From: Leptospiraceae bacterium
Lineage (GTDB): Bacteria; Spirochaetota; Leptospiria; Leptospirales; Leptonemataceae
DNA length: 64,000 nt
Assembly (NCBI GenBank): GCA_026418015.1
Contig: JAOACE010000008.1
Coordinates: 310,001-374,000, forward strand
Reading direction: 5' to 3'
Positions 1 to 64,000 of the stretch are shown piece by piece. Under the pieces are notes generated by a model, which was not told the DNA's origin, did no database searches, and saw nothing but the letters and a program-made list of their open reading frames with translations. Each line of letters starts with the position of its first letter. The first letter of the stretch is position 1. The translations under genes were made by a program, and so were the position numbers.

Positions 1-1
1 A

Positions 2-658
2 GCAGTCTTTTGGTCAATTGGAGAATTGATCAACAACGCAAATAAAGCCAACAATCGTTGGGCAATCTTAGAAAATGCATTATTCCAAAGAGTTATGAAG
101 GATTCCCCAGAACTAAATCCAGAAGATGTAAAAGAAGACATAGAATATGCAATAGAAAATAATCAATCTGATTTATTAAAAAAATATAATTTAGATAACA
201 TCGATTTAACTGCATCAATTCTAAATTTAATAGAAAAATATAAAACCAACTCTTTTGCACTATCAGAAAAATTTAATAAAAAAATTACGGTTACTTTAAG
301 AATTATTCCTAAAAATGAATTGAATTTTTTTTTAGTGAATGTTATCAATAATTCTCCCATCACAGTTATAGACAAACAACGTGTTGAATATAATTTAAAT
401 AAAATCAAAGAAGATTTAATAAATGCGAACAAAAATCCTTTCGAAACTGCCTTATCATTATACCAAAAAGAAGCAGATACTGCTGGCGGAGGATTCGGAG
501 CTGGCTTAAGAAGTATTGTATTATTCCTAAAATCGGGTTATGAACCTTTTGATGTAGAAATCATTTATACAAAATTGATTCAATATCGTTCCGCGATGAA
601 GAATACAATTTTTACTATTGAGATTCCTATACCCAAAAAGAAAAAGTTAAATCAATAG
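2..658 (+). CDS. GHKL (histidine-kinase-like) ATPase-fold protein, 5' end missing
   Basis: The frame is open to the first bases of the window, so the gene starts upstream; the first in-window start (TTG at 26) lies inside a conserved motif and is unlikely to be used. The opening residues read E-L-I-N-N-A-N-K-A-N, which matches the N-box of GHKL ATPases. Near the C-terminus GGGFGAGLRSIVLF resembles the G2 box (G-x-G-L). Between them, VINNSP stands where a D-x-G-x-G box would be expected, so the ATP-binding Asp and Gly are not obvious. I infer a degenerate or divergent GHKL domain, possibly the end of a signalling or anti-sigma-type protein. No partner gene is visible. The fold is moderately supported; the function is unknown. 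Confidence 0.5.
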   Translation, partial: AVFWSIGELINNANKANNRWAILENALFQRVMKDSPELNPEDVKEDIEYAIENNQSDLLKKYNLDNIDLTASILNLIEKYKTNSFALSEKFNKKITVTLRIIPKNELNFFLVNVINNSPITVIDKQRVEYNLNKIKEDLINANKNPFETALSLYQKEADTAGGGFGAGLRSIVLFLKSGYEPFDVEIIYTKLIQYRSAMKNTIFTIEIPIPKKKKLNQ

Positions 659-686
659 AATATTTTTTTATAAAATTTTTTAATAA

Positions 687-1139
687 TTATTCCAATCCTC
701 TTAAACCTAATTTTTTACATAATTTATAGAATGTTTCCACTTCTTTTTTGTTAAAAACAGAAAATTCTTTTTTAATGTCTTCTAAATGAATGGGAAACAG
801 TTCTTTTATAAGCTTTTCTCCTTCCGGTGTTAGATAAACTAATGTATTTCTTCTGTCTTTTTTGTTTGTTTCTCGTCTAATCAATCCTCTTTTTTCTAAA
901 TTTTCTAAAACTGTACAAATGTTAGAAGCAGATTTTAAGATCTTTTTAGAAACTGTTTTTTGATTCATTGGACCTAAAAAATAAAGAGCTTCTAATACTC
1001 CAAATTGACTAAACGTTAACCGTTCTTTTGTTAATAAATCCGAAAGTCTTTCTAGAACGGAATTATAAGCTCTTAAAAAAGCGATATAAGCATTCAGGAT
1101 TAATTTTTCTTCTTCTGTTCCAGGATATTTAGTTGGCAT
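687..1139 (-). CDS. MarR-family transcriptional regulator
   Basis: A 150-residue protein of the usual MarR length. The central winged helix-turn-helix includes LTFSQFGVLEALYFLGP and the wing signature DRRNTLVYLTPEGEKL, both typical of the family. MarR proteins are dimeric DNA-binding repressors or activators that often respond to phenolics, oxidants or organic acids; the ligand cannot be read here. The gene lies directly downstream of doxX on the same strand, 55 bases away, and a perfect 13-bp inverted repeat sits 15 bases before its ATG. A larger palindrome overlaps the region before doxX, so autoregulation of a doxX-marR operon is likely. No clear Shine-Dalgarno precedes the ATG at 1139. 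Confidence 0.88.
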   Translation of the reverse strand: MPTKYPGTEEEKLILNAYIAFLRAYNSVLERLSDLLTKERLTFSQFGVLEALYFLGPMNQKTVSKKILKSASNICTVLENLEKRGLIRRETNKKDRRNTLVYLTPEGEKLIKELFPIHLEDIKKEFSVFNKKEVETFYKLCKKLGLRGLE

Positions 1140-1154
1140 ATTAAACCAATTTTT

Positions 1155-1184
1155 ATAAATGATGGACTAATGTCCATCATTTAT
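1155..1184. promoter_or_regulatory. Perfect 13-bp inverted repeat between doxX and marR
   Basis: Arms 1155-1167 (ATAAATGATGGAC) and 1172-1184 (GTCCATCATTTAT) are perfect reverse complements around a TAAT loop. On the minus strand the dyad is not followed by a T-run, so it is a poor intrinsic terminator. Its place 15 bases before the marR start suggests a MarR operator or an intercistronic RNA hairpin. It differs in sequence from the palindrome before doxX. Confidence 0.7.
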
Positions 1185-1194
1185 TTATGTAAAA

Positions 1195-1584
1195 TTATTT
1201 TATTTCTGCTTTAAGTGTAAATAAACTTTTAAAATACTCTCGATAAGTATATCCTAAAAAGATCATCAATAGAACTAAAACAATGGCTATGGGGAGACCA
1301 TTTGGATCCAAAAAAAGATGAAATAAAAAAATATTGATAACAATTGGCGACAAAATTACCAATGCCAATGGAACATAAATACCCGCTAATAGTAAAGCTC
1401 CGCTAATTGTTTCAAATGTCTTTAAAAAAGGAAAAAAATATCCTGAACTTGCAAGTCCCATCATAAACTTTGCTACTTCTTCTCCCATTGGTGGTTGGGG
1501 AATAAAATGAAAAAATCCATTCAAACCCATAACAAAAAAAATCAACCCTAATAAAATTCTAACAATCAATGTTGCTATCTTCAT
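1195..1584 (-). CDS. DoxX-family membrane protein
   Basis: A 129-residue, very hydrophobic protein with four predicted membrane helices. The N-terminus IVRILLGLIFFVMGLNGFFHF and the following P-P-M-G pattern match DoxX/DoxD-like proteins, which are small inner-membrane proteins variously linked to redox or thiosulfate metabolism. The biochemical role of most members is not established. It is first in a two-gene unit with the MarR regulator and has a good Shine-Dalgarno (minus-strand AGGAGGAAATTT just before the ATG). The 38-bp palindrome immediately upstream suggests tight repression by the neighbouring MarR protein. Confidence 0.8.
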   Translation of the reverse strand: MKIATLIVRILLGLIFFVMGLNGFFHFIPQPPMGEEVAKFMMGLASSGYFFPFLKTFETISGALLLAGIYVPLALVILSPIVINIFLFHLFLDPNGLPIAIVLVLLMIFLGYTYREYFKSLFTLKAEIK

Positions 1585-1597
1585 AAATTTCCTCCTG

Positions 1598-1635
1598 AAA
1601 TTAATTCAATATTTAATTAAATATCGAATTAATTT
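1598..1635. promoter_or_regulatory. 38-bp near-perfect palindrome upstream of doxX (candidate MarR operator)
   Basis: The core 1609-1624 (ATATTTAATTAAATAT) is a perfect palindrome. It is flanked by one mismatched pair (A1608/C1625) and then by perfect 10-bp arms, 1598-1607 (AAATTAATTC) and 1626-1635 (GAATTAATTT). The dyad ends 14 bases before the doxX start codon, so it covers the likely promoter and mRNA start. The symmetric TTTAATTAAA core flanked by GAATT half-sites is what a dimeric MarR protein would bind. Confidence 0.72.
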
Positions 1636-1662
1636 TCGACTACAAAAATTTATAAAATTTTG

Positions 1663-3252
1663 TTATTTTTTGACGTTGGAATTCGATAATTGAGGAGGCA
1701 TTGTGGAATCATCTACGTTTTTATTCATAAAAATTAAATATAAGCGATTGAGCATTTTTTCTGTTGCTTTTACAGCAGCCAATATCTGATCACTATCTAC
1801 ACCAACTGTTCGAAAAATAGTACCGTCGAAGGGACTTTTCCAAGTGATAATTGTTTCTACTAATGCATCGGTTTTTCCGCCAGGTGGTATACGAACTTCG
1901 TAATCTACTAATTCTGCTATATGCATCTTGTTTTTCTCTGCAATTTTTCTTAATGCATTCATAAAGGCATCGTATCCACCATCTCCGGTTGCTTCTTCTG
2001 TATAGTCATCTTCTACATAGGTCAATGTTAATCGAGCAATTGGGTTTGTATTCAATTTGGTGATAATTTCTACATCTTTAACGCGAATATAGATGACTTG
2101 AATTCCACCGAAGAGATCTTCTATTAAGAATGGTAAATCATCAATTGTAACAGTTGCTTTTTTTTCGCCTAGCTCTTTAATTCTTTCCAAAAGAATTTGT
2201 TCTTTGTCTGGTGGAAGTTCAATACCTAAAGCTTTTAAGTTGTTAGAAATCGATGCTTTACCTGCCAATTTTCCTAAAGAATAATAACGTTGTCTTCCAA
2301 AACGTTCAGGCAAGATCGGATTCGCGTATAAATTATGCTTTTTATCCCCATCTGCATGGATACCAGCTGTTTGTGTAAATACATCTTGACCAACGATGGG
2401 ATGGTTTGCTGCAACCCGCTTTCTACTGAATGTTTCAACTAAGCGAGAAGCATCTGTAATCGCTTTTTCGTTAATACTGGTTTGAACTCTTAATTTATCG
2501 TGTAAAGCTGTAACTACCGCTTCTAAGGGAGCATTCCCTGCTCTTTCTCCCATACCATTGACAGCCACATGAACACCCTTAGCACCTGCCTTAACAGCAG
2601 CTAAACAGTTGGCTGTTGCTAAATCATAATCATTATGTCCGTGGAAATCTATTTCTAAATTTGGAAATAAATCCAATGCCCAACTAATTCCTGCTTTTAC
2701 TTCGTCAGGTTCCAGAATACCTAAGGTATCGGGGAACATAAATCTATCTATGGGCATCTGAACTAAGTGAGTTAACATTTCTTTTACATAATCACGTGAA
2801 TATAAAAATCCACCGGACCAATCTTCTAAATAAACATGGACGATAAAATTTCTGTCTTTTGCATATTGAATGGTTTTTTCTATATCTTTAATGTGTTCCG
2901 ATAAGGTTTTTCCTAGCTGATATTCACAATGTTTTTTAGAGCCCTTTGTTAAAAGGTTGATTACCCTACCACCTGCACTCTCTATCCAATCAACACTTGC
3001 GTTAAAATCAACAAAACCTAAAATCTCTACTCGATCTCTATATCCTTTAGAATTTGCCCAATCGAAGATTTCTTTTACGGTTTCGAACTCTCCTTTGGAT
3101 ACCCTTGCACTAGCAATTTCGATCCGATCGACTTTTAATTTGTCCAATAAGAATTTTGCAATTTGTAATTTTTCGAATTTTGAATAAGAAACACCATCCG
3201 TTTGTTCCCCATCTCTTAGTGTGGTATCCATGATTTCTATATAATTATGCAT
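1663..3252 (-). CDS. cimA: (R)-citramalate synthase, Leptospira type
   Basis: This enzyme condenses pyruvate with acetyl-CoA to (R)-citramalate, the first step of the threonine-independent (pyruvate) route to isoleucine. The 529-residue protein has a DRE-TIM metallolyase barrel with the catalytic DTTLRDGEQ at residues 9-17 and the metal-binding HGHND at 204-208. It has ERAGNAPLEA, GIHADGDKKHNLYANP, and a C-terminal LeuA-type regulatory domain with GDGGYDAFMNAL and VRIPPGGKTDALVET. The barrel and linker closely follow the leptospiral CimA I recall, rather than 2-isopropylmalate synthase. The start ATG has the Shine-Dalgarno AGAGGA seven bases before it. Isoleucine feedback is known for the family but cannot be read from sequence alone. 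Confidence 0.9.
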   Translation of the reverse strand: MHNYIEIMDTTLRDGEQTDGVSYSKFEKLQIAKFLLDKLKVDRIEIASARVSKGEFETVKEIFDWANSKGYRDRVEILGFVDFNASVDWIESAGGRVINLLTKGSKKHCEYQLGKTLSEHIKDIEKTIQYAKDRNFIVHVYLEDWSGGFLYSRDYVKEMLTHLVQMPIDRFMFPDTLGILEPDEVKAGISWALDLFPNLEIDFHGHNDYDLATANCLAAVKAGAKGVHVAVNGMGERAGNAPLEAVVTALHDKLRVQTSINEKAITDASRLVETFSRKRVAANHPIVGQDVFTQTAGIHADGDKKHNLYANPILPERFGRQRYYSLGKLAGKASISNNLKALGIELPPDKEQILLERIKELGEKKATVTIDDLPFLIEDLFGGIQVIYIRVKDVEIITKLNTNPIARLTLTYVEDDYTEEATGDGGYDAFMNALRKIAEKNKMHIAELVDYEVRIPPGGKTDALVETIITWKSPFDGTIFRTVGVDSDQILAAVKATEKMLNRLYLIFMNKNVDDSTMPPQLSNSNVKK

Positions 3253-3320
3253 AAGAATTCCTCTTTATTTTACAATTTAATCAGAATGAATCAAAAAAAC
3301 AATCAATTTTCTAAAAAATT

Positions 3321-4571
3321 TTATTCTGAATCAATATTATACAAAAAAAATCCAGACTTTAATTTGGGTTCAAACCAAGTAGATTTAGGAGGCATAACTT
3401 GCCCAGCATCTGCTACTTTAAATAAAGCATCGATTGGTGTAGGATGTAAAGAAAAAGCAACCTTCCACTTACCAGAATCTACCAATTTTTTTAATTCTTC
3501 TTCTCCTTTTATGCCACCAACAAAATGAATTCTTTCGGATGTGCGAGGATCTTTTATCCCCAAAATGGGATCAAGCACGTAGTCTTGTAAATAGCTAACA
3601 TCTAAATTCTCTACTTCTCCCTTTCTTAAATAAGGCTCTTTTAGTTTTAAATGATACCATTCTCCCTCTAAATAAAGATGAAATTCATGTACACTAAGAT
3701 TGGATTTTCCTTTGTTTACAAGAAATTTTTCTTTGATTTTTTCTAGAAATTGTTCGGAAGTATAAGAATTTAAATCTTTTACTACGCGATTATAAGGCAA
3801 GATTTTGAGTTGCTGCGATGGAAATGTAACACTTAGAAAATAATTGTAAGGTTTTTCGGGATGATAGTTTTTATCTTGTTCTTTTCTTTTTAAACCTGCT
3901 CGAACTGTCGATGCTGTCCGATGATGTCCATCTGCAATATAAATAGAAGGCAAATGAGAAAAATGTTTTATAATAAAATCTATCTCTTCTTTTTTAGAAA
4001 TTCTAAAAATTCTATGGACAATTTGATTTTCGTCCTCTACATCGTACAATAAATTTTGTTTATCCATTACAAAACGATTGATAAAATCTTCTAGTTCTTT
4101 GGATTCTTGAGACTTAAAGGCAAAAAAAACAGGTTCGCAATTAAAACCAGTAATATCTATATGTCTAAACCTATCTTCTTCTTTTTCTGGTCGCGTAAAT
4201 TCATGCTTTTTGATTTTATTGTTAATATAATCGTCGATATGAGTTAACCCTACAATTCCCGATTGTATATGATTTTTCCATTGTTGTTGATAGATAAAAA
4301 ATACCTCTTGATTTTCTTGAAGAAAATATCCTTTTTTTATAAAATTTAACAAATTTTCTTTTGCTTTTTGATAAATAGCATCTGAATAAGGATCTACATT
4401 CTCGGGAAAATCAACTTCAGAACGGATAATATGAATAAACGAACGTTCTCCTTTTTTTTGTGCAATTTGTCTTGATTCTTCTGTATCGATTACATCATAA
4501 GGTGGACAAATGATTTCCTCTACATACTGTTTGTTTGGTACGTATGCGCGAAATGGTTTGATTCTTACCAT
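3321..4571 (-). CDS. DUF1015 family protein (HTH-like/SerK-type)
   Basis: About 416 residues. The N-terminus VRIKPFRAYVPN followed by CPPYDVIDTEE, and the central YIADGHHRTAST, are hallmark motifs of DUF1015. Some archaeal members of this superfamily are ADP- or ATP-dependent serine kinases, and the GHHR segment is the conserved phosphate-handling region; in bacteria the role is not settled. The C-terminal motif MPPKSTWFEPKLKSGFF is also conserved in DUF1015. I chose ATG 4571 because AAGGTGA lies nine bases upstream; a GTG at 4580 would add three residues. It follows the VOC gene almost without a gap, so the two are likely co-transcribed. Confidence 0.85.
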   Translation of the reverse strand: MVRIKPFRAYVPNKQYVEEIICPPYDVIDTEESRQIAQKKGERSFIHIIRSEVDFPENVDPYSDAIYQKAKENLLNFIKKGYFLQENQEVFFIYQQQWKNHIQSGIVGLTHIDDYINNKIKKHEFTRPEKEEDRFRHIDITGFNCEPVFFAFKSQESKELEDFINRFVMDKQNLLYDVEDENQIVHRIFRISKKEEIDFIIKHFSHLPSIYIADGHHRTASTVRAGLKRKEQDKNYHPEKPYNYFLSVTFPSQQLKILPYNRVVKDLNSYTSEQFLEKIKEKFLVNKGKSNLSVHEFHLYLEGEWYHLKLKEPYLRKGEVENLDVSYLQDYVLDPILGIKDPRTSERIHFVGGIKGEEELKKLVDSGKWKVAFSLHPTPIDALFKVADAGQVMPPKSTWFEPKLKSGFFLYNIDSE

Positions 4572-4581
4572 AACATTCACC

Positions 4582-5043
4582 TTATTTTAATGCATTAATA
4601 ACATCTTCTGGTGCTTGAACTAATTCAATCAACACGCCTTCGCCAGAAAAAGGAAATTCTTCGTTAGATTTTGGATGAATGAATGCTACTTTATGTCCAC
4701 TTGCCCCTACTCGAATACCACCTGGTGCAAAACGAACCCCTTGTTTGGTTAACCATTCCACTGCAACTTCGATATTATCCACCCATAGACCAATATGGTT
4801 TAAAGGAGGAACATGAACCTTAGGACTTTTTTCTGGATCTAACGGTTGCATAATATCTACTTCTACTGCATAAGGATCTTTTCCTAATTTAAGGATATCT
4901 TCGTCTACGTTTTCTCTTTCGCTTTTAAAAGTTCCCACTATCGACAGACCTAATAAGTCTACCCAAAATTTTTTTAATTTTTCTTTGTCTAAACCACCAA
5001 TTGCAATTTGCTGAATTCCAAGAATCTTAAAAGGCCTTTCCAT
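4582..5043 (-). CDS. VOC-superfamily (glyoxalase/epimerase-like) protein
   Basis: A 153-residue protein with the two beta-alpha-beta-beta-beta modules of the vicinal oxygen chelate fold. [18 protein letters not shown] opens module one, and [20 protein letters not shown] opens module two. The His in NHIG and the Glu in LIELVQ are likely metal ligands, whereas the usual first-module His is replaced by Gln. It resembles lactoylglutathione lyase and epimerase-type members but the substrate cannot be assigned. It is divergent from speE across a 78-base gap and sits one base upstream of the DUF1015 reading frame. Confidence 0.75.
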
Positions 5044-5121
5044 AAGGACAAAGTTTTGTCTTTACTTGTATTGTCGCTTCATTTTTTTATACATTTTAAA
5101 TCTAAAAAAGGAGCAATTAAT

Positions 5122-5988
5122 ATGACAGAATGGTTTGTGGAAAAACTTAATTTAGCTCAACATATTAAAACTCAAGTTAGTATTAAGTCGAAACTCTACG
5201 AAGAAAAAAGTCCCTTTCAATCTATTAGTATATACGAAACTACGGGATTTGGAAGAATGTTAACACTAGATGATGTTATCATGTGCACAGAAAAAGATGA
5301 ATTTGGCTATCACGAAATGATTGCTCATGTTCCTTTGTTTGCTCACAATCACCCAGAAAAAGTATTAGTAATCGGTGGTGGTGATGGAGGAACTGTTAGA
5401 GAAATTGTAAAACATAAAACTGTTAAGCATGTTGTAATGTGCGAAATTGACGAAAGGGTTGTAGAAGTCTCTAAAAAATATTTACCTACAATGTCTTGCG
5501 AATTGAACAATCCCAAAGTAAGCTTAGTATTTAAAGATGGCTTTCAATGGGTAAAAGAACATAAAAATGAATACGATGTTATCATTGTAGATTCTAGCGA
5601 TCCTGTTGGGCCAGCAGAAGTATTGTTTAAAGAAGAATTTATCAAATATTGTTATGAATCCTTAAAAGAAAATGGTATATTAGTAAATCAAGCAGAACAT
5701 ATGTTGATGTTTACAGATATCATTAAAGAATTGATTCAACACGGAAAAAAATATTTTCCTATTCAATATTATTATAATACATTAGTTCCCACATATCCTG
5801 GCGGATTTATTGGTTTTACTTTTTTTTCTAAACGATTTAGTCCATTCGAAAACTTAGATCAAAGAATTCGAGAAGAAAACATCGAAAATTGGAATTTACA
5901 ATATTATACAAAAGAAATGCATAAAGCTGCATTTGTGCTTCCTAATGCAGTTCAGAAAGCGTTAGAAATTCCAAAAATAAATTTATAA
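5122..5988 (+). CDS. speE: Spermidine synthase (polyamine aminopropyltransferase)
   Basis: Transfers the aminopropyl group of decarboxylated S-adenosylmethionine to putrescine to give spermidine. The 288-residue protein has the usual family length. It shows the N-terminal beta domain (MTEWFVEKL, TGFGRMLTLDDVIM), the nucleotide-binding VLVIGGGDGGTVREI, MCEIDERVVE, the catalytic-loop IIVDSSDPVGPAEVLF, and the closing YYNTLVPTYPGGFIGF. The start at ATG 5122 is set by a strong AAAAGGAG eleven bases upstream; an open frame further upstream is not coding. No speA, speB or speD is in the window. A hairpin at 5997-6018 closes the transcript. Confidence 0.93.
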   Translation: MTEWFVEKLNLAQHIKTQVSIKSKLYEEKSPFQSISIYETTGFGRMLTLDDVIMCTEKDEFGYHEMIAHVPLFAHNHPEKVLVIGGGDGGTVREIVKHKTVKHVVMCEIDERVVEVSKKYLPTMSCELNNPKVSLVFKDGFQWVKEHKNEYDVIIVDSSDPVGPAEVLFKEEFIKYCYESLKENGILVNQAEHMLMFTDIIKELIQHGKKYFPIQYYYNTLVPTYPGGFIGFTFFSKRFSPFENLDQRIREENIENWNLQYYTKEMHKAAFVLPNAVQKALEIPKINL

Positions 5989-5996
5989 TATTTTTT

Positions 5997-6029
5997 AACG
6001 TTCTCTTACGAGAGCGTTTATTTTCTTAT
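5997..6029 (+). terminator. Intrinsic terminator after speE
   Basis: A nine-base-pair stem with one G-T pair (AACGTTCTC at 5997-6005 and GAGAGCGTT at 6010-6018) closes a TTAC loop. It is followed by the T-rich tract TATTTTCTT. It lies eight bases after the speE stop and touches the stop of the convergent prmC gene, so it mainly serves the plus strand. Confidence 0.7.
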
Positions 6030-6872
6030 TATAAGAAAGCGATCCAATGCTTGGTAATCTTTTTCTATGCGATAAGATTCGAAATTCATTTGATTTAAAA
6101 TTTCTATTTGTATTGGCAAAAGCGTTGGTGAACTTTCTAATAATACAAAACCATTTTTATTCAGTAATTTATAGCAATGATTAAAAAACTGTTCGTAGAA
6201 TTGATAGGGATTTTCTACCAATAATGCAATCTTAGGTTCATAAAATAAATCTTTTTCTAAGTTCAAATATTCGTTTGGTAATACATAAGGAGGATTGCTA
6301 ATGATAAAATCAAATTTATAATTTATTTTATAAATTTCGTTTAAAAAATCTATCTTTTGAAATTCTAGAATTTTTTGTTTATCCAGACTTAACAATTGTT
6401 TTTTGTTGAAGTTTGCTATTTTGATTGCATTTTCGGAAATATCAATTCCCAAAAAATAATGAATATTCTCTGTATGGTTTAGAATACTTATGGGAATGCA
6501 TCCTGAACCTGTTCCAACATCTAAACAAAATAATTCTTTTTTATTTTGGATTTCTTTTAAAAATATTTCTACCAGAAGTTCTGTTTCTGGTCTTGGTATT
6601 AAGACAGATTCATTTACATAAAAAGATAGAGAATAAAATTCTTTTCGGGAAAATAAATAAGCTATGGGAACATGTTGATTCCTTTTTTGGAGAATTTGGA
6701 TCAAACGATTCCATTGGGCTGAATCTATTTTAATTTCTGAGTTTAAAAGAAAATCTTTATCGCTTAAAGAAAAAAAAAGTTTTAAAATATAATACACCTC
6801 GTTTCTAGGATGATCAAAATTGGTTAATCGATGGGATAAACAACTCCAAAGTTTATGTAATTGAAACTTCAT
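6018..6872 (-). CDS. prmC: Peptide chain release factor N5-glutamine methyltransferase
   Basis: Methylates the Gln of the GGQ loop in release factors RF1 and RF2, using S-adenosylmethionine. The 284-residue protein has an N-terminal helical substrate-recognition domain with PIAYLFSRKEFYSLSF, and RPETELLVE. The Rossmann methyltransferase domain carries LDVGTGSGCI at about 117-126 and the signature NPPY at 193-196. Length and motif order are those of PrmC/HemK. Its ATG overlaps the TGA of the upstream gene by four bases, which indicates translational coupling in the guaA-SAM hydrolase-prmC operon. No release factor gene is adjacent in the window. Confidence 0.92.
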   Translation of the reverse strand: MKFQLHKLWSCLSHRLTNFDHPRNEVYYILKLFFSLSDKDFLLNSEIKIDSAQWNRLIQILQKRNQHVPIAYLFSRKEFYSLSFYVNESVLIPRPETELLVEIFLKEIQNKKELFCLDVGTGSGCIPISILNHTENIHYFLGIDISENAIKIANFNKKQLLSLDKQKILEFQKIDFLNEIYKINYKFDFIISNPPYVLPNEYLNLEKDLFYEPKIALLVENPYQFYEQFFNHCYKLLNKNGFVLLESSPTLLPIQIEILNQMNFESYRIEKDYQALDRFLIIRK

Positions 6873-7741
6873 CCAAGATATTCTAACAATACATCAAACC
6901 TTTTGATTCTTTCCCAATCTTTCCATTCTAAGAATGCACTATGTTGATTTTTTGCTATTTCGATAAACCCGAATGATCCAACATAAAACAAAAAATCATT
7001 GCTTTCTTTATGCCCAAAGGTTTTAGATAAACTGTTGATTTCTAGAATCATTCGCTCTCCTTCGAAGATTTTTAAACGAATCTTTTTACTTTGGTTTACA
7101 TCGAATGTATTGAAATATAAATTTGTAAATAGATTTCCGAAATGATCATAATACACAATTTTTCCTTTAAATTGTTTGGAATGATTGAAATCTACGTATT
7201 CTGGTACAGGAACATTTTCGTTTAAGTGAATATATTTAATTTTATTCGTAAATTTTTTTAATAGAAAAGGATTTTTAGAAATTAAACCAGTAGCCGGTGC
7301 AAAAATATCTCTACCATGAAATGTGCTACTTATATTGTATTCTAACCGATAATTTTTTAGTTGATCTAAATAGATTTCTTTGAGTTTTATAGGCAAAATT
7401 TCATAATATTCGATTTTTGCTTTGAATTTAGGATCACGAATTAGAACAGAAACTAACCCATTATCCGGTAAGATCAAAAAAGATTTTTGGATTTTAACAA
7501 TAAGCGGTTTTCTTTCTGTACCTACACCTGGATCCACTACCATACAAATAATAAAAGGATTTTCTAAATTTTTGTAGCAATAATACAAAAACCAAGAAGC
7601 ATATTCAATATCATAAGGAATCAGTTCATGCGATAAATCAATTATCTTCGACTTTGGGTTTATTATACTAATCCTACTTTTTAGAATTCCCACATAAGGA
7701 TCGCGACTTCCAAAATCTGTCAAAAGATATACTATTCCCAT
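6869..7741 (-). CDS. SAM hydroxide adenosyltransferase (DUF62 family)
   Basis: A 290-residue member of the DUF62/chlorinase-fluorinase fold. Characterised housekeeping members hydrolyse S-adenosylmethionine to adenosine and methionine. Visible conserved segments are LLTDFGSRDPYVG at the N-terminus, VVDPGVGTERKPL, LPDNGLVSVL, STFHGRDIFAPATG and YYDHFGNLFTN. The Asp of TDFG and the D-x-x-V-G pattern bind adenosine in the family. The FHGRD motif fits the hydrolase rather than a halogenase. It overlaps the end of guaA by ten bases and the start of prmC by four, so all three are translated from one message. The physiological reason for this enzyme is not settled. Confidence 0.85.
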   Translation of the reverse strand: MGIVYLLTDFGSRDPYVGILKSRISIINPKSKIIDLSHELIPYDIEYASWFLYYCYKNLENPFIICMVVDPGVGTERKPLIVKIQKSFLILPDNGLVSVLIRDPKFKAKIEYYEILPIKLKEIYLDQLKNYRLEYNISSTFHGRDIFAPATGLISKNPFLLKKFTNKIKYIHLNENVPVPEYVDFNHSKQFKGKIVYYDHFGNLFTNLYFNTFDVNQSKKIRLKIFEGERMILEINSLSKTFGHKESNDFLFYVGSFGFIEIAKNQHSAFLEWKDWERIKRFDVLLEYLG

Positions 7742-9597
7742 TCGATTGTCCCTGGGGGTTTTGTTGTTAAGTCGTAAAAAAGATAAGAGATTAAATTCGT
7801 ATTATAAATTTTTTCTGATAATTCTTTTAATAATGTAATGGGCATCTCGTATACAGAAGCTGTCATAGCATCGGTTGAACAAATAGGACGAAGGACAATG
7901 CTTTGTTTTTTGCTGTTATCAACTAGCGGCAGTAGTACAACTGGACATTGCCAAATATCGTAGTAAATGTTTTTTTCGTTAAGAAAATTGTCAACAATAT
8001 TATCGATAATTTGCAAGGTTTCAATTCTTTGTGGAGTTAAGTATTGATGAGTTTCTAAATGCAAATGGGATATATTTTTATGATCAAAAGGAATGAATAA
8101 AATCACTCGATTAACATCATAGATTAAGTTGGGAATTTTTCGTGCAAGTTCTAGGTAAATTTCCCACTGAAAATTCGAAAAGAAATCTTTCTGGGGTACA
8201 AGAACCGCTGGATGGGCATAACTGCGTTTATCACCTTGTACACCGACGGATTTAATTGGCAATAAATAAATTTCTAATGAATGTTGATGGAGCTGATTCT
8301 GCAATTCTTGTGGTAAGGATTCTTTTATAGGTTGAATTCCTCCAGATTGTTGCTGATTGCACAAACATCTTACTGCAAGTCCTGGTCCTGGGAAGGGATG
8401 TTTTTCTACTAAATCGCGAGGAAGACCGAGAAGCTTTCCAATTTCTCTTACTTCGTCTTTGTATAAATCTCTTAATGGTTCTACTACAAGTCCTTTTTCT
8501 AACAACTCTTGGATAATTTGAACGCGATTATGATGGGTTTTAATCGTATGACTAAATTTGGTAGAGCCAGATTCAATTGTATCGGGATAAATGGTTCCTT
8601 GTCCTAACAACCATTCTTTTGTGTTTAAATTCAACTTTTTTACAGCATTTTGTTGGACTTCTATAAAGAGTTCGCCAATAATTTTACGTTTTTCTTCGGG
8701 TTCATATACATTTTTTAATCGCTCATAATACAAATCTTTTGCATCTTCGATGTATATATCGATTCCAACATTAGAAAGCATGATTTTGATCTTTTGTGAT
8801 TCTTGATAGCGTAAGAATCCTGTATCTACCAACATTCCATAAAGATGTTCTTTATCTAAGATTTTTCCTAACAAAGCAAATGCAACTGTTGAGTCCACAC
8901 CACCCGAAACAAGAAAAAATACTTTTTTATTTTCTAAGGATTTTTTTAAATAATTCATTAAATATTTTAAGTAAACTTCTAGATTCCAACTTTGTTCTAA
9001 GTTACATATTTTTATAAAATTTTTTAAAATTTTTAAACCTTCTTGTGTATGTGCAACCTCTGGATGAAATTGAAGTCCAAAAATTCTTTTTTCTGGGTTC
9101 TCTACAACAGCGTATTTACAATCTTCTGTGGAAGCGATGCATTTAAAATCCTCTGGAATTTTGATTACCTCATCCCCATGACTCATCCACACAATAGATT
9201 TTTCTTGTAAACCATCGAGGATTAGTGACTTTTCGCGTATATTTAAGATTGCTTTTCCATATTCACGGTTTTGAGCTTTTTCTACGTTACCACCCAATTT
9301 ATGCATTAAATATTGATGACCATAACATATACCAAGTATAGGTATTCCAAGATGCAATATTTTATCATCAATCATGGGAGCATCGCTATCATAAACAGAA
9401 CCAGGTCCACCAGATAGAATTATACCTTTAAAAAAATGGTTTTGATTTTTTTCGAAAAACTCATCTGGCAGCAAAATTTCGCTATATGCTCCTAATCGGC
9501 GAATTTTCGATGCAATAAGATGTGCATATTGCCCACCAAAATCAATTACTGCAATACCGCCCTGAATTTGTTCTTGATAATCTTTGAATTGAATCAT
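7732..9597 (-). CDS. guaA: GMP synthase (glutamine-hydrolysing), long form
   Basis: Converts XMP to GMP using ATP and glutamine. The N-terminal class I amidotransferase has GGPGSVYD, the nucleophile Cys91 in GICYGHQ, and His178/Glu180 in FHPE. The ATP-pyrophosphatase domain begins with SGGVDS at 231-236 and has HPFPGPGLAVR and a C-terminal KPPGTIEWE. At 621 residues it is about 100 longer than the usual 510-525-residue bacterial enzyme. The extra sequence lies between the PPase and dimerisation regions (CLCNQQQSG to the HLHLETHQ segment), similar in place to the insert of the long, eukaryote-like GMP synthases. It lies six bases after ribBA and heads the overlapping run into the SAM hydrolase and prmC. 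Confidence 0.93.
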   Translation of the reverse strand: MIQFKDYQEQIQGGIAVIDFGGQYAHLIASKIRRLGAYSEILLPDEFFEKNQNHFFKGIILSGGPGSVYDSDAPMIDDKILHLGIPILGICYGHQYLMHKLGGNVEKAQNREYGKAILNIREKSLILDGLQEKSIVWMSHGDEVIKIPEDFKCIASTEDCKYAVVENPEKRIFGLQFHPEVAHTQEGLKILKNFIKICNLEQSWNLEVYLKYLMNYLKKSLENKKVFFLVSGGVDSTVAFALLGKILDKEHLYGMLVDTGFLRYQESQKIKIMLSNVGIDIYIEDAKDLYYERLKNVYEPEEKRKIIGELFIEVQQNAVKKLNLNTKEWLLGQGTIYPDTIESGSTKFSHTIKTHHNRVQIIQELLEKGLVVEPLRDLYKDEVREIGKLLGLPRDLVEKHPFPGPGLAVRCLCNQQQSGGIQPIKESLPQELQNQLHQHSLEIYLLPIKSVGVQGDKRSYAHPAVLVPQKDFFSNFQWEIYLELARKIPNLIYDVNRVILFIPFDHKNISHLHLETHQYLTPQRIETLQIIDNIVDNFLNEKNIYYDIWQCPVVLLPLVDNSKKQSIVLRPICSTDAMTASVYEMPITLLKELSEKIYNTNLISYLFYDLTTKPPGTIEWE

Positions 9598-9603
9598 AAA
9601 ATT

Positions 9604-10824
9604 CTATAAATCTAACAAATGACCTAATTTCTTTTTCTTAGTTTCTAAGTAAAACTTGTTTTCTTCTTCTGGTTCGATTAGTAATGGGACGCGTTCTACG
9701 ATTTTTAATCCATAGCCTTCTAATCCAACGATTTTTTTCGGATTGTTGGTCATAATTCGAATGGTTGATAATCCTAAACTTCGAAGAATTTGTGCACCTA
9801 TTCCATAATCACGAAGATCCGGAGGAAAACCTAACTTTTCGTTAGCTTCTACTGTGTCATAACCTTCGTCTTGTAATCTATATGCCTTTAACTTATTCAC
9901 AATTCCAATACCTCTACCCTCTTGACGCATATATAAAAGAACACCTCTTTCTTCGCGAGCGATGAGTTTTAAAGCTGTATCGAGTTGTTTTCCGCAATCA
10001 CATCTTAGAGAATGAAAAATATCTCCTGTTAGACATTCGCTATGGACTCTAACTAATACATTCTCTTTTCCGCGAACATCCCCCATAACTAATGCAATGT
10101 GGATTTTATCATCGATGGTAGTGGAATATGCATATATATGAAATTCACCATATTCCGTAGGTAATCGAGAATCAGACTCTAATTTGATTAAAGAATCTGT
10201 TTTTAAACGATAACGAATCAAATCTTCTATTGTATAGATGTTTAGTCGATGTTTTTTTGCAAACTCCATCAACTGAGGTAGACGAGCCATTGTACCATCA
10301 TCATTCATAATTTCGCAAATTACCGCAGCTGGTTTTAATCCTGCTAATTTACACAAATCTACGGATGCTTCGGTATGTCCCGCCCTTCGAATTACACCAC
10401 CAGGAACTGCTTGTAAAGGAAATATATGTCCTGGTTTAACTAAATCTTCGGATGTTGTATTGGGATCTATTAGGACTTGAACTGTTTTTGCTCTATCATA
10501 AGCAGAAATTCCGGTAGTTACACCGTGTTTTGAAGACGCATCGACAGAAACAGTAAAAGCTGTACGATATTTTTCTGTATTATCTTTTACCATTGGTTCT
10601 AGTTGTAATTCTTTAATACGCTCGCTCTCCATTGGTACACAAATCAATCCTTTACCATAGGTAGCCATAAAATTGATGGCTTCTGGTGTAGCAAATTCCG
10701 CAGCAATTACGAGATCCCCTTCATTTTCGCGGTCTTCGGAGTCCACCAAGATGATCATCTTTCCTTTTTTTAAATCTTCTATGGCATTTTCGATTGGAGA
10801 GATTTGTATTTCCATTTTATTCAT
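9604..10824 (-). CDS. ribBA: Bifunctional riboflavin biosynthesis protein RibBA
   Basis: The N-terminal half is 3,4-dihydroxy-2-butanone 4-phosphate synthase, with [22 protein letters not shown], and [20 protein letters not shown]. The C-terminal half is GTP cyclohydrolase II, with [13 protein letters not shown], the zinc-binding [20 protein letters not shown] and [11 protein letters not shown]. Together they supply both precursors of riboflavin. The length of about 406 residues is normal. ATG 10824 is taken as the start, with TTG 10827 and ATG 10815 as alternatives; none has a clear Shine-Dalgarno. No FMN riboswitch sequence is seen in the 250 bases upstream. It probably leads the ribBA-guaA unit. 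Confidence 0.94.
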
Positions 10825-11075
10825 CAATTAATGTAATTCTGCTCTTAATGACAAATTTTTTTCAATGTAGTTCGAATCAAATCATTTTTATTTTTTAGTA
10901 GAAGTATGATGATTCGTAAACAGAGTAGCTTTTGATCTTTTAGGTATTCAAATATTTTTAGAAACGCCCAGTAATGATACAAATCATTGATTTTAAATAA
11001 AGTTTAAAATTTTTATATATATTTTTATTATAATTCTAAATTTAAATTGACAAAAATGATTGTGTTTATTAAATT

Positions 11076-12004
11076 GTGAAAATGACTACACATTTTTTGT
11101 ATTGGCTTATTTTTATTGTTGTAATTTCTATGATGTTAGCAATCGATCTATGGTATACAGATCACAGCAAAACAAAAATGGGATTAAAGCATGCTCTTAT
11201 TTGGAGCGCTATTTGGATTGGAGTAGCTCTTTTGTATAATATTTCTATTTATTTTAAATTTTCCGATGGTCATATTAAAGCAATGGAATTTCTAGCAGCA
11301 TATTTGATGGAAAAATCTTTGTCAGTAGATAATTTATTTGTTTTTATTATGATCTTTACTGTAATGGGTATTGAAGATAGAGACCAACCCCATATTTTAA
11401 AGTGGGGAATTCTAGGCGCAATTTTTTTTAGAATCATTTTTATTCTTACAGGTGTTGCTCTTATCGAAAAGTTTGATTTTGTAATCTATATCTTTGGTGC
11501 AATTTTACTTTTTACTGCTTACAAAATGGCTTTTATGGAAGAAAAAAAAATTGAACCAGAAAAAAATCTTTTCGTAAAGTTTGTTTCTAAGATTTTTCCC
11601 GTTAAAACAAATAATGTGCACAAGTTTTTTGTTAAAGAAAATGGTAAATTATACATAACCAATCTTTTTTAACACTTGTTTTAATCGAATCAACGGATAT
11701 AATTTTTGCATTAGATTCAATTCCAGCTGTAATTGCAATTTCAAGAGATCCGTTTATTATTATCACATCAAATATTTTTGCAATTTTAGGTTTAAGAGCT
11801 TTGTATTTTGCTTTAGCTGGAATCATGGGTTTGTTTCGGTTTCTAAAATATGGAATATCATTTTTACTCTTTTTCGTTGGTGTTAAGATGTTGATTTCAG
11901 ATTTTTATCACGTTCCAATTAATATATCGTTGTTTGTAATAGCAATCACATTAACAATATCTATCTTAGCTTCTGTTTTAATCAAAGAAAAACCTAAAAC
12001 ATAG
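11076..12004 (+). pseudogene. TerC/Alx-family membrane protein gene with one-base frameshift
   Basis: TerC-family proteins are integral membrane proteins tied to tellurium resistance or manganese export. The first frame (GTG 11076 or ATG 11082) runs through FLAAYLMEKSLSVDNLFVF, the family signature, to a stop at 11670. From 11669 the -1 frame continues with TLVLIESTDIIFALDSIPAV, the second signature, and ends at 12004. One missing T in the T-run 11665-11670 explains the break: with one more T the protein would read straight through at about 309 residues, the normal length. The cause may be true inactivation, a homopolymer sequencing error, or slippage on the T-run. The rest of the coding sequence is intact, so any loss is recent. 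Confidence 0.85.
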
Positions 12005-12166
12005 TTTTTTGTAATATCAGCCATATTTTAAAAAACGATCTACTTGATCATCGAAGCATTTCTGTGTTATGATACATTGATTTGTAATGATTGAAAATCA
12101 ATAGAAATGAGCTATCATTATTTTAGGAATGAACAGTTCCTGAATAGTTTTTTTGCTAGGGTCTTG

Positions 12167-12823
12167 AAAAATTTTTTGTTAATAATTCACACGAAATGAT
12201 ATTAAATAAATATGAAGATACAAAACTTTTATACAAATAAAAAATGTAGAACATCGATCAACATTACTCAATTTCATTATGTGTATTTGATTTATCTTAC
12301 AGAAACCCGTTTTAATGGGGATCTTTCTTTAACGATGGATTATTTGTTCAAAAAATATTTAGCCTATCTATATAAATCTAGCCAAGCACCCAATAAGAGA
12401 ACATTAACAGCAACTTATCAGCCAAGGACAAAAAACTATTTAGTACGCACAATCCATATTCAACCCACGTATTGGGGCAAGTTGCAGGAACTCAGGTTTT
12501 TTTTAGGATTATCGATGAGTTTTATCATTCGCATCCTGTTAGACTGGGAAATGGAAGAAGAACAACGTCCCATTGACCCTATATTGATAAAACCACCATT
12601 AAACTTCGAGGATGAGGAAATACATGCTGCCATCCAACTTGGACATAATTATTCTTCATATAATAGAGTGAATCATGTTAATTTAGAGGTTTATAGTGAA
12701 TTTTCTTGTCCGGCAGCTTAAAATTTATAGATTATAAATAAATTTTATTTTTTTTATTTATAATTTTATTTTATATTTTCAACCTGAAATGTTCCCATAT
12801 TGTACTAAAAAATTTTTTGTTAA
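12167..12823. repeat. 16-bp direct repeat flanking the first DUF1564-like gene
   Basis: The 16-mer AAAAATTTTTTGTTAA occurs at 12167-12182 and again at 12808-12823, on either side of the gene at 12212-12721. It is low-complexity in an AT-rich genome, so chance is possible. The placement would also fit an inserted or mobile cassette. No terminal inverted repeats or transposase accompany it. Confidence 0.35.
12212..12721 (+). CDS. DUF1564-like (possible CopG/RHH-type) protein, copy 1
   Basis: A 169-residue protein clearly paralogous to the genes at 23578-24096 and 60063-60584. Shared features are an N-terminal segment ending in a KYLxxLY helix, the central TATYQPRTK, a W-x-K-L-x-E-x-R pattern, a FLGLSMSFIIRILLDWEME block, and an acidic, variable tail. 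The central block, with a strand before two helices, suggests a ribbon-helix-helix-type DNA-binding fold. The pattern resembles DUF1564, a paralogous Leptospira family described as possibly CopG-like; that assignment is from memory. This copy is the most diverged of the three and has a different N-terminus. It stands alone between terC and the ABC operon. Function unknown. Confidence 0.65.
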   Translation: MKIQNFYTNKKCRTSINITQFHYVYLIYLTETRFNGDLSLTMDYLFKKYLAYLYKSSQAPNKRTLTATYQPRTKNYLVRTIHIQPTYWGKLQELRFFLGLSMSFIIRILLDWEMEEEQRPIDPILIKPPLNFEDEEIHAAIQLGHNYSSYNRVNHVNLEVYSEFSCPAA

Positions 12824-12869
12824 GGCAATAAATAACATTTACTTCAAATCCTTTATATTAAAACAAATT

Positions 12870-13865
12870 TTATTTTTTCTCTATGAGTTTATCTGGTTCA
12901 AGTAAATCCTCTATACGATAAGCAGAAACTTCGTAATAATTATCTTTATATAGTACTAAATATTTCACATAGCTTTTTCGTCCTAAGATCATAAATATTT
13001 CTTTTTTTGTTGCTTCCAAATCTTGGGATATGTCTAATTCAATTGTTAAATTCAATGCTTCCCAATCTTTATCTTGGGGTTTTTGTGTATTATAAAACTT
13101 GGTTGCTTTAAAATTCACAATTTCTTCTACAATTCCTTCCATTGCTGTATTTTGTAATTTCGCTGGTTTTGGTTCAATCAACTGCCAATCTTTTGCTGCT
13201 TTTGCATAAACATATCGATTGTTTTTATAGCTCAACGCGATCTTTTGAACTTTATTTTTATCAATATTAAAAATAGAATGATTTCGGAAATAATCCACAT
13301 CTTCGTATCCGGACTTAATTTTTAGGTTGTATTCTACTTGATAAATTTTATTTTCCTTATTGAGTTGAACATAACTGCTATTATTTCGTATGCTCACATA
13401 TCCAATTTTTAACTCATCTTGCTTTTGATTTTTATATTCAATAATGATTTTTGCTGATTTTTCGTTAATTCCCGCCATAGAACGATTTTCTTGTGTGTCT
13501 GGAATTTCGTAATATCGTTTTAGATCTTGTAGGGTTTCGATAAAAGATTTTAGGTTCTCTTTATCTAATTCATATTCTTGCTGATTGATAATGACTCTAC
13601 CAGAAAGATTTTGAATATATTCCTCTAAGTTTTTGAACTTTGTTGGAGCATTCAGAATTTCTACCTGATATTCTAACGATTTATCCGGAAATGTAATTCG
13701 AATCTTTTGAATTTCTGATAATCTTAAATCCAACAATTTGGGCGCTTTTTCGTAAGTTTTACTCAATAAATGAAAAGGATCATTCAAAAACAAAAAAACC
13801 AAGAATAATAATAGATTTAAAACGAATAAAGATAAGCCTAGATTTTTTTTAATTTTTTCCATCAT
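12870..13865 (-). CDS. DUF4340-domain protein of a Gld-type ABC system
   Basis: About 331 residues with one N-terminal membrane helix (LGLSLFVLNLLLFLVFLFL) and a long extracytoplasmic part rich in beta strands. The segments following LSEIQKIRITFPDK and the repeated W-x-L-I-x-P-K pattern fit DUF4340, found next to GldG-like auxiliary proteins. It ends the four-gene unit ATPase-permease-GldG-DUF4340. The start ATG 13865 overlaps the GldG stop (ATGA), indicating translational coupling; an ATG three bases later is equally possible. The longer open frame upstream only copies the GldG gene in another frame. The cargo of these systems is not known. Confidence 0.75.
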   Translation of the reverse strand: MMEKIKKNLGLSLFVLNLLLFLVFLFLNDPFHLLSKTYEKAPKLLDLRLSEIQKIRITFPDKSLEYQVEILNAPTKFKNLEEYIQNLSGRVIINQQEYELDKENLKSFIETLQDLKRYYEIPDTQENRSMAGINEKSAKIIIEYKNQKQDELKIGYVSIRNNSSYVQLNKENKIYQVEYNLKIKSGYEDVDYFRNHSIFNIDKNKVQKIALSYKNNRYVYAKAAKDWQLIEPKPAKLQNTAMEGIVEEIVNFKATKFYNTQKPQDKDWEALNLTIELDISQDLEATKKEIFMILGRKSYVKYLVLYKDNYYEVSAYRIEDLLEPDKLIEKK

Positions 13866-15565
13866 TGCTCTACTCCTTTTTTTCTGTATCGATTTTTTAA
13901 ACGAATAAATCCATAAATACCTAAAATAACAGGAATTGTCAATGTATGGATCCAAGCAAAAATCTTTTGTAATTCTACGGGGAATTGATATTGAATTACT
14001 GAGATAAAGGGCATCTTAGAACGAACTGCAATCAAATCAGTATCTCCTTGTAAATATTCTAATAGGTTTTGAACAAAAGAGTAATTGACTTTAAAATATT
14101 CAATGTTTGCTTCGTTTCTAAAAAAGATATCAGAAACTAAATAAGGAGTTCCTATCAATAGAATCTTACCTTCGGTATTTGCTAATTGACCTTCTAAAAA
14201 AGAAGATGCAAGTTCTTTGGATTTGATTTCTTTAAAAGCACTTCGAAATTTACCTTGTGCAAGTATCATCACTGGTAAAGAAGCATTACTAAATGATTCA
14301 CCTTCTTGTAGAGGTTTTTGTCCAACAAATTGTAAATCTTTTAAACTTAGCGAAGTTTCTTTACGAAGAATTGCTTTGGGAGTTGTTTTTACTAATACAT
14401 AATACTTGACTTCGGGTTGTTTTTGTGGATCATAACTTAAATCCGAAAACCAAGGAAAAATCACATAAGAAATATTTTTCGTTAGATCATGCTCTGTATT
14501 GATATTGTCTGATTCTTGGGAATAAAATGCCCAAGATGGATTTGGATATCGACCTAAATACTGTCCTAATATATCGACTTCGGGCACTGCTAAGGCTGGT
14601 TCTAAAACAATTCGTTCTTGAATTTGTAACCCATAATTCGATAAAAATTCATTCCATTGTTTAACTTCTTCTGGTATGGTAGTAAAACCTCTACTACCAG
14701 AACTAATTCCTAATTGTAAAAATTGTGGGTTCGGTGGACTTATAGTAAAATCAAACCCTTTTAAGAATAAAACTAAATTCCCCCCTCTTAACAAGAATTG
14801 GTCAAGATAAAATTGTTCAGACGAAGAGAGTTTGGGAAGACCAGCAAGAATTAACGTTTCGATTGTTTCAGGAATCGGTCCATTTAACTCAATCTCTTTG
14901 ATTTGTCCAAGATCCTTCTCGATAAGGTTTTTAAATGCATAGAGATTGTCTTTATCTTGATCTAAACGCGATTGCCATCTTCTCATCTGTAGAGTTCCAT
15001 TACCTCTTACATATCCTATACCACTGATGGTTTTCTCGTCTTGAAAAAATCGTTTAACTTCTTTTAAAAAAAGATATTCGAAATTTCCTACTATACCACC
15101 TTGCTCTACAAGAGAAATCGTAGTAGATTTATCTCCATATTGCAGGTAGATACCAAAATATCCCATCCTTACAGAAGCTTTATGGAGATCTGCTTCTTCG
15201 ATGGGAATACCTTGGATGCCGCGTTTTGTTGCTAAACTTCGTTCTTCTTCTGTTATTGGGCTGATAATTTTTAAATGGATTTTCTCTTTTCCTACGCGTT
15301 TTATATCTTCTAATAAATAGATTATAGGCTGAATTTGAGCAACCAACTGTCCAGGTATATCTCTACTAATATAGGCTTCTATTAATAATGGATATTTGAG
15401 TTTTTTTAATACACGAGAAGTACTTTCGGATAAGGTATTCACCTTTCCTTTAGAAAAATCCCACTTTATATTTAAGCTATAAGCAATACCATTAATTAAA
15501 ACAAATAAAATCAAAATATTGATAAATATAAATACTTTATGATTAAATATCTTTTTTACATCCAT
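13862..15565 (-). CDS. GldG-family ABC-transport auxiliary protein
   Basis: A 567-residue protein with one N-terminal helix (VFIFINILILFVLINGIAY) and one C-terminal helix (IHTLTIPVILGIYGFIRL). Between them is a large periplasmic domain. The opening WDFSKGKVNTLSESTSRVL, the segment VEAYISRDIPGQ-like, and LILAGLPKLSSSEQFYLDQF followed by GGNLVLFLKG are typical of GldG/YnaJ-type proteins. In Bacteroidetes GldA, GldF and GldG form an ABC complex needed for gliding; the homologous operon is widespread in non-gliding bacteria with unknown cargo. The start has the Shine-Dalgarno GAGGGA. It is coupled to the permease upstream (nine-base gap) and the DUF4340 gene downstream (overlap). Confidence 0.83.
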   Translation of the reverse strand: MDVKKIFNHKVFIFINILILFVLINGIAYSLNIKWDFSKGKVNTLSESTSRVLKKLKYPLLIEAYISRDIPGQLVAQIQPIIYLLEDIKRVGKEKIHLKIISPITEEERSLATKRGIQGIPIEEADLHKASVRMGYFGIYLQYGDKSTTISLVEQGGIVGNFEYLFLKEVKRFFQDEKTISGIGYVRGNGTLQMRRWQSRLDQDKDNLYAFKNLIEKDLGQIKEIELNGPIPETIETLILAGLPKLSSSEQFYLDQFLLRGGNLVLFLKGFDFTISPPNPQFLQLGISSGSRGFTTIPEEVKQWNEFLSNYGLQIQERIVLEPALAVPEVDILGQYLGRYPNPSWAFYSQESDNINTEHDLTKNISYVIFPWFSDLSYDPQKQPEVKYYVLVKTTPKAILRKETSLSLKDLQFVGQKPLQEGESFSNASLPVMILAQGKFRSAFKEIKSKELASSFLEGQLANTEGKILLIGTPYLVSDIFFRNEANIEYFKVNYSFVQNLLEYLQGDTDLIAVRSKMPFISVIQYQFPVELQKIFAWIHTLTIPVILGIYGFIRLKNRYRKKGVEQ

Positions 15566-15574
15566 AGAATCCCT

Positions 15575-16303
15575 CTAATATTTTTTGATTAATTGAACGT
15601 TTAAATAAAGCATCAATGCGATAAAAGAAAGGTAATAAACCAAATCACTAAATAAAATCATCCCTTTCGAGAAAGAAGTAAAATGATAACTTATCGAAAA
15701 AAAACCAAAAATAAAATTCCATTCTGGTGGTAAATGCTGTGTTAATAAATAATAATTGCTTAAAAACATGAATAAACTAACAAAAAACGTAATGATAAAT
15801 GCAACAATTTGCTCTTTTGTTAATGCAGAACATACCATACCAATGCTAATATATGCACCAGCCATTAGGATAGAACCCAAGTATAATGTAAAAGTTTTTC
15901 CCCAATCCATCATCCCCATGAGAGATATACTTAAAGTAAGAGGAATTGCAGCCAAAATAATCAAAGAAACAAAAGTCCAGCTTGCAAGATACTTAGCAAA
16001 TACCAACTGAAATTCTGTATAAGGCAAGGTCTTTAAAATTTCTATGGTTCCAGTTTTTCGCTCTTCTGCCCAAACCTTCATAGTCACTGCTGGCACAAGT
16101 AAAATAAACGTAAAAGGAAGTAGATTCATATAAGATTCAACACTTGCAATTTGTGCATCCCAAAAACCTGGAATCAAATCAAAAATTCCTAAAAAGAAAA
16201 ACAGAAAATTAAAAAAAATTGTAATCACCATAAAAACATATCCGCTTGGAGTATTAAAAAAAGATAATAATTCTTTTTTATATAAATATTTTATAGATTT
16301 CAC
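15575..16303 (-). CDS. ABC transporter permease, GldF/ABC-2 type
   Basis: A 242-residue integral membrane protein with about six helices. The N-terminus YLYKKELLSFFNTPSGYVF and the segment AEERKTGTIEILKTLPY are standard for ABC-2/GldF permeases, the latter being the cytoplasmic coupling loop. I take the GTG at 16303 as start because AAAGGAGG lies five bases upstream, overlapping the end of the ATPase gene. It should pair with the ATPase at 16316-17242 to form the membrane core of the complex. Confidence 0.85.
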   Translation of the reverse strand: MKSIKYLYKKELLSFFNTPSGYVFMVITIFFNFLFFFLGIFDLIPGFWDAQIASVESYMNLLPFTFILLVPAVTMKVWAEERKTGTIEILKTLPYTEFQLVFAKYLASWTFVSLIILAAIPLTLSISLMGMMDWGKTFTLYLGSILMAGAYISIGMVCSALTKEQIVAFIITFFVSLFMFLSNYYLLTQHLPPEWNFIFGFFSISYHFTSFSKGMILFSDLVYYLSFIALMLYLNVQLIKKY

Positions 16304-16315
16304 CTCCTACCTCCT

Positions 16316-17242
16316 TTAATTGATGGTTAATTCTCTAAATACTTCTTCTAGGGAACGTTCTAACGGTGAAAACTCTCTTACTTCCCAATCTAAACGTTTG
16401 ATTTCGTTAAAAAGATGTTCTGGTTTGTCTTCTCGAAGTTCGCAAATATATCGTTTAAATTCGGATTGAAGTATATTTTCTTCTTGAACATTCTTTACAA
16501 TAGGAACTTTTTTTAATTCTTCTAGAATATTTTCGCGATGGGATTTTGCTACAATCACGATAAAGTTGGATCGTTGTAATTCTTCTACTTTTCTATCTGC
16601 TACAATTTTTCCTTTGTTGATGATGATGACTCTATCACAAACATCTTCGACTTCTTTTAAAATATGAGTAGAAAGAATTAAAGTTTTTTCTTTGGACAAT
16701 CCTTTGATAAAATTTCGAATCGAAATGATCTGATTTGGGTCTAATCCCGTTGTGGGTTCATCTAATATGATGATTTCTGGATCATGGATTAAGGTTGCAG
16801 CTAATGCAGCTCTTTGACGAAAACCTTTCGATAATAGAGATAAGGGTGTATATAAATGTGATTGTAATTCCAATGTTTCTATTAGAAAATCCATTCTTTC
16901 TTTGATTCTATTTTGTTCTAATTGTTTTGCATAAGCCATAAACTCCAAATATTCGATTACCAGCATTTCTGGATACAAGGGATTGGATTCGGGCAAATAT
17001 CCGATTCGTTTCTTGATTTCGATATGATTTCTGGGATTTTCGTCAAAAGGAATTCCTCCAATTTCTATATAACCATTCGTAGGGGATAAATAACCTGTCA
17101 ATACCCTCATGGTAGTTGTTTTGCCTGCACCATTTGGACCAAGAAGTCCCGTAATTCCACTAGATGGATCTATATAAAAAGAAACGTTATCTACTGCACA
17201 AAATTCACCGTATTTTACTGTTAAATCTTTGACGTTTATCAT
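16316..17242 (-). CDS. ABC transporter ATP-binding protein, GldA type
   Basis: A 308-residue ATPase with Walker A GPNGAGKTT, Q-loop region RIGYLPESNPLYPEM, an LSLLSKGFRQR signature (a variant of LSGGQ), Walker B IIILDEPTTGLDPNQ, and the H-loop LILSTHIL. The C-terminal 80 residues form the extra domain usual in GldA/NatA/DrrA-type proteins. It begins the operon that continues with the permease, GldG and DUF4340 proteins. ATG 17242 is preferred over TTG 17245. The signature lacks the second Gly of LSGG, which is common in this subfamily. Confidence 0.9.
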   Translation of the reverse strand: MINVKDLTVKYGEFCAVDNVSFYIDPSSGITGLLGPNGAGKTTTMRVLTGYLSPTNGYIEIGGIPFDENPRNHIEIKKRIGYLPESNPLYPEMLVIEYLEFMAYAKQLEQNRIKERMDFLIETLELQSHLYTPLSLLSKGFRQRAALAATLIHDPEIIILDEPTTGLDPNQIISIRNFIKGLSKEKTLILSTHILKEVEDVCDRVIIINKGKIVADRKVEELQRSNFIVIVAKSHRENILEELKKVPIVKNVQEENILQSEFKRYICELREDKPEHLFNEIKRLDWEVREFSPLERSLEEVFRELTIN

Positions 17243-17467
17243 CAAAGGACAATTTCTATAAAGATAAGTTTTATATCAAGTATTTTAATGGGATGATATA
17301 ATCTTGCATTTTGATTGAATTATAGATTGAATAATCAAAATTTTTAATAAACCAATCATCTGTCTCTCCATCTGCAGAAAAGAACATAAATAAATTTTTT
17401 TATAAACGAAAATTTTTGTTGAACATTATCAGTGAAAATTAAATCTAATGATTAAAGGAGATTTGGT

Positions 17468-18235
17468 ATGAAAAACAACCTAAAACTTATTTTATTTATT
17501 TTTGTTCTAGCTTCGAATCATCTATTTTCGCAAGAGACTAAAAAATCGCTGATAGACGAAGAAATAAAAAAAAGAGATGCATCTGGTTCAAAAGCCTTAG
17601 TAGTTTTTAAAAAAGGAAATACATTTTTAGTTAGAGATAACAAAAAATCAGAAATTCAACCAAACACCATCATCCAAGAAAATGATGTGATCAAAACCGA
17701 AAATGACTCTTATGTAAACTTACAACTTTCGAATGGTGTTATAGTAAGGATTGGAGCTAATAGTCAGGTAACATTAAATCAAGTTTTAAGAAAAGAAAAT
17801 CGAGAAGAATACAATTTACAACTTTCGCAAGGAGAAGTTCTCTCTAAAGTAGAAAAAGATAAAAAAAAGCAAATCAAACTTGATATACAATCTCCCACAG
17901 CAATTGCATCTGTAAGAGGTACGGAATTTTTGGTAGAATCGAAATCAAATTCTACTACCATAGCTGTAAACGAAGGTAAAGTAGAAGTATCGAGTATTGA
18001 TGGAAGTCAAAAACAAACCATTGAAGCAGGTGAAAAAATCGTTGCAACATTCAACGAACAAAAGAAATCCATCATGGATACTTACGAAAAACAAAAATTC
18101 AAGATGATTCAAGAACTAGAAAAAACGAAAAAACAAAATTTCGAAAATGTATTAAAACAAATAGAACAAAACCAAAAGATGATAGAAGAACAAAAAAATA
18201 AAATCCAACTACCACCAAATCCATTTCAAAAATAA
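17468..18235 (+). CDS. Secreted FecR-domain protein
   Basis: A 255-residue protein with a signal peptide (residues 1-22, ending near LFSQ). It has a FecR domain from about 45 to 190: FKKGNTFLVRDNKKSEI, VIKTENDSYVNLQLSNG, TAIASVRGTEFLV and TTIAVNEGKVEVSS. The last 60 residues are a charged, Lys/Gln-rich coiled coil. In classical systems FecR is an anti-sigma sensor, but free secreted FecR-domain proteins like this are common in spirochaetes and have no known role. No sigma factor or TonB receptor is adjacent. The start is set by AAAGGAG eight bases upstream. A perfect hairpin lies eleven bases after its stop. Confidence 0.82.
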   Translation: MKNNLKLILFIFVLASNHLFSQETKKSLIDEEIKKRDASGSKALVVFKKGNTFLVRDNKKSEIQPNTIIQENDVIKTENDSYVNLQLSNGVIVRIGANSQVTLNQVLRKENREEYNLQLSQGEVLSKVEKDKKKQIKLDIQSPTAIASVRGTEFLVESKSNSTTIAVNEGKVEVSSIDGSQKQTIEAGEKIVATFNEQKKSIMDTYEKQKFKMIQELEKTKKQNFENVLKQIEQNQKMIEEQKNKIQLPPNPFQK

Positions 18236-18245
18236 CATTGACTTA

Positions 18246-18281
18246 ATATTGTCATAAGAAAAAACATTCTTATGACAATAT
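18246..18281 (+). promoter_or_regulatory. Perfect 15-bp hairpin enclosing the proA start codon
   Basis: Left arm 18246-18260 (ATATTGTCATAAGAA) and right arm 18267-18281 (TTCTTATGACAATAT) are exact reverse complements with a six-base loop. The proA ATG (18272-18274) lies within the right arm. No T-run follows, so it is not an ordinary fecR terminator. Folded in RNA it would hide the start codon; as DNA it could be an operator. Confidence 0.8.
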
Positions 18282-19582
18282 CCCTTACCAATGAATTACA
18301 AGAAATCATCGAACGTTCAAAGAAGTATATAAGTTATGCAGAAACCATAGCAAAAAATTCCAAAGAAGCATTTCAGATCATTCGACAAACTTCGAAAAAT
18401 CAACGAAATCAAGTATTAACGAACTTAATCGATTTAATGTCAAAAAAAGAAAATCAAGAATATCTAATAGAACAAAATCAAATTGATGTTGATAATGCAC
18501 AAAAAAACCAATTAGCCCCAGCTCTGATCGATCGCTTACGATTAAGCAATAAAAGAATCGAAGAGATGATCCAAGCTTTACAAGATATTGTCAACTTACC
18601 CGATCCAGTTGGAGAAATCATCAAAGGTTATACATTACCTAACGGAATTGAGCTAATTCAAAAACGCGTACCCCTAGGTTCTATTTTTACCGTATATGAA
18701 TCAAGACCTAATGTGACCATCGATGTGGGAGCTCTTTGTATCAAAAGTGGAAATTCAGTTATCTTACGCGGTGGCAAAGAAGCATTTTATTCCAACAAAG
18801 CTTTGTATGAATTCTTTAAGCAAGCATTAATTCAAGCAAATTTATCCGAAAAAATCATCCAATTCGTAGAAGAAACCGATCGTGCCTGTATGTTTGCTTT
18901 ACTCCAAATGGATCGATACATCGATTTGGTGGTTCCTCGCGGTGGAGAAGCTCTTATACAGTTTGTTAGTTCTAACACAAAAATTCCAGTAGTAAAACAC
19001 GATAAAGGTGTATGCAACCTCTATATTGATGAATCTGCTATTTTAGATAAAGCAATCACAATCAGTATTAATGCAAAATTACAAAGACCCTCTGTTTGTA
19101 ATGCAATAGAAAATTTACTGATCCACGAAAAATTCCCTTATGCGAAAGAATTATTAGAAGCATTGCATAATGCAGGTGCACAGTTATTAGGATGCGAAAA
19201 AACACGAAAAATTTTCCCTCAAGCAAAACCCATCGAAGATCCCGACATAGAATATAGTACAGAATATTTAGACAACCGTTTATCTGTTAAAATTGTTTCT
19301 AATTTAGACGAAGTAGTATCGTTTATCTATAAATATGGTAGTGGTCATTCCGAAGGTATAGTAGCAGAAAATTATTCTGTGATAGAAGAATTCCAAAAAA
19401 GAATCGACAGTGCTGGTATTTTTATTAACTGTTCGACAAGATTCCATGATGGTGGACAGATGGGTATGGGAGCAGAGATAGGTATTTCCACCCAAAGAAT
19501 GCATGTGCGAGGACCGATGGGATTAAAGGACCTAACAACTACTATGTATATTCTTAAAGGAAATGGTCAAATTCGTACATGA
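18272..19582 (+). CDS. proA: Gamma-glutamyl phosphate reductase
   Basis: Reduces gamma-glutamyl phosphate with NADPH to glutamate semialdehyde in proline synthesis. The 436-residue protein shows RVPLGSIFTVYESRPNVTIDVG, ILRGGKEAFYSN, VVPRGGEALIQFV, and the catalytic Cys in QRPSVCNAIENLL. The C-terminal segment MGAEIGISTQRMHVRGPMGL is the family signature. It is about 18 residues longer at the N-terminus than the E. coli protein, and no alternative in-frame ATG fits better. The ATG has no good Shine-Dalgarno and is enclosed in the hairpin at 18246-18281. The partner proB is not in the window. It overlaps nadD by four bases. Confidence 0.95.
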   Translation: MTISLTNELQEIIERSKKYISYAETIAKNSKEAFQIIRQTSKNQRNQVLTNLIDLMSKKENQEYLIEQNQIDVDNAQKNQLAPALIDRLRLSNKRIEEMIQALQDIVNLPDPVGEIIKGYTLPNGIELIQKRVPLGSIFTVYESRPNVTIDVGALCIKSGNSVILRGGKEAFYSNKALYEFFKQALIQANLSEKIIQFVEETDRACMFALLQMDRYIDLVVPRGGEALIQFVSSNTKIPVVKHDKGVCNLYIDESAILDKAITISINAKLQRPSVCNAIENLLIHEKFPYAKELLEALHNAGAQLLGCEKTRKIFPQAKPIEDPDIEYSTEYLDNRLSVKIVSNLDEVVSFIYKYGSGHSEGIVAENYSVIEEFQKRIDSAGIFINCSTRFHDGGQMGMGAEIGISTQRMHVRGPMGLKDLTTTMYILKGNGQIRT

Positions 19583-20205
19583 AAATTCCTCGACTTTTTT
19601 ATGGGGGATCTTTTAACCCGGTCCACAAAGGTCACTTAGCTACAATTGAATATGTTCTAAAAGAAAAGATTTGTTTAGAGATTTTCATAGTACCCAACTA
19701 TCAATCCCCTTTAAAAGATAAAACAGAATATGCATCCGAAAATGTTCGTTTCGAAATGCTTCAATATGCACTACGTTCTTATTTCGAAGATGATCTATTT
19801 TTTAAGATTCAACTTCTGGATGTAGAAATAAAAGAAAAAAACGTTAACTATACAGCAAATACCCTAAAAAAAATAGATAATTCTGTTAAGATGGGAATTC
19901 TCATTGGAGCAGATAGTTTAGAAACATTGCATCTCTGGCGAGAAATTGAGTGGATCTTAACCTACTATCCATTTTATGTTGTTCCAAGAGCAAATATTTC
20001 TTTGACGAAGACACAAAGTCAAATCCATCAACTTAAAGGTTTTTATCCTATGGCAGATTTTATTCTGTTAAATTTTATCCCTCCCAATTGTAGTGCTACG
20101 GAAATTCGAAAAAAAATAAAAGAAAATGCTCAATATCAAGAATTAAAAGATTGTCTTCTACCCGAAACCTATTCTTTAATCAAAAAATACAATCTTTATT
20201 ATTAA
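19579..20205 (+). CDS. nadD: Nicotinate-nucleotide adenylyltransferase
   Basis: Joins nicotinate mononucleotide and ATP to give deamido-NAD. The 208-residue protein has the nucleotidyl transferase signature LFYGGSFNPVHKGHLAT at residues 6-22, GADSLETLHLWREIEWIL in the middle, and the C-terminal CSATEIRKKIKE (the I-S-S-T-x-I-R motif). Length is normal for NadD. Its ATG overlaps the proA stop (ATGA), so translation is coupled; a proA-nadD neighbourhood is common in bacteria. Confidence 0.93.
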   Translation: MKIPRLFYGGSFNPVHKGHLATIEYVLKEKICLEIFIVPNYQSPLKDKTEYASENVRFEMLQYALRSYFEDDLFFKIQLLDVEIKEKNVNYTANTLKKIDNSVKMGILIGADSLETLHLWREIEWILTYYPFYVVPRANISLTKTQSQIHQLKGFYPMADFILLNFIPPNCSATEIRKKIKENAQYQELKDCLLPETYSLIKKYNLYY

Positions 20206-20218
20206 TTTATAAATAAAA

Positions 20219-21382
20219 TCAATTAGTTTTATTTAAAATCTTTTCTGCAATCATAAGGTTCGAAGTGCCCGGATAAAACTGATAACCAGTACCAAAGGGC
20301 AAAGGTTTTACATTTTCTTTTTTATCGTAAATTTTTTTTAAATCTGCCTGAAAGCGACTTGCAAATAATGGTATAGGTTTAGTATAAGTGCCATAAAACG
20401 TCAAATGCCAAATGGATCGATCAAAGGATTTTAATGGCATACCTGAATCATCTTGTATAACATAATGACTATTTGCAAGAATAAATTCGCGTATTTTCGA
20501 AAATGAATCTCTATACATCAAATACGAAGCTGCTTTTAAAAATGTTACAAAAGGAGATTTTTTTTGTAAAACTTCTAGAAAATATGGATGTTGATTTAAA
20601 TTTTCGTTAGAAATATCCACCTGATAATAAGTAATTGTTCTAATTTTTTCTGAATGATTTTTAAAATAAAAGCGAATTCCTTTAATACCCTTATCGGAAG
20701 AATTTTCTACAATGCCATCAGATAGTAACGTCACTGGTGTTACTCTGATAATTTGACTTTCATTATAAACCAAAAATGTAAGTATGATAGGAGCAACCCC
20801 ATCAAGTTTTTGGAAGAAATCCACCTTCATATCGTTGGTTCTAAAAAAAGAATAATTCAAGATACTTTTTAAACTATCGCGAATAAAATACAAATATCGA
20901 TTTAAGTCTTTTTCTTTATAGGTTGTGATATCTCTTAAATAGCCAGGTGGTTCCAAACCAAACAAAATATATTCTTTTGCACAAGGGAAAAGTATCTGTG
21001 CATTGAGCATATCTGGACCACTAAATGGATAAAAAAGTGTATGATCTTTATTACAAAAATGTGCTAACTCTACCTGAGTCCAATCACGCATTTTTTTTAG
21101 TCGAATATCTTCTGCTTGTTTCCATGCCTTTTGCATTTCGTTGTAATGATTGAAATATGCATTTGTTTTGACGATATTTTGGTATACTTCTAATGTAATT
21201 TTCTCTTGTGGTTTTACTAAACCAGCTAAAACCTTCCCTAAAAGATTTTTTTCTTCGTCTATTTTTTCTATGGTTTGGCTTTGATTGGTTGGTTGTTTAT
21301 ATTTTTCATCACAAGAAATATGATTAAAAGATATTATTAATATTATTGATAAATAAATATAAATATTTTTTCGTTTTGTCAT
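20219..21382 (-). CDS. Conserved lipoprotein of unknown function
   Basis: A 387-residue protein with an N-terminal hydrophobic stretch and a candidate lipobox ending FNHISC (Cys25). It is therefore a likely lipoprotein, with relaxed lipobox rules as in spirochaetes. The segments FYPFSGPDMLNAQILFPCAKEYILFGLEPPG and a following run rich in Arg/Lys look conserved; I recall similar proteins in leptospires but cannot name a function. No enzymatic motif is visible. It is convergent with nadD, separated by 13 bases, and divergent from the APC permease across a region with an inverted repeat. Confidence 0.6.
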   Translation of the reverse strand: MTKRKNIYIYLSIILIISFNHISCDEKYKQPTNQSQTIEKIDEEKNLLGKVLAGLVKPQEKITLEVYQNIVKTNAYFNHYNEMQKAWKQAEDIRLKKMRDWTQVELAHFCNKDHTLFYPFSGPDMLNAQILFPCAKEYILFGLEPPGYLRDITTYKEKDLNRYLYFIRDSLKSILNYSFFRTNDMKVDFFQKLDGVAPIILTFLVYNESQIIRVTPVTLLSDGIVENSSDKGIKGIRFYFKNHSEKIRTITYYQVDISNENLNQHPYFLEVLQKKSPFVTFLKAASYLMYRDSFSKIREFILANSHYVIQDDSGMPLKSFDRSIWHLTFYGTYTKPIPLFASRFQADLKKIYDKKENVKPLPFGTGYQFYPGTSNLMIAEKILNKTN

Positions 21383-21392
21383 AAAACTGGTA

Positions 21393-21417
21393 ACGTTTTA
21401 GTTTTTAGGTAAAACGT
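21393..21417. promoter_or_regulatory. Inverted repeat in the lipoprotein/permease divergent region
   Basis: Arms ACGTTTT (21393-21399) and AAAACGT (21411-21417) are separated by 11 bases. The dyad lies between the divergent starts at 21382 and 21486. It could be an operator serving either gene. Confidence 0.4.
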
Positions 21418-21439
21418 CAATAAAAAAATTGCCAGAAAA

Positions 21440-21469
21440 TTGAGCATTTTATTTGTGGTTTATTATAAT
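21440..21469 (+). promoter_or_regulatory. Candidate sigma-70 promoter for the APC permease
   Basis: A TTGAGC box at 21440-21445 and a perfect TATAAT at 21464-21469 are 18 bases apart. The ATG at 21486 has the Shine-Dalgarno AAAGAGGA a few bases before it. Placement and spacing are plausible; transcription is not shown. Confidence 0.5.
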
Positions 21470-21485
21470 TTTATAAAGAGGAATT

Positions 21486-22913
21486 ATGACTTCTAAACTA
21501 TTAGAAGAAAAAAAAACATCATCTTTAAAACGTCAATTAGGTCTATGGACTGCTATGTTTGTTGTTATGGCAAGTATGATTGGTTCGGGGATATTCGGAA
21601 ATACTGGAATCATTCAGGCTGCGGTTCAAAATTCTTATGTAGTGTTATTTCTTTGGATTCTTGGTGGAATAATTGCATTATCAGGAGCATTGTGTTATGC
21701 TGAGCTTTCTACGTTGATGCCTCATGCAGGTGGAGAATATGTATACTTAAAAAATATTTTTGGATTACTCCCATCTTTTTTGACGGGTTGGGTTTCTTTT
21801 ATTGTTGCATTTTCTGCCCCTGCTGCATCAGCTGGCTTACTTGCAGGGGATTATATTCACAAAGCCTTGCTCGTAATCGATCCAAAGAGCGAAATTACCT
21901 TATTCTTTGCAGATATTTTTGGGAAAAAAATTTTTGGTAGTTTTTTAATTCTTTTTTTTACGATTGTACACATAGTAGAAGTAAAAAAAGGAGGATATCT
22001 ACAGAACTTGTTAACAATCTTAAAAGTATCGTTTATTTTGTTATTTCTTTTTTTTGGGTTTTTTGTAATCTATCAAAACCCTCATTATGATTTTAATCAA
22101 AACCTAAAAAATGTTCCTGTGGAATGGAGTGGTATTGGTCTTGGTTTATTATTTGTGATGTTTGCATATAGTGGTTGGAATGGTGCATCTTATCTTGCAG
22201 AAGAGATACAAGAGCCAGAAAAAAACCTACCTCGCGCGTTGATTGGTGGTACTGTATTTGTAATGATACTATACTTTTTATTAAATCTGCTCTATTATTG
22301 GTCTACACCAGCACAGCAATTAGAAGGACAAGAAGCAATAGCTGCTATCACTGCATCAAACCTATTTGGAAGCAATATAACTACATTGTTTAACATAGGC
22401 TTTTTTATTATACTTTTATCGACAATTTCTGCAACAATTATGATTGGTCCACGTGTATATTATGCAATGGCAAGAGACAATCTATTCTTTAAAGCAGCAG
22501 GACATCTTCATCCAAAATTCAATACACCAGTAATGTCTTTTGTAATTCAAGGTATTTTAGCAATCATCTATATTTGGAGTGGTACTTACGAACAAATTCA
22601 AACCTATATGGGATTTGCTCTATCTATATTCCCCGTTATGTCAGTTTTAGGTTTGATTTATCTAAGAAAAAAACATCCCCAAATAAAAAGTCCCTATCAA
22701 ACGCCATTTTATCCCTTATTTCCAGTGATTTTTATTGTATTTTCTGTCATTACAATGATAGTAAGCTACATTGGAAGACCATTAGAATGCACCATAGCAA
22801 TATTAGCAGTTCTTTCCGGAATTCCTTTTTATGTTTTTTGGATCAAAGTAATCCATAAAAATCAAGATGTACGAGATATTCGTAAAAACATTTTGAATTA
22901 TCCGTTCAAATAA
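21486..22913 (+). CDS. APC-superfamily amino acid permease
   Basis: A 475-residue integral membrane protein with about twelve helices. The N-terminal VVMASMIGSGIFGNTGII carries the G-S-G-I-F substrate-binding motif of the APC family. GALCYAELSTLMPHAGGEYVYL and the TM6-like segment FAYSGWNGASYLAEEIQEPEKNLPRAL are also typical of LAT/CAT-type exchangers. The substrate cannot be fixed from sequence, though neutral amino acids are common for this group. It stands alone with its own promoter and a good Shine-Dalgarno. Confidence 0.88.
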   Translation: MTSKLLEEKKTSSLKRQLGLWTAMFVVMASMIGSGIFGNTGIIQAAVQNSYVVLFLWILGGIIALSGALCYAELSTLMPHAGGEYVYLKNIFGLLPSFLTGWVSFIVAFSAPAASAGLLAGDYIHKALLVIDPKSEITLFFADIFGKKIFGSFLILFFTIVHIVEVKKGGYLQNLLTILKVSFILLFLFFGFFVIYQNPHYDFNQNLKNVPVEWSGIGLGLLFVMFAYSGWNGASYLAEEIQEPEKNLPRALIGGTVFVMILYFLLNLLYYWSTPAQQLEGQEAIAAITASNLFGSNITTLFNIGFFIILLSTISATIMIGPRVYYAMARDNLFFKAAGHLHPKFNTPVMSFVIQGILAIIYIWSGTYEQIQTYMGFALSIFPVMSVLGLIYLRKKHPQIKSPYQTPFYPLFPVIFIVFSVITMIVSYIGRPLECTIAILAVLSGIPFYVFWIKVIHKNQDVRDIRKNILNYPFK

Positions 22914-22955
22914 AAATATGTTTGAAATTTTTTTATTCTGAGATATTATTTTGTT

Positions 22956-23465
22956 ATGGATGCGCTAAAAAGAATGGAAGTTGTAAAAGGTGATATAACT
23001 AAAATGGAAGTTGATGCAATAGTGAACGCAGCGAATAATTCTTTACTAGGTGGTGGCGGTGTTGATGGTGCAATTCATCGCGCAGCTGGTCCACAACTAT
23101 TAGAAGAATGTAGAACGTTAGGTGGTTGCAATACAGGCGATGCGAAAATCACCAAAGGATATCGACTTCCCGCAAAATATGTAATACATACAGTTGGGCC
23201 AATCTGGCATGGAGGACATCACAACGAAGCAGAATTATTAAAATCCTGCTATAAAAAATCATTAGAATTGGCAAGGCAATACAACATTAAAACAATTGCA
23301 TTTCCTTCTATAAGTACTGGAGCTTATGGATATCCCATCGAAAAAGCAGTACCCATCGCCATAGAAACAGTAAAAAAAGAACTCGAAAAATATAACTTAC
23401 CCGAAAAAGTATATTTTGTTTGCTTTACAGAAGATGTATATAATGAATATAAAAAATATATATAA
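22956..23465 (+). CDS. Macrodomain protein (O-acetyl-ADP-ribose deacetylase-like)
   Basis: A 169-residue single macrodomain. The motifs [37 protein letters not shown] and [13 protein letters not shown] are those of the MacroD/YmdB class, with the catalytic Asn and Asp of AANN and VDGAIH present. Known members remove the acetyl group from O-acetyl-ADP-ribose or hydrolyse ADP-ribose from proteins or nucleic acids. It is 42 bases after the APC permease and may be co-transcribed, but no shared role is evident. No ADP-ribosyltransferase gene is adjacent. Confidence 0.93.
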
Positions 23466-23577
23466 ATGAAATTATAACTTTTTTAAAAAATATCTCTTCG
23501 GTATCAAGAATAACATAAGAACAATATTTGCAAAAATAAAAATAACTATAAATTTTTTTTATAAATATATTATAATT

Positions 23578-24096
23578 TCAAGAATATTGATCTACAAAAA
23601 TAGCAATAATTCTTCTTGATTCATAAAAACCTTGCTTTTTATAAAAATAATTATTTATCCAATGAGCTATTAGTTGCGTTTCTGAATTTCTTGTATCATC
23701 ATGTAATAAATCAGGCAAAGGAATCCATGGAATTATGTCGTATCCGAGAGATTGCATTTCCCAGTCCAACATAATTCTTATCAGTGCGCTTATAGAATAG
23801 CCTACAAAATGTCGCATCTCGAATAATTTACTCCACAATACGGGATTCATAGATATTGTCTTTTTTTTGTATCGTTTTGTTTGTGGCTGATAGTTTGCAG
23901 TTTCTGTTTTTTTTCTCGGTGTGATTCTTATATGGTATAGATAATTCAGATATTTATTCAAAAGATAATAAATTGCAAGAGAATAATCACCTTCGTAATT
24001 TGTTTGAGCTATCTGTTTAAGAAATCCAAGATGCTGCATTTCAAGGTTAATACAAACAGGATAAAATTTTAGTGTAATATATCTATCTTGTATCAT
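23578..24096 (-). CDS. DUF1564-like (possible CopG/RHH-type) protein, copy 2
   Basis: A 172-residue paralogue very similar to copy 3 at 60063-60584 and more distantly to copy 1 at 12212. Shared segments are MIQDxYxTxKxYPVC at the start, AIYYLLNKYLNYLY, ETANYQPQTKRY, NPVLWSKLFEMRHFVGYSIS, MLDWEMQSLGYDIIPW, and NNYFYKKQGFY near the end. The start is put at the MIQD codon because copy 3 begins there, although the frame is open for 12 more codons upstream. The predicted strand-helix-helix core would suit a ribbon-helix-helix DNA-binding protein. Role unknown. Confidence 0.7.
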   Translation of the reverse strand: MIQDRYITLKFYPVCINLEMQHLGFLKQIAQTNYEGDYSLAIYYLLNKYLNYLYHIRITPRKKTETANYQPQTKRYKKKTISMNPVLWSKLFEMRHFVGYSISALIRIMLDWEMQSLGYDIIPWIPLPDLLHDDTRNSETQLIAHWINNYFYKKQGFYESRRIIAIFVDQYS

Positions 24097-24139
24097 ATAA
24101 TATAAAATCTCATTTTGACAAAATATTATCATAAAAAAA
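24097..24139 (-). promoter_or_regulatory. Leader of DUF1564-like copy 2, conserved with copy 3
   Basis: Read on the minus strand: a T-tract, ATGATA exactly 36 bases before the start, the palindrome TTTTGTCAAAA, AGAT, then the start region. The same arrangement with equal spacing stands before copy 3. TATGAT just after the T-tract could be a -10 box. Confidence 0.55.
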
Positions 24140-24274
24140 TTTAAGGTTTTGAAATTCTTCGATGGATAGTTTAATTTAATAAATAAAAATAAATTAACTC
24201 TAAGCTATATTTACCCCAAGTTTTATTAAACAAAAAAAACTATATTTTAAAGCAAATCTTAAAAATTTGGTTCT

Positions 24275-24940
24275 ATGCAAAAACAAATTGTTGGATATTC
24301 GGTAAAAAATCAACCTATAGAGGTTTATTATAACCAAAATCCTAATGCGAAATTTTCTATTCTATTTCTTGGAGGAGTACATGGCAATGAATCCGAAGGT
24401 TTTATTTTTTTAGAACGTTTTCTTAAAGAAATTGATCAAAAAAACATAAAAATACCCTCAGAAATCTCTTTGTGGATTTGTCCGCGTATCAACCCCGATG
24501 GATGCAGTGTATTAAGAAGAACCAATGCTCATAACGTAGACTTAAACAGAAATCTACCAACAAAAGATTGGACTTCTGATTTTACCGAACCCAAATATTA
24601 TCCTGGTCCCTATCCTTCGAGTGAACCAGAAACCATTGCTACATTAGTTCTAATCCATAACATAAAACCTAAATTCATCATTTCTTTTCATTCTTACGAA
24701 AACCCCATGATCAATTACAACGGTAATTGCTTAGAATTAGCTGAAGAAATGGCTAAATACAATCACCTTGAACCCAAAGGCGATATAGGTTATCCTACAC
24801 CAGGCAGTTTAGGAACTTATGCTGGTTTCGAAAACAACATTCCCACAATCACTCTCGAAATTTTAAGAGGACAAGCACCAGACGAAGTTTGGAAACAACA
24901 TCTCGATGCAATACTAAAATCCTTGGAATTTTATTTATAA
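24275..24940 (+). CDS. M14-family zinc carboxypeptidase (MpaA/murein-peptide amidase-like)
   Basis: A 221-residue cytosolic peptidase. The zinc-binding LGGVHGNESEG, the CPRINPDG and NAHNVDLNRN segments, FIISFHSYENPMI and a C-terminal TLEILRG (with the catalytic Glu) are as in the M14 murein-peptide amidase group. Such enzymes cleave the gamma-D-Glu-diaminopimelate bond when cell-wall peptides are recycled. It lies 19 bases before dapD, a diaminopimelate biosynthesis gene, which supports a link to DAP metabolism. No signal peptide is visible. No strong Shine-Dalgarno precedes the ATG. Confidence 0.8.
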   Translation: MQKQIVGYSVKNQPIEVYYNQNPNAKFSILFLGGVHGNESEGFIFLERFLKEIDQKNIKIPSEISLWICPRINPDGCSVLRRTNAHNVDLNRNLPTKDWTSDFTEPKYYPGPYPSSEPETIATLVLIHNIKPKFIISFHSYENPMINYNGNCLELAEEMAKYNHLEPKGDIGYPTPGSLGTYAGFENNIPTITLEILRGQAPDEVWKQHLDAILKSLEFYL

Positions 24941-24959
24941 ATCTAAAAGGAGTTATTTT

Positions 24960-25790
24960 ATGAATCAACATACAGAAAACTTAAAAAATCTGATCGAAAA
25001 AGCATATGACAATAATCAGCTATTAAGTGTTAAAGAATATACCAATGCTATTCAAGAAACCATGGAATTACTCAACAATGGACTTGTAAGAGTAGCAGAA
25101 CCTATCTCGCCTGGAAACTGGAAAGTAAATGAATGGGTAAAAAAAGCAATCTTACTCTATTTTCGAATCACAAACTTACAAATCATCTCTGCGGGGGATC
25201 TAGTTTTTTACGATAAAATTCCTTTAAGAACTGATCATTCTCAAAGAGGGATTCGCGTTGTTCCACATGCATTAATACGTTATGGTGCCTTTGTAGAAAA
25301 AGGTGCTGTATTGATGCCAAGCTATGTAAACATTGGTGCTTATGTTGCAACAGGTACAATGGTAGATACTTGGGCTACGGTTGGTTCTTGTGCACAAATC
25401 GGAAAAAACGTCCATCTAAGTGGTGGTGTAGGTATTGGTGGTGTATTAGAACCGCCTCAAGCAAGCCCAGTCATTATAGAAGATAATGCTTTTATTGGTT
25501 CGCGTGCAATTATTGTAGAAGGTGTAATCGTAGAAGAAAGAGCGGTAATTGGTGCAGGAGTGATTTTAACAGCATCCACTCCTATTATCGATGTAACACA
25601 AGAAAAAGAAGTCGTCTATAAAGGAAGAGTACCTGCAAATTCTGTGGTTATATCAGGAACAAGAATCAAAAAATTTCCCGCAGGTGAATATGGAACTCCT
25701 TGTGCCCTCATAATCGGAAAAAGAAAAGCATCAACAGACGAAAAAACCTCGTTAAACGATGCATTAAGAGTATTCGAAGTACCGGTATAA
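24960..25790 (+). CDS. dapD: 2,3,4,5-tetrahydropyridine-2,6-dicarboxylate N-succinyltransferase
   Basis: Succinylates tetrahydrodipicolinate in the succinylase branch of lysine and diaminopimelate synthesis. The 276-residue length is standard. The left-handed beta-helix of hexapeptide repeats runs from about residue 105, with VRVVPHALIRYGAFVEKGAVLMPSYVNIG-type repeats, GTMVDTWATVGSCAQIG, and HLSGGVGIGGVLEPPQASPVIIED. The final ASTDEKTSLNDALR is also typical. The start is set by AAAAGGAG. It overlaps the ATG of the next gene by one base. Confidence 0.96.
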   Translation: MNQHTENLKNLIEKAYDNNQLLSVKEYTNAIQETMELLNNGLVRVAEPISPGNWKVNEWVKKAILLYFRITNLQIISAGDLVFYDKIPLRTDHSQRGIRVVPHALIRYGAFVEKGAVLMPSYVNIGAYVATGTMVDTWATVGSCAQIGKNVHLSGGVGIGGVLEPPQASPVIIEDNAFIGSRAIIVEGVIVEERAVIGAGVILTASTPIIDVTQEKEVVYKGRVPANSVVISGTRIKKFPAGEYGTPCALIIGKRKASTDEKTSLNDALRVFEVPV

Positions 25791-27109
25791 TGTATTTTTT
25801 ACTGATTGTTTATTTAATCTTTATCTTGTATCTCTCTATAAAAGGATACGATAACTTAAAGTCGGATTCTTCTTATTTTTTTTCCTCCTATAAGACAAAA
25901 ACACATCAATCCTTTTTATCAATTTTCGCAACAGAAACATCTGTTGCGACGATTTTAATCTTCCCTGCGGTAGGTTATAGCAAAAATTTTAATATCATAT
26001 TTTTATGTTTTGGTTATATAATCGGTAGAATTGTTGTTGCCCTACTTTATTTAAAATATTATCATAAAATTTCTACCCTTTCTTTGTACGAATTTATAAC
26101 CCATAAAGAAAGTAAAAAATTCTTATCGTTTGCTTACTTATTAGCTAAATATATTTCTGGAAGTGTTCGTTTTTACTTAGCAGGATATGGTCTTTATCAA
26201 TTAACAGGATTATCCATTGAGTTTTGGCTTGTTTTTATTTTATTCGTCATCGGAATTTATAGTTTAACTGGTGGATTAAAGTCTGTTATATTAACCGATG
26301 TAGTTCAGGGGATTATTATTCTTCTTTCAAGTATTTTGATTTTTTATTTTTTAAGTTTAGAAAATCATGATTTGTTCGTAAGTATAAAACAAGTTCAGTT
26401 TGATATAAAAACTTCTATTTTTTTGTTTTTTGGAAGTATTTTATTAACGATTTCTTCTCATGGTGGCGATCAAGATATTCTTCAAAGAGTATTTAGTGTA
26501 GCAGATCTAAAAGAAGCTCAAAAATCTTTAATCATCTCTGGATTTCTTGCAAGTTTCGTTATTATGATATTTGTTTTGATTGGATATTTATTAACCAACC
26601 AACAATTAGACAAAAATTCACCTTTACTAGATTTTATCAATAAACTTGATAGTTCTTTCAGTTCGTTGATCATAAAAAACATCTTTATCGTAGTTCTTAA
26701 TGCTGCTGCGATGTCTACATTGGATTCTTCGATTCATTCTACTGGCGCGATTTGGAAGAGCATTCTTAAAGATTTTAACAAAAACTATGCCAACTATATT
26801 TATAGCTTAATTTCTTTAATCATCATGTTTTTCCTATCGTTTTTATTTATTTATTCAAAAACAAACAAAGATTTTCTTTCTTTTGCATTAGGCTCAATGA
26901 ATTATATAAATGGTACTCTATTTGCTTCAATTACCATGTTTGTAATCTATAAGAATAAACTCAATCGAAATACGGTTTTAATTATTCTTATCACCAATAT
27001 CATCACGACTTTAATATGCGAATACTACTCGATTTATTTTGCTCTAACAACTATCATAAGCTTTTCTATTACATTCCTATTAGGCTGGATTAGTATAAAA
27101 AAATCATAA
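25790..27109 (+). CDS. Sodium:solute symporter family protein
   Basis: A 439-residue polytopic protein with about 12-13 helices. YFLLIVYLIFILYLSIKG, a FATETSVATILIFPAVGYS segment (the SSS TM2 region), LTGGLKSVILTDVVQGIIIL, and SHGGDQDILQRVFSV are family hallmarks. SSS transporters take up sugars, amino acids, nucleosides, vitamins or sialic acids with sodium; this one's substrate is not determined. The ATG overlaps the dapD stop, so it joins the M14-dapD unit. Its 3' end overlaps the convergent NUDIX gene by six bases. Confidence 0.82.
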   Translation: MYFLLIVYLIFILYLSIKGYDNLKSDSSYFFSSYKTKTHQSFLSIFATETSVATILIFPAVGYSKNFNIIFLCFGYIIGRIVVALLYLKYYHKISTLSLYEFITHKESKKFLSFAYLLAKYISGSVRFYLAGYGLYQLTGLSIEFWLVFILFVIGIYSLTGGLKSVILTDVVQGIIILLSSILIFYFLSLENHDLFVSIKQVQFDIKTSIFLFFGSILLTISSHGGDQDILQRVFSVADLKEAQKSLIISGFLASFVIMIFVLIGYLLTNQQLDKNSPLLDFINKLDSSFSSLIIKNIFIVVLNAAAMSTLDSSIHSTGAIWKSILKDFNKNYANYIYSLISLIIMFFLSFLFIYSKTNKDFLSFALGSMNYINGTLFASITMFVIYKNKLNRNTVLIILITNIITTLICEYYSIYFALTTIISFSITFLLGWISIKKS

Positions 27110-27763
27110 TTTATTTTGTATAATTTCTTTATAAATTGTGATAAATTCATTCATAATCATTGCAGTAGCGCCCCAGATAATATGATCATGAATCCTAAAA
27201 ACAGGCACATAAAGTTTTAACGGAATCCAATTCTTATAAACAGTTACCCAATGATTGGTTTTATTGTTTGGGTTTAAAAAATCGTTTAGATGAAAAAGCA
27301 GTAACGTTTCTACTTCGTCTACATCAACCTTAAATTCTGGTAATTTTTCTAAATAACCGACATAGGGATGAACCAGAAATTTGCTTACAGGTATATAAAG
27401 AGGTGTTAACTTCCCTAAGATTCGAACTTCGCTTTCTGGAATTCCAATCTCTTCGTTTGCTTCTCTTAAAGCTGTTTTTAAATAGTCTTTATCTTTTTCT
27501 TCGAAAGAACCACCAGGTAAACTGATTTGATTTGAATGGGGACCTTTTTCCGTAGGTCGTTGAATCAAAGGGATTACCCAATCGTGTTTGCTTTCATCAG
27601 GAATCAAAGAAATCAATACTGCTGCATTTTTATAACTTTGGTTTTTAGGTGGATAGAAGTCTGATTCAAACAAACGACTACTCATCTCCATCCAACTTGA
27701 TTTACCAGGAAGTGATTGTAAAAATCGTTCCTTTAACTTTTCTACGATTTGTTCAAATTTCAT
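27104..27763 (-). CDS. NUDIX hydrolase (CoA pyrophosphatase-like)
   Basis: A 219-residue protein. The Nudix box reads GGSFEEKDKDYLKTALREANEEIG, fitting G-x5-E-x7-R-E-x2-E-E-x-G, and it is followed by LGKLTPLYIPVSKFLVHPYVG. The preceding IPLIQRPTEKGPHSNQISLPGG resembles the CoA-diphosphatase signature of NudL/YeaB proteins, which cleave CoA to phosphopantetheine and 3',5'-ADP. Its ATG overlaps the end of the upstream hypothetical gene by eleven bases, indicating coupling. It is convergent with the symporter. Confidence 0.88.
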   Translation of the reverse strand: MKFEQIVEKLKERFLQSLPGKSSWMEMSSRLFESDFYPPKNQSYKNAAVLISLIPDESKHDWVIPLIQRPTEKGPHSNQISLPGGSFEEKDKDYLKTALREANEEIGIPESEVRILGKLTPLYIPVSKFLVHPYVGYLEKLPEFKVDVDEVETLLLFHLNDFLNPNNKTNHWVTVYKNWIPLKLYVPVFRIHDHIIWGATAMIMNEFITIYKEIIQNKL

Positions 27764-28427
27764 TCGGACTTAAAAATTCATCTTGATAGTAAAATTCAGA
27801 GATAGAAATTTTTTCACTTTGTTTGTTATAAACATCTTCTACTACAATCTTAAACCATCGTTGATAAACATTTTCTGGAAATTGTTTCGATTCTTCTAAG
27901 TTATCGTTAAATTCCTCTATATTCCAATATTGCCAGCCTTTTTTATTTTCTACATGGAGTAAGATTTCTTTTTCGTAGATGGGTTGATCAGGAAATCGAT
28001 AATCCCTGTTAATATGATACAACTTTTGCTGGTATAAGATCAACCGAATCTTTTTGGGAATTTTGTATTTTAAATCGTCTTCGGATAAATAAATTCCAAA
28101 ACGTCGAAGAGGATTTTTTTTTGGAGGAAATTTTGACATTACATGAGACGGGGAAATTTGCCAAACAAAAGCACATTCATTAGGTTTTATGAACAAAACA
28201 TTTTCTTTTATTGACGAACCATCAGGACATATCTCAAAACATGATGTAGTAATCTTTTTATCAATGCATTGCTCTGTTTTTAATTCCTCTTCGAACAAAA
28301 AAGAATTCGTAGAATAAAAAACTGATTTATCCAAAAAGTCCATATTTTTTACAGTAAAATATGCTCTTATTGGCAACATTAAAAAGAAAAATAGATAAAT
28401 CAAAAGAATCCCAGTTCTTAAAATCAT
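27753..28427 (-). CDS. Hypothetical exported or membrane-anchored protein
   Basis: A 224-residue protein with a strong N-terminal hydrophobic segment (LRTGILLIYLFFFLMLPI). The rest looks extracytoplasmic, with two Cys close together (IDKKITTSCFEICPDG) and another in NECAFVWQ. I do not recognise the family. It is followed directly by the NUDIX gene (overlap of eleven bases) and is divergent from the histidine kinase. Confidence 0.5.
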   Translation of the reverse strand: MILRTGILLIYLFFFLMLPIRAYFTVKNMDFLDKSVFYSTNSFLFEEELKTEQCIDKKITTSCFEICPDGSSIKENVLFIKPNECAFVWQISPSHVMSKFPPKKNPLRRFGIYLSEDDLKYKIPKKIRLILYQQKLYHINRDYRFPDQPIYEKEILLHVENKKGWQYWNIEEFNDNLEESKQFPENVYQRWFKIVVEDVYNKQSEKISISEFYYQDEFLSPNEI

Positions 28428-28566
28428 TTTTTATAAGTTTTCTGTTTGATTTAAAAGGGTCAATTCAATTTTACGAAATCCAGATTTTTTCATTAGTATT
28501 TTATACACAAAAAAACTATTTGCTTTAAGGTTCAATAGAGTTTGATTGGTTTTAATATTTCTTAAT

Positions 28567-29667
28567 ATGGATTATTTAAGATTTTATGAATCTCGTTTTA
28601 AAGAAACAGAATTGATTTTTGACTCTTTACCCATTGCAGTTTTTGCCATCAACCAAATTTTTCGAATCATACGATTGAACGAAACAGCACTAACTTTTTG
28701 CAACGAAAAAGAATACAAAAATGTAATAGATGAATTATGCTACAAAAAAATCCACGGAAGAAACGAAATTTGCCCTTTTTGCCCTCTTTTAAACGAATGG
28801 AAACAAATGGAATTCAAAGAAAAAAAATACCATCGAATCGAAAAGATCATTAATTCCAAAGAAAAAACTTATAAGTTATCTTTTATTTTAACCTCTTATG
28901 GCAGTCTAAGACTAATCGAAATTATAGAAGATATTACGAAAGAAATCGAAAAACAAGAAGAAATGATACGTATAGAAAATTTAGCTACCCTCGGTACATT
29001 GATTTCTGGTATAGCTCATGAACTAAACAATCCCTTAACGGGAATCTCTTTAAACCTACAAAATCTAATATCAAACATTAGCAATTATCAAATTAACGAA
29101 GAAGAAAAACAACAACTCCTTTATCGTTTAAAATTAATCCAAAAGGATTTGATTCGAGCAAGCCATATCGTTTCGGACATTTTAAGTCTTTCCAAACCTG
29201 GTCTAAAAGAAAAACATCGTCTAGATTTACAAAAGATCATTCAAAAAGCAAAAGAAAACACAATCCGATTGTATCCTGTCCTTGCAAAAAAAATTCAATG
29301 GGATATACAAGAAACAGATCCTATTTATATTATGGGCAATGCTAACAAGCTAGAACGATTGTTTTTTAACCTGTTTAGAAATTCTCTACAAGCATACGAC
29401 TACAAAGAAGGCATTATTGGAGTTCGTATAAAAACCCAGAACAAAAAAGTATTGGTGATTGTTTATGACGAAGCTGGTGGTATTCCAAAAGAAATCCTCA
29501 AAAAGGTTTTTATTCCCTTCGCTACAACGAAACATACATCCAAAGGTACTGGATTAGGTCTTACAATTTCCTATAACATTGTAAAAGAGCATGACGGAAA
29601 AATCAAGGTGCGAACTATCGATAATAAAACATTTTTCTTTATATTGTTACCCTTACCGAATAACTAA
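28567..29667 (+). CDS. PAS-domain sensor histidine kinase
   Basis: A 366-residue soluble-looking kinase. A PAS domain occupies about residues 14-120 and contains four Cys in CYKKIHGRNEICPFCPL, a pattern seen in PAS sensors that may bind metal or respond to redox. The dimerisation box has phospho-acceptor His151 in SGIAHELNNPL. The ATPase part has KLERLFFNLFRNSLQAYD (N-box), VYDEAGGIP (G1) and KGTGLGLTISYNIV (G2). There is no transmembrane segment, so it senses a cytoplasmic signal. ATG 28567 is preferred over the TTG seven codons upstream. The response regulator follows after one base. Confidence 0.92.
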   Translation: MDYLRFYESRFKETELIFDSLPIAVFAINQIFRIIRLNETALTFCNEKEYKNVIDELCYKKIHGRNEICPFCPLLNEWKQMEFKEKKYHRIEKIINSKEKTYKLSFILTSYGSLRLIEIIEDITKEIEKQEEMIRIENLATLGTLISGIAHELNNPLTGISLNLQNLISNISNYQINEEEKQQLLYRLKLIQKDLIRASHIVSDILSLSKPGLKEKHRLDLQKIIQKAKENTIRLYPVLAKKIQWDIQETDPIYIMGNANKLERLFFNLFRNSLQAYDYKEGIIGVRIKTQNKKVLVIVYDEAGGIPKEILKKVFIPFATTKHTSKGTGLGLTISYNIVKEHDGKIKVRTIDNKTFFFILLPLPNN

Positions 29668-29668
29668 T

Positions 29669-30616
29669 ATGAAAAAACATAATATTTTAATCGTAGATGA
29701 TATAGAATCAATTCGAATCGCTATCATAGATTTCTTATCTTCTGAATACAATGTTTTCTCTGCTTCTAACGGAATCGAAGCGTTAGAAATCTTAAAACAC
29801 TACCCCATCGATATGATCATTTCTGATATAAGAATGCCCGACATGGATGGTATCACTTTACTAACAAACGTTCAAAAACTTTATCCTACGACAAAATATG
29901 CATTGATTACAGCATATAACATCAATGACTATATTCAGTATGCAAGGCAATATAAGATTTGGAACATCATACCCAAGTCTAGTTTTTTGGATTTGCAATT
30001 CATCAAATCCATGATCTATAAACTCTTATCGAACGATATTTTTGGTTTTGAGAAGTATTTTCAAGATATAAAAAAAATTTCTCTAAAAATTTCTGAATTA
30101 TATAAATATTATAAACAAGATGATTTTATTCTACCTCAAAATACGATCTATCATATTTTTGTACAATCCGAAGAAGAACGCGAAAAAGTCTGCGATATGA
30201 TCTTTACCCTTTTTAAAAAGAAAGAAGCGCCCAATATTTTAAGAATCCTTTTAGAAGAATTTTCCATCAATGCAAGAGATTATGGTTCAGAAAATTATAA
30301 GTATCCTATAAAAATTCAATTTGGATTATACGATAAAAAATTCCTTATAGGTGTAAACGACTACCGGGGTATTCTTAGTTTTGACGAAATATTATATCGT
30401 TTAGAAAGAAATATTCTTACAGATAAAAATGGTCTTCCTTTATCTATTAATGATATACATGGAAGAGGTTTTTTTATCGCAAGGGAAAATTTAGATCATC
30501 TTATTATCAATATAAAAGAAACAGAAGAAACAGAAATTTTAGGCATATTTGACTCGGATAACGAATTTCGCTATAAAGCAATTTCTCTTTACAAAACTAA
30601 ACCTACTTCTAAATAA
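29669..30616 (+). CDS. Response regulator with C-terminal GHKL (anti-sigma-type) ATPase domain
   Basis: A 315-residue two-domain protein. The receiver (1-120) has acidic pair D10/D11, phospho-acceptor Asp53 in DMIISDIRMPDMDG, and the conserved Lys of IPKSS at about 103. The C-terminal half has an RsbW-like ATPase with N-box EEFSINARDYG (196-206), a D-box VNDYRGIL (229-236) and IHGRGFFIAREN (263-273). Receiver plus serine-kinase-type ATPase points to an output through partner switching rather than DNA binding. The paired kinase is one base upstream. No anti-anti-sigma (STAS) gene is in the window. Its 3' end overlaps a convergent gene by 28 bases. Confidence 0.82.
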   Translation: MKKHNILIVDDIESIRIAIIDFLSSEYNVFSASNGIEALEILKHYPIDMIISDIRMPDMDGITLLTNVQKLYPTTKYALITAYNINDYIQYARQYKIWNIIPKSSFLDLQFIKSMIYKLLSNDIFGFEKYFQDIKKISLKISELYKYYKQDDFILPQNTIYHIFVQSEEEREKVCDMIFTLFKKKEAPNILRILLEEFSINARDYGSENYKYPIKIQFGLYDKKFLIGVNDYRGILSFDEILYRLERNILTDKNGLPLSINDIHGRGFFIARENLDHLIINIKETEETEILGIFDSDNEFRYKAISLYKTKPTSK

Positions 30617-31647
30617 CCCATATCATCAAAGAATATATAGAGTTTATCGCGATAGGTAAAAAAACTTCCTCTAGGCTGATTTATTGGTAAATAAAACAAA
30701 AAATTATGATGATTATCATAAACCTCTAAAAGATTTTCTTTTAAGACAAAAACAATGTTCTTGTAAAATGCACTTTCTCCAAGAAAAGAAACATCCAGAC
30801 TAAGATCATTTTGATTTTTGATTTCGCTAAAACTTATCTTCTGATTTTCTATAAATAATTTATAAATTTTTTTATCTTTTAAAATGATGGTTTCTCTAAA
30901 ATTTGGTATAAGAATAGAATCAAAATTATGCTGAAAAGAAATAGTATAAGGAAATACAACATTACTCTGAATCTCTTTATATTTTTTTAAATAAGGTTTT
31001 TCTGCATCAAAAAAAATTTCGTAAACACCAAAATAGTCTTGGGAACCTAAAAAATAATGAAAGACAACCTGATTATTTTTTACATAAAAACTTTTAAAAA
31101 ATGCATGCTCAATTCCAGCGTTTAAAAAATAATCATTTTTTTCGTCGAAGAAAATAAACTTTCCATCGTTAAACAACAAATAGCATCGAGATTTTTCTAT
31201 ACACTTCAGATCCACTAAGAATAAACCATCAAATTCGTATAACTTTTGGCCATTAACTTCATAAACTTCTACTCCGGTTCTATCCGCATTGATAGTAATA
31301 ATAAACCTACCATAAGGTTCAAAATAGGGATAAGCAGATGATTTTCGCTTCCAGAATATTTGATTGTCTTTTAAGAAAAATTCTATTTCGTCACCTACTT
31401 TTTTATATCGAACATATCCCTGCGGTATTAGAGAAAATGTATATAAATAATTTTTTTCTAATTTGGTTCGATTACTATCAACAAAATAATTTTCTTCGTA
31501 AATCCATTGAAATTCGGATTGTTCTAGGTAATCATTCCATCGGACACTCAATTGAGGTATATAAAAGTATTTTGCAGTAAAAATAAAAAAACTAATTGTT
31601 GCTGTTAAAATAAAAACAATTAAAAAAAGAAATATCTTTTTTACCAT
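30589..31647 (-). CDS. Hypothetical membrane-anchored protein, likely beta-propeller-like
   Basis: A 352-residue protein with one N-terminal membrane helix (KKIFLFLIVFILTATISFFIF). The rest is aromatic-rich and dominated by short beta strands with repeated F-x-Y/F-D patterns, suggesting a propeller-like extracytoplasmic domain. I recognise no family. It is the first gene after the sigma factor on this strand, eight bases from it; its last 28 bases overlap the response regulator end to end. Confidence 0.5.
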   Translation of the reverse strand: MVKKIFLFLIVFILTATISFFIFTAKYFYIPQLSVRWNDYLEQSEFQWIYEENYFVDSNRTKLEKNYLYTFSLIPQGYVRYKKVGDEIEFFLKDNQIFWKRKSSAYPYFEPYGRFIITINADRTGVEVYEVNGQKLYEFDGLFLVDLKCIEKSRCYLLFNDGKFIFFDEKNDYFLNAGIEHAFFKSFYVKNNQVVFHYFLGSQDYFGVYEIFFDAEKPYLKKYKEIQSNVVFPYTISFQHNFDSILIPNFRETIILKDKKIYKLFIENQKISFSEIKNQNDLSLDVSFLGESAFYKNIVFVLKENLLEVYDNHHNFLFYLPINQPRGSFFTYRDKLYIFFDDMGYLEVGLVL

Positions 31648-31654
31648 TTCTTAA

Positions 31655-32686
31655 CTACAAGAAGGAACTTAATTCTTTCGCATTTTTACCAGTTCGTATT
31701 TTACGTAAAGCTTTTTTTTCTATTTGTCTTACTCTTTCTTTCGATAAGCCAATCATTTTACCAATTTTTTGTAGAGAATAAACAGGTCCTCCATCTAAAC
31801 CAAATCGAAGCATAATGATCTTCTTTTCTCTTTCTGTCAATTCTTCTAGACTTTTTACGATTTCTTTTTTAAGTTCTTCGAATTCTACACTATGGAATGG
31901 TGCCTCGTTTTTTTCGTCATAAACACCATCAACAAGTGCGAAATCGTCAGAATCGACTAAGGGCGCATCTAAACTTAAATGATCTTTACTAATTTGCATT
32001 AGATGATTGATGTCATGAGGTTTTCTGTCGATGTATTCTGCAATATTTTCTATCGTTTTTTTTAAGTCGTGCTGATTTTCGAGAAAATGTTCTGCTTCGT
32101 CAATCCTTTTTAGATCTGCTATTTTATTCAAAGGGAGTCGAATCAACTGAGATTTTTGTTGTATTGCATATTTAATGGATTGCCTTATCCACCAAACAGC
32201 ATACGAAATAAAGTGATATCCCTTTTCTGGGTTAAAGCGTTCTGCTGCGCGTATTAAACCTAAATTACCTTCGTTGATCAAATCCATTAAAGTTAAACCA
32301 TAAGATTGATATTTTTTTGCAATCGATACAACAAACCTTAAATTTGCACGAACAAGTTTATTTCGTGCACTTTCGTCTCCTTTCATTGCTTTTATTGCTG
32401 TCTGATATTCTTCTTCTCTCGAAAGCATGGGGATTTTATGGATTTCGTTTAAATACCAGTTCAAAATAGAATCATTTAAATGTTTATCTTTTTTTTTAGA
32501 GAATTTTTTATTGGAATCTGTTAATTCTATCGTTTGCTGAAATTCAAATTCTAAAGTTTTTAATTCTTCTGGGGGAATTTCTTTTTCAGGTAAATTTTCT
32601 ATGTCTAAAGGGTTGATTTTATAATTATCTGGAATGATTTCTTTGGGATTCGCTGCCATTTTTTTCGTTTTTTTTGATTGTTTCAT
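31655..32686 (-). CDS. Sigma-70 family RNA polymerase sigma factor (group 2/RpoD-like)
   Basis: A 343-residue factor. Region 1.2 begins near 74 (LNWYLNEIHKIPMLSREEE). Region 2 has RANLRFVVSIAKKY, LMDLINEGNLGLIRAAERF and FISYAVWWIRQSI. Region 3 begins QKSQLIRLPLNKI. Region 4 carries LTEREKKIIMLRFGLDGG and the helix-turn-helix QKIGKMIGLSKERVRQIE. It lacks region 1.1 and the large non-conserved insert of vegetative RpoD, so it may be an alternative sigma of group 2. The 70-residue N-terminal tail is Lys-rich and non-conserved. The start has AGGAGA, and a Fur/PerR-like palindrome lies 32 bases upstream. Confidence 0.9.
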   Translation of the reverse strand: MKQSKKTKKMAANPKEIIPDNYKINPLDIENLPEKEIPPEELKTLEFEFQQTIELTDSNKKFSKKKDKHLNDSILNWYLNEIHKIPMLSREEEYQTAIKAMKGDESARNKLVRANLRFVVSIAKKYQSYGLTLMDLINEGNLGLIRAAERFNPEKGYHFISYAVWWIRQSIKYAIQQKSQLIRLPLNKIADLKRIDEAEHFLENQHDLKKTIENIAEYIDRKPHDINHLMQISKDHLSLDAPLVDSDDFALVDGVYDEKNEAPFHSVEFEELKKEIVKSLEELTEREKKIIMLRFGLDGGPVYSLQKIGKMIGLSKERVRQIEKKALRKIRTGKNAKELSSFL

Positions 32687-32717
32687 TGTATTTCTCCTAA
32701 ATTTAAATAATTATCAT

Positions 32718-32734
32718 TTTAGAATAATTCTAAA
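32718..32734. promoter_or_regulatory. 17-bp perfect palindrome resembling a Fur/PerR box
   Basis: TTTAGAAT-A-ATTCTAAA. The inner 15 bases (TTAGAATAATTCTAA) match the 7-1-7 PerR consensus TTATAATNATTATAA at all but the two symmetric positions. It sits 32 bases before the sigma factor start, where an operator would overlap the promoter. Confidence 0.55.
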
Positions 32735-32877
32735 TTAAAAGTAAAGCAATTTTTTATTATCATCAAGCATTTTATTGATATTTTAATCATTTACTATATA
32801 TGACGTAAAAAAAAAGAAAAAGTTTCACAAAATCCTTAAATTTTTGTAAAAATGCAAAAAATTTTAATTAGGTTATT

Positions 32878-33630
32878 TTAATTGAAAACCGATTCAAAAT
32901 AAGCATCTTTTAATAGATCTTTTTCAATTGCGCCAAAAATAGAATTCTTTATGTTAGAATCATCCTTCGACAAGTCTGACAAAATGTTTTTGATTCTTTT
33001 TCTTTGGCTATTCGTTATGTTATTACACAAATTACAGGGTAGAATTTTCCATCCTTCGGATTCAACAAAAAGCCTTATCCATTCTTCTGATACGGAATAC
33101 AATGGACGAATGATTCGAAGTTTTTCTTTTTTTGTATAATAAATTGGTTTAATAGTAAAAATTTTCCCTGCAAAAAACAAGTTTAAAAGCAATGTTTCTA
33201 TTACATCATCCCTATGGTGCCCTAATGCTACTACATTATAGCCCATTTCCTTTGCTATGCGATGAATAATTCCTCGACGTAATCTACTGCACAAGGAACA
33301 ATAGATTTTATTTGGTCTTGTTTTTTCTAAAACGATCTTATAAGTATTTTGATGTTCTATGCGATAAGGTATGTTCCATTCTTGAAAAATTTCTATTAGG
33401 CTTCGAGAATCATGTCCTGGTTGTCCTTGTTCTAAATGGAATGCCAATATATCAAAAGTTATGGGAGCTTTTTTTTGGAATTCTTTTAAAAAATATAACA
33501 TTGTTAAACTATCTTTTCCACCACTTACAGCAACAAGGATTTTATCTCCATCTTGAATTAGATTGTATTTATGAATCACCTTTCCTATATGATGATTGAT
33601 TTTATTGTACAAATTTTGGTTGCTTTGCAA
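32878..33630 (-). CDS. ttcA: tRNA 2-thiocytidine biosynthesis protein TtcA-like
   Basis: A 250-residue PP-loop ATPase. The nucleotide-binding loop is VAVSGGKDSLTML. The two CxxC pairs, CSLCSRLRRGI and CNLCNNITN, and the VALGHHRDDVIETLLLNLF segment are the TtcA signature; TtcA uses a [4Fe-4S] cluster bound by such Cys to 2-thiolate C32 of tRNA. The start at TTG 33630 is uncertain, as no ATG is found before the conserved region. It is 14 bases downstream of the CBM48-like gene, which has no obvious functional link. Confidence 0.88.
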   Translation of the reverse strand: MQSNQNLYNKINHHIGKVIHKYNLIQDGDKILVAVSGGKDSLTMLYFLKEFQKKAPITFDILAFHLEQGQPGHDSRSLIEIFQEWNIPYRIEHQNTYKIVLEKTRPNKIYCSLCSRLRRGIIHRIAKEMGYNVVALGHHRDDVIETLLLNLFFAGKIFTIKPIYYTKKEKLRIIRPLYSVSEEWIRLFVESEGWKILPCNLCNNITNSQRKRIKNILSDLSKDDSNIKNSIFGAIEKDLLKDAYFESVFN

Positions 33631-33644
33631 AGCTCTTACTCCAT

Positions 33645-34481
33645 TTATTGGTTTAATTCTAAATAGTTAAACAATTTTCTAAAATCTGATAAATATTTCG
33701 TATTTTCGTTCAATGGATCTAAAACCCATTCACCATCAACTACAAAATTATAAAAATGTATACCAGGAGTCAAATATGTTTTAAACCGAAAAACTCCCTT
33801 AGAATCTTTTTTTAAAATATTGATATCTGTATTCCAACGATTAAAATCTCCTACCACACTTACAGATTCTATATTCGATTTGTTTAGAATTCGCTTTAAA
33901 TGTTTTTCGTGAACCTTAAATTCTACTAAATAGAATTTGGTTTGGTAGGCATTTTTTATTTCTAATACTTCGGTTCTATCAAGATAATGTTTTTCTGGGT
34001 CATCGAAATAATAATAAGAAAATTCTGTGTTATCTTGGATTCTGATCTCGTTATTGGTTGGATCCTTTTGCCAAACTCCATCAACATAGAATTTATAAAA
34101 ATATTCAAAATTTGTTTCCCCAACATTTTGAACAATTGGTTGTAAATAATAAAATATTCCATAAGAATTACGCTTCATCTTAATTTTTTTGCCATTGGTA
34201 AAATTGCCAGCGATATAAACGTTTTTAGCCATCAAATTTCTGTAAGTAAATAAAATTCCTTTTTTTAGAATATTTTTTGATTCTGGATAGTCTTGCCAAT
34301 CTAAAAAATGAACATATTCTGGTTTTTTAGGCTCTCTTAGTTGTTCCATTTGCTTTAAAGAAATTGTGGGTATTTCTTTTTGATTTTGTCGATTAAAGGG
34401 GAAGCTATACGAAAATTCCTCAGCAAAAAGATAAAGATTCGTAAAAGAATAAATCAAAACAAAATATTTAAACACCTTCAT
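33645..34481 (-). CDS. Exported protein with two CBM48/AMPK-like carbohydrate-binding modules
   Basis: A 278-residue protein with a signal peptide (about 1-20, ending near LFAEE). Two E-set modules are in tandem: NVYIAGNFTNGKKIKMK to FYVDGVWQKDPTNNE (about 85-150) and SVSVVGDFNRWNTDINILK to FVVDGEWVLDPLNEN (about 200-265). Each has the G-x-F-N, then F-Y-x-F-x-V-D-G-x-W-x-x-D-P signature of glycogen-binding and isoamylase-N domains. No catalytic domain is present. It should bind an alpha-glucan or act as a scaffold on the periplasmic side; the ligand is unproven. Confidence 0.75.
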   Translation of the reverse strand: MKVFKYFVLIYSFTNLYLFAEEFSYSFPFNRQNQKEIPTISLKQMEQLREPKKPEYVHFLDWQDYPESKNILKKGILFTYRNLMAKNVYIAGNFTNGKKIKMKRNSYGIFYYLQPIVQNVGETNFEYFYKFYVDGVWQKDPTNNEIRIQDNTEFSYYYFDDPEKHYLDRTEVLEIKNAYQTKFYLVEFKVHEKHLKRILNKSNIESVSVVGDFNRWNTDINILKKDSKGVFRFKTYLTPGIHFYNFVVDGEWVLDPLNENTKYLSDFRKLFNYLELNQ

Positions 34482-34547
34482 ATTATTAATTATTGACTTT
34501 TATTGTTATTGTCGATAGTTTGTATATAGAACTTAAAATAATTTCTT

Positions 34548-37500
34548 ATGGATCAAAATAGCAACGTAAATCTTATTGAAAACTTTTTAGAAGGATTAGA
34601 CGAATACAAACCCGAATTTTTTTTCCCTTATGATAAGATTTTAAAAGACGATATAAAAGAAAAATTAAAACAAAAAGATCCAGAATTTATCGAAAAATAC
34701 CAAAAATTATTTCCCTTTCCCTTATTAGAAGAAACTAAAGAAACACAAACCGAACCAGAATTAGATTTACAAACGCCTGATATCGATATTGAAGCTCAAC
34801 AAGATTTACAAACACCTGATATCGATATTGAAGCTCAACAAGATTTACAAACACCTGATATCGATATTGAAGCTCAACAAGATTTACAAACACCTGATAT
34901 CGACTTCGAAGCTCAACAAGATTTACAAACACCTGATGTCGACTTCGAAGCTCAACAAAATTTACAAACACCTGATATCGACTTCGATACTCAACAAGAT
35001 TTACAAACACCTGATATCGACTTCGAGGCTCAACAAGACTTACAAACGCCTGATGTCGACTTCGAAGCTCAACAAGACTTACAAACACCTGATATCGACT
35101 TCGATACTCAACAAGATTTACAAACACCTGATGTCGACTTCGAAGCTCAACAAAATTTACAAACACCTGATGTCGACTTCGATACTCAACAAGATTTACA
35201 AACGCCTGATGTCGACTTTGAGGCTCAACAAGATTTACAAACACCTGATATCGACTTCGAAGCTCAACAAGATTTACAAACGCCTGATATCGACTTCGAA
35301 GCTCAACAAGATTTACAAACGCCTGAATTAAGTTTAGAATCACCAGATACTACTTCTGAACAAAAAGATACTTTCGATTTAGGAGATATTAGTATTGATG
35401 AATCTGAACTAAAACAAATGAAAGAACAAGCACTTTTAAGCGAAGGTATTGGTGCAGAATTAAGCGATAAGGAATTAGCACAATTAAGACAATCTCTATT
35501 ATCCTATTCTGAACCTGTAAGAAAAGCCATTATTGATGCAATCGTTAACGAAAAGATTTCTAGACCAGAACAAAGAATCCTCCTAAACATGCTTATCGAC
35601 GAAGCAGAAGAAGCCAACATCCTCGATTTTATCGAAGAGAAATTAGGTTATAGACCCAAAGTTTCCATCGAAAAAACAAAAGAAGGTATACCTATCATCT
35701 ACACCGAGGATGTATCTCCAGAAGCACTAAAAAGAAAACGACAAAGAACAACGATTCTTTTATTTAGCAGCATTAGTTTAATCGTTGGCAGTATATTATT
35801 TTTATTAGGAATTCGATTTTATCATTATTATTCAACAAAAAACTTATACGAACAAGGTCTAAAAATTTTGGATCAAGCTAATAGTTTACCAATATCCGAA
35901 AGAGAAAAAGCAATTACAGAAGCAGAAAATTATTTCGAAAGAGCATTAAGTAAAGAAGGAGAATTCAACGTTAAATACCTCAATCTTTATGGGAATGCTT
36001 ATATTAAATTGGGAAAATTCGACCAAGCATTCGAAAAACTTTTTGGTAAAATTCAGCCAGATTATTTATGGAATTCTCCACAGCAACGAGTTCCTTTAAT
36101 AAATAAAATCACCTCTTGGAGAAATTACAACGAAATTAAACAAGGATATTATACAGAATTTAGTTCTAACGATAACATAAAAAGAACCTTACTTATGCCA
36201 GGAGGTTATACAGTTACTCGGTTAAGAGATGGAACATTCGATAAAGAAAATATAATCAATTTAGCAAAATTTCATTCTTTAAACTTTCCTTATTTTTTAG
36301 AATCCGAAGAAGGGAAAAAATACAAAAACGACGAATTAGCTATAGATTATTATAAAATTATTTTAACATTGATGAATAAGCCCAACGATCCAGAAGCAAT
36401 TTATGGCATTGGTCAGATCTATTACAATCAAAAGAAGTTTTCTAAAGCAACAAACGAATTTCAAAAGATTATCGATCAAAATCCAGATAATATATTAGGC
36501 CATGATGGTATTCTAAATACTTATATCGAAGTTTGGAAAGAAAACAAAGATCCACGTTATGTAATCGCAAAACATCGCTATCTACAACAGATAAACTTAG
36601 AAAAAAAATTGCCCATTTATACATTAGCGAAGTTAGCTGGTTTCTATGTAGACATTAACCCAGAAACACTCAGAATAAAATACAATGTAGATCCTGTAAA
36701 TACTATCAATCAATTAGATATAAATACAACAACTGAATATTTATTAGATTTGATCTATCATAAAAAAGAAGAACGTGATGGAATAGAAATAGAAGGCAAA
36801 AAATACGGAGAAGGGTTTTATCAACGCGGTAGATATTATTTTAAAATCAAACAATTTCAGAATGGGGTAAAGCAATTTCAGAATGCTTATTATTTTGATC
36901 CAAAACATTTTCCTGCCATATTACACATCGGCGAATATTATTTATACAAACTTAAAGATTACGACAAAGCAAAAGATTATTTTCTAGAAGCTTTAAAAGT
37001 TTACCTTAAAGAGAAAGATTTTTATGGAATAAGACCAGAAGACGAAACACTCATTTCTTTTAACAAAGGTTTGATTTATTACAATATCGTAAGTGTTATA
37101 TTCGAAAAACACAAAAAAGAATTTATTCCACCTATAACATCATTATCAGAACCAAATGAATCTTACCAAAATCTTCTAAAAGAATTCGATAGCACAGAAG
37201 AATACAACTTAAAAGCAATTGAACTTCTAGAAGATCAAGACAAAACCAATATCTCTTTATATAGACAAGGTTTTATCGATTATATCCATGGAAATTATGA
37301 CAATGCAATAAAAAATTGGTTATCGATAAGAGAATCGGAAGATTTATATAAATCGCCTATCTATTACATTGCATTAGGGAATGTTAGTTTTAAGAAAGAA
37401 CAATACAACCAAGCATTAGATTATTTTAAACAAAGCGAAAAAATACTAGAAGAACAAAAAAAATTAAAAGATATTTATAATCATATTTTATATTATACTT

Positions 37501-37757
37501 ATAATAATATTGGTGCAACTTACGAAGCACTATACTATAAAAATATGAATAAAATACCCAAATATAAACTAGATGAATTAAAACAAAAAAGCATGAGTTA
37601 TTATTATAAAGCACTAGAATTTGGAAATCAGAATAAAATCATACCCGTTAAATCCAAGATCAACTTAGATCTTTCTTTTAAAAGAGAAAAAGATCAAATC
37701 GAATTAGAAGATTCTTTATTACCGGAACTTTTTTTTGATGTTAAAGATTTCCAATAG
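34548..37757 (+). CDS. Membrane TPR protein with 14-copy tandem-repeat segment
   Basis: A 1069-residue protein in three parts. Residues 1-72 are acidic and soluble. Residues 73-254 are fourteen copies of the 13-residue unit DLQTPDIDFEAQQ (with I/V, F/I, EA/DT variation), plus a partial fifteenth. A short charged region then has a conserved-looking YSEPVRKAIIDAIVNEKISRPEQRILL. One membrane helix lies at about 401-424. The C-terminal 630 residues are a TPR array, for example PEAIYGIGQIYYNQKKFSKA. The topology puts the repeats on one side of the membrane and the TPRs on the other. It may be a scaffold; function unknown. It overlaps the convergent wecG-like gene by 64 bases. Confidence 0.8.
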   Translation: MDQNSNVNLIENFLEGLDEYKPEFFFPYDKILKDDIKEKLKQKDPEFIEKYQKLFPFPLLEETKETQTEPELDLQTPDIDIEAQQDLQTPDIDIEAQQDLQTPDIDIEAQQDLQTPDIDFEAQQDLQTPDVDFEAQQNLQTPDIDFDTQQDLQTPDIDFEAQQDLQTPDVDFEAQQDLQTPDIDFDTQQDLQTPDVDFEAQQNLQTPDVDFDTQQDLQTPDVDFEAQQDLQTPDIDFEAQQDLQTPDIDFEAQQDLQTPELSLESPDTTSEQKDTFDLGDISIDESELKQMKEQALLSEGIGAELSDKELAQLRQSLLSYSEPVRKAIIDAIVNEKISRPEQRILLNMLIDEAEEANILDFIEEKLGYRPKVSIEKTKEGIPIIYTEDVSPEALKRKRQRTTILLFSSISLIVGSILFLLGIRFYHYYSTKNLYEQGLKILDQANSLPISEREKAITEAENYFERALSKEGEFNVKYLNLYGNAYIKLGKFDQAFEKLFGKIQPDYLWNSPQQRVPLINKITSWRNYNEIKQGYYTEFSSNDNIKRTLLMPGGYTVTRLRDGTFDKENIINLAKFHSLNFPYFLESEEGKKYKNDELAIDYYKIILTLMNKPNDPEAIYGIGQIYYNQKKFSKATNEFQKIIDQNPDNILGHDGILNTYIEVWKENKDPRYVIAKHRYLQQINLEKKLPIYTLAKLAGFYVDINPETLRIKYNVDPVNTINQLDINTTTEYLLDLIYHKKEERDGIEIEGKKYGEGFYQRGRYYFKIKQFQNGVKQFQNAYYFDPKHFPAILHIGEYYLYKLKDYDKAKDYFLEALKVYLKEKDFYGIRPEDETLISFNKGLIYYNIVSVIFEKHKKEFIPPITSLSEPNESYQNLLKEFDSTEEYNLKAIELLEDQDKTNISLYRQGFIDYIHGNYDNAIKNWLSIRESEDLYKSPIYYIALGNVSFKKEQYNQALDYFKQSEKILEEQKKLKDIYNHILYYTYNNIGATYEALYYKNMNKIPKYKLDELKQKSMSYYYKALEFGNQNKIIPVKSKINLDLSFKREKDQIELEDSLLPELFFDVKDFQ
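34764..35309 (+). repeat. 39-bp tandem repeat, 14 full copies
   Basis: The unit begins GATTTACAAACRCCTGATRT and is exactly 39 bases. Fourteen copies span 546 bases, followed by a partial copy at 35310-35327. Variants recur in patterned order, suggesting block duplications. Because 39 is a multiple of three, the frame is kept and long open frames also appear on the other strand and in the +1 frame; these are shadows. Confidence 0.97.
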
Positions 37758-38563
37758 ACAAGCAAATAAAACTTAAATAAATAAAACCACGAATCTAACC
37801 TATATGGTTTTGTGATCAATTTCCATAACCATTGTAATCCACGAACCAGAAAAAAAGAAGGAACATTGCTTCTCCCCGATAATATATCAAATGCATTATC
37901 GACACCAATCACAAGGGAATGTTTTATTTTTCTTGGATTTTTTGGATCTCTAAAAGTAAAAACATCTAAATTATCGCGAATCCAATTTTCTTGTTTGGGA
38001 AACCCCATTCCAACCAATACAATATCTGGCGAAGATTTCCTCATGGATTCCTTCATCTTTTGTTCCCACTCTTTTGTAAAGTACCCCGATTGTCGACCAA
38101 TGATTCTAATTCCAGGTAAATTTCTAGAAAGATTGGTGTAGACTTTTTCTATATTTTCTGGTTTTGAACCTAATAAATATATGGTATATTCGCATTTATG
38201 AGCTAAGCGAAATAAATCCATCAAAAAAGAAATTATCGAAATCCTTTCTTTTAAATTAAAGCCTAATTTTTTCGCTGCCCATTGTAAACCTTTACCTTCT
38301 GCAAGAATCATATCGGATTCCAAAAACTTTGAATATTTTTTGTTTGGTCGAATTCTCATCAATTTGATGGGATCTACAAAAAGTACAAAGCGAACTTTAT
38401 CTTTTCTTTCCAGATAGTCTAATACCTTCGACATTGCTTCGTCTCTTGTGACGTTATCCACAGGAACATCTAAGATTTTTACTTTTTCTAAATTCTCTAT
38501 ATCGATGGATTTATAAACTAATAATGTATCTCTTTCTTCCCAAACATAAGAATGATCTTTCAT
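37694..38563 (-). CDS. WecG/TagA/CpsF-family glycosyltransferase
   Basis: A 289-residue member of the family that adds a ManNAc or ManNAcA-type sugar to lipid-linked polysaccharide precursors. Diagnostic segments are FVLFVDPIKLMRIRPNKKYSKFLESDMILAEGKG, IYLLGSKPENIEKVYTNL, PDIVLVGMGFPKQENWI, and GVDNAFDILSG followed by VRGLQWLWKLITKPYRL. The start has the Shine-Dalgarno AGAGGA. It follows thiS and thiE on the same strand by 14 bases, a surprising partner for thiamine genes. Its last 64 bases overlap the TPR gene on the other strand. Confidence 0.85.
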   Translation of the reverse strand: MKDHSYVWEERDTLLVYKSIDIENLEKVKILDVPVDNVTRDEAMSKVLDYLERKDKVRFVLFVDPIKLMRIRPNKKYSKFLESDMILAEGKGLQWAAKKLGFNLKERISIISFLMDLFRLAHKCEYTIYLLGSKPENIEKVYTNLSRNLPGIRIIGRQSGYFTKEWEQKMKESMRKSSPDIVLVGMGFPKQENWIRDNLDVFTFRDPKNPRKIKHSLVIGVDNAFDILSGRSNVPSFFLVRGLQWLWKLITKPYRLDSWFYLFKFYLLVYWKSLTSKKSSGNKESSNSI

Positions 38564-38577
38564 AAGTTCCTCTAAAT

Positions 38578-39279
38578 CTAATTTTTCTTTTTTGAGTTAT
38601 GAGTAAAGTTAAATTTAGATGGTATTTCTAACCTTAAAAAAGAAGAAATGCTTGCATAATAAATTTGATTTTTTATGGAAACGTTTGTTTCTATTAGTGA
38701 ATATAATTTTTTTAAATTATCTTGATTGATTCCACCGATAAAAACAATGGATTGTTGAATCTTTTCTTGAACAATAAATTCCATGATTCGAAGGATTTCT
38801 GTTTCGTTTAGAATGTCATAATTCAATTTTTTTGTTGTTGTAGAAAAACAAGGACCGATAGCCAAATATCCTAAATAATCTTTATAAATATTATATACAT
38901 TCTGAAATTGTTCAAAATTATGTGTAGATATTCCCAAAATATACTGACCCTGATTTTTTAACCACTCTTCTATGCTATTTGAAAAACTATAAGAATTAAA
39001 AATAGCTTTTAAATCATCAATTTTCGAAATATCTTCTATTCCTAGATGGATTCCCTGAGCCTTGTAAAAAATCTGCCAATAATCATTAAGGATTATCTTA
39101 ATATTTTTGTATAATTGATTGAAATGATTTATAACCTCTTCTACTTCTCTTAACGATAAATCTTTAATTCTTAACTGATAAAAACCTCTTTCTAAAAGTA
39201 CATTATATAAAGAACTCAATTCGATTTTATTTTGTTTTACATATTGCCAATCAATAATGGGATATAAATAAAAATCCAA
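38578..39279 (-). CDS. thiE: Thiamine-phosphate synthase-like protein
   Basis: A 233-residue TIM-barrel protein of the ThiE/TenI type. LLERGFYQLRIKDLSLREVEEVI, KIILNDYW, AQGIHLGIEDI, GISTHNFEQ, and YLAIGPCFSTTTK are in family order. ThiE couples hydroxymethylpyrimidine diphosphate with thiazole phosphate to give thiamine phosphate. The usual Lys/Arg and Ser contacts are present, but the protein is diverged and 15-20 residues longer than usual, so a TenI-like role is possible. It starts at TTG, supported by a strong GGAGGT that also encodes the end of thiS. Confidence 0.78.
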   Translation of the reverse strand: MDFYLYPIIDWQYVKQNKIELSSLYNVLLERGFYQLRIKDLSLREVEEVINHFNQLYKNIKIILNDYWQIFYKAQGIHLGIEDISKIDDLKAIFNSYSFSNSIEEWLKNQGQYILGISTHNFEQFQNVYNIYKDYLGYLAIGPCFSTTTKKLNYDILNETEILRIMEFIVQEKIQQSIVFIGGINQDNLKKLYSLIETNVSIKNQIYYASISSFLRLEIPSKFNFTHNSKKKN

Positions 39280-39282
39280 GAA

Positions 39283-39483
39283 TCAACCTCCACCTACAAA
39301 ACGAATCAATTCGATTTTATCTTCTTCTTTTAGTTGATGTCTATCCCAGTCGGATTTGGGTAATATCTTTCCGTTGATTTCGATTGCAACCATTTTATTT
39401 TTTATGTTAAACTTTTTTAATAATTCTTCGATTTTGGGTTCCGTTAATTCTTTTATGGATATCTCTTTTCCGTTTACAATCAT
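39283..39483 (-). CDS. thiS: Sulfur carrier protein ThiS
   Basis: A 66-residue ubiquitin-like protein ending in Gly-Gly-Gly (IRFVGGG), as required for C-terminal thiocarboxylate formation. MIVNGKEISIK and MVAIEINGKILPKSDW are characteristic of ThiS. It donates sulfur to the thiazole ring of thiamine. It lies three bases before thiE. The thiF, thiG and thiH genes needed with it are not in the window. Confidence 0.93.
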   Translation of the reverse strand: MIVNGKEISIKELTEPKIEELLKKFNIKNKMVAIEINGKILPKSDWDRHQLKEEDKIELIRFVGGG

Positions 39484-39518
39484 AATTCAAAATTTATCAT
39501 ACAAATGCCAAAAAACAA

Positions 39519-40199
39519 TTACTTTTTAAGAATAAAATCATCTAATATTTTAAATAATAATTCATTCGATTGTTGAATCAATTGATTATTTTCTTGCTGA
39601 TTATATTCTTTAATAAATTTTTTATCTGTTGCATTTCTTATATCGTCGTAGGAATTCTTATAAAGGTCTTGAATGGATTCTTCGGTAGATTCCAAATGAA
39701 ATTGCAATGCTAACGCGTTATAATACAAAAAACCTTGATGATAAGTTGCTTCGTTATAAAAAAGATGGATGGAATTTTTGGGCAATTCAAACGTATCGCC
39801 ATGCCAATGAAATGCATAAAAACTTTCGGGAAGAAACTCAAACTGTTCTCTTGCTTCTTTGGTAGAATTTACCGGAAACCAACCAATTTCTTTTTGTTTA
39901 TTTTTGTACACTTTTGCACCTAATACATCTGCAATTAGCTGAGCTCCTAAACAAATCCCAACAACCTTTTTGTTGAGTTTTATTGCTTGTTCTACAAGTT
40001 TTTTTTCTTCTAAGGTAAGATCATAAACCCCCATCGGACCACCCATAATTAGCAATATATTACAATGATTTAAATCCATATTCTCTAAATTCTCTTTATA
40101 TGCATAAAAACCATTTGTTTGGATGTTTCGAAGTTTGCACCAATCTAAAATTGCCGCTGGGGTTTCGAAAGGAACATGTTGAATAAAATACAAATTCAT
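39519..40199 (-). CDS. Class I glutamine amidotransferase family protein
   Basis: A 226-residue stand-alone GATase1 domain. It has LLIMGGPMGVYD, the nucleophile Cys of GICLGAQLIADVLGAKVY, and the FHLESTEESI region with catalytic His/Glu. This pattern matches the YfeJ/GuaA-like group of free-standing amidotransferases, whose targets are mostly unknown. No synthase partner is adjacent. It is 35 bases upstream of thiS on the same strand. Confidence 0.85.
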   Translation of the reverse strand: MNLYFIQHVPFETPAAILDWCKLRNIQTNGFYAYKENLENMDLNHCNILLIMGGPMGVYDLTLEEKKLVEQAIKLNKKVVGICLGAQLIADVLGAKVYKNKQKEIGWFPVNSTKEAREQFEFLPESFYAFHWHGDTFELPKNSIHLFYNEATYHQGFLYYNALALQFHLESTEESIQDLYKNSYDDIRNATDKKFIKEYNQQENNQLIQQSNELLFKILDDFILKK

Positions 40200-40408
40200 A
40201 AAGAAATTTTTTTTGATTTTACGTTATTGTCAATAAAGAATTTTAATATCATTTAATTATATTTATTTATAATATTTATAATTTTTTTAATATAAATTTA
40301 TAAAAAATACATTTTGTTTATGGTGATTTGTTTCGTCGATAAAACATTTATATTAATAAAAAAAAATTGTCAAAAAGATATAAAATAAAAATATGGGTCA
40401 ATATTTCT

Positions 40409-41389
40409 ATGGATTCAATCAACTTAAATTTAATTTTGCAAAATTTATTAAACCCTATTATACTATTTTTCTTTCTGGGAATTCTATCTGTATTTGTTAA
40501 ATCGGAATTAGAAATACCTAATCCATTGCCAAAATTTATCTCTTTGTTTCTTTTAATTTCTATTGGTTTACAAGGTGGACATAAATTATCTATGGGAGAA
40601 ATTAATTCTTATGTATTACTTATTATTGTTAGTGCAATATTATTTTCCATTATAGTGCCAATTTATACTTTTTTTATTCTACGAAAAAAATTAGATTTAT
40701 ACAATTCTGTTGCAATAGCCGCAACATATGGTTCGATTAGTGCAGTTACGTTTATTACAGCTGGTGCCTTTTTAAATTCCTTTGGCGAACATTATGGTGG
40801 TTATATGATTGCAGCAATGGCTTTGATGGAATCTCCTGCTATCATAATCGGTTTGATACTTTTTTCTATGTTTAATAAAAATCAAGAGGAATCAAATTTT
40901 AACTGGAAAGAAATTTTTGTAGAGTCATTTTTAAATGCATCGGTTTTTTTGCTTCTTGGATCCTATGTTATTGGTTATATTACAGGAGAAAAAGGCTGGC
41001 AGGCGATGGAACCACTGTTTGGGAATTTATTTAAACCATTTCTTGCATTTTTTCTTTTAGATATGGGAATTGTTGCAGCGAAAAAACTGAGTGATTTAAA
41101 AAAAGTTGGAATTTTTCTGATAATATTTGGAATTGCTGTTCCTTTAATCAATGCATTTGTTTCGATTCTTTTTGCAAAACTGATGGGGTTTAAGCCTGGA
41201 GATGCTTTTATGTTTTCTATCCTTTGTGCAAGTGCATCTTACATTGCAGTACCTGCTACACTAAGAATATCTTTGCCAGAAGCAAATCCCAGTATTTATA
41301 TAACACTTTCGTTAGCTGTTACATTCCCTTTTAATATTATTGTTGGTATTCCTTTGTATTATTCTTTTGTAAAAATTCTTTGGGGGTAA
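40409..41389 (+). CDS. sbtA: SbtA-type sodium-dependent bicarbonate transporter
   Basis: A 326-residue protein with about ten helices. NPIILFFFLGILSVFVKSELEIP, FISLFLLISIGLQGGHKLS, AATYGSISAVTFITAGAFL and MIAAMALMESPAIIIGLIL are conserved SbtA segments, as are CASASYIAVPATLRISLPEANPS near the end. Cyanobacterial SbtA imports bicarbonate with sodium and is inhibited by SbtB. The ATG at 40409 is preferred over a TTG 14 codons upstream because homologues begin near LNLILQNLL. The PII-like sbtB starts two bases after its stop, confirming the pair. Confidence 0.88.
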   Translation: MDSINLNLILQNLLNPIILFFFLGILSVFVKSELEIPNPLPKFISLFLLISIGLQGGHKLSMGEINSYVLLIIVSAILFSIIVPIYTFFILRKKLDLYNSVAIAATYGSISAVTFITAGAFLNSFGEHYGGYMIAAMALMESPAIIIGLILFSMFNKNQEESNFNWKEIFVESFLNASVFLLLGSYVIGYITGEKGWQAMEPLFGNLFKPFLAFFLLDMGIVAAKKLSDLKKVGIFLIIFGIAVPLINAFVSILFAKLMGFKPGDAFMFSILCASASYIAVPATLRISLPEANPSIYITLSLAVTFPFNIIVGIPLYYSFVKILWG

Positions 41390-41391
41390 AC

Positions 41392-41691
41392 ATGATAAAA
41401 GTAAAAAAAGTAGAATTCATTATTCGAAAACCACACTTATCGAAATTTCTCGAAATCTTAGATAAACAAAATATCTCTGGTTATACAATTATCGATAACG
41501 TAATGGGGAAAGGTTCCAAAGGGGATATGACCTGGAACGAAATAACTGATAGCTTTAAAAATGTTTATATTTTTACTTTATGCGAAGAAGAAAAAGCCCA
41601 AGAAATTATCGACAACCTCTATCCTTTTTTTAAAAAATATGGGGGTATATATTTTCTTACAGATTCTAGTATTATAGAAAAAAATTATTAA
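41392..41691 (+). CDS. sbtB: SbtB-like PII family protein
   Basis: A 99-residue ferredoxin-fold PII-like protein. VKKVEFIIRKPHLSKFLEILDKQNISGYTIIDNVMGKGSKGD matches the start of SbtB, and FKNVYIFTLCEEEKAQEIIDNL and YGGIYFLTD match the B and C loops. SbtB trimers bind cAMP, AMP or ATP and gate SbtA. The C-terminal CGPxGC redox extension of cyanobacterial SbtB is absent; it ends at KNY. The ATG is preferred, having GGGGG a few bases upstream; a TTG at 41380 would add four residues. It overlaps the next convergent gene by four bases. Confidence 0.8.
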   Translation: MIKVKKVEFIIRKPHLSKFLEILDKQNISGYTIIDNVMGKGSKGDMTWNEITDSFKNVYIFTLCEEEKAQEIIDNLYPFFKKYGGIYFLTDSSIIEKNY

Positions 41692-42263
41692 TCAGTACTA
41701 AAACGCCTAAATTTTGCTAAGTTATCTTTTAATATTGTAAATACTTGTGGAAGATAACTTCTTGGAACACTCAAATCTTTATTGAGTATTTCTCCAATAA
41801 AATTTAAAATATTTTCTTCACCAACTTTTGGATCATGGCCATAAATATAATAAACAAAGTTGCCTTCATCAGGCCTTTCGATGTTAAAGCTTCCATGACT
41901 TGTATAAGGCTCTTTGGAAATCAACAGGCGATCTCTTTTGGGTAAATCAATGATCACCGTTTCGTTAAACCTCAAAGGTGCTTGGGCAGATCCATCTCTT
42001 AAATAGGGTTCCTGAAAACGATACTGATAATTGTTTGGTTCGTAAATTACATAAGTTTTAAATCCATCGGAATAAAATGTAACGCCCGTGGTAGTAGGTT
42101 GAATATTTTTTACATTTTTAAAAGAAATCAATTCTATCAGTGTATAAGTGGACTTTTTATCAAATTTTGCTAAAACGATGTATCCTTCTTCTTCGAATGG
42201 TATCAATCCCTCACTTAAACCTTTGAATAACTCTATCCATCGCGGTTGTTGTTTATTTTCCAT
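41688..42263 (-). CDS. Conserved hypothetical protein
   Basis: A 191-residue soluble protein. It has an N-terminal segment KGLSEGLIPFEEEGYIVLAKFDKKS, central short strands and a C-terminal helical part. There is no signal peptide or membrane helix. I recall similar uncharacterised leptospiral proteins but cannot assign a function. It is 21 bases from cinA on the same strand, so may be co-transcribed. Confidence 0.5.
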   Translation of the reverse strand: MENKQQPRWIELFKGLSEGLIPFEEEGYIVLAKFDKKSTYTLIELISFKNVKNIQPTTTGVTFYSDGFKTYVIYEPNNYQYRFQEPYLRDGSAQAPLRFNETVIIDLPKRDRLLISKEPYTSHGSFNIERPDEGNFVYYIYGHDPKVGEENILNFIGEILNKDLSVPRSYLPQVFTILKDNLAKFRRFSTD

Positions 42264-42284
42264 AAGTAAATATTATTATTTTTA

Positions 42285-43526
42285 TTAAAGATTTTTTGTA
42301 AAACCATTTTTTAATTCTTTATACAAAAAAAATAAAGATGTAAAGACAGTATATTCTCGAATTCTTTCTCGTGTCGATGGATAAAAGATTTTATGAACCT
42401 TAGTTATATTAGGAGTTTTGATTCCAATATAAACTGTTCCAACAGGTTTTTCTTCACTTCCACCAGAGGGGCCAGCTATACCTGTAATGGATATGCCATA
42501 ATCAGCAGGAATCTTTTTTATTAAACCCTCCACCATTTCTTCTGCACATTCTTTACTTACAGCACCATAGCGTTCTAAGGTTTCTTCTTTTACACCTAGA
42601 ATGATTCGTTTGGCTTCGTTAGAATATACTACCATACTACCTAAAAAGTATTCTGATGATCCCGGCATATCGGTAATAATTTTTCCTAAATATCCACCTG
42701 TACATGATTCACAACAAACAAGCGTTTTCTTATTTTTGATCAAGATTTCGTGAATTGTTTGTTCGACAGAATTTTCCAAAAATTTATCCGAATAAAATTC
42801 TTTTATTTTATTTATAAATTCTTTTAACTTTTCTTTAAGATGAACATCTCTGTTTTCTACAAAAACCTTTAAATAACCTGGATTTGCAGAAACGCCCCAA
42901 GGAAACGAAACCGATAATTCGTTCTTAATTTTTGCAAGGTTTTTCTGAAATTCGGATTCTGGTTCATTATAGATAAAAAACTTAAACTTTTCGTAATAAT
43001 CTTTGGAAAATTTTTGGTTTAAATATTCCATGACTAAGGGTAGCATGGATCTCATCTCCATTGGAACACCAGGCATACATATGATAACTTTGTTGTTATA
43101 TTCTAGAATCATTCCTGGTGCTAATCCTACTGGGTTAGGAATCACTTGCGATCCTTTTAAAACGCGAACTTGTCTTCTTGCAACGCTCACATCAATTCTT
43201 TTGAACTTTTGTGCTAATTCTACTAATTTTTTTAAAGAATTACTATCTTCGATGACTTCGTATCCAGTAATTTCGCTTAGAACATCGATTGTGTAATCAT
43301 CTTCTGTTGGTCCTAAACCACCGGTAATTACTATACCTAAAATGGGATCGTTTAATCTTTCTTTAAAACTTTTGATCAATAAATCTTTGTTATCGGGAAT
43401 TAAAGATATACCCATTACATCAAAACCATTTTCTAAGAGGTTTTGTGCAATTTCGGAACTATTGGTATCTTTGGAATATCCTCTGGTTAGCTCTGTACCA
43501 GTAGAAAACAACCAAAAATAATTCAC
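42285..43526 (-). CDS. cinA: CinA family protein (nicotinamide-nucleotide amidase type)
   Basis: A 413-residue two-domain protein. The N-terminal MoCF/COG1058 domain has FSTGTELTRG, VITGGLGPTEDDYT and LAPGMILEYNNKVIICMPGVPMEM. The C-terminal amidase domain has CESCTGGYLGKIITDMPGSSEYFLGSMVVYSNEAK and GISITGIAGPSGGSEEKPVGTVYIG. The enzyme salvages NMN by deamidation and may have ADP-ribose pyrophosphatase activity in the first domain. The start is GTG, with AAGGAGG as Shine-Dalgarno. A one-base gap follows the small gene upstream. Confidence 0.92.
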   Translation of the reverse strand: MNYFWLFSTGTELTRGYSKDTNSSEIAQNLLENGFDVMGISLIPDNKDLLIKSFKERLNDPILGIVITGGLGPTEDDYTIDVLSEITGYEVIEDSNSLKKLVELAQKFKRIDVSVARRQVRVLKGSQVIPNPVGLAPGMILEYNNKVIICMPGVPMEMRSMLPLVMEYLNQKFSKDYYEKFKFFIYNEPESEFQKNLAKIKNELSVSFPWGVSANPGYLKVFVENRDVHLKEKLKEFINKIKEFYSDKFLENSVEQTIHEILIKNKKTLVCCESCTGGYLGKIITDMPGSSEYFLGSMVVYSNEAKRIILGVKEETLERYGAVSKECAEEMVEGLIKKIPADYGISITGIAGPSGGSEEKPVGTVYIGIKTPNITKVHKIFYPSTRERIREYTVFTSLFFLYKELKNGFTKNL

Positions 43527-43527
43527 A

Positions 43528-43797
43528 CTACTCCTCCTTTTCGTAGACTTTTAAACATATGGAAGGATAATCATTAAATGGACATTCCGAACGAATTATC
43601 GAAAAAAGACAAGCATCTAACCATCGCTTCGAAACTACTTTGGGAAAAATCAAAAAATATTCGGGCTGACTATTACATTGCGAAGCTTTATAAAGATAAG
43701 CAATCAAAAAATCATGATATGCTTCGCTTCTATTTACGTTTTCTTCTACCAAACAAAAACTTATCAACAAAAAAAGAAAAATGATTAGCTTTTTCAT
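43528..43797 (-). CDS. Small Cys-containing exported protein
   Basis: An 89-residue protein with an N-terminal signal-like segment (KKLIIFLFLLISFCLV). The mature part has six Cys or so (SQCNSQ, DACLF, SECPF, SICLK), which suggests disulfides. I do not recognise the family. It lies between the CPBP protease and cinA, with gaps of four and one bases, so it is likely expressed with them. Confidence 0.55.
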   Translation of the reverse strand: MKKLIIFLFLLISFCLVEENVNRSEAYHDFLIAYLYKASQCNSQPEYFLIFPKVVSKRWLDACLFSIIRSECPFNDYPSICLKVYEKEE

Positions 43798-43801
43798 ATC
43801 T

Positions 43802-44884
43802 CTAAAACTTAAACTGAAAATAAATGGGCATATAATGAATTTCTTTTTGATTTTTTAGAACATTTTTGTCTTCTTTAAAATATCGAATACCAGAAGCTAA
43901 AATAATTACATCCCACCAAAAATGAATCGCTATCCCTTGTCGAACATCCCAATTTTCTTTGTAGTGAAGATATCCAAGATATACCCCAGCTAGTGTAGCG
44001 GAGAGAACATTTCCTATACCATTACCCAAATGAGCCAATCCAAATAGAACCGAAGAACCGATAATTCCCCACTCTAATCCATAGTTTTTTATTAGAAAAT
44101 GGTTTAGAAATCCTCTAAAAAAAGCCTCTTCGCTTACACCTGCATTAAAACTAATGGTTGTTACATAAAATCCCATGTATCCTGAACGCTTCATTCCAGG
44201 GTATAGTAAAGTCCAGTCGGGATTCTTTGGTGGATGCATCGTTTCGTATCCAGTAAAAACTAACAATGCACCAATAGGAATCAAAAAATAAGGATTAAAA
44301 AGATATTTTGGTTGAAAAGGAGCAAAAGCTAAATCAAAATAAGTTTCTTGGTTTTGTGTTGGTGGTTTGATTGCACCTGCATCGCGATAGGAGGAATAAA
44401 CAGAATAGAATAAAACATGTTGTGCTGACTGGGAAAGTAACAATTCTCCTGTTGTTGCATAGGTTTCTCTTTGGTAAGAACCATATTCTATCAAAGGGTT
44501 TATTTCGATCAATTTTTTGTATTGAATTAAGCGATGAATTCTGTCGTATTGAGATTCACTAATAAGAGGAATTTCTTTGTATAAATAATTGTTTTTTTCT
44601 AAATAATCTGCAAGAATTGCATCTTCTATGGAAAATTGAATCTTTCTTTCTTCGATAGAAATATAGTCTGGTCGATTGAGCATCGAAGCTCCCGAACCTA
44701 AAAACCCTAAAAATAGCCCTAATTGTAGAGCACCGGTTGTTTCGTTTCCTAAAAGAAATTGGCCTAAACCTGGAATTAAACCATAAAATGCATAATCTTC
44801 GGGATGATCGCTATTAGCAAGGATTAAGTTAAAATTGAACAAAAATAAAAAAAATATAATAATTTTTTTGTTAAATTTCTTCAT
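43802..44884 (-). CDS. CPBP-family intramembrane metalloprotease (CAAX protease-like)
   Basis: A 360-residue membrane protein. The C-terminal half holds the Abi/CPBP core: FNAGVSEEAFFRGFLNHF with the E-E-x-x-x-R motif, SSVLFGLAHLGNG with the second His, and AIHFWWDVIILA. The N-terminus has a signal-like helix and a segment PGLGQFLLGNETTGALQLG that looks like a DUF5683-type membrane insertion. CPBP proteases cleave prenylated or bacteriocin-related peptides, but most bacterial substrates are unknown. It begins the run with the small Cys protein and cinA. Confidence 0.85.
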   Translation of the reverse strand: MKKFNKKIIIFFLFLFNFNLILANSDHPEDYAFYGLIPGLGQFLLGNETTGALQLGLFLGFLGSGASMLNRPDYISIEERKIQFSIEDAILADYLEKNNYLYKEIPLISESQYDRIHRLIQYKKLIEINPLIEYGSYQRETYATTGELLLSQSAQHVLFYSVYSSYRDAGAIKPPTQNQETYFDLAFAPFQPKYLFNPYFLIPIGALLVFTGYETMHPPKNPDWTLLYPGMKRSGYMGFYVTTISFNAGVSEEAFFRGFLNHFLIKNYGLEWGIIGSSVLFGLAHLGNGIGNVLSATLAGVYLGYLHYKENWDVRQGIAIHFWWDVIILASGIRYFKEDKNVLKNQKEIHYMPIYFQFKF

Positions 44885-44982
44885 AAAATAAAATAGGATT
44901 TGAACTTCATTTTAATTTTATCGTCATTTTTTACAACTATATTTTTTAGAATTTTATCCTTGTTTTAAGAACAAAACTTAAA

Positions 44983-44996
44983 TTCTATTAATAGAA
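44983..44996. promoter_or_regulatory. 14-bp perfect palindrome upstream of the MEMO promoter
   Basis: TTCTATTAATAGAA lies 23 bases before the -35 box of the MEMO gene and about 100 bases from the CPBP start. It may be an operator or activator site. Confidence 0.35.
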
Positions 44997-45019
44997 ATGA
45001 TTTTGCACAAATAAACTTA

Positions 45020-45047
45020 TTGACAAAAATTCATTTTGATTTATAAT
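45020..45047 (+). promoter_or_regulatory. Consensus sigma-70 promoter for the MEMO gene
   Basis: A perfect TTGACA at 45020-45025 and a perfect TATAAT at 45042-45047 are separated by 16 bases. The ATG lies at 45055, just where transcription would begin, and no Shine-Dalgarno is present. The message is probably leaderless. Confidence 0.75.
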
Positions 45048-45054
45048 TTATTAT

Positions 45055-45852
45055 ATGAATCAAACATTGGTTCGACCCAGTGCAGTTGCTGGTTATTTTT
45101 ATCCAGCATCCAAAGAAACATTAACAAAAAACATAGAAAAATACTTAAACCAAGCTGTTGTAAATATAAAAGAAAAACCCAAAGCATTGATTTGTCCTCA
45201 TGCTGGTTATGTATATTCTGGACCAATTGCTGCTTATGGATATAAAAGTATTATGCCATTCTATCAAGAATATCAACACATTATTCTATTTGGTCCAAGT
45301 CATTTTGAATATGTTCCTGGAATAGCATATCATCCCGCAGAGTATTTCGAAACACCGTTAGGGAAAATTCCTGTCGACAAAGAACTATTAAATAAGCTCT
45401 TGTCTTTACCCTATATCTACGAAAGTATTGATGCCCATAAAAAAGAGCATAGTTTAGAAGTACAGCTACCCTTTATACAATATATTTTTAAAAATCATAC
45501 TTATAAAATTCTACCTCTCGCAGTAGGGAAAATTTCGCCAGAACAAATTCTCGAAGTATTAAAAACGTTGTATAACAATCAAACTTTGATCATTGTAAGT
45601 TCTGATTTAAGTCATTATTATGATTACAAAACAGCTAAAGCATTGGACGAAAAAACTGCCATTGCCATCGAAGAATTAAACCCTTATCAAATTCAATTTG
45701 AACAAGCATGCGGTAGATTACCTATTCAAGGACTACTTCTATTTGCTAAAGAAAAAAATTGGAAACCCATTCGCTTAGATTTACGAAATTCTGGCGATAC
45801 CTCTGGCGATAAATCGCGTGTAGTTGGTTATGGTGCCTGGTGTTTTTTATAA
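45055..45852 (+). CDS. amrB: MEMO1 family protein (AmmeMemoRadiSam system protein B)
   Basis: A 265-residue protein. RPSAVAGYFYPASKETL, ICPHAGYVYSGPIAAYGY, ILFGPSHFEYVPG, HSLEVQLPFIQYI and IIVSSDLSHYYDYKTA place it in the MEMO family with its conserved metal-binding His and Asp residues. Human MEMO is a copper or iron-binding redox protein. In bacteria it usually sits with AMMECR1 and a radical-SAM enzyme (AmmeMemoRadiSam), whose substrate is not known. The AMMECR1 gene follows after four bases; no radical-SAM gene is adjacent. Confidence 0.92.
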   Translation: MNQTLVRPSAVAGYFYPASKETLTKNIEKYLNQAVVNIKEKPKALICPHAGYVYSGPIAAYGYKSIMPFYQEYQHIILFGPSHFEYVPGIAYHPAEYFETPLGKIPVDKELLNKLLSLPYIYESIDAHKKEHSLEVQLPFIQYIFKNHTYKILPLAVGKISPEQILEVLKTLYNNQTLIIVSSDLSHYYDYKTAKALDEKTAIAIEELNPYQIQFEQACGRLPIQGLLLFAKEKNWKPIRLDLRNSGDTSGDKSRVVGYGAWCFL

Positions 45853-45856
45853 TTCT

Positions 45857-46408
45857 ATGTTAGATTTTAAATCCAAAGAAATTTTAAAAGATATTGCCAA
45901 AAAATCCATCGAACATGGTTTATTGTATAACAAGCCTTGGATTCCTTATATAGAAGATTTACCCAAACCGTTACAAGAACAAAAAGCAAGCTTTGTAACA
46001 TTAACTATACAAGATCAGTTAAGAGGTTGTATTGGTTCGATTTTTGCGCAAAATCCATTAGCGGTAGATGTTGCAGAGAATGCATTTAATGCTGCATTTC
46101 GCGATCCACGGTTTTCCCCATTAAAAAAAGAAGAATTCCCCTTAATCGAAATCAAAATTTCGGTTTTAAGTCCATTCGAAAAAATCAATGCCAAAAACCT
46201 AAAAGAATTATTTAGCATTATTCGCGAATATAAAGATGGAATTTATCTAAAATCTCCCGATGGAAAAGCAACCTTTTTACCTGATGTGTGGGAAAAAGTA
46301 CCATCGAAAGAAGTTTTTATTCAAGAACTTTATCGTAAGGCACATCTTCCCACTGACTATCCTTTTAATAAAATTGAATGGTATAGGTACACAACAGAAA
46401 GCTTTTAG
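45857..46408 (+). CDS. amrA: AMMECR1 domain protein (AmmeMemoRadiSam system protein A)
   Basis: A 183-residue AMMECR1 protein, with ASFVTLTIQDQLRGCIGSI near the middle as the signature, followed by DVAENAFNAAFRDPRFSPL and LPDVWEKVPSKEVFIQELYRKA. The conserved Cys in RGCIG is present. The start is put at ATG 45857, giving the normal length; an upstream frame inside the MEMO gene is not needed. It is coupled to the MEMO gene upstream. Confidence 0.92.
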   Translation: MLDFKSKEILKDIAKKSIEHGLLYNKPWIPYIEDLPKPLQEQKASFVTLTIQDQLRGCIGSIFAQNPLAVDVAENAFNAAFRDPRFSPLKKEEFPLIEIKISVLSPFEKINAKNLKELFSIIREYKDGIYLKSPDGKATFLPDVWEKVPSKEVFIQELYRKAHLPTDYPFNKIEWYRYTTESF

Positions 46409-46409
46409 G

Positions 46410-47735
46410 TTATTCTCCTTCGTGTTTAATTGCTGATTGTTTTCCTCGTTCTTCGTTAACAAAATATGCAATAATGATAGAAATTACAAACAAAATTGCG
46501 GTAAAAAGAACCGCATTCTTTAACCCTAAATAAGATTGCAGAATACCTAATCCTAACAAACCAAAAATCGACGATAATTTACTAGCAAGCCCCCAGAAAC
46601 CAAAAAATTCTCCCGATTTGGATTCTGGAGAAAAGATTCCTACAATTGCTCTACCAGCAGATTGAGTTGCACCTAATCCCAAACCAGCCAAGCAGCCAAC
46701 AATTAAAAAGATTTGTTCTACGGAAAAACGCGAAGATAAAATTTTATTTGTAACACCAGCTAATTCTTCTGTAAAATAGATAGCAAAAATAGAAAGAATC
46801 CAAAGAATCAATGTATAAATATAAGTTTTAAGTGAGCCTATTTTATCCTGTAAAAACCCAAAGATAAAAGCACCTGCCGCAGCTGTAAACTGAGTTATTA
46901 CGAACATAAGCGCCATTGTACCCTTACTCCATTGAACGATCTGATCCCCATAGATAAAAGCAAAGCTAATTACAATCGATAAACCAGCTTGCGAAAAAAA
47001 CAACGATACAAAAAATATCGTTAAATCTTTAAAATCCTGAATTTCTTTGAAGGTTTGCATTACCCTACTCCAACCAACCTGAATATAAGACGTTCCATCT
47101 GGCAAAGATTTTGCAAATCCTCTTTCTTTTAAAAACAAAAATGTAGGAATTCCAGCAACAAGAAAAAACAACCCCGTAATAGGTCCGACAAGTTTAAGTC
47201 GTTCAAAATTTTCGATGGTAATATCCCCAATTACCGCAAGTACAATAGCAGTAGAAGCTAATCCTCCAAAATATCCTAATCCCCATGCAAACCCAGAAAT
47301 TTTTCCTAAATCTTCTTGCGGTCCTAAATCTGGTAAAAACGAAGAAACAAAAGATTCTCCATAGGCAAAACCAATATTACTGATAATAACCAATACCATT
47401 GCCAATGCTATACTTCCTGGTTCGGCAAAATACAAAGCAATCGTAGAAATTACGGTTAAAATATAGCTGTAAAACAAAAAACGCTTCTTGGAAGCAGAAT
47501 AATCCATGATAGCCCCAATGATAGGTGCTGTTAAAACAATTACAAGATAGCTAATCGATAACGCTAAACTCCATAAAAAATTTCCCATTCGATACTCTGG
47601 TGCATCTGCAACAATGATTCTAGGGAAAATCACACTAAATACTACGGTTACAATTACCGTTGTATAAGAAGAATTGGCAAAATCAAACATTGCCCAACCA
47701 AAAATTTCTTTTAAAGGTGCTCTTTCTTTTTGCAT
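46410..47735 (-). CDS. MFS transporter, UMF1/Atg22-like
   Basis: A 441-residue, 12-helix transporter. EIFGWAMFDFANSSYTTVIVTVVF at the N-terminus is the diagnostic segment of the UMF1 (Atg22-like) group. GLGLGATQSAGRAIVG in the second half is also typical. These transporters are inferred to export amino acids or small solutes; the substrate here is not known. The ATG at 47735 is preferred over a TTG upstream. Its end is one base from the convergent amrA gene. Confidence 0.85.
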   Translation of the reverse strand: MQKERAPLKEIFGWAMFDFANSSYTTVIVTVVFSVIFPRIIVADAPEYRMGNFLWSLALSISYLVIVLTAPIIGAIMDYSASKKRFLFYSYILTVISTIALYFAEPGSIALAMVLVIISNIGFAYGESFVSSFLPDLGPQEDLGKISGFAWGLGYFGGLASTAIVLAVIGDITIENFERLKLVGPITGLFFLVAGIPTFLFLKERGFAKSLPDGTSYIQVGWSRVMQTFKEIQDFKDLTIFFVSLFFSQAGLSIVISFAFIYGDQIVQWSKGTMALMFVITQFTAAAGAFIFGFLQDKIGSLKTYIYTLILWILSIFAIYFTEELAGVTNKILSSRFSVEQIFLIVGCLAGLGLGATQSAGRAIVGIFSPESKSGEFFGFWGLASKLSSIFGLLGLGILQSYLGLKNAVLFTAILFVISIIIAYFVNEERGKQSAIKHEGE

Positions 47736-47881
47736 AATTTGACATTTTAAAAAAAAGATAAATTGATTCAAGCGATTTTTTGAATATTTTTTTTTGATTT
47801 AATACCAAAACAAACTTAATCAAAAAACCGATAATTAAATTGACGATAGAGTTCGATCATCTTTAATGAGTCTGTTTTTTT

Positions 47882-50401
47882 ATGGAAGAACAATTAAACT
47901 ATAAAAGATTTTTAACACAATTTATTTTAAGAAGTGAATTTGTAGGGTTTGGGATCATCACACCATTTTTTGCAATCTTAGGTTATTTCGTACTGGAAGT
48001 TCCCCAAGAACAAGCCCCTACGTTTTTTTTCATTGCTTTCTTATCTGCGTTATTAGTAATAATTTACGTATCGATTTCTTTGTTTTTTTATTTAAAACCT
48101 ATTAAGAAATTAATCGAAAGTATTTCCAACAATACATTTATACACCTTTCAGAAAACGAAAAGTTTTTATTATTAAAAAGATTCTTTTTGTTGCCATTAC
48201 ATCGAAGCTTAGATGTATATATTCGAACAACCTCTGCAATCATTATATTTGTTTCTTTATTACATTTTTTTATCAATTTCGATTTATTCCAAATTGTTGT
48301 ATCGATTTCTATCTTTTTTATGTTTTCTTCTAGTTGTGGTATTATATATTATTTACTGTTAGAAGACTTGACGTTAAAAATAATGAATAGCAATATTTTT
48401 CGTAATAATGCAGTTTTAGAAGAAAGAGAAAATTTTTATTACATTAAGTTTCGTTACGTGTTGACTTATTTACTGTTTCTTGCTTTCTTTTTTATTTCTT
48501 CTCTTTCGGGTTTTATTACCTCTCAATTCGGAAAAAGTAGAAGCAAAGAATTACATCATGAATTGGTTCAAAATAGAATCTCTAAATTGAACCAAAATAT
48601 TAAAGAATTTATCGTTGGTTTAGAGAATCAAGTTAAAGCAATCCAAAAAACCAAAACCGTAGATAACATACCTAAAAAAAGTCAAGAATGGAAGGATTTA
48701 ATTCAAATAGAATTTTTGTCAGATCCTCTTTTTATGGATATTGCTATCTATAACGCGAAGGAAAACATGATTCTCTATAATGAGAATAGAATGATTCCAG
48801 ACGAATTGGAATCGATTAAAGATATGTTTAACATTTCTTCTAATAATCATTTTATCTATAAATCGATTCGATTAACAAAAGGAGATCCTCACCGTATTCT
48901 AGTTTTGGTACATCCATTAGAAAAAGATTTTTATTATATTATTTTCCTGAATCTATACAATTTTGAACAAAGGTTTTTTTCTTTTCCGGATGTTTCTAAC
49001 AAAAATATTTTTTTATTCATCGATCCTAATTTACAGATCGTTGCATCTTCTGAACCTTCGCTAAGATTTAAAAATTTAAATACCCTTACCAAAAACACAG
49101 AATTATTGTCCAAAGATAAAGGAATTATCCATACACTATTTTTCAATAAATCCATCTATGAACTGTATTTCGAAAAAGTTTTATCTTCTGGTTTCTATGT
49201 TGCAAACCTCTATGCAAAGTCTCTATACCAAGATAAGGTTTCTTATACGGTTGCTACACTTTCGACGATTTATTTGTTGATTGGGATTGTTTTTATATTT
49301 TTTATCACCTACATCGTTAACAAAAAAACTCAAAGTTTAGAACTCGTAAATCAATCTCTCGACTTAGTATCCAAAGGAAATTTTAAAAAAATTAAAATGT
49401 TTATTACCAACGATGAGTTTGGCAATGTCTCTCTTTCTCTTATCAAACTTAAACATAACCTTCGCCATACACTAAAAGAAACCATTCAACTTACCAATAT
49501 CTCCAAGCAATTCTCCCAAAACTTTAAATCCCTAACAGAACATCTCGTTCATGATTCCGAAAACCAAGCCGCTACAACAGAACAAATCTCTGCCTCCATC
49601 GAAGAAATTTCTGCTACAATGGATAAAATCTCCGAATTTACCAACGAACAAACTTATTTGATCAACAACCTATCTAAAAGCATCGACGAATTAACAACTG
49701 TAATCAAAGAAGCTCAACAAAACCTTAAAGAAATTAAATCCATCATCAACGAATCCGAAAAACTTAAAAGCATGAGCGAAAAAGAAATCCTAACCATGAC
49801 CGATGCAATGAACCAAATCCAACAAACGTCTATAAAAATTACAAGTATTATCAACATCGTTAAAGAAATTGCAGACCAAATCAACTTACTCTCCCTTAAT
49901 GCTTCTATCGAAGCTGCTCGTGCCGGCGAATATGGTAAAGGTTTCGCCGTTGTAGCGGACGAAGTATCGAAACTTGCAGATAAAACCATGAATTCCATCA
50001 AAGATATCAATTCCCTTATCAAAAATTCTAACGAACAAATCCATTATGGAATTCAAGTTTCTAGCAAAGTAAAAAATATCCTAACCGATATGATTCAAGA
50101 ATTCCAAAACATCAACCAATTATCTCAAAAAATCTCGGAAGTAATTATTAAACAAGAATTTGTTAATACAGGCGTATTATCTCAAACACGAAGTGTTGTT
50201 CAAAAATCCAACGAAATTCAATCCAACATCATGGAACAAAAAATGGCAATCAAAGAAATTACCGAATCGATTGCATCCATCAACAAAACTATTCTTACAT
50301 CCACAGAAAATGCTAGAATGATCAACACCAAAGCAACCGAGTTAGAAAGAAAAATCCAAGAACTAGAAAACCTATTAAAAGAATTTCAACTCGGTGAATG
50401 A
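47882..50401 (+). CDS. Methyl-accepting chemotaxis protein
   Basis: An 839-residue receptor. The N-terminus has about four to five membrane helices in the first 215 residues, unusual against the standard single pair. A periplasmic sensing part (about 220-450) follows, then a helix ([21 protein letters not shown]), a HAMP-like linker, and the signalling domain. The signalling hairpin tip is [39 protein letters not shown], fully conserved. Long coiled-coil arms flank it. No che gene is adjacent. The membrane-rich N-terminus may hold a sensing domain of its own. Confidence 0.93.
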
Positions 50402-50508
50402 TTCGATGCATGGCCAACAAAATGCCCGCCAGCTTGTTCGATACAACAATTTAGTTCATCGCGTTATCAACACAAGATTCGTCAGATTACTCGATACAGC
50501 AAGCTAGA
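50402..50508. other. Short intergenic stretch of less AT-rich composition
   Basis: This stretch has more G and C than neighbouring intergenic DNA. It contains an imperfect direct repeat (TCGATACAACAA at 50438 and TCGATACAGCAA at 50491). It also has an inverted pair AGCTTG/CAAGCT (50431 and 50500). No gene or terminator is clear. Confidence 0.35.
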
Positions 50509-50856
50509 TTAACCGGGTGGCCAACTCATGGGTCTTCCACCAATTACATGTACATGGATATGAAAAACCGTCTGTTGTGCATCCCGATTTGTATTGATAA
50601 CCACGCGATAACCATCTTCTGATATCGCTAATTTCTTCGCTACCTTCGATGCACCTAAAAGCAATTTGCCCAAAATTTCTTGATCTTCTTCTCGCACTTC
50701 TGCCAAAGAAAGAATATGTTTTTTGGGAATTATGAGTATATGGACAGGTGCCTGCGGATTGATATCGTAAAAAGCAAGTAAATCGTCATCTTCGAAAACA
50801 ATGTTTGAAGGAATTTCTTTTCGAACAATTTTACAAAAGATACAATTTTCGTACAT
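50509..50856 (-). CDS. HIT-family (HINT-like) nucleotide hydrolase
   Basis: A 115-residue protein with NCIFCKIVRKEIPSNIVFED at the start and the HIT triad HIHVHVIGG near the end. Length and motifs fit HINT-type AMP-lysine or adenosine-phosphoramidate hydrolases. The Cys pair of CIFC may bind zinc. It stands alone between the MCP and the thioredoxin-like gene. Confidence 0.94.
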   Translation of the reverse strand: MYENCIFCKIVRKEIPSNIVFEDDDLLAFYDINPQAPVHILIIPKKHILSLAEVREEDQEILGKLLLGASKVAKKLAISEDGYRVVINTNRDAQQTVFHIHVHVIGGRPMSWPPG

Positions 50857-50942
50857 ACTAACAAGAATTTTTTTTTGGATAAACTTTCAAATATTTTTTA
50901 AAACAACGTAACTATTTTATGCAAAAAACGAATTAGATAAAA

Positions 50943-51464
50943 ATGGATTACATAAAAGAAAATCTTTCTACAATTATTATTCTAGGGATTCTGATTGTAT
51001 ATTTGTTATATCAGCGAATTCCATTGTATTTAAATAACAGTAAATTGGAAAATTCGCGATTAAGAGAGGATCTTATACTAGTGGATTTAAAAAACCAAGA
51101 ATATCATCTTTCGGAAATTAAAGATAAAACGATTGTAATAAATTTTTGGGCTACTTGGTGTCTTCCTTGTAAAGTAGAAATGCCATTATTAGAAAGTACT
51201 TACCAAGATTTAAAATCCGATGGGTTAGAAATCTTTGGAATTACAAGCGAAGATCAATCCCTTGTAGAGAATTATTTAAAAAATCATCCTGTTAGCTATC
51301 CCATCGTAATCGATAAAAATTATGCATTGACAAATTATTTTAACATCCAAGGTTATCCTACAATAATTATTATAAAAAACCAACAAATCGTTGATGTTGC
51401 CACTGGGCTAAATGTTTTTTTAAAATACAAAATCCGTTGGTACACGAAAAAAAGTTTATTTTAA
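50943..51464 (+). CDS. TlpA/thioredoxin-like membrane-anchored protein
   Basis: A 173-residue protein with an N-terminal membrane anchor (NLSTIIILGILIVYLLY). The thioredoxin fold has INFWATWCLPCKVEMPLLEST, with active-site C-L-P-C. GYPTIIII completes the fold with the cis-Pro region. The mature domain faces the periplasm, and it probably reduces disulfides or delivers electrons as ResA/TlpA proteins do. No cytochrome maturation gene is nearby. Confidence 0.87.
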   Translation: MDYIKENLSTIIILGILIVYLLYQRIPLYLNNSKLENSRLREDLILVDLKNQEYHLSEIKDKTIVINFWATWCLPCKVEMPLLESTYQDLKSDGLEIFGITSEDQSLVENYLKNHPVSYPIVIDKNYALTNYFNIQGYPTIIIIKNQQIVDVATGLNVFLKYKIRWYTKKSLF

Positions 51465-51511
51465 AACGAAAAATTTCTTGATAATCCTTTGATATTAAAA
51501 ATAAATTAATT

Positions 51512-54331
51512 GTGAAGTCCGAAATTACTGAATTGGATTTAGTTCAACAATTAAAGCAACAAATCCCCGAAGATAGAATCCTCTACAAAGAAGTTGATTT
51601 AATTTCTTATTCGTATGATGCTAGTTTTTATTATCTTAAACCAAAGGTAGTAGTTCGTCCTATCAATATTAAAGAAATTCAATTTATTTTATTTATAGCA
51701 AATCAATATAAAATTCCTATAACATTTCGTACAGCGGGAACAAGTCTATCTGGTCAGGCAGTTGGTAATGGAATTGTTGTAGACATTGGTTTTTCTGATG
51801 GTTGGAATTCCTACGAAATTCTTAACAACGGTAAAAGCATAAAATTTGAACCAGCCATTATTGGTCAACATTTAAACCTTTTTTTAAGACACTATTCCAG
51901 TAAAATTGGTCCAGATCCCGCATCGATTAATTCGTGTATGATGGGAGGAATCCTTGCCAACAATGCAAGTGGAATGTGCTGTGGTGTACAGTTCAATTCT
52001 TATCATACTTTGCAAAACATAAAAGTGGTTTTGTACAATGGCTATGTCCTAGATACCTTTGATCCCAATTGTGAAGAAAAACTAAAAAATGATGTACCCG
52101 AAATCTACGAAAAGGTTTTAGAAATAAAAAATCAAATCTTGAACAATCCTTCACTTCTCGATAAAATCAAAAAAAAATATGCGATCAAAAATACCATTGG
52201 GTATTCTCTTAATGCTTTTATTGATTTCGAAAAAGTAAGCGATATTATCGCGCATTTGATGATTGGATCAGAAGGAACATTAGGCTACATCGCAGAAGCA
52301 GAATTAAAAACCATTCCAGACCTTCCTTTTAAATATACAGGTATTTTAAGTTTTCCCGATATATTCACTGCTTGCGAATCGATTCCATACTTTGTCAAAA
52401 TCAATGCAGTCGCTGTGGAACTAATGGATCGTGCTGCAATTCGTTCTATAGAAGATAAACCAGAAATTCCTAGCGATTTAAAAAACTTGCCAGAGGATGC
52501 CACTTGCTTATTGGTTGAGTTTGAATTTTCTTCAAAAGAAGAACTCCATCAGTTTAAGAGGGAATTGAACCATCATCTAAAAAATTTTCGACTACTCTAT
52601 CAACCAGAATTTACCGATGATCCTTACAAAAGAAATATTCTATGGAAAGTTCGGAAAGGACTATTTCCTTCTGTTGGTGCTGTTCGCGAAAAAGGCACAA
52701 CAGTGATTATCGAAGACATTGCTTTTCCCTTAGATAAACTTCCCTATGCTACGATTGAACTACAAAAGCTTTTTAAAAAGCACCACTACGATAATGCCAT
52801 CATTTTTGGACATGCAAAAGATGGAAACTTACACTTTGTTATAACCCAAAGTTTTAACCATCCCAAATTCATCGAACAATACGACAAGTTTATGAAGGAT
52901 GTTGTAGAACTTGTTGCAGAAAAATACCACGGTTCTTTAAAAGCAGAACATGGTACAGGTAGAAACATGGCACCCTTCGTAGAACTTGAATGGGGTCGTG
53001 ATGCTTACGAAATCATGAAGAAAATCAAAACCCTTTTTGATCCCAACAACATTCTAAACCCAGGTGTTATAATAAACGAAGATCCCAATGCTCATATCAA
53101 AAACCTAAAAGAAATTCCTGCCTTCTCTTCGGAAAAAAACAATTACAAAGAATTGATGATTGCAGAAAAATGTATTGAATGCGGTTTTTGCGAATCTGTT
53201 TGTCCAAGTAGATATATTACATCCACCCCAAGAAAACGCATTGTTTTACAAAGAGAAATAAAAAGAAATCCAGCTTTTGCCTATTCGCCGTTTTTTGATG
53301 ATTATTTCTTCGACACATGTGTTGGATGTGGACTTTGCGAATCGATGTGTCCAGTAAACATAAACACAGGAAATTTTGTAAAATTTATAAAATTTCAAAA
53401 ACATTCAAGTATAGCAAATAAAATTGCCAACTGGACCGTTCGATATTTTTCTTTGATAGAAAAGTTTATTAGTACTCAATTTAATATACTCTATGTTTTG
53501 TTTAAGTTATTTCCTTTTATGAATCCAATCCAGATAATTTTGCATAAATTATTCAAAAATCCTTTATATTATTACAAGCATATCAAAGGAACTTCTTATA
53601 AGAATTTTATTAAAAAATATAATAAAAAAGATTTAAAAAAAATTGATTATTATTATTTTCCTACTTGTATTTCGCGATCTCTTAAAATTCCTCATTATTT
53701 AGAACTGTTTTATTTGATTCCCAAAATTGGAGAAGCTTTTAACTTAAACATTCAAGTAATTAATTCTTCGGGCTATTGTTGTTCTCAGCCCTACGAAAGT
53801 AAAGGATTCTTCTTAGCAAAGTCTCAGATGAAGCATAAAACTCAATCCTTATTCAATCAGCTTAACCCAAATATTCCCATTATTATCGACAATACTTCTT
53901 GTACATATGCATTTAAAACCAACCAAGAATTTTTATCTTTTAGAATATTAGATTCCATCGAATGGATTCATCTTTTGTATAAAAGTCAACCCGATAAATT
54001 CAAAAAAATTTATAAAAATATTTATATCCAAAATTTATGTTCTCTACAAAAAACTCAATTAACAGAAAAATTAAAAGAAATTCTTATGACAATATCTGAT
54101 AGCGTTGAAGTTTCTCCTTATTCGGAATGCTGTGGATTTGCAGGAGATAAAGGTATTTTTGTACCAGAGGTGTTCACATCTTCTACAAAAAACATAAAAA
54201 AAAGACTAGAAAAAGAAACATTCGAGGAATATTGTAGTAGCAACCTAACCTGCGAAATCGGTCTTTCTGTTGGAACCGAGAAAGAATTTAAACATTTTTT
54301 ATATTTAGTTTATAATAGTATTTATAAATAA
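51512..54331 (+). CDS. FAD/4Fe-4S oxidoreductase (D-lactate dehydrogenase-like, Dld-II/YdiJ type)
   Basis: A 939-residue fused enzyme. The N-terminal FAD domain has TFRTAGTSLSGQAVGNGIVVDI, GPDPASINSCMMGGILANNASGM and HLMIGSEGTLGYIAEAEL. The C-terminal part has two ferredoxin motifs, CIECGFCESVCPSRY and CVGCGLCESMCPVN, then CCG-type segments (YYYFPTCISR, GYCCSQPYES, CCGFAGDKG). This arrangement is that of respiratory D-lactate or 2-hydroxyacid dehydrogenases that feed the quinone or cytochrome pool. The start is GTG 51512. It overlaps the convergent SDR gene by ten bases. Confidence 0.88.
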   Translation: MKSEITELDLVQQLKQQIPEDRILYKEVDLISYSYDASFYYLKPKVVVRPINIKEIQFILFIANQYKIPITFRTAGTSLSGQAVGNGIVVDIGFSDGWNSYEILNNGKSIKFEPAIIGQHLNLFLRHYSSKIGPDPASINSCMMGGILANNASGMCCGVQFNSYHTLQNIKVVLYNGYVLDTFDPNCEEKLKNDVPEIYEKVLEIKNQILNNPSLLDKIKKKYAIKNTIGYSLNAFIDFEKVSDIIAHLMIGSEGTLGYIAEAELKTIPDLPFKYTGILSFPDIFTACESIPYFVKINAVAVELMDRAAIRSIEDKPEIPSDLKNLPEDATCLLVEFEFSSKEELHQFKRELNHHLKNFRLLYQPEFTDDPYKRNILWKVRKGLFPSVGAVREKGTTVIIEDIAFPLDKLPYATIELQKLFKKHHYDNAIIFGHAKDGNLHFVITQSFNHPKFIEQYDKFMKDVVELVAEKYHGSLKAEHGTGRNMAPFVELEWGRDAYEIMKKIKTLFDPNNILNPGVIINEDPNAHIKNLKEIPAFSSEKNNYKELMIAEKCIECGFCESVCPSRYITSTPRKRIVLQREIKRNPAFAYSPFFDDYFFDTCVGCGLCESMCPVNINTGNFVKFIKFQKHSSIANKIANWTVRYFSLIEKFISTQFNILYVLFKLFPFMNPIQIILHKLFKNPLYYYKHIKGTSYKNFIKKYNKKDLKKIDYYYFPTCISRSLKIPHYLELFYLIPKIGEAFNLNIQVINSSGYCCSQPYESKGFFLAKSQMKHKTQSLFNQLNPNIPIIIDNTSCTYAFKTNQEFLSFRILDSIEWIHLLYKSQPDKFKKIYKNIYIQNLCSLQKTQLTEKLKEILMTISDSVEVSPYSECCGFAGDKGIFVPEVFTSSTKNIKKRLEKETFEEYCSSNLTCEIGLSVGTEKEFKHFLYLVYNSIYK

Positions 54332-55137
54332 TTTTTAATTACCTCTTTTGTTTTTAAATATAATTGCTTTTGATATTCTTCGTTGTAAGTATCTGGCGAA
54401 GATCGATGAATTTTTTGATCTACAAAATATTTTCCAGTTGTATTTTCTACTTCGTCCGACATTGCCAAGTAATACATCGTTTTTATGCCTTCGGAAATTG
54501 GTGCACCTTTCATACCAAAATTATCGCGAAGGATTTTTGTGTCTATTACCCCAGGATGCATTGTATGAATCACAATACGATGTTTTTCTAAAAAGGGCGC
54601 TACGTAATAACAATACATGATTTGTGCCATTTTTGAATTGGCATAAGCTAGATATGCATTATAAGATGCTGGCTTAAACCAATTGTCTAAATTATACTTA
54701 CCACTTTGGTGTGCAATAGAACTTACCAAGATAATTCGTAAGTTATTTTGTCGTTCTTTTTTAGTAAAAAAATCCATTAATTTTTCGTTTATTAGTACGT
54801 TCGATACATAATTTACAGCGAAAGTTTTTTCGATCTGATCTTGGTTGAATTGAAGAGTCTTTTCGTAGGTTCCAGCATTATGGATTAAAACATCAAGATC
54901 AGATAATTCGTTTTGTATATTCTGACACATCGTAGAAACTTGCTCAAAATTACTTAAATCGGCAACATACCCTTTGCATTTTTTACCTGTTTTCGTTTCG
55001 ATTTCTGATATAACATGATTTAATCTTTCTGGATTTCTTCCATGGAGGATTACATTATGCCTTTCGTTTGCTAATCGTATTGCTAATTCTTTCCCAATAC
55101 CATCGGTGGAACCAGTAATAAAAATTGTTTTTTTCAT
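54322..55137 (-). CDS. Short-chain dehydrogenase/reductase
   Basis: A 271-residue SDR. The NAD(P)-binding TGSTDGIGKELA and the RPN-like HGRNPERL are present. IILVSSIAHQSG provides the Ser, and YLAYANSKMAQIMYC gives the Y-x-x-x-K catalytic pair. The pattern resembles retinol dehydrogenase-like SDRs. The substrate is unknown. It lies two bases from the XPB helicase gene downstream in the same direction of transcription. Confidence 0.88.
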   Translation of the reverse strand: MKKTIFITGSTDGIGKELAIRLANERHNVILHGRNPERLNHVISEIETKTGKKCKGYVADLSNFEQVSTMCQNIQNELSDLDVLIHNAGTYEKTLQFNQDQIEKTFAVNYVSNVLINEKLMDFFTKKERQNNLRIILVSSIAHQSGKYNLDNWFKPASYNAYLAYANSKMAQIMYCYYVAPFLEKHRIVIHTMHPGVIDTKILRDNFGMKGAPISEGIKTMYYLAMSDEVENTTGKYFVDQKIHRSSPDTYNEEYQKQLYLKTKEVIKNYL

Positions 55138-55139
55138 AA

Positions 55140-56855
55140 TTATCTTTGTGTTATGATTTCTCTTGCTTTTCCGCGCATTTTTAAGTATTCATCGAATGTA
55201 TAGATTTGATATTCATAACCTTGTTCTGTTAAAAAGAGTTGTCGGTTTTGTGCAAAGGTTTCTTCTGTTGTATCTCGACTTACAATGGTATAAAAATATG
55301 CCATATTATCGTTTCCTTTGGGTCTTAATACTCTACCCAATCGTTGTGCTTCTTCTTGTCTTGAACCAAATGTACCGCTTACTTGTATTGCAACACGTGC
55401 ATCGGGTAAATCAATCGAAAAGTTTGCAACACGCGAAACAATCAAACAGGGTTCTTTGCCTTCTCGAAAAGCTTTATACAGACGTTCTCTTTCTGATAAG
55501 GGAGTTTGTCCTGTAATGATGGGTAGTTTGAACTTTTTAGAAATTTTTTCTAACTGATCGAGATATTGGCCAATGATCAAAATGTTGTTTTTTCCGTGTT
55601 CTTCCATGATTACTTTGATCACGTCTAATTTAGCAGGGTTTTCGGATGCCAATCGATATTTTTCTCTATCGTCAGAAACAGAATACTGTGCTCTTAACTC
55701 TTCGTCCATATCTACGCGAATCTCTATACACTTTGCATTTGCTATCCAAGACTGTTTTTCTAATTCTTTCCAAGGTACATCGTATTTTTTGGGACCAATC
55801 AAAGAAAATACATCTTCTTCTAAACCATCTTCGCGAACAAGTGTTGCTGTTAACCCTAATCTTCTTTTGGCTTGTAGTTCCGAAGTTAAGCGAAATACTG
55901 GTGCAGGAAGAAGGTGAACCTCGTCGTAGATAATTAGTCCCCAGTTAGCAGCGCTAAAAAGATGGTAGTGAGTAAAATCACCTCCCTTTTTCTTTCTATG
56001 GGTTACAATGTTGTAGGTGGCAATTGTAATGGGTTTGATTTCTTTTTTTTCGCCACTATATTCTCCAATGTCTTCTTCGGGAATATCGGTTTTATCTAAG
56101 ATTTCGTTTTTCCACTGACGAATCGACAGCGTATTGGTTACAAGAATCAGTGTATAAGCACCCACAAGTTGCATTACACCAATACCCACAATGGTTTTCC
56201 CTGCACCACAAGGTAGAACAATCACACCAGAACCACCATATTTACTACCACCTGCATGGAAGACTTCTACAGCTTTGCGTTGGTAATCCCTCATACTAAA
56301 TGGTCTTCCAGAACGCGTCACTGCTCTAAAATTAAAGTTATAAGCAGCCCCTTCGTCATACCCAGCTAAATCTTCTACGGGATAACCAATTTTGATCAAA
56401 GCATGTTTAATATGTCCTCGATATTCTTTAAGAACAGCAATCCGATTGTTCTGAAATTCTTTTATATAATTCTGAATAGAACGATGATGAGCAATTTCTT
56501 TTAAAAAATTCGGTTCTTCCGAAATGATATAAAGTTCCCCATCTTCTTCTTTGACCAATTTGACTTTTCCATATCGAGAAATCTGTTCTTTGATTTCGTT
56601 AATGACATTTTTTGGTAAGGGGTATTTGGTAAATTCTTCTAGTCCAGCGATGATTTCTTCCGCAGTCATCCCACTGGATGCTGCATTCCAAAGGGACAAA
56701 GCAGTAATTCTATAAGTGTGGAAGTGTTCTGGACTTTTCTCTAATTCCGCAAACCTACTACAAAAGGATCTACAATCATCAAAACGTGGGTTGTGAACCT
56801 CAAGTAGCATGGTTCTATCGGACTGAACGATTAGAGGATTATTTATATCTGGCAT
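55140..56855 (-). CDS. XPB/Ssl2-type DNA helicase
   Basis: A 571-residue superfamily 2 helicase. An N-terminal helicase-associated region is followed by SMRDYQRKAVEVFHAGG, Walker A LPCGAGKTIVGIG (near residue 217), the DEVH box in IIYDEVHLLPAP (near 310), LTATLVREDGLEEDVFSLIGPK, and motifs V-VI FSIDLPDARVAIQVSGTFGSRQEEAQRLGRVLRPK. Bacterial XPB homologues act in DNA unwinding and repair. The start ATG has AAGGAA upstream. The SDR downstream is tightly linked. Confidence 0.92.
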   Translation of the reverse strand: MPDINNPLIVQSDRTMLLEVHNPRFDDCRSFCSRFAELEKSPEHFHTYRITALSLWNAASSGMTAEEIIAGLEEFTKYPLPKNVINEIKEQISRYGKVKLVKEEDGELYIISEEPNFLKEIAHHRSIQNYIKEFQNNRIAVLKEYRGHIKHALIKIGYPVEDLAGYDEGAAYNFNFRAVTRSGRPFSMRDYQRKAVEVFHAGGSKYGGSGVIVLPCGAGKTIVGIGVMQLVGAYTLILVTNTLSIRQWKNEILDKTDIPEEDIGEYSGEKKEIKPITIATYNIVTHRKKKGGDFTHYHLFSAANWGLIIYDEVHLLPAPVFRLTSELQAKRRLGLTATLVREDGLEEDVFSLIGPKKYDVPWKELEKQSWIANAKCIEIRVDMDEELRAQYSVSDDREKYRLASENPAKLDVIKVIMEEHGKNNILIIGQYLDQLEKISKKFKLPIITGQTPLSERERLYKAFREGKEPCLIVSRVANFSIDLPDARVAIQVSGTFGSRQEEAQRLGRVLRPKGNDNMAYFYTIVSRDTTEETFAQNRQLFLTEQGYEYQIYTFDEYLKMRGKAREIITQR

Positions 56856-56999
56856 AGGATTCCTTTTTTAAAATCAAATATTTAAACTTAAACCGAAATT
56901 CTAGTTCTAATGTCAATTAAAAAATATCTCGCTTTCAATATATAAAAAATCTTAAAAAAGTCGACAATAAATCCAAAAAATTCCGATAGTGATTTTAGT

Positions 57000-57500
57000 A
57001 TGAAAGTCATCAATCCATCGAATTTCAATACTACCCATAGCGAAGCGAAATTAGCTCCTCTTTTAAACAATTCTGCTGTTAAAAAGACGAAAGAAAAAGA
57101 AAAAATCTCTTCTAATAAAAATAAAAAAGAAATTAAAACCTTCGATGAACTTATCGAAGAATTGATACCAGAAAAAAAAGAACCAGAGCTAAATCGGTTA
57201 TGGAAAGAATTACCTGATGTAGAAAAACAACTCATCGAAAATCCAACAGAAGAACATTTAGAAAAATACAAACAAATAGTGAAAAATATTGCAGAAATTT
57301 TGGTAAAACGAAATATGAAGATAGAATCAATAAAACGAAGAACAAGCTCGGGAAAAGAAGTAATTTTGTCCTATGTTAAAGTAATCGATGATAAACTTCA
57401 TAAAATGATGTTAGCCATCCAATCCAAAAAGAATACCGCCTTCGAAATACTCAGAAATTTAAAAGAAATTCGCGGATTACTTTTGGATTTAAAACAATGA
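57000..57500 (+). CDS. YaaR/DUF327 family protein
   Basis: A 166-residue protein. The N-terminal 60 residues are charged and low-complexity. The rest is helical, with LWKELPDVEKQLIENPTEEHLEKYKQIVKNIAEIL, then IKRRTSSGKEVILSYVKVIDDKLHKMM, matching DUF327. The function of YaaR is not known, though in spirochaetes it may be linked to flagella or the cell wall. It is convergent with the following SDR, separated by no bases. Confidence 0.8.
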   Translation: MKVINPSNFNTTHSEAKLAPLLNNSAVKKTKEKEKISSNKNKKEIKTFDELIEELIPEKKEPELNRLWKELPDVEKQLIENPTEEHLEKYKQIVKNIAEILVKRNMKIESIKRRTSSGKEVILSYVKVIDDKLHKMMLAIQSKKNTAFEILRNLKEIRGLLLDLKQ

Positions 57501-58298
57501 TCAAGTTACCTTTGCTTTTACTAATATTTTAGATAAAACTTTTGGGAAAAATCGTTTTAAAAATACAGCAAAAGATTCTTTAAAACCTGCAACTAATATT
57601 TCCTCTTTTTCGTGTTGGATAGCATCAAGGATTTTTTTTGCTACGTATTGAGGATCTAAACCTTTTTGGATTCCTTCGTCCAATTGGTTGTGAGTAGAAC
57701 CATCTCCTTTGAGGGCATTGAGGGAAATATTGGTTTTAACAAAACCAGGACATACAATCAATACTTGAATTTTTTTATTTTCTTTGTGCAACTCTGCTCT
57801 TAAAGAATCAAAATACCCATGTAAAGCATGTTTTGCCGCAGCATAAGTAGAGCGATAAGGTGAACCCAACTTTCCCGCAACACTAGAAATGACGGTAATA
57901 TTTGCTGGTTCGTTCAAATAAGGTAAAAGAAGTTGAGTTAAATAAATGGGCGAAAAAAAATCCAAGGCAAATAACTTTTCTGTTGTTTCTATGGTAGTCT
58001 CTTTGGCAAGAGAGCGTTGTGTTACCCCTGCGTTGTTGATGATTACATCAATCTTTGGATATTTTTGAACAATCTTCTGAACCAAAGTGGGCAACTCTTT
58101 ATATTTTGTTAAATCGAAAGGCACAATCAAAAATTGATTTGAGGGATAAGAAATCTCTTGCATGATCTGTTTTAATTTTTCTTGATTTCGGCTAACCAAA
58201 ATCAAATGACAATGATGTTGAGCAAATTCTTTTACCAGAGCTTCTCCTATGCCAGAAGATGCTCCCGTAATTAAGACAACCTTGTTATCAATTTTCAT
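57501..58298 (-). CDS. Short-chain dehydrogenase/reductase
   Basis: About 265 residues from ATG 58298. The nucleotide-binding VVLITGASSGIGEALV, INNAGVTQRSL, the catalytic Ser in ITVISSVAGKLGSP and Tyr-Lys in YAAAKHALHGYF are conserved. The pattern is that of the classical DltE/YqjQ-like SDRs with a C-terminal extension; the substrate is unknown. The open frame extends eleven codons further upstream, but the methionine at 58298 gives the normal start of the Rossmann fold. Confidence 0.88.
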   Translation of the reverse strand: MKIDNKVVLITGASSGIGEALVKEFAQHHCHLILVSRNQEKLKQIMQEISYPSNQFLIVPFDLTKYKELPTLVQKIVQKYPKIDVIINNAGVTQRSLAKETTIETTEKLFALDFFSPIYLTQLLLPYLNEPANITVISSVAGKLGSPYRSTYAAAKHALHGYFDSLRAELHKENKKIQVLIVCPGFVKTNISLNALKGDGSTHNQLDEGIQKGLDPQYVAKKILDAIQHEKEEILVAGFKESFAVFLKRFFPKVLSKILVKAKVT

Positions 58299-58447
58299 AC
58301 TGCTATTTTTTAAAGAACATAAAAATGTCAAATAGAAATTGTCTAAAATATAAAAGAACCATAAGTTTGAATTGAATCAATTATAAAGAATAAAATCAGG
58401 AAAAAAGAATTTACTCTTTTAAAAGATTAAGAAAACCTAGAATTTGA

Positions 58448-58843
58448 ATGCTATTTTTAAAAGAAAAAAGCAAAAAATTCTATCATAATGCAATCTATCT
58501 TTTCGAGAAGGGAGATTATGATTTAGCTGCTTTTAACATGGAACAATCGTGTCAGCTTTTAGTAAAATATTTTCTTGCAAAAAAAATGGGAGAATGGCCT
58601 AAAACCCATTACTTGGTTCAACTTATCAAAATGTTGAGTGATGCTTACGAATCGAAAGAAATTCATGATTATTTGAAAGAAAATGAATTATTTTTTGATG
58701 ATCTTTCGGATGCTTATTTTACAAGTAGATATTTTCCGAAAGAATTTAGCAAAAACTTAGTAGAAAAATTGATTGATAATTATAAAAATTTTATAAAATT
58801 TTTAGAGGAAAGGATGAATGAACCATTGGATTTTGGTCTATAA
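58448..58843 (+). CDS. HEPN-domain protein
   Basis: A 131-residue helical protein. Its order KFYHNAIYLFEKGDYDLAAFNMEQSCQLLVKYFLAKK, then KTHYLVQLIKML, and AYFTSRYFPKEF follows PF05168-like HEPN domains. It overlaps the MNT nucleotidyltransferase by 26 bases, the usual arrangement of HEPN/MNT pairs. I do not see the R-x(4-6)-H RNase motif of toxic HEPN proteins. It may be an inactive or substrate-binding form. Confidence 0.85.
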   Translation: MLFLKEKSKKFYHNAIYLFEKGDYDLAAFNMEQSCQLLVKYFLAKKMGEWPKTHYLVQLIKMLSDAYESKEIHDYLKENELFFDDLSDAYFTSRYFPKEFSKNLVEKLIDNYKNFIKFLEERMNEPLDFGL

Positions 58844-59174
58844 AAAGATCCAACAAGAAAAACAGAAGTATTTTCTAAATTACTTAGAATATTCAAAAAA
58901 AATCAAAGAAATTGCAGTGGAACTACTAGGAAAAAATATTCAGGTGATGGTTTTTGGTTCTATTGTAAGGAATGAACATACTCCTAATAGTGATATCGAT
59001 GTAATGATTATTTCGGAAAACTTATCTTCGAATTGGGAAGAAAATCGAATTATCAGAACACTCATCAAAAAACAAATTGATCCTTTTTCTCCATTTGAGA
59101 TTCATTTGGTAAGGCCAGAAGAATATGAAATTTATTATAAATATTTTATAAAAAATGATTATAAATTAATTTAG
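58818..59174 (+). CDS. MNT-type nucleotidyltransferase
   Basis: A 118-residue minimal nucleotidyltransferase. The G-S-x(10)-D-x-D core is in VMVFGSIVRNEHTPNSDIDVMII, with a further acidic residue in PFEIHLV. MNT partners of HEPN toxins add AMP to the toxin and inactivate it; others are antibiotic-type transferases. The ATG at 58818 lies within the HEPN gene and follows GAGGAAAGG. It is likely translated together with HEPN. Confidence 0.87.
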   Translation: MNHWILVYKKIQQEKQKYFLNYLEYSKKIKEIAVELLGKNIQVMVFGSIVRNEHTPNSDIDVMIISENLSSNWEENRIIRTLIKKQIDPFSPFEIHLVRPEEYEIYYKYFIKNDYKLI

Positions 59175-59177
59175 TTT

Positions 59178-59915
59178 TTAAAAATAAATCTTTGTGCCGT
59201 CGGATAAAGGTATTCCAAAACCTGGATAATTTTTAGAAAGCTTTAAAACTTCTTTTGTTAAAGAATCTGTAATATGGTTAAAATACAACCGTTTTGCATG
59301 AATTCTTTCGCGAAGATGAATCAATTCTTCTAAGGATACATGCATCACTTTATTATCGGGATTATCCCATAAGCTTAGTTCTACAATTCCAACATCGACT
59401 CCTTCCATAAGAGTAAACACCTCTTCGTTTAGGATAGTATCGCCTGTAAAAGCAAAGGAATGTTGAGCATCCTCAATTCGATAACCAATGCTTTCGGTTT
59501 TATGCGTAATAGGATATGCTTTGATTTGATAGTTTTCTAAAAAGATTACTTCTTGTTTTTGTAATTCTTGTAATTGTACCAGAAAAGGAAATTCCATATC
59601 GGGATAAGTTAAATTCATCAATTGTTGGTAATTTTCTTTAAGGCCTATCGGCCCAAATATTTTTATAGGTTCACTTCGATGGAGAATGTATTTTAAATAA
59701 ATCAGAACAAAAGGCAATCCCGCAAAATGGTCACCATGAAAATGCGTGATCAAAACAAATTTTAAAGAAGTCAAATCGATGTTGAATTCTTGAATCTTAT
59801 ATAACGTAGTAGCACCACAATCAATAAGAAATTTTTTATCGAGCAAAAAAGAAGTATGCCCTCTTTTATCGATGTTAAAAGCATTTCCCGACCCCAAAAT
59901 AAAAACCTCTTGCAT
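59178..59915 (-). CDS. MBL-fold hydrolase (RNase Z-like)
   Basis: A 245-residue protein from ATG 59915. VFILGSGNAFNIDKRGHTSFLLD starts the fold; LITHFHGDHFAGLPFVL provides the H-x-H-x-D-H metal motif, FAFTGDTIL a further ligand, and YFNHIT the last His. It resembles ribonuclease Z and related phosphodiesterases but lacks an evident exosite arm. An open frame extends upstream 37 codons (a TTG start) with a hydrophobic segment; I treat that as unused because the MBL fold begins exactly at MQEVFILG. Confidence 0.82.
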   Translation of the reverse strand: MQEVFILGSGNAFNIDKRGHTSFLLDKKFLIDCGATTLYKIQEFNIDLTSLKFVLITHFHGDHFAGLPFVLIYLKYILHRSEPIKIFGPIGLKENYQQLMNLTYPDMEFPFLVQLQELQKQEVIFLENYQIKAYPITHKTESIGYRIEDAQHSFAFTGDTILNEEVFTLMEGVDVGIVELSLWDNPDNKVMHVSLEELIHLRERIHAKRLYFNHITDSLTKEVLKLSKNYPGFGIPLSDGTKIYF

Positions 59916-60062
59916 AAAATAAGTTTGATTTTTATAATTACATTGTAAAGAAATTTTATAATACGAAAATAAAAATGCTCTATCGATAAGAAAAAAGAGA
60001 AAGTAAAGAAAAACAAGAAATAACAAGATATAGTATAATATTTTTATAAATTTTTCATAACT

Positions 60063-60584
60063 TCAATAAAATTGATCATCAAAACTAGCAATAATTTCTC
60101 TTGCCATATAAAATCCTTGTTTTTTATAAAAATAATTATTTAACATTGGTTCAGGTGAATGTATTTGAATATTGCCCGTACCATTTTGTTGTTGTATAAC
60201 AGGTAGAGCAATCCAGGGAATTATGTCGTATCCGTAGGATTGCATCTCCCACTCTATTAGAATTCTTATTAATCCACTAATAGAATAACCAATAAAATGT
60301 CGCATTTCGAATAATTTACTCCAAAGTACTGGATTCATTTTGATCGTCCATCTTCTATACTGTTTCGTTTTTGGCTGGTAGGTTGCCGTCTCTGTTTTTT
60401 TGTAGGAGCTGATTCTTATTTCGTAAAGATGACTTAGATATTTATTCAAAAGAGAATAAATTGCGAGATCATAATTACCATCAAAATGCATATGAGTAAT
60501 TTCTCTTAAAAAAACGTTGTGGCGTAGTTCTAAATTCAAACAAACAGGATAAAGTTTTTGTGTGGTGTAGCTATCTTGTATCAT
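60063..60584 (-). CDS. DUF1564-like (possible CopG/RHH-type) protein, copy 3
   Basis: A 173-residue paralogue of copy 2 (MIQDSYTTQKLYPVC, AIYSLLNKYLSHLY, ETATYQPKTKQY, NPVLWSKLFEMRHFIGYSIS, EWEMQSYGYDIIPW, NNYFYKKQGFYMAREIIASF). The acidic loop between the last two blocks varies most. It stands directly upstream, in the opposite direction, of the polysaccharide cluster that begins with wzz at 60740, so it could regulate that cluster or itself. DNA-binding is inferred from the RHH-like pattern only. Confidence 0.68.
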   Translation of the reverse strand: MIQDSYTTQKLYPVCLNLELRHNVFLREITHMHFDGNYDLAIYSLLNKYLSHLYEIRISSYKKTETATYQPKTKQYRRWTIKMNPVLWSKLFEMRHFIGYSISGLIRILIEWEMQSYGYDIIPWIALPVIQQQNGTGNIQIHSPEPMLNNYFYKKQGFYMAREIIASFDDQFY

Positions 60585-60628
60585 ATAAACTTATATCTCT
60601 ATTTGTGCAAAATCTATCATAAAAAAAA
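60585..60628 (-). promoter_or_regulatory. Leader of DUF1564-like copy 3, conserved with copy 2
   Basis: Read on the minus strand: T8 tract, ATGATA exactly 36 bases before the start, TTTGCACAAA (palindromic half-sites TTTG/CAAA), AGAT, then the start. Copy 2 has the same layout. The upstream ATG here opens a nine-codon frame that ends in TAA before the gene. Confidence 0.55.
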
Positions 60629-60739
60629 TACATCTTGATGATTTTTTATTTAATTTATAAAAATTCAATACTGGAATCACCAAACTCTTATAAATATTTT
60701 TTATTGACATGATTTACTAAAATAATTTTTTGAATTTTT

Positions 60740-61456
60740 ATGAAAGAAAACGAAATTTACGAAGACGAAATTGACTTATTCGATTTGCTCGATAAACTTA
60801 ATAAACAAAAAAAGCTTATTATTGGAATAACAGCAATTTCCACAATATTAGCAATCATCACATCTTTAATGATTCCCAAAGTATATAAAGCAGAAGTATT
60901 CTTCGAAGTTCCAATTATCAATATAAATAATATAAATAATATAAATAATGTTATTAATATTTCTGAGATTCAAGAAGTCATTAAATCTTACCCAGAATTG
61001 AAAAACATTAAAATTTTACCTATTAAGAATTCTCCTGTTATGGGAAAAATAGAAATTGAATCTAAATCTCCCGAAAACGCAAAAAAAGAGTTAGAAACTG
61101 CAATAAATATAATTAACAACGATATATTATCCAAAAAACGCGAAGAAGTATCACAAAAATTAAACCTTAGACAAAATTTGATTAACAAAGCAATTTTAGA
61201 GATAAATTCAAAAAATCAGATTATTTATGATCCAACAAAAGTCGTCGATTTATTAACCGAAAAAGAACAAATCGAAAAATGGTTAAAAAACCCAAATTGG
61301 ATCCTTCCTACAAGCGAAATTCAATTACTACCAGATCCCAGAAGACCAAAACCATTAATTTATACTGCTATCGGTTTTATTGGTGGTTTATTTTTAGGGA
61401 TTTTTATCGCACTGCTCAAAGATGCAATACAAAATAGAAAAAGAGAAAATGTATGA
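60740..61456 (+). CDS. wzz: Wzz-type polysaccharide chain-length determinant
   Basis: A 238-residue protein with the Wzz topology: an N-terminal helix (KLIIGITAISTILAIITSLMIP) after a charged start, an extracytoplasmic coiled-coil region, and a C-terminal helix (PLIYTAIGFIGGLFLGIFIALL) preceded by the Pro-rich LLPDPRRPKP. Wzz sets the chain length of O-antigen. It is short of the usual 300-350 residues. A three-copy 9-bp repeat (residues NIN) lies within the periplasmic part. It overlaps wbpA by four bases. Confidence 0.85.
   Translation: MKENEIYEDEIDLFDLLDKLNKQKKLIIGITAISTILAIITSLMIPKVYKAEVFFEVPIININNINNINNVINISEIQEVIKSYPELKNIKILPIKNSPVMGKIEIESKSPENAKKELETAINIINNDILSKKREEVSQKLNLRQNLINKAILEINSKNQIIYDPTKVVDLLTEKEQIEKWLKNPNWILPTSEIQLLPDPRRPKPLIYTAIGFIGGLFLGIFIALLKDAIQNRKRENV
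60920..60946 (+). repeat. Three-copy 9-bp microsatellite in wzz
   Basis: AATATAAAT repeated three times in frame, encoding N-I-N repeats. The units are multiples of three, so slippage would change length without breaking the frame. Confidence 0.8.
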
Positions 61457-62757
61457 ATCATCACATTTTAAAACAAAAGTTTCTTGAAAAAACCGCGAAA
61501 ATTGGCATTATTGGAATGGGATATGTAGGTCTTCCCTTAGTAATACGATTTTGCGAAGTTGACTTTAAAGTTTATGGGTTTGATATAGACGAAAATAAAA
61601 TTGAAAAGCTCAAAGCTGGAGAAAGTTATATAAAACACATAGACAGTTCAAATATAAGAAGAATTTCTCAAAATTTTTATCCGACATCTGATTTCTCAAA
61701 ACTATCAGAAGTTGATGCGATAATCATCTGCGTTCCAACACCGTTAAACAAATACCACGAGCCAGATATGACCTATGTGTTCAATACAGGAGAAACAATA
61801 GCAAAATATTTAAGAAAAGGACAACTTGTTGTCCTTGAATCAACTACATACCCAGGTACTACTGATGAAGATTTGAAAGCTATCTTAGAAAAATCTGGTC
61901 TTAAAGCTGGAGAAGATTTTTACCTTGCTTTTTCTCCAGAGAGATAAGATCCTGGTAATCAAGATTTTAACATCTCTATTATACCTAAAATCGTTGGTGG
62001 TTTTACCAAAAATTGCTTAGATTTAACTTCTTCTCTTTATAGCAATATTACAAAAAGAGTAGTTCCAGTTTCTTCTACAAAAGTTGCCGAGGCTGCAAAA
62101 TTATTAGAAAATATCTATCGCGCAGTAAACATTGCCTTAGTGAATGAACTAAAACTTCTTTTTGATAGAATGGGTATTGATATATGGGAAGTTATAGAAG
62201 CTGCAAAGACAAAACCATTTGGATTTCAAGCATTTTATCCAGGACCAGGTTTAGGGGGTCATTGTATTCCAGTAGACCCGTTCTATTTAACATGGAAAGC
62301 CAAAGAATACGAATTCCATACGAGATTTATAGAATTAGCGGGAGAAATAAACGATAACATGCCCTATTATGTTTATTTAAGAACTATGGAAGCACTTAAC
62401 TCTGTTGGTAAGTCCTTTAAAAACGCGAAAATTTTAATCTTAGGAGTAGCTTATAAAAAAGATGTTGATGATATGAGAGAATCACCTGCATTAAAAATCA
62501 TTACAATTTTTCAAGACAAAGGGGCTATTGTAGATTACAACGATCCTTATATACCAGAAATACCTCCACTAAGAAAATATCATCTTAAAATGCATTCGAC
62601 AGATTTAACAAGGGAAAATATTTCTTCTTACGATGTAGTTGTAATTGCTACAGATCATTCAGTATATGACCCGAATTTTATTCTAGAAAACGCACAGCTT
62701 ATTATTGATACCAGAAATTTAATAAAAATAAAACATCCAAAAGTAATTAAAGCTTAA
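61453..62757 (+). pseudogene. wbpA: UDP-N-acetylglucosamine 6-dehydrogenase with in-frame stop
   Basis: The enzyme would oxidise UDP-GlcNAc to the uronic acid. The first part has IGIIGMGYVGLPLVIRF, IICVPTPLN and LAFSPER. At codon 165 (61945-61947) a TAA stands where homologues have Glu in S-P-E-R-E-D-P-G-N. The frame then continues as DPGNQDF, PKIVGGFTK, GPGLGGHCIPVDPFY, with the catalytic Cys, and ILGVAYKKDVDDMRESPA, to 62757. One change (GAA to TAA) explains the break, and total length (434 codons) is normal. It may be a real nonsense mutation, a sequence error, or readthrough. The downstream half could still be made from ATG 62140, but lacks the nucleotide-binding domain. Confidence 0.9.
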
Positions 62758-62785
62758 ACCAAGTTTGCTGTTTCGGAGGTAAAAG

Positions 62786-63748
62786 TTGACCAAAAAAAAT
62801 TTTGCTTTAATGGGAGCAAGTGGTTATATTGCTCCTAGACATATGAAAGCCATTAAAGAAACCAATAATGAATTAGTAGCCGCATACGATCCTTATGATG
62901 GTATTGGAATAATAGATAGCTATTTTCCAAATGCATATTTTTTTACAGAGTTTGAATTATTTTATAATTTTATAAATGAATTTAATAAAAATAATACAAA
63001 GATTGATTATATTAGCATTGCAACACCAAACTATCTTCACGAACCACATATAAAGTTTGCATTATTAAATGGAGCTGACGCGATTTGCGAAAAACCATTA
63101 GTTCTAAATCCAGAAGAAATAGAGCATCTTAAAAAAGTAGAACAAGAAACCGGCAAAAAAGTTTATACAATTTTGCAATTAAGACTTCATGAATCAATTT
63201 TAGCTCTGAAGTACAAAATAGAAAAAGAAATACAACAAAACCCAAAGAAAATTTACGATATTGATTTAGTATATCTAACAAGTAGAGGAAAATGGTATTT
63301 TGTATCATGGAAAGGAAATGAGAAAAAAAGTGGTGGGTTAGCTACGAATATTGGAATACATTTCTTTGATATGTTATCTTGGATATTTGGTCCAGTTGAA
63401 GAAAGTATAGTTCACATTAAACAGCCAGATGTTAATGCAGGATATTTAAAATTAAAAAATGCAAGGGTAAGATGGTTTTTGTCTGTAAATTACGATTATA
63501 TTCCAGACGATGTTAAAGCACTTGGGAAAAGAACGTTTAGAAGCATAACTGTAAATGGTGAAGAGTTTGAGTTTAGCGAAGGTTTTACTGAATTACATAC
63601 TAAATCGTACGAAGATATCTTAAATGATGGTGGTTTTGGACTTGATGATGCTAAAAATTCAATAGTGATTGTTTCCGACATTAGAAATGCAACACCCATA
63701 GGCTTAAAAGGTGATTACCATCCATTTTGCAAAAAAGTTAGGAGTTAA
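62786..63748 (+). CDS. wbpB: Gfo/Idh/MocA oxidoreductase, WbpB-like
   Basis: A 320-residue NAD-dependent oxidoreductase. NFALMGASGYIAPRHMKAI gives the Rossmann binding site. ISIATPNYLHEPHIKFALLNGADAICEKPLVLNPEE gives the E-K-P motif. GGLATNIGIHFFDMLSWIFG supplies the catalytic His. WbpB/WlbA-type enzymes oxidise C3 of UDP-GlcNAcA to prepare for amination. The start is TTG 62786, supported by CGGAGGT six bases upstream. It follows wbpA and precedes wbpD, the usual order in such clusters. Confidence 0.9.
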   Translation: MTKKNFALMGASGYIAPRHMKAIKETNNELVAAYDPYDGIGIIDSYFPNAYFFTEFELFYNFINEFNKNNTKIDYISIATPNYLHEPHIKFALLNGADAICEKPLVLNPEEIEHLKKVEQETGKKVYTILQLRLHESILALKYKIEKEIQQNPKKIYDIDLVYLTSRGKWYFVSWKGNEKKSGGLATNIGIHFFDMLSWIFGPVEESIVHIKQPDVNAGYLKLKNARVRWFLSVNYDYIPDDVKALGKRTFRSITVNGEEFEFSEGFTELHTKSYEDILNDGGFGLDDAKNSIVIVSDIRNATPIGLKGDYHPFCKKVRS

Positions 63749-63751
63749 CTG

Positions 63752-64000
63752 ATGGAAGTATTTATCCACCCATCTTCTTATGTTGATGAAGGTGTAGAAA
63801 TAGGTAGTGGAACAAAGATATGGCATTTTTCACATATACTAAAAGGGAGTAAAATCGGCGAAAATTGCATAATAGGTCAAAATGTTATGATAGGTCCGGA
63901 TGTTTCTATTGGGAATAGATGTAAAGTCCAAAATAATGTTTCTATCTATAAAGGCGTTGAGCTGGAAGATGATGTGTTTTGTGGACCATCCTGTGTTTTT
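63752..64000 (+). CDS. wbpD: WbpD-like N-acetyltransferase, 3' end missing
   Basis: Eighty-three codons to the window end. The left-handed beta-helix begins [20 protein letters not shown], then [20 protein letters not shown] and [23 protein letters not shown]. This is the WbpD/WlbB signature, which acetylates the 3-amino group to give UDP-GlcNAc(3NAc)A. The Shine-Dalgarno AGGAG is seven bases before the ATG, which is three bases after wbpB. The rest of the gene lies outside. Confidence 0.92.

Follow-up and report, generated by a model that had tools for sequence, protein, structure and literature searches.

A conserved leader on the cassettes of a multicopy family of predicted tandem ribbon-helix-helix proteins in a Leptospiraceae bacterium

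Results and discussion

Three family copies in the window

The window (the whole stretch of 64,000 nucleotides that was analysed) contains three copies of a gene family whose nearest sequence family is Pfam DUF1564 (PF07600) (Table 1). Copies 2 and 3 share 63% protein identity (tblastn) and belong to subfamily A; copy 1 represents subfamily B, and the two subfamilies are about 35% identical at the protein level. Read on the minus strand, the leaders of copies 2 and 3 showed the features that an earlier note on this DNA had pointed out: a shared T-tract (T7 and T8), the hexamer ATGATA, which precedes the homologous ATG by exactly 36 bases, and a TTTG/CAAA dyad, which takes the form TTTTG-T-CAAAA in copy 2. 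Likewise, the frame of copy 2 is open up to 24132, an in-frame extension of 12 codons, and the nine-codon frame of copy 3 closes with TAA (60593-60591). Further 5', the intergenic DNA of the two leaders showed no kinship, again as described. The interval given for this description, 23578-24139, holds copy 2, while copy 3 lies outside it.

Table 1 Features of the three family copies (window coordinates)
Feature	Position	Strand	Details
Copy 1 leader, subfamily B form	12162-12211	+	Match of leader model R2 at C17:322164-322214 (window 12164-12214), E = 7.6e-8
Copy 1 gene	12212-12721	+	Subfamily B, 169 aa
Copy 2 trailer	23470-23577	-	AT-rich; TTTATAAA-like core about 15-25 bp past the stop; weak ACCGA-like motif about 80 bp past the stop
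Copy 2 gene	23578-24096	-	Subfamily A, 172 aa; homologous start ATG (MIQD...) at 24096
Copy 2 leader	24097-24146	-	T7 tract 24139-24133; ATGATA at 24132; extended -10-like TGATAATAT 24131-24123; dyad TTTTGTCAAAA 24123-24113
Copy 3 gene	60063-60584	-	Subfamily A, 173 aa; ATG at 60584; predicted tandem beta-alpha-alpha
Copy 3 leader	60585-60634	-	T8 tract 60628-60621; ATGATA at 60620; extended -10-like TGATAGATT 60619-60611; dyad TTTG-CA-CAAA 60611-60602; nine-codon frame 60620-60591

Two other genes of the window deserve mention. Directly before copy 1 lies a gene (11076-12005) that we take to encode a TerC-like membrane protein; it looks split by a frameshift near 11670, with the remainder in another frame, and appears to be a pseudogene or an assembly error. 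A 1069-aa protein (34548-37757) contains many consecutive, almost identical DLQTPDIDIEAQQ-type repeats, which leave two further frames open as well.

Family size and distribution

Searching the genome of the window (G000; 2.91 Mb, 28 contigs) yielded 46 matches to the copy 3 protein (tblastn) and 49 matches to a profile built from the 36 complete members, 48 of the latter without an internal stop. The 5' part is intact in 41 copies; 36 are complete, none with an internal stop, and five are truncated by a contig end. Of the 56 contig ends, 12 have coordinates at, or a few bases from, a family match, presumably because near-identical copies break the assembly, as would be expected. The sister genomes of the same genus gave 16 (G001), 4 (G002) and 56 (G003) matches, and one weak match was found among 57 other genomes of the same search. 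No match was found in viral contigs, PHROGs or PDB sequences, nor in plasmids, where the copy 3 protein was the sole query.

In the phylogenetic tree, 18 A copies formed one G000-only group (support 95/84) and 18 B copies another (100/99). Since both are set apart from the copies of the sister species, each subfamily has expanded, or has been homogenised, within the lineage. The coding sequences are under purifying selection, with dN/dS of 0.07-0.31 in 13 chosen pairs from G000 and a pooled pN/pS of 0.12 over 30 intact copies in G003. The earlier note had offered recent duplication as one explanation of the shared leaders; this does not suit copies 2 and 3 at their level of protein identity, but it does suit other copies, which are 95-99% identical in DNA.

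As to DUF1564, 16 matches were obtained in G000, seven of them above the cut-off (four alone, three with neighbours in frame). All window proteins scored below the curated 25-bit cut-off (copy 1, 23.2 bits; copy 2, 18.6; copy 3, 13.7), and PF07600 itself has no recorded function. Within the class it occurs in 18 of 48 genomes, with a maximum of 49 matches per genome; four genomes of another family of the same order (G022, G026, G027, G028) contain 27-49 matches each.

A leader conserved across the family

Ungapped pairwise identity over positions -45 to -1 was 0.56 among A leaders, 0.62 among B leaders and 0.48 between A and B (15 A copies, after removal of 8 close relatives from 23, and 18 B copies). 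The corresponding values were 0.31-0.36 in flanks beyond -90 and 0.36-0.40 in shuffled sequences, so the likeness of the leaders is not due to chance. We then used sequence-only models of 23 A leaders (R1) and 18 B leaders (R2) to search the whole genome, a check that the earlier note had proposed. At E ≤ 0.01, R1 found 20 of the 23 A leaders and R2 all 18 B leaders, a recovery (38 of 41 copies) that is partly circular as the models were built from these very leaders. Absence of the leader from other family copies, which the earlier note had named as refuting its reading, was therefore not observed. The copy 2 leader, itself among the training sequences, was the top match of R1 genome-wide (E = 3.3e-9), followed by that of copy 3 (E = 1.1e-8). 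An independent cross-test was provided by matches outside the training group: the best three non-B matches of R2 were all A leaders (L038, E = 0.008; L022, 0.012; L039, 0.021), and the five best non-A matches of R1 included three B leaders (L055, 0.0022; L054, 0.035; L053, 0.076).

At E ≤ 0.01, R2 found no leader outside the family genome-wide, and R1 found two. One (C16:218169) lies inside the beginning of a coding frame. The other (G000 C13:177700-177749; L155, about 1001-1050, minus strand; E = 0.0026) immediately precedes the ATG of a long open frame for which Pfam gave nothing at E ≤ 1; it may be a further target or a chance match. Two family-free leaders are too few to propose a regulon that extends beyond the family.

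Concerning the nature of the leader, the suggestion of a shared promoter or operator fits the sequences. What the leaders have in common is better described as a T-tract followed by the extended -10-like TGnTAnnnT. This combination was present in 11 of 23 A leaders (1.8 expected from shuffles) and 6 of 18 B leaders (1.4 expected); in the G003 group, the form TTTTT..[TA]GnTAnnnT was found in 34 of 34 leaders (1.6 expected). We also considered ATGATA as an alternative start codon and rejected it, because frame and stop vary between copies: some A copies have the in-frame extension, others lack it, and most B copies are without ATGATA.

In A and B as in the G003 group, an AT dyad has its centre 21-23 bp upstream of the start; it is clear only in the G003 group, where it scored 4.35 at -23 (shuffle maxima: mean 2.77, SD 0.11). 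The A leaders scored 3.0 of 6 pairs at -22 (mean 2.78, SD 0.15) and the B leaders 3.39 at -21 (mean 2.95, SD 0.14), with a rival centre at -33 scoring slightly higher in B (3.44).

Predicted fold of the family protein

The guess of the earlier note that the proteins are ribbon-helix-helix (RHH) regulators gained support from the predicted structure. Folding of the copy 3 protein, the first row of an alignment of 36 sequences, gave a model (A1; pLDDT 78.7, pTM 0.72) with two beta-alpha-alpha units in tandem (E12-19 H20-33 H38-58 and E76-83 H85-98 H102-116) and an additional C-terminal hairpin. Its nearest PDB chains were F-plasmid TraY (Z 7.4), a permuted single-chain Arc (Z 6.2) and AvtR (Z 6.0); scores of Z 6-7 are within the range that the structure comparison tool VIA flags with a warning, and the best Foldseek E value, 5.9e-3, was weak. 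The chains from relaxosome entries were taken as TraY from the entry titles and PMC12117103, according to which the TraY monomer holds the whole RHH dimer fold. Profile comparison found A1 and the G003 group to be homologous (probability 95.9); a model made for the G003 protein reached pLDDT 33.9 and was set aside.

The family protein is therefore predicted to be a single-chain tandem RHH protein which, like TraY, AvtR, VirC2 and single-chain Arc, would combine two beta-alpha-alpha units in one chain. It differs from these chains in sequence (6-14% identity) and, compared with TraY and its kin, in having dozens of paralogues, in the modelled C-terminal hairpin and in its location outside a conjugation locus. 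By analogy of fold, the family proteins may bind DNA sequence-specifically through the RHH sheet.

Family copies are discrete cassettes

DNA identity between close copies ended sharply 44-85 bp 5' of the start and at most about 110 bp 3' of the stop. For instance, it fell from 1.00 to 0.27 at -75 in the pair L027/L028 and from 0.93 to 0.33 at about -44 in L038/L039; L023/L026, with about 200 bp in common upstream, were an exception. As the edges are sharp on both sides and the flanks unrelated, each copy represents a discrete cassette. These boundaries indicate that putative promoter, gene and short trailer, about 0.65-0.7 kb in all, were copied around the genome as a unit. None of the 36 complete G000 copies lies within a longer reading frame. 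Alignment of the regions downstream of 22 A and 18 B copies revealed that the TTTATAAA-like core and the weak ACCGA-like motif seen in the copy 2 trailer are common to other A copies and to many G000 copies; these conserved motifs could be a terminator or a remnant of the cassette end.

An occupied and an empty site could be compared at L028. This copy lies antisense between two genes whose orthologues in G002 (46% and 51% identity) share a 4-bp overlap, with no copy present, and the right end of the cassette apparently supplies the stop codon of one flanking gene. Downstream of copy 2 lies an operon that is conserved in G003 and G002, and G002 has no copy upstream of it. In G003, an IS66-type cassette of its own (L083, C1:406818-407333) stands in the other orientation upstream of the orthologue of 24275-24940, the window gene that adjoins copy 2, and is an independent insertion at the same gene. 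Around copy 3, gene order is too scrambled for a comparison of occupied and empty sites.

IS66-type transposition in a sister genome

We inspected 38 (L083-L120) of about 45 homogeneous G003 cassettes. Their ends carry GTAAGCG inverted repeats, and in 30 of the 38 (manual count) both ends were within two mismatches of GTAAGCGnTCAA/TTGAnCGCTTAC. Exact 8-bp target duplications flanked 19 cassettes, and 24 matched in at least 7 of 8 positions compared with 27 of 1406 mismatched pairings; an exact 7-bp or 9-bp flank match was seen in one cassette each. Among the four genomes of the genus (G000-G003), only G003 has IS66 transposases, four full copies and two fragments. The G003 element is 1786 bp long with ends GTAAGCGCTCAA...TTGAGCGCTTAC that match the cassette ends (one of the four copies has a single mismatch at the right end), two of the four copies have exact 8-bp duplications, and about 25 bp at the left end of the cassette resemble the right end of the element. 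Judging by these sequences, the related cassettes of G003 were moved by IS66-type transposition. Many copies in this genome are decayed: of 74 matched stretches, 37 were full-length without stops and 25 contained stops (manual count).

PMC11946415 gives IS66 ends starting with GTAAGCG and 8-bp repeats; mobile insertion cassettes (MICs) and an IS66 element carrying a passenger gene are described in PMC3129680 and PMC12888890, respectively. The G003 cassettes resemble such elements in their IS66-type ends, 8-bp duplications, single gene, lack of a transposase and resident cognate IS66. Unlike those elements, they carry as passenger the gene of a predicted DNA-binding regulator together with its leader; the window cassettes differ in having no such ends.

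For the 36 complete G000 copies, IS66-type terminal repeats and 8-bp duplications were no better than in flank-swapped controls, and we therefore do not class the window copies as IS66 cassettes. No IS66 transposase was found in G000.

A separate observation in G003 concerns L096, L064 and L123-L126 (a separate subfamily), which are broken by another repeat containing TTGCATAAAAGTTAA. This stretch also lies beside several IS66-type cassettes, e.g., L088, and the repeat is probably another mobile element.

Function of the leader

We consider it probable that the leader is the promoter, and probably also an overlapping operator, of a family of predicted single-chain tandem RHH proteins specific to this lineage, and that promoter, gene and trailer spread as a cassette. 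RNA polymerase would use the TGnTAnnnT element, transcription would begin at the dyad or close to it, and binding of the family proteins at the dyad would let each copy limit its own transcription and that of its relatives. The proposal of autoregulation draws on the fold together with the position and conservation of the dyad; auto- or cross-regulation of the family by its own proteins is plausible on this model. An alternative reading, possible but in our judgement the less convincing one, is that the leader only starts transcription and translation of the family genes in the ordinary way, that common ancestry and the need to express these genes have preserved it, and that the proteins act elsewhere and do not regulate it. 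This would account for the promoter-like T-tract and TGnTAnnnT, for a dyad that exceeds shuffled sequences only a little in A and B, and for the finding that distances between A leaders follow overall protein distance (r = 0.57) about as well as distance in the DNA-contacting strands (r = 0.55). In a partial Mantel test, leader and beta-strand residues co-varied marginally in A (r = 0.22, p = 0.049) and not in B (r = 0.05, p = 0.34). However, the approximately 45 ungapped conserved positions exceed the needs of a -10 element and a ribosome site, and three divergent groups have a dyad centre between -21 and -23 in common; both argue against the plain promoter.

The edges of the cassettes bear on two further explanations. 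If the leader served as a signal for recombination or transposition, read whenever a copy moves or converts another, and owed its conservation to this role, one would understand why the 99%-identical L038 and L039 diverge just where the T-tract starts, and why the edges vary among close pairs (-44, -54, -75, -84) as conversion tracts might. We regard this as improbable, because the transposon ends in G003 lie further upstream with the leader internal, and in other G000 pairs identity extends upstream past the leader before it breaks. Finally, many antitoxins are RHH proteins and autoregulate, and the family might thus be the antitoxin of toxin-antitoxin modules with an overlooked partner. PMC3493377 lists RHH antitoxins of Leptospira licerasiae. 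Yet the shared DNA of aligned pairs ends so soon after the stop that there is no room for a partner gene, no conserved adjacent toxin gene was found within it, and the G003 cassettes have one family reading frame between their ends, which makes an antitoxin role very hard to credit.

Conclusions

Gene families with tens of copies in small genomes usually stay labelled DUF. Here, the sequence explains the spread of at least one branch, through IS66-ended cassettes, and suggests the type of protein. Passenger genes in IS66-mobilised cassettes are known; for a predicted RHH regulator that travels with its own leader in dozens of copies, a search of the open-access literature found no description, and the same search found no papers on DUF1564. 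A bolder and rather doubtful extension of the promoter-operator reading is that of a self-spreading regulatory network: the cassette would unite repressor and operator, and more than 40 copies would be under mutual repression and might together determine how many copies the family has or how strongly it is expressed. On that view, G003 would have IS66-moved cassettes with dead copies, while in the species of the window movement would have stopped or changed and nearly all copies would be intact, as if the network had been adopted by the host. The comparison of moving and dying copies in G003 with intact ones in G000 makes the domestication of a mobile regulator testable. Since almost all copies carry the leader as a fixed candidate binding site of 50 bp, the function of the family would be directly testable as well.
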